The translations under genes were made by a program, and so were the position numbers. A stretch of 13,644 nucleotides of DNA, taken from positions 1 to 13,644 of the forward strand of contig JAUWXV010000083.1 in NCBI GenBank assembly GCA_030616165.1, given 5' to 3'. Source of the DNA: a bacterium (GTDB lineage: Bacteria > SM23-31 > JAUVVT01). The notes under the pieces were generated by a model that saw only the letters and a program-made list of their open reading frames with translations, was not told the DNA's origin and did not search any database. This document shows, piece by piece, positions 1 to 13,644 of this stretch. The first letter of the stretch is position 1. Every line of letters starts with the position of its first letter.

Positions 1-1123
1 TGATTGTCGGGGCGGAACCTGTTCCCCCTCTAAATCCATCGATAGCGATGATATCAGCACCTGCACGTGCTATTCCACTTGATATTGCTGCCACATTGTG
101 GACAGCGGATATTTTAACAATAACCGGTTTGGTATATTCGGTAGCCTCTTTCAATGCAAAAATCAGCTGCCTTAAGTCTTCTATTGAGTATATGTCATGC
201 TGTGGTGCAGGGGAAAGAGCATCTGTTCCAACCGGAATCATACGAGTTTCTGATATTGCTTCGTTGACCTTTTCTCCGGGCAGATGACCACCAATCCCGG
301 GTTTTGCTCCCTGACCGATTTTTATTTCTATAGCAGCACTCACATCGAGATAATCTTTGTGTACTCCGAATCTTCCCGATGCAACCTGCACTATGGTGTT
401 TTTGCCATACTTGTATAATTTCTTGTGTAATCCCCCTTCACCGGTATTGTAATATGTTCCAAGAATTTCCGCAGCTCTTGCTTCTGCTTCAACCACATTG
501 AGATTTATGCTGCCATAAGACATTGCAGCGAACATAATAGGTACTTCAAGTGTTAACTGAGGCGCAATTTCAGTTTTTGTATAGGGTTTGCCATCTTTTT
601 CTTCGATTTCAAGTCTATCAGGTTTTTTCCCTAAGAATGTTTTTAGTTCCATTGGTTCTCTTAGAGGGTCAATTGATGGATTAGTGACCTGACAGGCATC
701 AAAAAGCATGTGGTCCCAATAAATCGGATAAGGCTGGTCATTGCCCATTCCAGTTATCAGTATTCCGCCGGTATCACGCTGTCTGTAAAGATTATATATA
801 TCTCGTGGCTTCCAATTTGCATTTAACTTAAATTGGTCTGTTTTTTCGATAGTTATAGCGTCTGTAGGGCACATTGCATCACATCGATGACAGCCCACAC
901 ATAAGGAATCATCGCTTATGATATTAAAATCTGCGGTATTAAAAACATTTGCCTCAAAAGCACACTGCTGAACACATACTAAACACCTTATACATTTTTC
1001 ATCATTTCTAACTATCTTGAATTCATGAAATTTCCCCTTTTTAGGGGTGAATTTGTCCGTTTTTGGTATGCTTTCTAAATTATTACTTGTCAGTAAATAA
1101 TCAAATTTAATGTTTCTCTCCAT
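1..1123 (-). CDS. gltB: Archaeal-type FMN-binding glutamate synthase with N-terminal 4Fe-4S domain (3'-truncated)
   Basis: Ferredoxin-like module fused to the FMN-binding glutamate synthase domain, which makes glutamate from 2-oxoglutarate and glutamine-derived ammonia in the cytoplasm. The frame is open from ATG at 1123 to the window edge (374 codons). Two 4Fe-4S motifs are visible: C44-x2-C47-x2-C50-x3-C54 and C75-x2-C78-x2-C81-x3-C85-P. The synthase domain follows from about residue 150, with family stretches SYGSI, NTGEGG, QVASGRFGV, IKIGQGAKPGIGGHLPG, the HDIYSIEDL segment, and GADIIAIDGFRGGTG at the cut end. The C-terminal part, where GltB proteins carry further FMN and cluster ligands, lies outside the window. 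There is no N-terminal glutamine amidotransferase domain, so that activity must come from a separate protein or free ammonia is used. AGAGG lies 9 nt before the ATG and a good promoter about 50 nt further upstream. Family assignment is firm; the electron donor is unknown. Confidence 0.93.
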   Translation of the reverse strand, partial: MERNIKFDYLLTSNNLESIPKTDKFTPKKGKFHEFKIVRNDEKCIRCLVCVQQCAFEANVFNTADFNIISDDSLCVGCHRCDAMCPTDAITIEKTDQFKLNANWKPRDIYNLYRQRDTGGILITGMGNDQPYPIYWDHMLFDACQVTNPSIDPLREPMELKTFLGKKPDRLEIEEKDGKPYTKTEIAPQLTLEVPIMFAAMSYGSINLNVVEAEARAAEILGTYYNTGEGGLHKKLYKYGKNTIVQVASGRFGVHKDYLDVSAAIEIKIGQGAKPGIGGHLPGEKVNEAISETRMIPVGTDALSPAPQHDIYSIEDLRQLIFALKEATEYTKPVIVKISAVHNVAAISSGIARAGADIIAIDGFRGGTGSAPTI

Positions 1124-1179
1124 TAAAATTAACCTCTTTTATATTTATAAAAGATGATAAATATACAAAATAATTAAAT

Positions 1180-1208
1180 ATTTTAATAAATATAATCAAT
1201 ATTGTCAA
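1180..1208 (-). promoter_or_regulatory. Sigma70-like promoter for the glutamate synthase gene
   Basis: Read on the minus strand, a perfect -35 box TTGACA (1208-1203) is followed by exactly 17 nt and then TAAAAT (1185-1180), a 5/6 match to the -10 consensus. The predicted start is near 1173, giving a 5' leader of about 50 nt before the ATG at 1123. A perfect TTGACA with optimal spacing is unlikely to be accidental even in AT-rich DNA, because it needs a G and a C. No operator is evident. Confidence 0.55.
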
Positions 1209-1349
1209 GAAATTTATTTTTATGATTAGTTATAAATAGATATTTAATATATAATTTTTTAATTTAAGTTTCCACTATAATAAGATAATAATTTTATAAA
1301 CATTAAAAAGTAATTTTGTTAAAAATATAAATATAATGAATTTTGTAAA

Positions 1350-1378
1350 TTAATAATATATCTGTTGTAATTTATAAT
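1350..1378 (+). promoter_or_regulatory. Weak candidate promoter for rpsU
   Basis: TTAATA (1350-1355), a 17-nt spacer and a perfect TATAAT (1373-1378) precede rpsU by about 90 nt. The -35 box matches only 4 of 6 positions, and TATAAT is expected by chance in such AT-rich sequence, so this is only the best of several weak options. Confidence 0.22.
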
Positions 1379-1466
1379 TTTTAATATTATATTTATACTG
1401 TAAATTTTAAAATTAAGTAAATTGATTGTAATTGAATATTAAAATGAAAGGGGGTTTAAAAAAAAG

Positions 1467-1658
1467 ATGACTGGTGTTAAAGTCAGAGATAAAGAATCAT
1501 TCGAAATTGCTTTAAGAAGGTTTAATAAAAAATGTGTTCAGGCAGGATTGTTAAGGGAGATTAAAAAACACCAATTTTTTGAAAAACCTAGTGTCAGAAG
1601 AAAAAGAAAATTAAATGATGCTGTGAGAAGATATAAAAAATCACTACATGAGATGTAG
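1467..1658 (+). CDS. rpsU: 30S ribosomal protein bS21
   Basis: A 63-residue, highly basic protein of the small ribosomal subunit; the bS21 family helps initiation by binding near the anti-Shine-Dalgarno region of 16S rRNA. The sequence shows the family pattern: an N-terminal segment VKVRDKESFEIALRRFNKK, a central Cys followed by GLLREIKKHQFFEKPS, and a basic C-terminal helix RRKRKLNDAVRRYKKS. Length is normal for the family. The start is well fixed: a very strong Shine-Dalgarno AAAGGGGG (1447-1454) sits 12 nt before the ATG, the best ribosome-binding site in the window. The nfeD gene follows on the same strand after about 115 nt without an obvious terminator, so read-through is possible. Confidence 0.95.
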   Translation: MTGVKVRDKESFEIALRRFNKKCVQAGLLREIKKHQFFEKPSVRRKRKLNDAVRRYKKSLHEM

Positions 1659-1773
1659 AAGATTTTATAAAAATTTTTTATTAAAATAAAAATTAATTTT
1701 GAGATATAAAAGATTTCAAAGAGATTTAGAAAAGTTTGTTGGGATTGGTGATGGGGTAAGAAAATATACAGTT

Positions 1774-3081
1774 ATGACATTGAGAAAAATATCTAATTTT
1801 TGTTTAAAAAGATTTAATATCCTGTTTGTTTTATTTTTTTTATTTTTCTCAGTTGTTTATGGAGAAGAATCAGTCAAGGTAATTAGGATAGAAGGTGTAA
1901 TAAATCCTGTTGCCTTAGAATATATTTCTAAAGGTATAGAAGAAGCATCGAAGGAGGAAGCGGAATGTCTTATTATAGAATTGGACACTCCGGGCGGTCT
2001 CGATACTTCTATGAGAGATATTATTAAGAAGATATTTAGTTCGGAAGTACCCGTAGTAGTATATGTTTATCCCAGTGGTTCAAGAGCAGCATCAGCAGGT
2101 GTTTTCATAATGCTTGCAGCGAATGTTGCTGTTATGGCACCTGGAACGAACATTGGGGCTGCTCATCCTGTTAGTATCGGTGGCACGATGGATACCTTAT
2201 CTATTATGAATGAGAAGATAGTAAACGATGCAGTTGCATTTATCAAGACAATTGCTGAAAAGAGGGGGAGAAATTCCGAATGGGCAGAGGATGCGGTTAG
2301 GAAGAGCGTTTCCATAACGGAAACTGAGGCTCTTGAAAACAATGTCATAGACTTTGTATGCCCAAATCTTGATAGTCTTCTTAAAATAATCGATGGGATG
2401 GAATTGGAGACTATTTTTGGTGATAAGAAGATTAATACAAAAGAAGCCAGTATTACAAGACTCCCTATGACCTGGCGGCATAAACTGCTGGATATTATAA
2501 GTGACCCGAATATTGCTTACATCCTGATGATGCTTGGTATGTATGGAGTATTATTTGAGTTATATAGTCCTGGTGCTATTCTTCCCGGAGTAGTTGGAGG
2601 GATATGCTTGATATTAGCTTTTTTCGCGTTTCAGACTCTTCCTGTCAACTTTGCCGGGCTTTTATTGATTTTATTTGCTGCTATTTTATTTATAGCAGAG
2701 ATAAAAGTTACAAGTTATGGACTATTATCAGTCGGCGCAGTAATTTCATTAACTCTTGGGTCTATTATGTTGATTAAATCACCACTTCCATTTTTGCAAA
2801 TATCTTTGAAGGTAATCTTACCTGTAGTTGTTGTAACAGTTCTTTTTTTCCTATTTGCTGCGTTTATGGTTGCCAAGTCTCAATTGAAAAAACCAGTGAC
2901 AGGAGCAGAGGGATTGGTTGGAGAAATAGGAGTAGCAAACTCAACGATTGATCCTGAGGGAGATATTTACATTCACGGCGAAATCTGGACTGCTGAATGC
3001 GATGAGAAAATTGAAAAAGGAGAAAAGGTTGAAATTTTAAGTGTTGCTCATCTTAAAGTGAAGGTTAAAAAAATCTCCTGA
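1774..3081 (+). CDS. nfeD: NfeD-family membrane-bound serine protease (ClpP class)
   Basis: Long-form NfeD protein: a ClpP/crotonase-fold serine protease domain, several membrane segments and a C-terminal NfeD beta-barrel. Studied relatives cleave membrane proteins of the stomatin/SPFH family. With ATG 1774 the product has 435 residues: signal peptide about 1-30 (hydrophobic FNILFVLFFLFFSVVYG), protease domain about 31-195 with DTPGG (71-75), catalytic Ser107 in RAASAG and Lys148 in NEKIVND. The Ser-Lys distance of 41 equals that of the Pyrococcus PH1510 Ser97/Lys138 dyad. About five hydrophobic segments span 246-366; the NfeD domain is 372-435. A frame-open TTG at 1699 would add 25 residues ahead of the signal peptide and lacks a ribosome-binding site, so ATG 1774 is preferred, although its GGGG lies rather far upstream (about 1753). 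No SPFH partner gene is adjacent, which is unusual. Confidence 0.9.
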   Translation: MTLRKISNFCLKRFNILFVLFFLFFSVVYGEESVKVIRIEGVINPVALEYISKGIEEASKEEAECLIIELDTPGGLDTSMRDIIKKIFSSEVPVVVYVYPSGSRAASAGVFIMLAANVAVMAPGTNIGAAHPVSIGGTMDTLSIMNEKIVNDAVAFIKTIAEKRGRNSEWAEDAVRKSVSITETEALENNVIDFVCPNLDSLLKIIDGMELETIFGDKKINTKEASITRLPMTWRHKLLDIISDPNIAYILMMLGMYGVLFELYSPGAILPGVVGGICLILAFFAFQTLPVNFAGLLLILFAAILFIAEIKVTSYGLLSVGAVISLTLGSIMLIKSPLPFLQISLKVILPVVVVTVLFFLFAAFMVAKSQLKKPVTGAEGLVGEIGVANSTIDPEGDIYIHGEIWTAECDEKIEKGEKVEILSVAHLKVKVKKIS

Positions 3082-3233
3082 TAAATTTGCAATGTTTCTA
3101 CTCAAGTTCTTTTATTTTGCAAATAATATTAAAATCCTATAGAATACATTTATCCTGAATAATTCATAAAATTATTTATTTTAAAGGCGGCGTTATCGAT
3201 ACTGAGTCCTAGACTTAAGATATTTTTTAGATA

Positions 3234-3332
3234 TGATAAATTTTTATCATTTTGTGATAATATTTTATCATTTTGAGAGAATATTTTATCATTTTGTGAT
3301 AAAAAATGATCAAAAATTATCATTTTTATCAT
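3234..3332. repeat. Helically spaced array of TTATCA/TGATAA hexamers with a 21-bp tandem core
   Basis: Three tandem copies of a 21-bp unit begin at 3242, 3263 and 3284, each starting TTTTATCATTTTG. Copies 1 and 3 contain the inverted repeat TTATCA-TTTTG-TGATAA; copy 2 is degenerate in its right arm. Counting the hexamer in either orientation, it begins at 3234, 3244, 3255, 3265, 3286, 3297, 3318 and 3327, plus TGATCA at 3307. Steps are therefore 9-11 bp or 21 bp, about one or two DNA turns. This is visible directly; whether a protein binds here is unknown. Confidence 0.6.
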
Positions 3333-3549
3333 TTTTTTTATAAATTGAACTATTCGTTATTTTATGCATTACATAGGTTTACGAAAATAAATTTTTTTAT
3401 TATTCTAAAAAAAACTACAATTTTTTTTTCTGAAAAATGTGTAAATCGTTAAAAAATAAAGTTATAGAGATTTCCACTATGATAAAATCCTATCACCGAT
3501 ATAAATATTGACTTTAAGGCTGAAACACCATTGCCAGCAGAATAAATAT

Positions 3550-3575
3550 TAGGGCAGAACAATGTTCTGCCCCTA
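3550..3575. repeat. REP-like palindrome (GGGCAGAACA / TGTTCTGCCC)
   Basis: Perfect 10-bp arms GGGCAGAACA (3552-3561) and TGTTCTGCCC (3563-3572) surround a single A, flanked by TA before and CTA after (one bulged C). The GC-rich palindrome stands out from very AT-rich surroundings and has the TAGGG...CCCCTA form of dispersed extragenic palindromes known in many bacterial genomes. No T-run follows directly on either strand, so it is not an obvious intrinsic terminator. Confidence 0.6.
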
Positions 3576-4185
3576 CATCATTCTCTGAAAATCTGTGCCT
3601 TTTTGCCTTTACTTATTTTCATAATAATAGTAAAGATATATTAACAATTAATTCTGAAGGTTAATTTTTTAGAGTTCATCGAAATATAAATAAGTTCTGA
3701 TTGTTATTGATAATAATATTACATTATAAATATAACAAAATATATTCGTAAATACAAGAACTTTTTTATTATTGTTACTAATTTATTAAAATATTACTGT
3801 TAGTGATGGAGTAAACACTTATAATTATTGTATTACCTGAATAACAGATAAAGAGACTTAATTTTTGTTCTTTTATATAATATCATAGTTATTCATTCTT
3901 ATCTGTTCTATAATAATTGACAGGAAAAAATGCCTATTCTACCATTTTAAATTATGTTTTTATTTGGTTGCTGATATAAGATATAGTTTTTATTAGAAAT
4001 AAATTTAATTTAACAAACATTTGTGAATTATTCAGGTAAACAAAACATTAATTATCTTTATAACAAAGTATTTAATAATATATTCTATAAATAAATCAGT
4101 CTTGGTATTTTTTTAAAGTTATATTTTTAATATGGTTCCATAAAAATACTTTTTTAGATACAATTAAAAATATCAACAGCAGCAG

Positions 4186-4266
4186 TTGTCATTCCTGTGA
4201 AAACGGAAATCTATAAGTTATATAAACCTATATAATACTGGACCTCCACTTTTGTGGGAATGACAA
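4186..4266. repeat. 81-bp palindromic MITE / REP-doublet element
   Basis: Perfect 10-bp terminal inverted repeats TTGTCATTCC (4186-4195) and GGAATGACAA (4257-4266). Each end continues into a small hairpin (TTCC...GGAA on the left; CCAC-TTTT-GTGG on the right), and the exact centre holds TTATATA-AACC-TATATAA (4218-4235), so the whole element is an imperfect palindrome centred near 4226. The ends match the widely seen GTCATTCCYGCGAAAGCGGGAAT type of REP sequence. It sits just beyond the flgG stop codon, between two converging genes, the usual place for REP elements, and might also help end flgG transcription. Confidence 0.7.
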
Positions 4267-4336
4267 TCCGGATAATTGTTTTAAGATGATTAGGCAAAAA
4301 GTCCAATAACGGTGAATTCGTGCAAAAGTATAAAAA

Positions 4337-5125
4337 CTATTTCTTTATATCTATTGTAGTTTTCATCATCTGGTCTGCAGTTTTTACGATATTTGCACTT
4401 GCCTGAAATGCCCTCTGGTCTATAATCAGGATTATCTGCTCTTCAGCCAAATCCACATTTGAACCCTCAAGAGATCCCTGAATAATCTTCCCAAATCCTT
4501 CCTCTCCCGGTATTCCTGTAATTGCTTCTCCGGATGAGGCAGTTTGTTCGTATAAATTACTGCCGATACTTTTTAAACCGGTTGGGTTTTGAAATCGTGT
4601 TATTTCGATTTGTCCCAAAAAAACTGGTTCAGTTTCTCCCTGTCTCTGCGCTTGAACCCTCCCATCACTTCCAATAATAACATTCAAAGCATCATGGGGA
4701 ATTGTTATAGAAGATTGAAGATTATATCCATCTGAGGTCACGAGCATTCCTTCTGGGGAAATTTTAAATGCTCCATTTCTGGTATATGCAGCCCTTCCGT
4801 TCGGCATAACAATCTGAAAGAATCCACCACCTAAAATAGCTATATCAGCCTGGTTTGCAGACTGATAAATTGTTCCCTGAGTATTAATTCGGGATATCCC
4901 CTTCACTTTAACACCTCCACCTCTTGATGAAACCACAGGAGAATAAACCGCACCAGCCCGAGTTCGCCTGAGTATTCGTGAAGACCTCAAATTAACTTCC
5001 GACAATAATCCTCTCCTCTTCTTGTAGCCAGCAGTATTGATGTTTGCAGTATTATTTGCTGTAACTGCACCCCTGAATTTATTAACCATCATTCCCACAG
5101 CCCCAATCCTTAATGCATTTGGCAT
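4337..5125 (-). CDS. flgG: Flagellar basal-body distal rod protein FlgG
   Basis: FlgG forms the distal rod of the flagellar basal body in the periplasm, exported by the flagellar type III system. The 262-residue length is normal for FlgG. The N-terminal rod motif is visible (residues 1-45, with ANNTANINTAGYKK), as are the core DIAILGGGFFQIVMPNGR, AYTRNGAFKISPEG and LVTSDGYNL, and the FlgG-type segment GLKSIGSNLYEQTASSG leading to GFGKIIQGSLEGSNVDLAEE. The C-terminal heptad helix contains QRAFQASANIVKTADQM. The GLKSIGSNLY and GSLEGSNVDL blocks favour FlgG over FlgF or FlgE. AAGGAG (5130-5135) ends 4 nt before the ATG, an excellent ribosome-binding site. Oddly, none of the usual neighbours (flgF, flgA, flgH, flgI) is present; it may form a loose unit with the upstream DUF2284 gene (131-nt gap). 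Confidence 0.92.
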   Translation of the reverse strand: MPNALRIGAVGMMVNKFRGAVTANNTANINTAGYKKRRGLLSEVNLRSSRILRRTRAGAVYSPVVSSRGGGVKVKGISRINTQGTIYQSANQADIAILGGGFFQIVMPNGRAAYTRNGAFKISPEGMLVTSDGYNLQSSITIPHDALNVIIGSDGRVQAQRQGETEPVFLGQIEITRFQNPTGLKSIGSNLYEQTASSGEAITGIPGEEGFGKIIQGSLEGSNVDLAEEQIILIIDQRAFQASANIVKTADQMMKTTIDIKK

Positions 5126-5256
5126 AGATCTCCTTATTATTTAAAATCTATAATAATTCAGCAAAAAATTGCAGAAAAAAAATAAATATGTTTTATTTAA
5201 TTAAACGAAAGGAAATTTGAAAAGTTCTCGACTTACTAATTTCGGCGGTAATTATT

Positions 5257-5790
5257 TCATTCGATAAGAACCAGAGAAAAATAATTTGGCCTAACCTCTG
5301 GTGAATAAAGGATCTCGATTCTAAACCTATTATTTCTGGCTGTCTGAAAGACATCGATACCAACGGCATCTAAAAGAGGTCTCTCCTGCTCAATATTCTC
5401 ACCAGAATCTATAGTATCATCTTCGAGTGAAAGTTTACAAGGACCCGCTCCGTAAGCAAAAGCCTTATAACATCCAGAAAGAAAAGCCTCCTTTTCAGTT
5501 TCCAATGCAATTTTTGTGACGGTTGCTTTATCATTCCCGTGTATAATGATTGCTTTTTCATAGTAGTTAATTACTGCTTTTGTCTCTTCATATTTAGGAG
5601 AATTCGGAGGACAGACTTTACTTTTCCCATAATTTTTACACCAATACTGACATTTCAATTTAACCCAGGGTACCGCTACAATTGTTCTAACCGGAATTAT
5701 CTTTGTACGTATAGCACCTTTTTCTAATGCAAATTGCGATAAATTTCTTAACTTCTTAAAATTCACCCTGGGTCTTAAAATCTCTTGCAT
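5257..5790 (-). CDS. DUF2284 family predicted metal-binding protein with degenerate second cysteine cluster
   Basis: A 177-residue protein of the DUF2284 family, found mainly in anaerobes and methanogens; its biochemical role is not established. Family features seen: a first cysteine cluster C47-x3-C51-x8-C60 in the context NYGKSKVCPPNSP, C107, the segment AYGAGPCKL with C118, and RPLLDAVGIDVFQTARNN (137-154), which corresponds to the usual RPSMEA.GIDV..TA. From my knowledge of the family, GPC+ is normally followed by further cysteines (LCxxC...CR) before RPSMEA; here that stretch reads SLEDDTIDSGENIEQE with none, so the second cluster keeps only C118. The start has only a weak AGGT about 7 nt upstream. 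No neighbour suggests a function. Family confident, function unknown. Confidence 0.82.
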   Translation of the reverse strand: MQEILRPRVNFKKLRNLSQFALEKGAIRTKIIPVRTIVAVPWVKLKCQYWCKNYGKSKVCPPNSPKYEETKAVINYYEKAIIIHGNDKATVTKIALETEKEAFLSGCYKAFAYGAGPCKLSLEDDTIDSGENIEQERPLLDAVGIDVFQTARNNRFRIEILYSPEVRPNYFSLVLIE

Positions 5791-6009
5791 TTTTAATACC
5801 TAATTTTGTTTTCTTAAAAAATATTACATTATAATTACATATTTTTAAAGTTAAAAAAACACAATATACTCAAAAAATATTGAAATGAAACTGTTGGATG
5901 GATTACAGGATATTATAAAATCAAAATTGAAAATTTAGAATGAAAAAAGTGTAAAATGATTTTAATAAATTCCATCAATACTATATTATCATTCTATGAC
6001 TTCAAAGAA

Positions 6010-6258
6010 TTACTTTTTATTTTTCATTTTTTGATTTTTTACAGGGTTTTTTTCTTTCTCACCGTCATTTTTCCCTAAACCCTTATAATCAGTAACATAA
6101 AAACCGCTTCCTCTAAAAAGCAGACCTCCACCGCTACCTATAAGTCTTTTAACTTTTCCTGTACAGCGCGGACAGGTCTGCAAAGGAGGCTCAGTCATAC
6201 ACTGAAACTCCTCAAATTTATGTCCACAATCATTACATATATATTCATAAGTCGGCAT
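6010..6258 (-). CDS. FmdB-family zinc-ribbon protein
   Basis: An 82-residue protein beginning MPTYEYICNDCGHKFE, diagnostic of the FmdB/CxxC-type zinc ribbon family, in which C8-x2-C11 and C29-x2-C32 bind one zinc. C20 is extra and also common in the family. The name comes from a putative regulator of formamidase genes, but the role of most members is unknown. After the ribbon comes a GSGGGLLFRGSGFYVTDY segment (41-58), typical of the family, then a lysine-rich, probably disordered tail. AAAGGGA (rc of 6266-6272) gives a good ribosome-binding site about 7 nt before the ATG. The M1-like gene lies 80 bp upstream on the same strand; the gap contains a weak promoter-like pair, TTGATA and TATAAC, spaced 15 nt (6326-6300), so separate transcription is possible. 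Confidence 0.88.
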   Translation of the reverse strand: MPTYEYICNDCGHKFEEFQCMTEPPLQTCPRCTGKVKRLIGSGGGLLFRGSGFYVTDYKGLGKNDGEKEKNPVKNQKMKNKK

Positions 6259-6338
6259 CTTTTATTCCCTTTCAAGAACAATTAAATTTAACCGCTAAAG
6301 TTATAAATTACTTTTCAAAATATCAAGTATTTTTTTAT

Positions 6339-7982
6339 TCATCTATTAATTATATAATTATCTTTATCTAATATAACAGATACAGGCCTCTCCATATATA
6401 ATAAAGTAAACTTCATCTGTTTCTTTGCAAGCATGATCTTTCTATATTCAAAACTTTCTTCAAAATTTATAACAAACACAATCCCTAAAATAAAATCTCT
6501 TTTACAAAATTGCTCGATATTAAATAATATTTTATATCCACCATCAGGCATAGCCTCAATTTTATAATCAAATTTAATACGTGGAATATCAGAATTTTCA
6601 AACCACTGATTAAAAAACCATCTCAATGCAGAACCATAATATTTTTCTGCAGTTTTTCGGAAATAATCTTCATTGAAATTATTACTAACTGAATGTTCAG
6701 CAAGTTCCTTTATCATACCTTTAAATTTCACATTTCCTACATAAAAAGAGAGCATCCTTAAAACAAAAGGAACCTTCTGTTTAACAATTATTTCTTTATC
6801 TATAAAATTCAAATCCTTAGAAATTACGGAGAGTTCTTTTTCAAAATTCAATACATTTTTTTCATAAATATTCATATACCTCATCTCTTCATCATATCCA
6901 TACATGGTTTCGATAGCATAAATCGAAAAATATCCACAGAGACCTTCCTCAAGCCAATCAGTTGAACAGTTTTCCCACCAGAAGTGAGCAATTTTATTGC
7001 ACATATGGTAAAAAATTATCCTGTATTCTTTCCAATCCCTCAATTCGCCTTTAATCTCGTTCTCTGGAAAAACAAAAAACGACGGGTAATAAGTATAGAA
7101 TCGCCCGGTGCGAGGCAAAAATACAGCAGTAATCTTCTTTTCTTTTTTAACTCTCACAAATCTGTCAAAATAAAATCCAAGTATCCACTCAATCTCAATA
7201 AACATCCTGCTCATCTCAAGAGAAGGGAGTTTCTTGTAATAAACTGTTATATATGTTCCATCACTGTATTTTTTTTCATTTTTTTTCATTCCCGTAAGAG
7301 CAAGGAAAACAATCTGGGATACCGGTTTATTAAGTTGTAATGTGTAATAGTCTATTTTATCTTTTCTTATTTTTCTTATAATACTTGCTGGAGATACGAT
7401 AGAATACTTTCTATCAATTCCAATATTTAGAAGGTATCTGAAATTTGTCCTACTATTTACAAAAGGATACCAGTTAAAATTTGCTCCAAACTCTAAAAAA
7501 TCCGGTGATTTTCTTTTTTCTTCGCTTTCAATCTTTCCAATATAATTTATCTTTATTTTTATTTCTCTCTTACTCCTCATTTCTAATTCAGAGAAAGGAT
7601 AATAAAACTTGTAAATTAATGACTTATTACTCTTTCCTGATTCTCTTTCGACTTCCCACTTTTTAACGACACTACCATCACATTCAATTTCTTTTACCAC
7701 TATATTTCTATCAAGAGAAAAATATATAGAATCTTGAATATTCTGACTTGTAGTTAAAAGATTAATTGAAGCCCCAGCTGAAAATGACCTATCTTGAACA
7801 TTTATAACCAAATCAATATTATATGATAAGACATTCATGAGAGGCTTTTGGAATATTTCTTGATTTATATCTCCAAAATCTGAAGAGTATTTCTCATAAA
7901 GTTCAACTTCCTGGGTATAATATAATTCCCGGGAAAAAAGAAATGTTATTATTAGAACTGCAATGAAAAATTTAAGATTCAT
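6339..7982 (-). CDS. M1 aminopeptidase-like exported protein, predicted catalytically inactive
   Basis: A 547-residue protein with an N-terminal hydrophobic export signal (about 3-17) and M1-family (gluzincin) architecture: a beta-rich N-terminal domain (about 45-230, with IDLVINVQDRSFSAGASI and a YPFVNSRTNFRYLLNI block), a thermolysin-like central domain (about 240-400), a helical part with YYGSALRWFFNQWF (448-461), and a C-terminal beta domain. At the active site, where active members read HExxHxWW, the sequence is N329-K330-I-A-H333-F-W-W. The first zinc histidine and the catalytic glutamate are replaced, while H333, the WW pair and the third-ligand glutamate in WLEEG (E346) remain. A GAMEN-type motif is also not recognisable near residues 285-310. 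It is therefore probably a pseudoenzyme with a binding or structural role outside the cytoplasm. No good ribosome-binding site precedes the ATG. Confidence 0.8.
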   Translation of the reverse strand: MNLKFFIAVLIITFLFSRELYYTQEVELYEKYSSDFGDINQEIFQKPLMNVLSYNIDLVINVQDRSFSAGASINLLTTSQNIQDSIYFSLDRNIVVKEIECDGSVVKKWEVERESGKSNKSLIYKFYYPFSELEMRSKREIKIKINYIGKIESEEKRKSPDFLEFGANFNWYPFVNSRTNFRYLLNIGIDRKYSIVSPASIIRKIRKDKIDYYTLQLNKPVSQIVFLALTGMKKNEKKYSDGTYITVYYKKLPSLEMSRMFIEIEWILGFYFDRFVRVKKEKKITAVFLPRTGRFYTYYPSFFVFPENEIKGELRDWKEYRIIFYHMCNKIAHFWWENCSTDWLEEGLCGYFSIYAIETMYGYDEEMRYMNIYEKNVLNFEKELSVISKDLNFIDKEIIVKQKVPFVLRMLSFYVGNVKFKGMIKELAEHSVSNNFNEDYFRKTAEKYYGSALRWFFNQWFENSDIPRIKFDYKIEAMPDGGYKILFNIEQFCKRDFILGIVFVINFEESFEYRKIMLAKKQMKFTLLYMERPVSVILDKDNYIINR

Positions 7983-8062
7983 AAACTATATATAAAATAT
8001 TTGAAAAGTTAATCCCTATTTAAAATTAATCATTTTTTCTCCGAAATCAATCAAATTTTTAA

Positions 8063-8091
8063 ATTTTAATATTTTCCATCATTTAGGTAAA
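8063..8091 (-). promoter_or_regulatory. Candidate promoter for the M1-like gene
   Basis: On the minus strand TTTACC (8091-8086), a 17-nt spacer and TAAAAT (8068-8063) lie about 80 nt before the ATG at 7982. The -35 box matches 4 of 6 and the -10 box 5 of 6 consensus positions. Spacing is ideal, but AT-rich sequence makes such matches common. Confidence 0.3.
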
Positions 8092-8132
8092 AATATCTCA
8101 GAGGAAAAAATATGAAATTTTTATTAAAAATA

Positions 8133-8161
8133 TTGACTTACAAGATATTTAATACTAAATT
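8133..8161 (+). promoter_or_regulatory. Candidate promoter for the 8282 gene
   Basis: TTGACT (8133-8138, 5/6 match), a 17-nt spacer and TAAATT (8156-8161, 4/6 match) precede the 8282 reading frame with a leader of about 115 nt. It is the only G/C-containing -35 candidate in the divergent gap 7983-8281. Confidence 0.3.
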
Positions 8162-8281
8162 AGATTTAAAAGTAAGTTTTAAAGAAACTGTCTGGAACTA
8201 ATTAATTATATCTATTTGTTATGATTTATGTATATATTCTCAAAGTCTAAAAACCATATTTTATAAGAAAGTTTTCAAAAT

Positions 8282-8893
8282 ATGAAATTTTTTCGTATAA
8301 TATCAATTTTAATAATCATACCACTTTTTTTCTGTTCTTTATTCAGAAAAGAAAAAGGATTGTCATATTTTGAGTTTGAGATGAATGGAATAACTTACCA
8401 AAAATTGTCAGTCAATTCACCACCAAGCGGTCCCCCTTACAATCAATTATTTGGAAAAGATTTTATAGTAACCGATATCAAGCAGGATCAGAATATTGAT
8501 GAAGTTTTAGTTGGAGACCAAAATAAGATTAATGAATACCTGAAAATCTATAAATACGGAATTCAAAAGGCTCTCGAAAAAGGAAAACTTAAAGAAAAAG
8601 AAGATTCCTTTTCTTACATTTATTCCACACCTTTGAAATATTTTAAGTTAACTACATTTTTCCATGCACGTGAAAATCCACACAATGAATTCACTTACTT
8701 AGAAATATTTGCTAATAGAAGAATAGTTAAAGCAATAGACAGAAATGCTGACGGAATACTTGATAACATCACTTCTGGATTTTATGATATGAAAAAACTT
8801 CAGAATGAATATTCCGAATTCATAAAAAATGGAGTAACCAAAAATAAAATTGCTTTTAAAGATGGTATGTATTTGGTTATACCTCAAGATTGA
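8282..8893 (+). CDS. Unrecognised exported protein with a Ca-loop-like motif
   Basis: A 203-residue product I cannot assign to a family. It starts with a lysine/arginine pair and a strongly hydrophobic stretch (5-20, ISILIIIPLFFCSLF), so it is exported or membrane-anchored. C18 is preceded by LFF rather than a standard lipobox, so lipidation is doubtful. The rest is soluble, mixed charged and aromatic. Near the C-terminus the stretch IDRNADGILD (152-161) has the DxNxDGxxD spacing (D153, N155, D157, G158, D161) of calcium-binding loops in dockerin-like or thrombospondin-type-3-like repeats, but there is only one copy. The start codon has only a weak purine run (AAGAAAG) upstream. It diverges from the M1-like exported protein; a shared function is possible but untested. 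Codon pattern and length support a real gene. Confidence 0.7.
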   Translation: MKFFRIISILIIIPLFFCSLFRKEKGLSYFEFEMNGITYQKLSVNSPPSGPPYNQLFGKDFIVTDIKQDQNIDEVLVGDQNKINEYLKIYKYGIQKALEKGKLKEKEDSFSYIYSTPLKYFKLTTFFHARENPHNEFTYLEIFANRRIVKAIDRNADGILDNITSGFYDMKKLQNEYSEFIKNGVTKNKIAFKDGMYLVIPQD

Positions 8894-9165
8894 AAATAGA
8901 CTCAGAAAAAATAATATTCAGTTTAAAAATTAAAAAAATGAACTTTTTTAACCTGGTTTTAATAAATTTATATTCCCGGCATTTTTTAAATAATTTAACC
9001 CTATCGTTAACCTTTCGACCAATCTAAAAATCTAAATTCTTAATGAAACTTCGGCAAATCTCGAATAATTTACACAGACTTTTCACTTTACAAATTTAAT
9101 TTGATTATAAAAACAAAGTTTATTAATTTATAAAGTAATTTTGTTCTTAAAATGCTATTCAAAAT
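8894..9165 (+). other. Intergenic region upstream of the CoA-binding/GT9/MgtC cluster
   Basis: AT-rich sequence without a credible gene. It should hold the promoter of the downstream cluster; the best pair I see is TTCACT (9082-9087) and TATAAA (9106-9111) with an 18-nt spacer, which is weak. AAAAAAATGAACTTTTTTA at about 8933-8951 could form a poor A/T-only hairpin after the 8282 gene, not a convincing terminator. Confidence 0.35.
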
Positions 9166-9534
9166 ATGAAAATAGCAATAATTGGAGCCTCGAAAAATAA
9201 AGAGAAATACGGGAATAAGGCTGTGCGCGCATATAAAAAGCAGGGAAATTCCGTATATCCTGTAAACCCAAGAGAAAAAACCATAGAGGGATTGAGAGCT
9301 TATAAATCAATACTGGATATTCCAGGCGAAATAGAAAGGGCAAGCATATATTTACCTCACGAAATCGGTATAACAATAATTGAAGAAATTGCCGAAAAGG
9401 GGGTTAAGGAGGTATTTTTAAATCCTGGTTCAGAAAGCAAGGAACTTATAGAAAAAGCAGAAAAATTAGGTTTAAATGTTATTATTGCTTGCAGTATTCT
9501 TGACATTGGTGAAAAACCTCAAAATTATAAGTAG
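9166..9534 (+). CDS. CoA-binding domain protein (YccU type)
   Basis: A 122-residue single-domain Rossmann-like protein of the CoA_binding_2 family, the same fold as the N-terminal domain of succinyl-CoA synthetase alpha and acyl-CoA synthetases. Seen here: the nucleotide-binding start KIAIIGASKNKEKYGNKAV (2-20), a strand VYPVNPREKTIEGLRAY (30-46), the EIERASIYLPHE region (55-66), KEVFLNPGSES (81-91), and the closing NVIIACSILDIG (104-115) typical of YccU-like proteins. Length is slightly below the usual 130-145 residues. Biological function of the family is poorly known; it may sense or bind CoA in the cytoplasm. The ribosome-binding site is weak. Only 29 nt separate it from the GT9 gene, so the two are probably co-transcribed. 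Confidence 0.88.
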   Translation: MKIAIIGASKNKEKYGNKAVRAYKKQGNSVYPVNPREKTIEGLRAYKSILDIPGEIERASIYLPHEIGITIIEEIAEKGVKEVFLNPGSESKELIEKAEKLGLNVIIACSILDIGEKPQNYK

Positions 9535-9563
9535 TTACTTTTAAACCTATAATTGGAGATATA

Positions 9564-10631
9564 ATGAAAATCCTTATTCCAGCACTTGCAGGGATTGGTG
9601 ATTCACTTATGTTTACGCCGGCATTGAAAATCTTAAGAAAAAATCTGCCCAATGCTGAAATTCATATCCTTACCATGCTTCAAGGAGCAAGAGAAATTTA
9701 TGCCCACAATAATAATGCAGATAGAAAGATACATTTCAATTTCTTGAAAGAGGGGAATATTAATTCACTTAACTTTGTCAATAAAATGAGGAAAGAAAAA
9801 TATGATATATCAATAAATGTTTATCCCATGAATAGGTGGGAATACAATATAATTTCATTTCTTATCGGGGCGAAAACGAGAATTGGACATATTTATAATC
9901 ATCAAAATATAAGAAGTTTAAATTTTCTAAACACTAAAAAGACAAAAGAAGATGATAATCTGCACAATGTTCTCGAAAACATTCATCTTCTAAAATTTTT
10001 AGGAATTGAAGCAGATGAGATACCCGAACTCAGCATTACTATTCCTGATGATGAGTTAAAATTCGCAAGAATTTGGATTAAAGAAAGTGGATTAACAGAT
10101 AATGATTTTATCATAGGGTTTCATCCTGGCTCTTCCACTTTAAAAAATCATATTAATAAACGCTGGCTGCCAGAAAGTTTTGCCTCTTTGGGGAATATCC
10201 TTATTGATAAATATGATGCGAAAATTTTACTATTTGGTGGACCCGAAGAAAAAAAACTGAGAGAAAATATAAATAATATTATGAAAAATAAGGGATTTAT
10301 TGTTGAAACCGAAAGTCTTTTGAAGACCTCTGCCATAATGAAATACTGTAAACTGTTCATTACTAATGATACTGCACTAATGCATATAGCTTCTGCGCTG
10401 AAACTTAATATTGTTTCAATATTTGGTCCAACAAGTGAAGTATATGCATACCCCTGGAAAACAAACTGCAGAATCGCTAAAAGCAATATCCATTGCAGAC
10501 CTTGCTTTTATTATTCTCCAAGACACCTTTCATGTACCCTGAAAAATAGTCCATTTGCGTGTGTCAGAAAACTTAGCGCAAATGATGTTCTCGAAAAAGT
10601 AGAAGAATTAATAATGGAAATTGATAAATAA
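9564..10631 (+). CDS. Glycosyltransferase family 9 protein (ADP-heptose:LPS heptosyltransferase-like)
   Basis: A 355-residue GT-B enzyme of the GT9 family, which transfers heptose or a related sugar onto lipopolysaccharide or other envelope glycans at the inner face of the cytoplasmic membrane. Seen: N-terminal KILIPALAGIGDSLMFTPALKIL (2-24), the standard GDxLMxTPAL acceptor-domain motif; the second domain begins near 182 with IIGFHPGSS, then K-RWLPESFASL (199-209), a donor-domain strand ILLFGGPEEKKL (221-232), and the nucleotide-sugar motif TNDTALMHIASAL followed by IVSIFGPT (267-290). A C-terminal cysteine group (C311, C314, C324, C333) is common in the family. GGAG (9555-9558) lies 5 nt before the ATG, which fixes the start. 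The exact donor and acceptor cannot be read from sequence. It suggests a diderm envelope. Confidence 0.92.
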   Translation: MKILIPALAGIGDSLMFTPALKILRKNLPNAEIHILTMLQGAREIYAHNNNADRKIHFNFLKEGNINSLNFVNKMRKEKYDISINVYPMNRWEYNIISFLIGAKTRIGHIYNHQNIRSLNFLNTKKTKEDDNLHNVLENIHLLKFLGIEADEIPELSITIPDDELKFARIWIKESGLTDNDFIIGFHPGSSTLKNHINKRWLPESFASLGNILIDKYDAKILLFGGPEEKKLRENINNIMKNKGFIVETESLLKTSAIMKYCKLFITNDTALMHIASALKLNIVSIFGPTSEVYAYPWKTNCRIAKSNIHCRPCFYYSPRHLSCTLKNSPFACVRKLSANDVLEKVEELIMEIDK

Positions 10632-10688
10632 TAAAAATTTACTAATGTTCAGTAATTATAATAAAACAATAACAAAAAAAGGAAAACA

Positions 10689-11339
10689 ATGGAATCGTTA
10701 TTAGATATAACAATTAAGATATTTTTTTCAATTTTTCTGGGAGGTTTAGTGGGATTGGAAAGGGAAATTAAACACAAACCTGCTGGCTTAAGAACCAATA
10801 TACTTATATGCCTTGGCTCAACTATAATTATGATAGTTTCACTTAATCTATCCAAGATATATGGCAGTATTGTGGACCCTTCAAGAATAGCGGCACAGGT
10901 AGTTACTGGAATCGGATTCATCGGCGCAGGGGCGATAATAAGAGCACGAGGTTCTGTGCATGGTCTGACTACCGCTGCTACAATCTGGGTTATTGCTGGG
11001 ATAGGACTTGCAATTGGTAATGGATATTACTCAACCGCTATCATATCTACATTTGTTGTTATGATAATCCTGAACTTAGGAACAAGATTGGAAAAAAGGT
11101 TTAAGCCAGAAACAGATATATATAGATACAATATTATCAGCGTAAACATCGAAAGCGTATTCAATGCAATAAAAAACATTACAAATATATTTCCATTTGA
11201 AATGGAGGAAATGAAAATCGAAAAGTTCGATAATAAAATCAAATTTCAGACAGCATTCAAGGGAAAAAGTGAAATCCAGAAAGAATTTGTGGAAAAGATG
11301 ATTAATAGTGAAGGAATTGAAGAGATAAATCTTTTATAA
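10689..11339 (+). CDS. MgtC/SapB family membrane protein
   Basis: A 216-residue protein with about four to five N-terminal membrane segments (roughly 5-24, 37-55, 67-85, 95-110, 115-132) and a soluble C-terminal domain (about 140-216). Family signatures are clear: GGLVGLEREIKHKPAGLRTN (18-37), ILICLGSTIIMIVS, and AAQVVTGIGFIGAGAIIR (68-85) followed by GSVHGLTTAATIWVIAGIGL (88-107). MgtC proteins are linked to growth at low magnesium and, in some pathogens, to inhibition of the F-type ATPase; many environmental members have no defined role. AAAGGA (10678-10683) gives a good ribosome-binding site 5 nt before the ATG. It follows the GT9 gene after 57 nt and probably belongs to the same transcript. 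Its 3' end converges with the DUF2723 gene, with only a 19-nt gap. Confidence 0.92.
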   Translation: MESLLDITIKIFFSIFLGGLVGLEREIKHKPAGLRTNILICLGSTIIMIVSLNLSKIYGSIVDPSRIAAQVVTGIGFIGAGAIIRARGSVHGLTTAATIWVIAGIGLAIGNGYYSTAIISTFVVMIILNLGTRLEKRFKPETDIYRYNIISVNIESVFNAIKNITNIFPFEMEEMKIEKFDNKIKFQTAFKGKSEIQKEFVEKMINSEGIEEINLL

Positions 11340-11358
11340 TTCATTTAGAAGGATTATA

Positions 11359-13644
11359 TCATTCCATACGCAGAGTATCTTGAGGAGGAGAAATCTTATT
11401 AAGCAGTTCATCCCTCCTTTTTACAGCATTCTTATCATCAGGATGTTCGGATATCCAGATATCAAGATAATTTACAGCATCCTGATAATCTTTCTCTGCC
11501 TCCAATAATGATATTAACGTTCCAACATATTGACCATTATTAGTATTTCTCTCTACAAGTGCTTTTAAAATATTTATTGCCTTATTGTTTTTCCTCAAAG
11601 TTAGGTAATAAATCTTTGCAAACTCGTATTTTTTATCATCAGCAATATTTCTCTTTACAAGTTTATCCAATCTTTTTTCTAGTTCTTCTGGTCTTCCAAG
11701 TTGATAGTATAATTTTCCTATAGTTTCAATTGATTCATTTATAATAAAAGGTATTGTTTCCTCAGGAATTAACTCGAACATTTTGTCTATAATTTCTAAA
11801 AGCTCTTGAGGGCGCTTTCGATTATATTCATATATAACCAGGTCTAAAAATGCTTTTCTATAATTTTGTAAAAGTGCAATTGTATCCCTGTTGTAATAAA
11901 CTTTCGGATTGTTCAAATTCCTGAATCTGAATTTTTCAAGTATATTTTTTTTCATTATTTCTGGGACGACAGGATATCCCTTGATCGTCATTACCTTATA
12001 AGCAAGACCATCATTACGTCTAAAGTCGTCCAAACCAAGCATATTTTTGCTGTCAACAGTAACAGCAAAATAAAGCGGCTTCATAAACTTAAACGACTGG
12101 AGTATGTTATATATCATAAAATCCTGTGAACGGATAGCCTTTCCATCAAAAATTGTCGGCTCAATCTGAAAAAACATCTCTGTATTCTCATTTTCAAATG
12201 GAATAATCCCTTTCATTTCTTTTAAATAATACTGATTAAGTCTGGGTTCAATTATTATTGTGACCTTCTTGGTTCCATCCCATCGGAAAGGACGACCTAA
12301 TTTTTTTATCTCCTCATCAGGATAATTTATAGGAATCTTGGGCTCCTGATGTTTTAACTGAAATGAATACCACCCAGTATTTAAAAGAGCAAGATTTGCA
12401 ACCCTTATATCCTTTCTTATACCTTCCACTTCTTGCAGATACCACAACGGAAAGGTATCATTATCCCCATTTGTAAAAAGTATAGCATTCGGTTCACAGG
12501 ATTGAAGTATATTATAAGAATAATCCCAGGCAACATAATTTCCACTCCTGTCATGGGAGTGAAAGTTAAATCTGAACATTTTTAGCGGGACATAAAAAAC
12601 CATAATAAAAACAGCAGCACTAATTGTATAAAACATAACAGTTCGTTTTTCTTTAAATGCAAAAACAACAGCCTCTAAAATGGCAACAGCACCAATACCT
12701 ATCCATATTGCAAAAGCAAAAAAGCATCCCACATAAACATAATCTCTCTCACGTGGTTGTGGGTCAGACTGATTTAAATATATTACCAGCGCAATCCCGG
12801 TCATAATCATCAAAATCAGGACTGACAACGCTCTTTTCCAATCTTTGTAAAAATGGTGTACAGCACCAAGTATTCCTAAAAAAAAGGGGATTCCATATAA
12901 ACCATTAAAACTGAGATTCTCTGCTATGTATCTATCAGGAACAAAGGTTGGTTCTTTTCCAATATACTGCCACCCAAAATATCTAAGGAACATCTTTTTA
13001 ATCTGGTAACTCCATAATGGTGCTTCTCTATTGAAAACCGTTAAAAATTGATTTTCAGTTCCGTATTGCCTCATGTTAAGATAATTTATAAAATTTGTCC
13101 AGTTTTCCGGATTATTTTCATCAATTACAGGATTCAGTCCAGACCTAATAAAAATCATCAAATATGTAGAATATCCTATAATCGCAAGAAAAGGAACAAT
13201 ACCCCAGAGGCCATACCTCAAAAGGAGCCTCCTGTCAGTAAAGAGTATCAAGAGAAATATTGTCGGAATTACAAGTAGATTCAAAAGGTGAACTCCAGCA
13301 CCAAGCCCAAAAAGGTATATTATCAGCAATAGAAATCGAACAGACTTGTAATCCTTATAATTGTCCATCCAAACCATTGCCAGCCATAAGACCAGCGCTG
13401 TAAAAAGCATCGACAAAGCATAAACTTCCGTTTCAACAGCATTGAACCAGAACGAGTCTGAAAATGCATAACTCAAAGCACCAATAAAACCTGCAGTATT
13501 TACAATTATCTTTTCTTCTATGGTTTTTAATTCCCCTCTCCACTCTTTTATCAGTTTTACAATTATTAAGAATAGAATAGCCACCACTAACGCACTGGAT
13601 AATGCTGAAATAAAATTAACTCTCACAGCAACATTGAAAAATGG
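11359..13644 (-). CDS. DUF2723 (TMEM260-like) membrane protein, probable glycosyltransferase (5'-truncated)
   Basis: The frame runs to the window edge and the visible part is 761 codons; an internal GTG near 13626 is not the true start because six more in-frame codons (PFFNVA) continue the conserved family stretch before RVNFISALSSAL. The DUF2723 hallmark region is present: FWFNAVETEVYALSM, then GLGAGVHLLNLL. Multiple membrane segments occupy about the first 350 residues. A characteristic loop, NQSDPQPRERDYVYVG (about 291-306), is followed by more membrane segments, then a soluble region with LFTNGDNDTFPLWYLQEVEGIRKD (about 390-413), and a helical TPR-like C-terminus (about 590-750). Eukaryotic TMEM260 is a protein O-mannosyltransferase, and bacterial homologues are thought to be lipid-sugar-dependent GT-C-type enzymes; the N-terminal acidic motif expected for catalysis lies off the window. 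The adjacent GT9 gene fits a glycan-assembly context. Confidence 0.88.
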   Translation of the reverse strand, partial: PFFNVAVRVNFISALSSALVVAILFLIIVKLIKEWRGELKTIEEKIIVNTAGFIGALSYAFSDSFWFNAVETEVYALSMLFTALVLWLAMVWMDNYKDYKSVRFLLLIIYLFGLGAGVHLLNLLVIPTIFLLILFTDRRLLLRYGLWGIVPFLAIIGYSTYLMIFIRSGLNPVIDENNPENWTNFINYLNMRQYGTENQFLTVFNREAPLWSYQIKKMFLRYFGWQYIGKEPTFVPDRYIAENLSFNGLYGIPFFLGILGAVHHFYKDWKRALSVLILMIMTGIALVIYLNQSDPQPRERDYVYVGCFFAFAIWIGIGAVAILEAVVFAFKEKRTVMFYTISAAVFIMVFYVPLKMFRFNFHSHDRSGNYVAWDYSYNILQSCEPNAILFTNGDNDTFPLWYLQEVEGIRKDIRVANLALLNTGWYSFQLKHQEPKIPINYPDEEIKKLGRPFRWDGTKKVTIIIEPRLNQYYLKEMKGIIPFENENTEMFFQIEPTIFDGKAIRSQDFMIYNILQSFKFMKPLYFAVTVDSKNMLGLDDFRRNDGLAYKVMTIKGYPVVPEIMKKNILEKFRFRNLNNPKVYYNRDTIALLQNYRKAFLDLVIYEYNRKRPQELLEIIDKMFELIPEETIPFIINESIETIGKLYYQLGRPEELEKRLDKLVKRNIADDKKYEFAKIYYLTLRKNNKAINILKALVERNTNNGQYVGTLISLLEAEKDYQDAVNYLDIWISEHPDDKNAVKRRDELLNKISPPQDTLRME

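Follow-up and report, generated by a model that had tools for sequence, protein, structure and literature searches.

The window, a stretch of 13,644 nucleotides, encodes on its minus strand an exported pseudopeptidase of the M1 fold, as predicted from its N-terminus, profile homology and a structural model. The catalytic residues have been lost while the gene has stayed under purifying selection. We interpret the protein as a non-catalytic member of the M1 architecture that is kept for binding; our preferred reading, offered with reserve, is that an extracytoplasmic polypeptide is caught by its end in the cleft and is not cut.

The altered active site

Two relatives form a clade with the window protein. 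L007 (L035, JAUVVT010000002.1, genome G001) is an ortholog from another genus of the same family, independently assembled and 66% identical; it reads NKIAHYWW...WLKEGL with identical AAT AAA codons. L008 (QNDJ01000236.1, genome G003; label, candidate division KSB1) comes from another family of the same class and is 28% identical. It reads YQIAQYWW...WLKRGL, with all four zinc-site residues gone, including the second His and the third-ligand Glu, which is Arg; the contig ends before its N-terminus is complete. Only these three clade members, one incomplete, are known. The features discussed below are as follows.

6339–7982, minus strand: exported pseudopeptidase of the M1 fold, 547 amino acids and stop (intact open reading frame, profile–profile match, modelled M1 fold)
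7929–7982, minus strand: residues 1–18, hydrophobic export signal or membrane anchor (hydropathy; also in L007)
7491–7493, minus strand: E164 of domain I, candidate Glu for anchoring the substrate N-terminus (E-x8-P spacing)
7083–7097, minus strand: YTYYP, residues 296–300, approximate place of the GAMEN exopeptidase motif (alignments)
6984–6998, minus strand: NKIAH, residues 329–333, replacing HExxH (codons, alignment to HExxH, identical in L007)
6945–6947, minus strand: E346, equivalent of the third zinc ligand (alignments; also in L007, Arg in L008)
6780–6782, minus strand: K401, at the catalytic Tyr position of the YxKG segment (alignments; Arg in L007, Gly in L008)
8282–8893, plus strand: predicted lipoprotein of 203 amino acids, divergently transcribed, family-specific, candidate partner (same divergent arrangement in G001)

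The reading frame begins with ATG and runs for 547 codons with no internal stop, and residues 1–18 are hydrophobic, in agreement with the first-pass annotation, which had described an intact frame with an N-terminal export signal. Codons 329–333 are AAT AAA ATT GCT CAC, placing N329 at 6996–6998, K330 at 6993–6995 and H333 at 6984–6986. The substitution of NKIAH for HExxH claimed in that annotation holds in coordinates and codons, as does its remark that AAT and AAA each lie one base from CAT and GAA. W335, W336 and W343-L344-E345-E346-G347 are retained; in HExxH-bearing relatives (WINET, WLNES) the residue aligned with E346 is the third zinc ligand. The distal His, the Trp pair and the third-ligand Glu reported earlier are H333, W335 W336 and E346, with the linker between the second His and the Glu corrected to 12 residues, as against the classical 18. 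Judging by the alignments, this short linker is a subfamily trait, found also in relatives that keep HExxH, and is separate from the damage to the active site.

The loss extends further than was first claimed. All three proteins lack the catalytic Tyr of the YxKG segment (the register at K401 is set by the invariant K403), and the alignments place no GAMEN or GxMEN motif in any of them. Along the HExxH column, NK is shared by L007 and more is lost in L008, and the earlier reading of the protein as a pseudo-peptidase is strengthened. In M1 enzymes, a Glu of domain I anchors the N-terminus of the substrate. E164, the candidate for this role, is also present in L007 and four short-linker relatives with HExxH, and is Asn in L008. 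L008 keeps the fold-packing residues W335, W336, W343, G347 and Y351 while losing every catalytic residue as well as E164 and E346. Within residues 26–50, considered as a conserved N-terminal recognition segment, no local stretch exceeds the conservation of shuffled sequences.

The window protein has three His in its whole sequence. The three clade members have no His or Cys position in common, so a replacement zinc site common to the clade is ruled out. Within the window's family, C328, H333, C339, E346 and C349 could in principle constitute a new metal or thiol centre, making the protein a neofunctionalised enzyme or a metal carrier. L007 shares all three Cys, which lie within 22 residues of the old site, but L008 keeps none of them, a Cys preceding the first His position is also present in HExxH-bearing M1 proteins (e.g., L011 and L076), and Cys residues in an exported protein may merely form a disulfide; we regard such a centre as improbable. 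Residual peptidase activity, with zinc weakly bound by H333, E346 and a third residue, is very improbable. It would rely on the one His and the third-ligand Glu still present in the window's family, whereas the general base Glu has become Lys, the first His Asn and the catalytic Tyr Lys or Arg, and L008 is without even the two remaining ligands.

Homology, fold and descent

The window protein scores 18.5 bits against Pfam PF01433 (Peptidase_M1), and the other two clade members 18.1 and 20.0 bits, all below the gathering score of 27.7; homology to M1 is thus clear only by profile. Aligned to the HExxH-keeping relatives, the profile of the three-member clade gives an hhalign probability of 99.7% (E 6.7e-27) and sets NKIAH on HExxH and WLEEG on WINET/WLNES. 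A sequence search of the PDB returned nothing useful. A single-sequence search of the species-genome collection found no close relatives, and a profile search of the same collection found only the two known genomes and otherwise ordinary M1 proteins.

The structure modelling suggested in the first-pass annotation supports the assignment. An AlphaFold model from an alignment including distant M1 proteins (pLDDT 81, pTM 0.76) predicts a β-rich domain (about 49–238), a mostly helical domain (about 254–462) and a β domain (468–538). Its matches among known structures are M1 aminopeptidases (Z up to 25.8, with an rmsd of 4.8 over 478 residues), although the large helical domain IV is missing from the model. 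PepN, IRAP, ERAP1 and puromycin-sensitive aminopeptidase match the modelled domains I–III with Z of 23–26 over about 475 residues; the zinc site, GAMEN, the catalytic Tyr and helical domain IV of these enzymes are all missing from the window protein. The model cannot count as separate evidence for the homology, since AlphaFold fails (pLDDT 35) when given the three clade members alone. A gluzincin aminopeptidase of the M1 type is recognised by HExxH with a downstream Glu; the window protein and L007 have NKIAH...E346 and L008 has YQIAQ...R. Filing the window protein as an M1 peptidase would be wrong: tests for the zinc site, the catalytic Tyr and GAMEN, and for a score above the curated cut-off, all came out negative. 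Homology and domains I–III (the latter from the model with M1 proteins in its alignment) place it in the M1 fold superfamily as a non-peptidase homologue.

In a tree built with the active-site columns left out, the window protein, L007 and L008 form one clade (support 100/98). Its sister group consists of short-linker M1 peptidase-like proteins, L058 from the same phylum and L009, L015 and L076 from other genomes (joint support 100/97), which are characterised by HExxHxWW, a short linker and W[IL]NE. The window protein resembles them in the IAHFWW helix, the 12-residue linker and the domain I Glu, and so falls within the short-linker subfamily. In these proteins HExxH, the third-ligand Glu and the Tyr are intact, whereas the present clade has lost them (E346 being retained in the window protein and L007).

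Read from the sequences, loss of the zinc and catalytic residues spans a clade that covers two families of one small phylum, represented by six species in the genome set examined. Within the phylum the stages are HE..H..E, then NK..H..E, then YQ..Q..R. G003 holds both forms, the intact-motif L058 and the pseudo form L008. No intact-motif cousin was found in the window's genome (G000) or in G001, which is 70% complete; in both, the intact-motif profile matches the pseudo form best. The simplest reading would be that the gene was duplicated before the families split and that one copy then lost catalysis; loss on two separate occasions within the pseudo clade is possible.

At least four more M1 homologs, each of about 1100 amino acids and with HExxH unrecognisable, are encoded in the window's genome:

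L126:2613-5906 (G000:C202), large M1 homolog
L127:6340-9648 (G000:C265), large M1 homolog
L067 (G000:C24), large M1 homolog
L070 (G000:C228), large M1 homolog

Others occur elsewhere in the phylum (L024, L061, L062 and L115). Their N-terminal half is permease-like, their M1 region has no HExxH, and they carry a Golvesin_C domain; in the two that were scanned, Golvesin_C was above the cut-off in both and an ABC-2 permease match was below the cut-off in one. The large homologs form a separate clade from the pseudo-peptidase (100/99), so the zinc site has been lost at least twice in the phylum. Neither they nor the window protein has a recognisable zinc site, but the large proteins are fused to membrane regions and HExxH is wholly erased; their loss is independent of that in the window protein and more complete. 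Two other M1 homologs of the genome, C40 and C218, keep HExxH. A transglutaminase-core protein (L002:187-2625, G000:C302) has a C-terminal M1 part, comprising the end of the thermolysin-like domain and the β domain, with the zinc-site region missing.

Maintenance of the gene and its neighbourhood

Compared with L007, the window gene has dN 0.214 and dS about 1.40 (Nei–Gojobori), a ratio of about 0.15 that is rough because dS is close to saturation. In the same comparison, the dN/dS pairs of neighbouring genes are 0.202/1.50 for the glycosyltransferase, 0.229/2.29 for the DUF2723 protein and 0.292/1.21 for the divergent lipoprotein. The pseudo-peptidase gene evolves like its ordinary neighbours, unlike a decaying gene, and is under purifying selection. 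The first-pass annotation had proposed a gene maintained rather than decayed, and these values, the intact frame and the 8 gap positions relative to the ortholog bear this out.

A sequencing error or a decaying pseudogene is hardly credible. In favour of it, both substitutions are single-base changes from the canonical codons, and the genome, in 343 contigs, looks like a metagenome assembly. Against this, NKIAH is encoded by the same codons in an independent assembly of another genus, there are no stops or frameshifts, the dN/dS ratio is low and L008, in a third genome, has lost more; error and recent decay are excluded on the strength of the shared codons and the further losses. The 66% protein identity excludes that both assemblies come from one organism. 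An alternative conserved His/Glu site, sequencing error and random decay had been named at the outset as the ways in which the annotation could fail; each was checked and none was found.

The genes for a DUF2723 protein, a glycosyltransferase, a CoA-binding protein, the lipoprotein and the pseudo-peptidase follow in this order in both genera, the window differing by an MgtC gene inserted between the DUF2723 and glycosyltransferase genes. An order kept between two genera of a single family is weak evidence that the genes act together. The counterpart of the lipoprotein in G001 is 58% identical and likewise divergent to the pseudo-peptidase gene; none was found in the other four genomes of the phylum. 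The lipoprotein has no Pfam or NCBIfam match above the cut-off and bears a DRNADG stretch resembling a calcium-binding loop. Divergently transcribed beside the pseudo-peptidase gene in both genera, it is the best candidate for a partner of the pseudo-peptidase. No known RNA families were found in the window and no terminator-like sites around the pseudo-peptidase gene. Beyond the pseudo-peptidase in G001 lie three genes that by eye resemble GFO/IDH/MocA oxidoreductases (L032:14524-18667, G001:C305); in the window, FmdB-type zinc-ribbon and DUF2284 genes take their place. Near L008, a Peptidase_MA_2-like protein just under the Pfam cut-off (L033:3122-4237, G003:C236) has an apparently intact gluzincin motif, HEITH...FDEGFATY.

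Possible function and known systems

The protein retains the M1 architecture of saddle domain, thermolysin-like domain and C-terminal β domain, and after export it should be unable to hold a catalytic zinc in the usual manner or to cut peptides. Binding would then be the reason for its maintenance. In the mechanism we propose, the old substrate cleft with E164 and E346 would take hold of the polypeptide end and leave it uncleaved; K330 perhaps replaces the charge of the zinc, which is a guess. Outside the cytoplasm the protein might serve as a receptor, a chaperone or an assembly factor, possibly together with the neighbouring lipoprotein. Capture of a polypeptide end is our first choice because the domain I Glu and the third-ligand Glu remain in the window's family. 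It cannot be a clade-wide role in the same form, since L008 is without both.

As both Glu are replaced in L008, a purely structural role is a strong but less likely rival. The cleft would be unused and the M1 domains would serve through their outer surfaces as a scaffold in an envelope complex, like TAF2 in TFIID, which is non-catalytic. Such a role fits the persistence of the fold-packing residues in L008, where the catalytic residues and both Glu are gone, and the presence in the window's genome of four larger homologs whose zinc site is erased and whose N-terminal halves are permease-like. Among the fold matches is TAF2, as TFIID chain B of 7edx; it shares an M1-like fold used as a scaffold, but is a eukaryotic, nuclear chain of 963 residues in a large complex, unlike the window protein. 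The retention of E164 and E346 in the window's family argues against an unused cleft, as does, though not significantly, a conservation of 0.76 between the HExxH helix and the third ligand, slightly above the average of 0.66.

The M1 pseudopeptidases known to us are all eukaryotic. In a 2024 review of metallopeptidase pseudoenzymes, yeast Tma108 is the sole M1 pseudopeptidase; it has the M1 fold and is proposed to bind polypeptide N-termini in its substrate pocket, an enzymatic role not having been shown (PMC11266112). Tma108 is cytosolic and ribosome-associated and keeps HExxH, whereas the window protein is predicted to be exported and its zinc site is gone. The open-licence literature yielded no description of an M1 pseudopeptidase exported by a bacterium, which is weak evidence of novelty. 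M1 pseudopeptidases as such are already known, and the window protein is a new bacterial, exported one.

Homology-based annotation would wrongly name at least five of the genome's M1 homologs aminopeptidases. The small phylum, with its intact-motif cousin, offers a natural series in which to ask which features of the M1 cleft survive the loss of catalysis.
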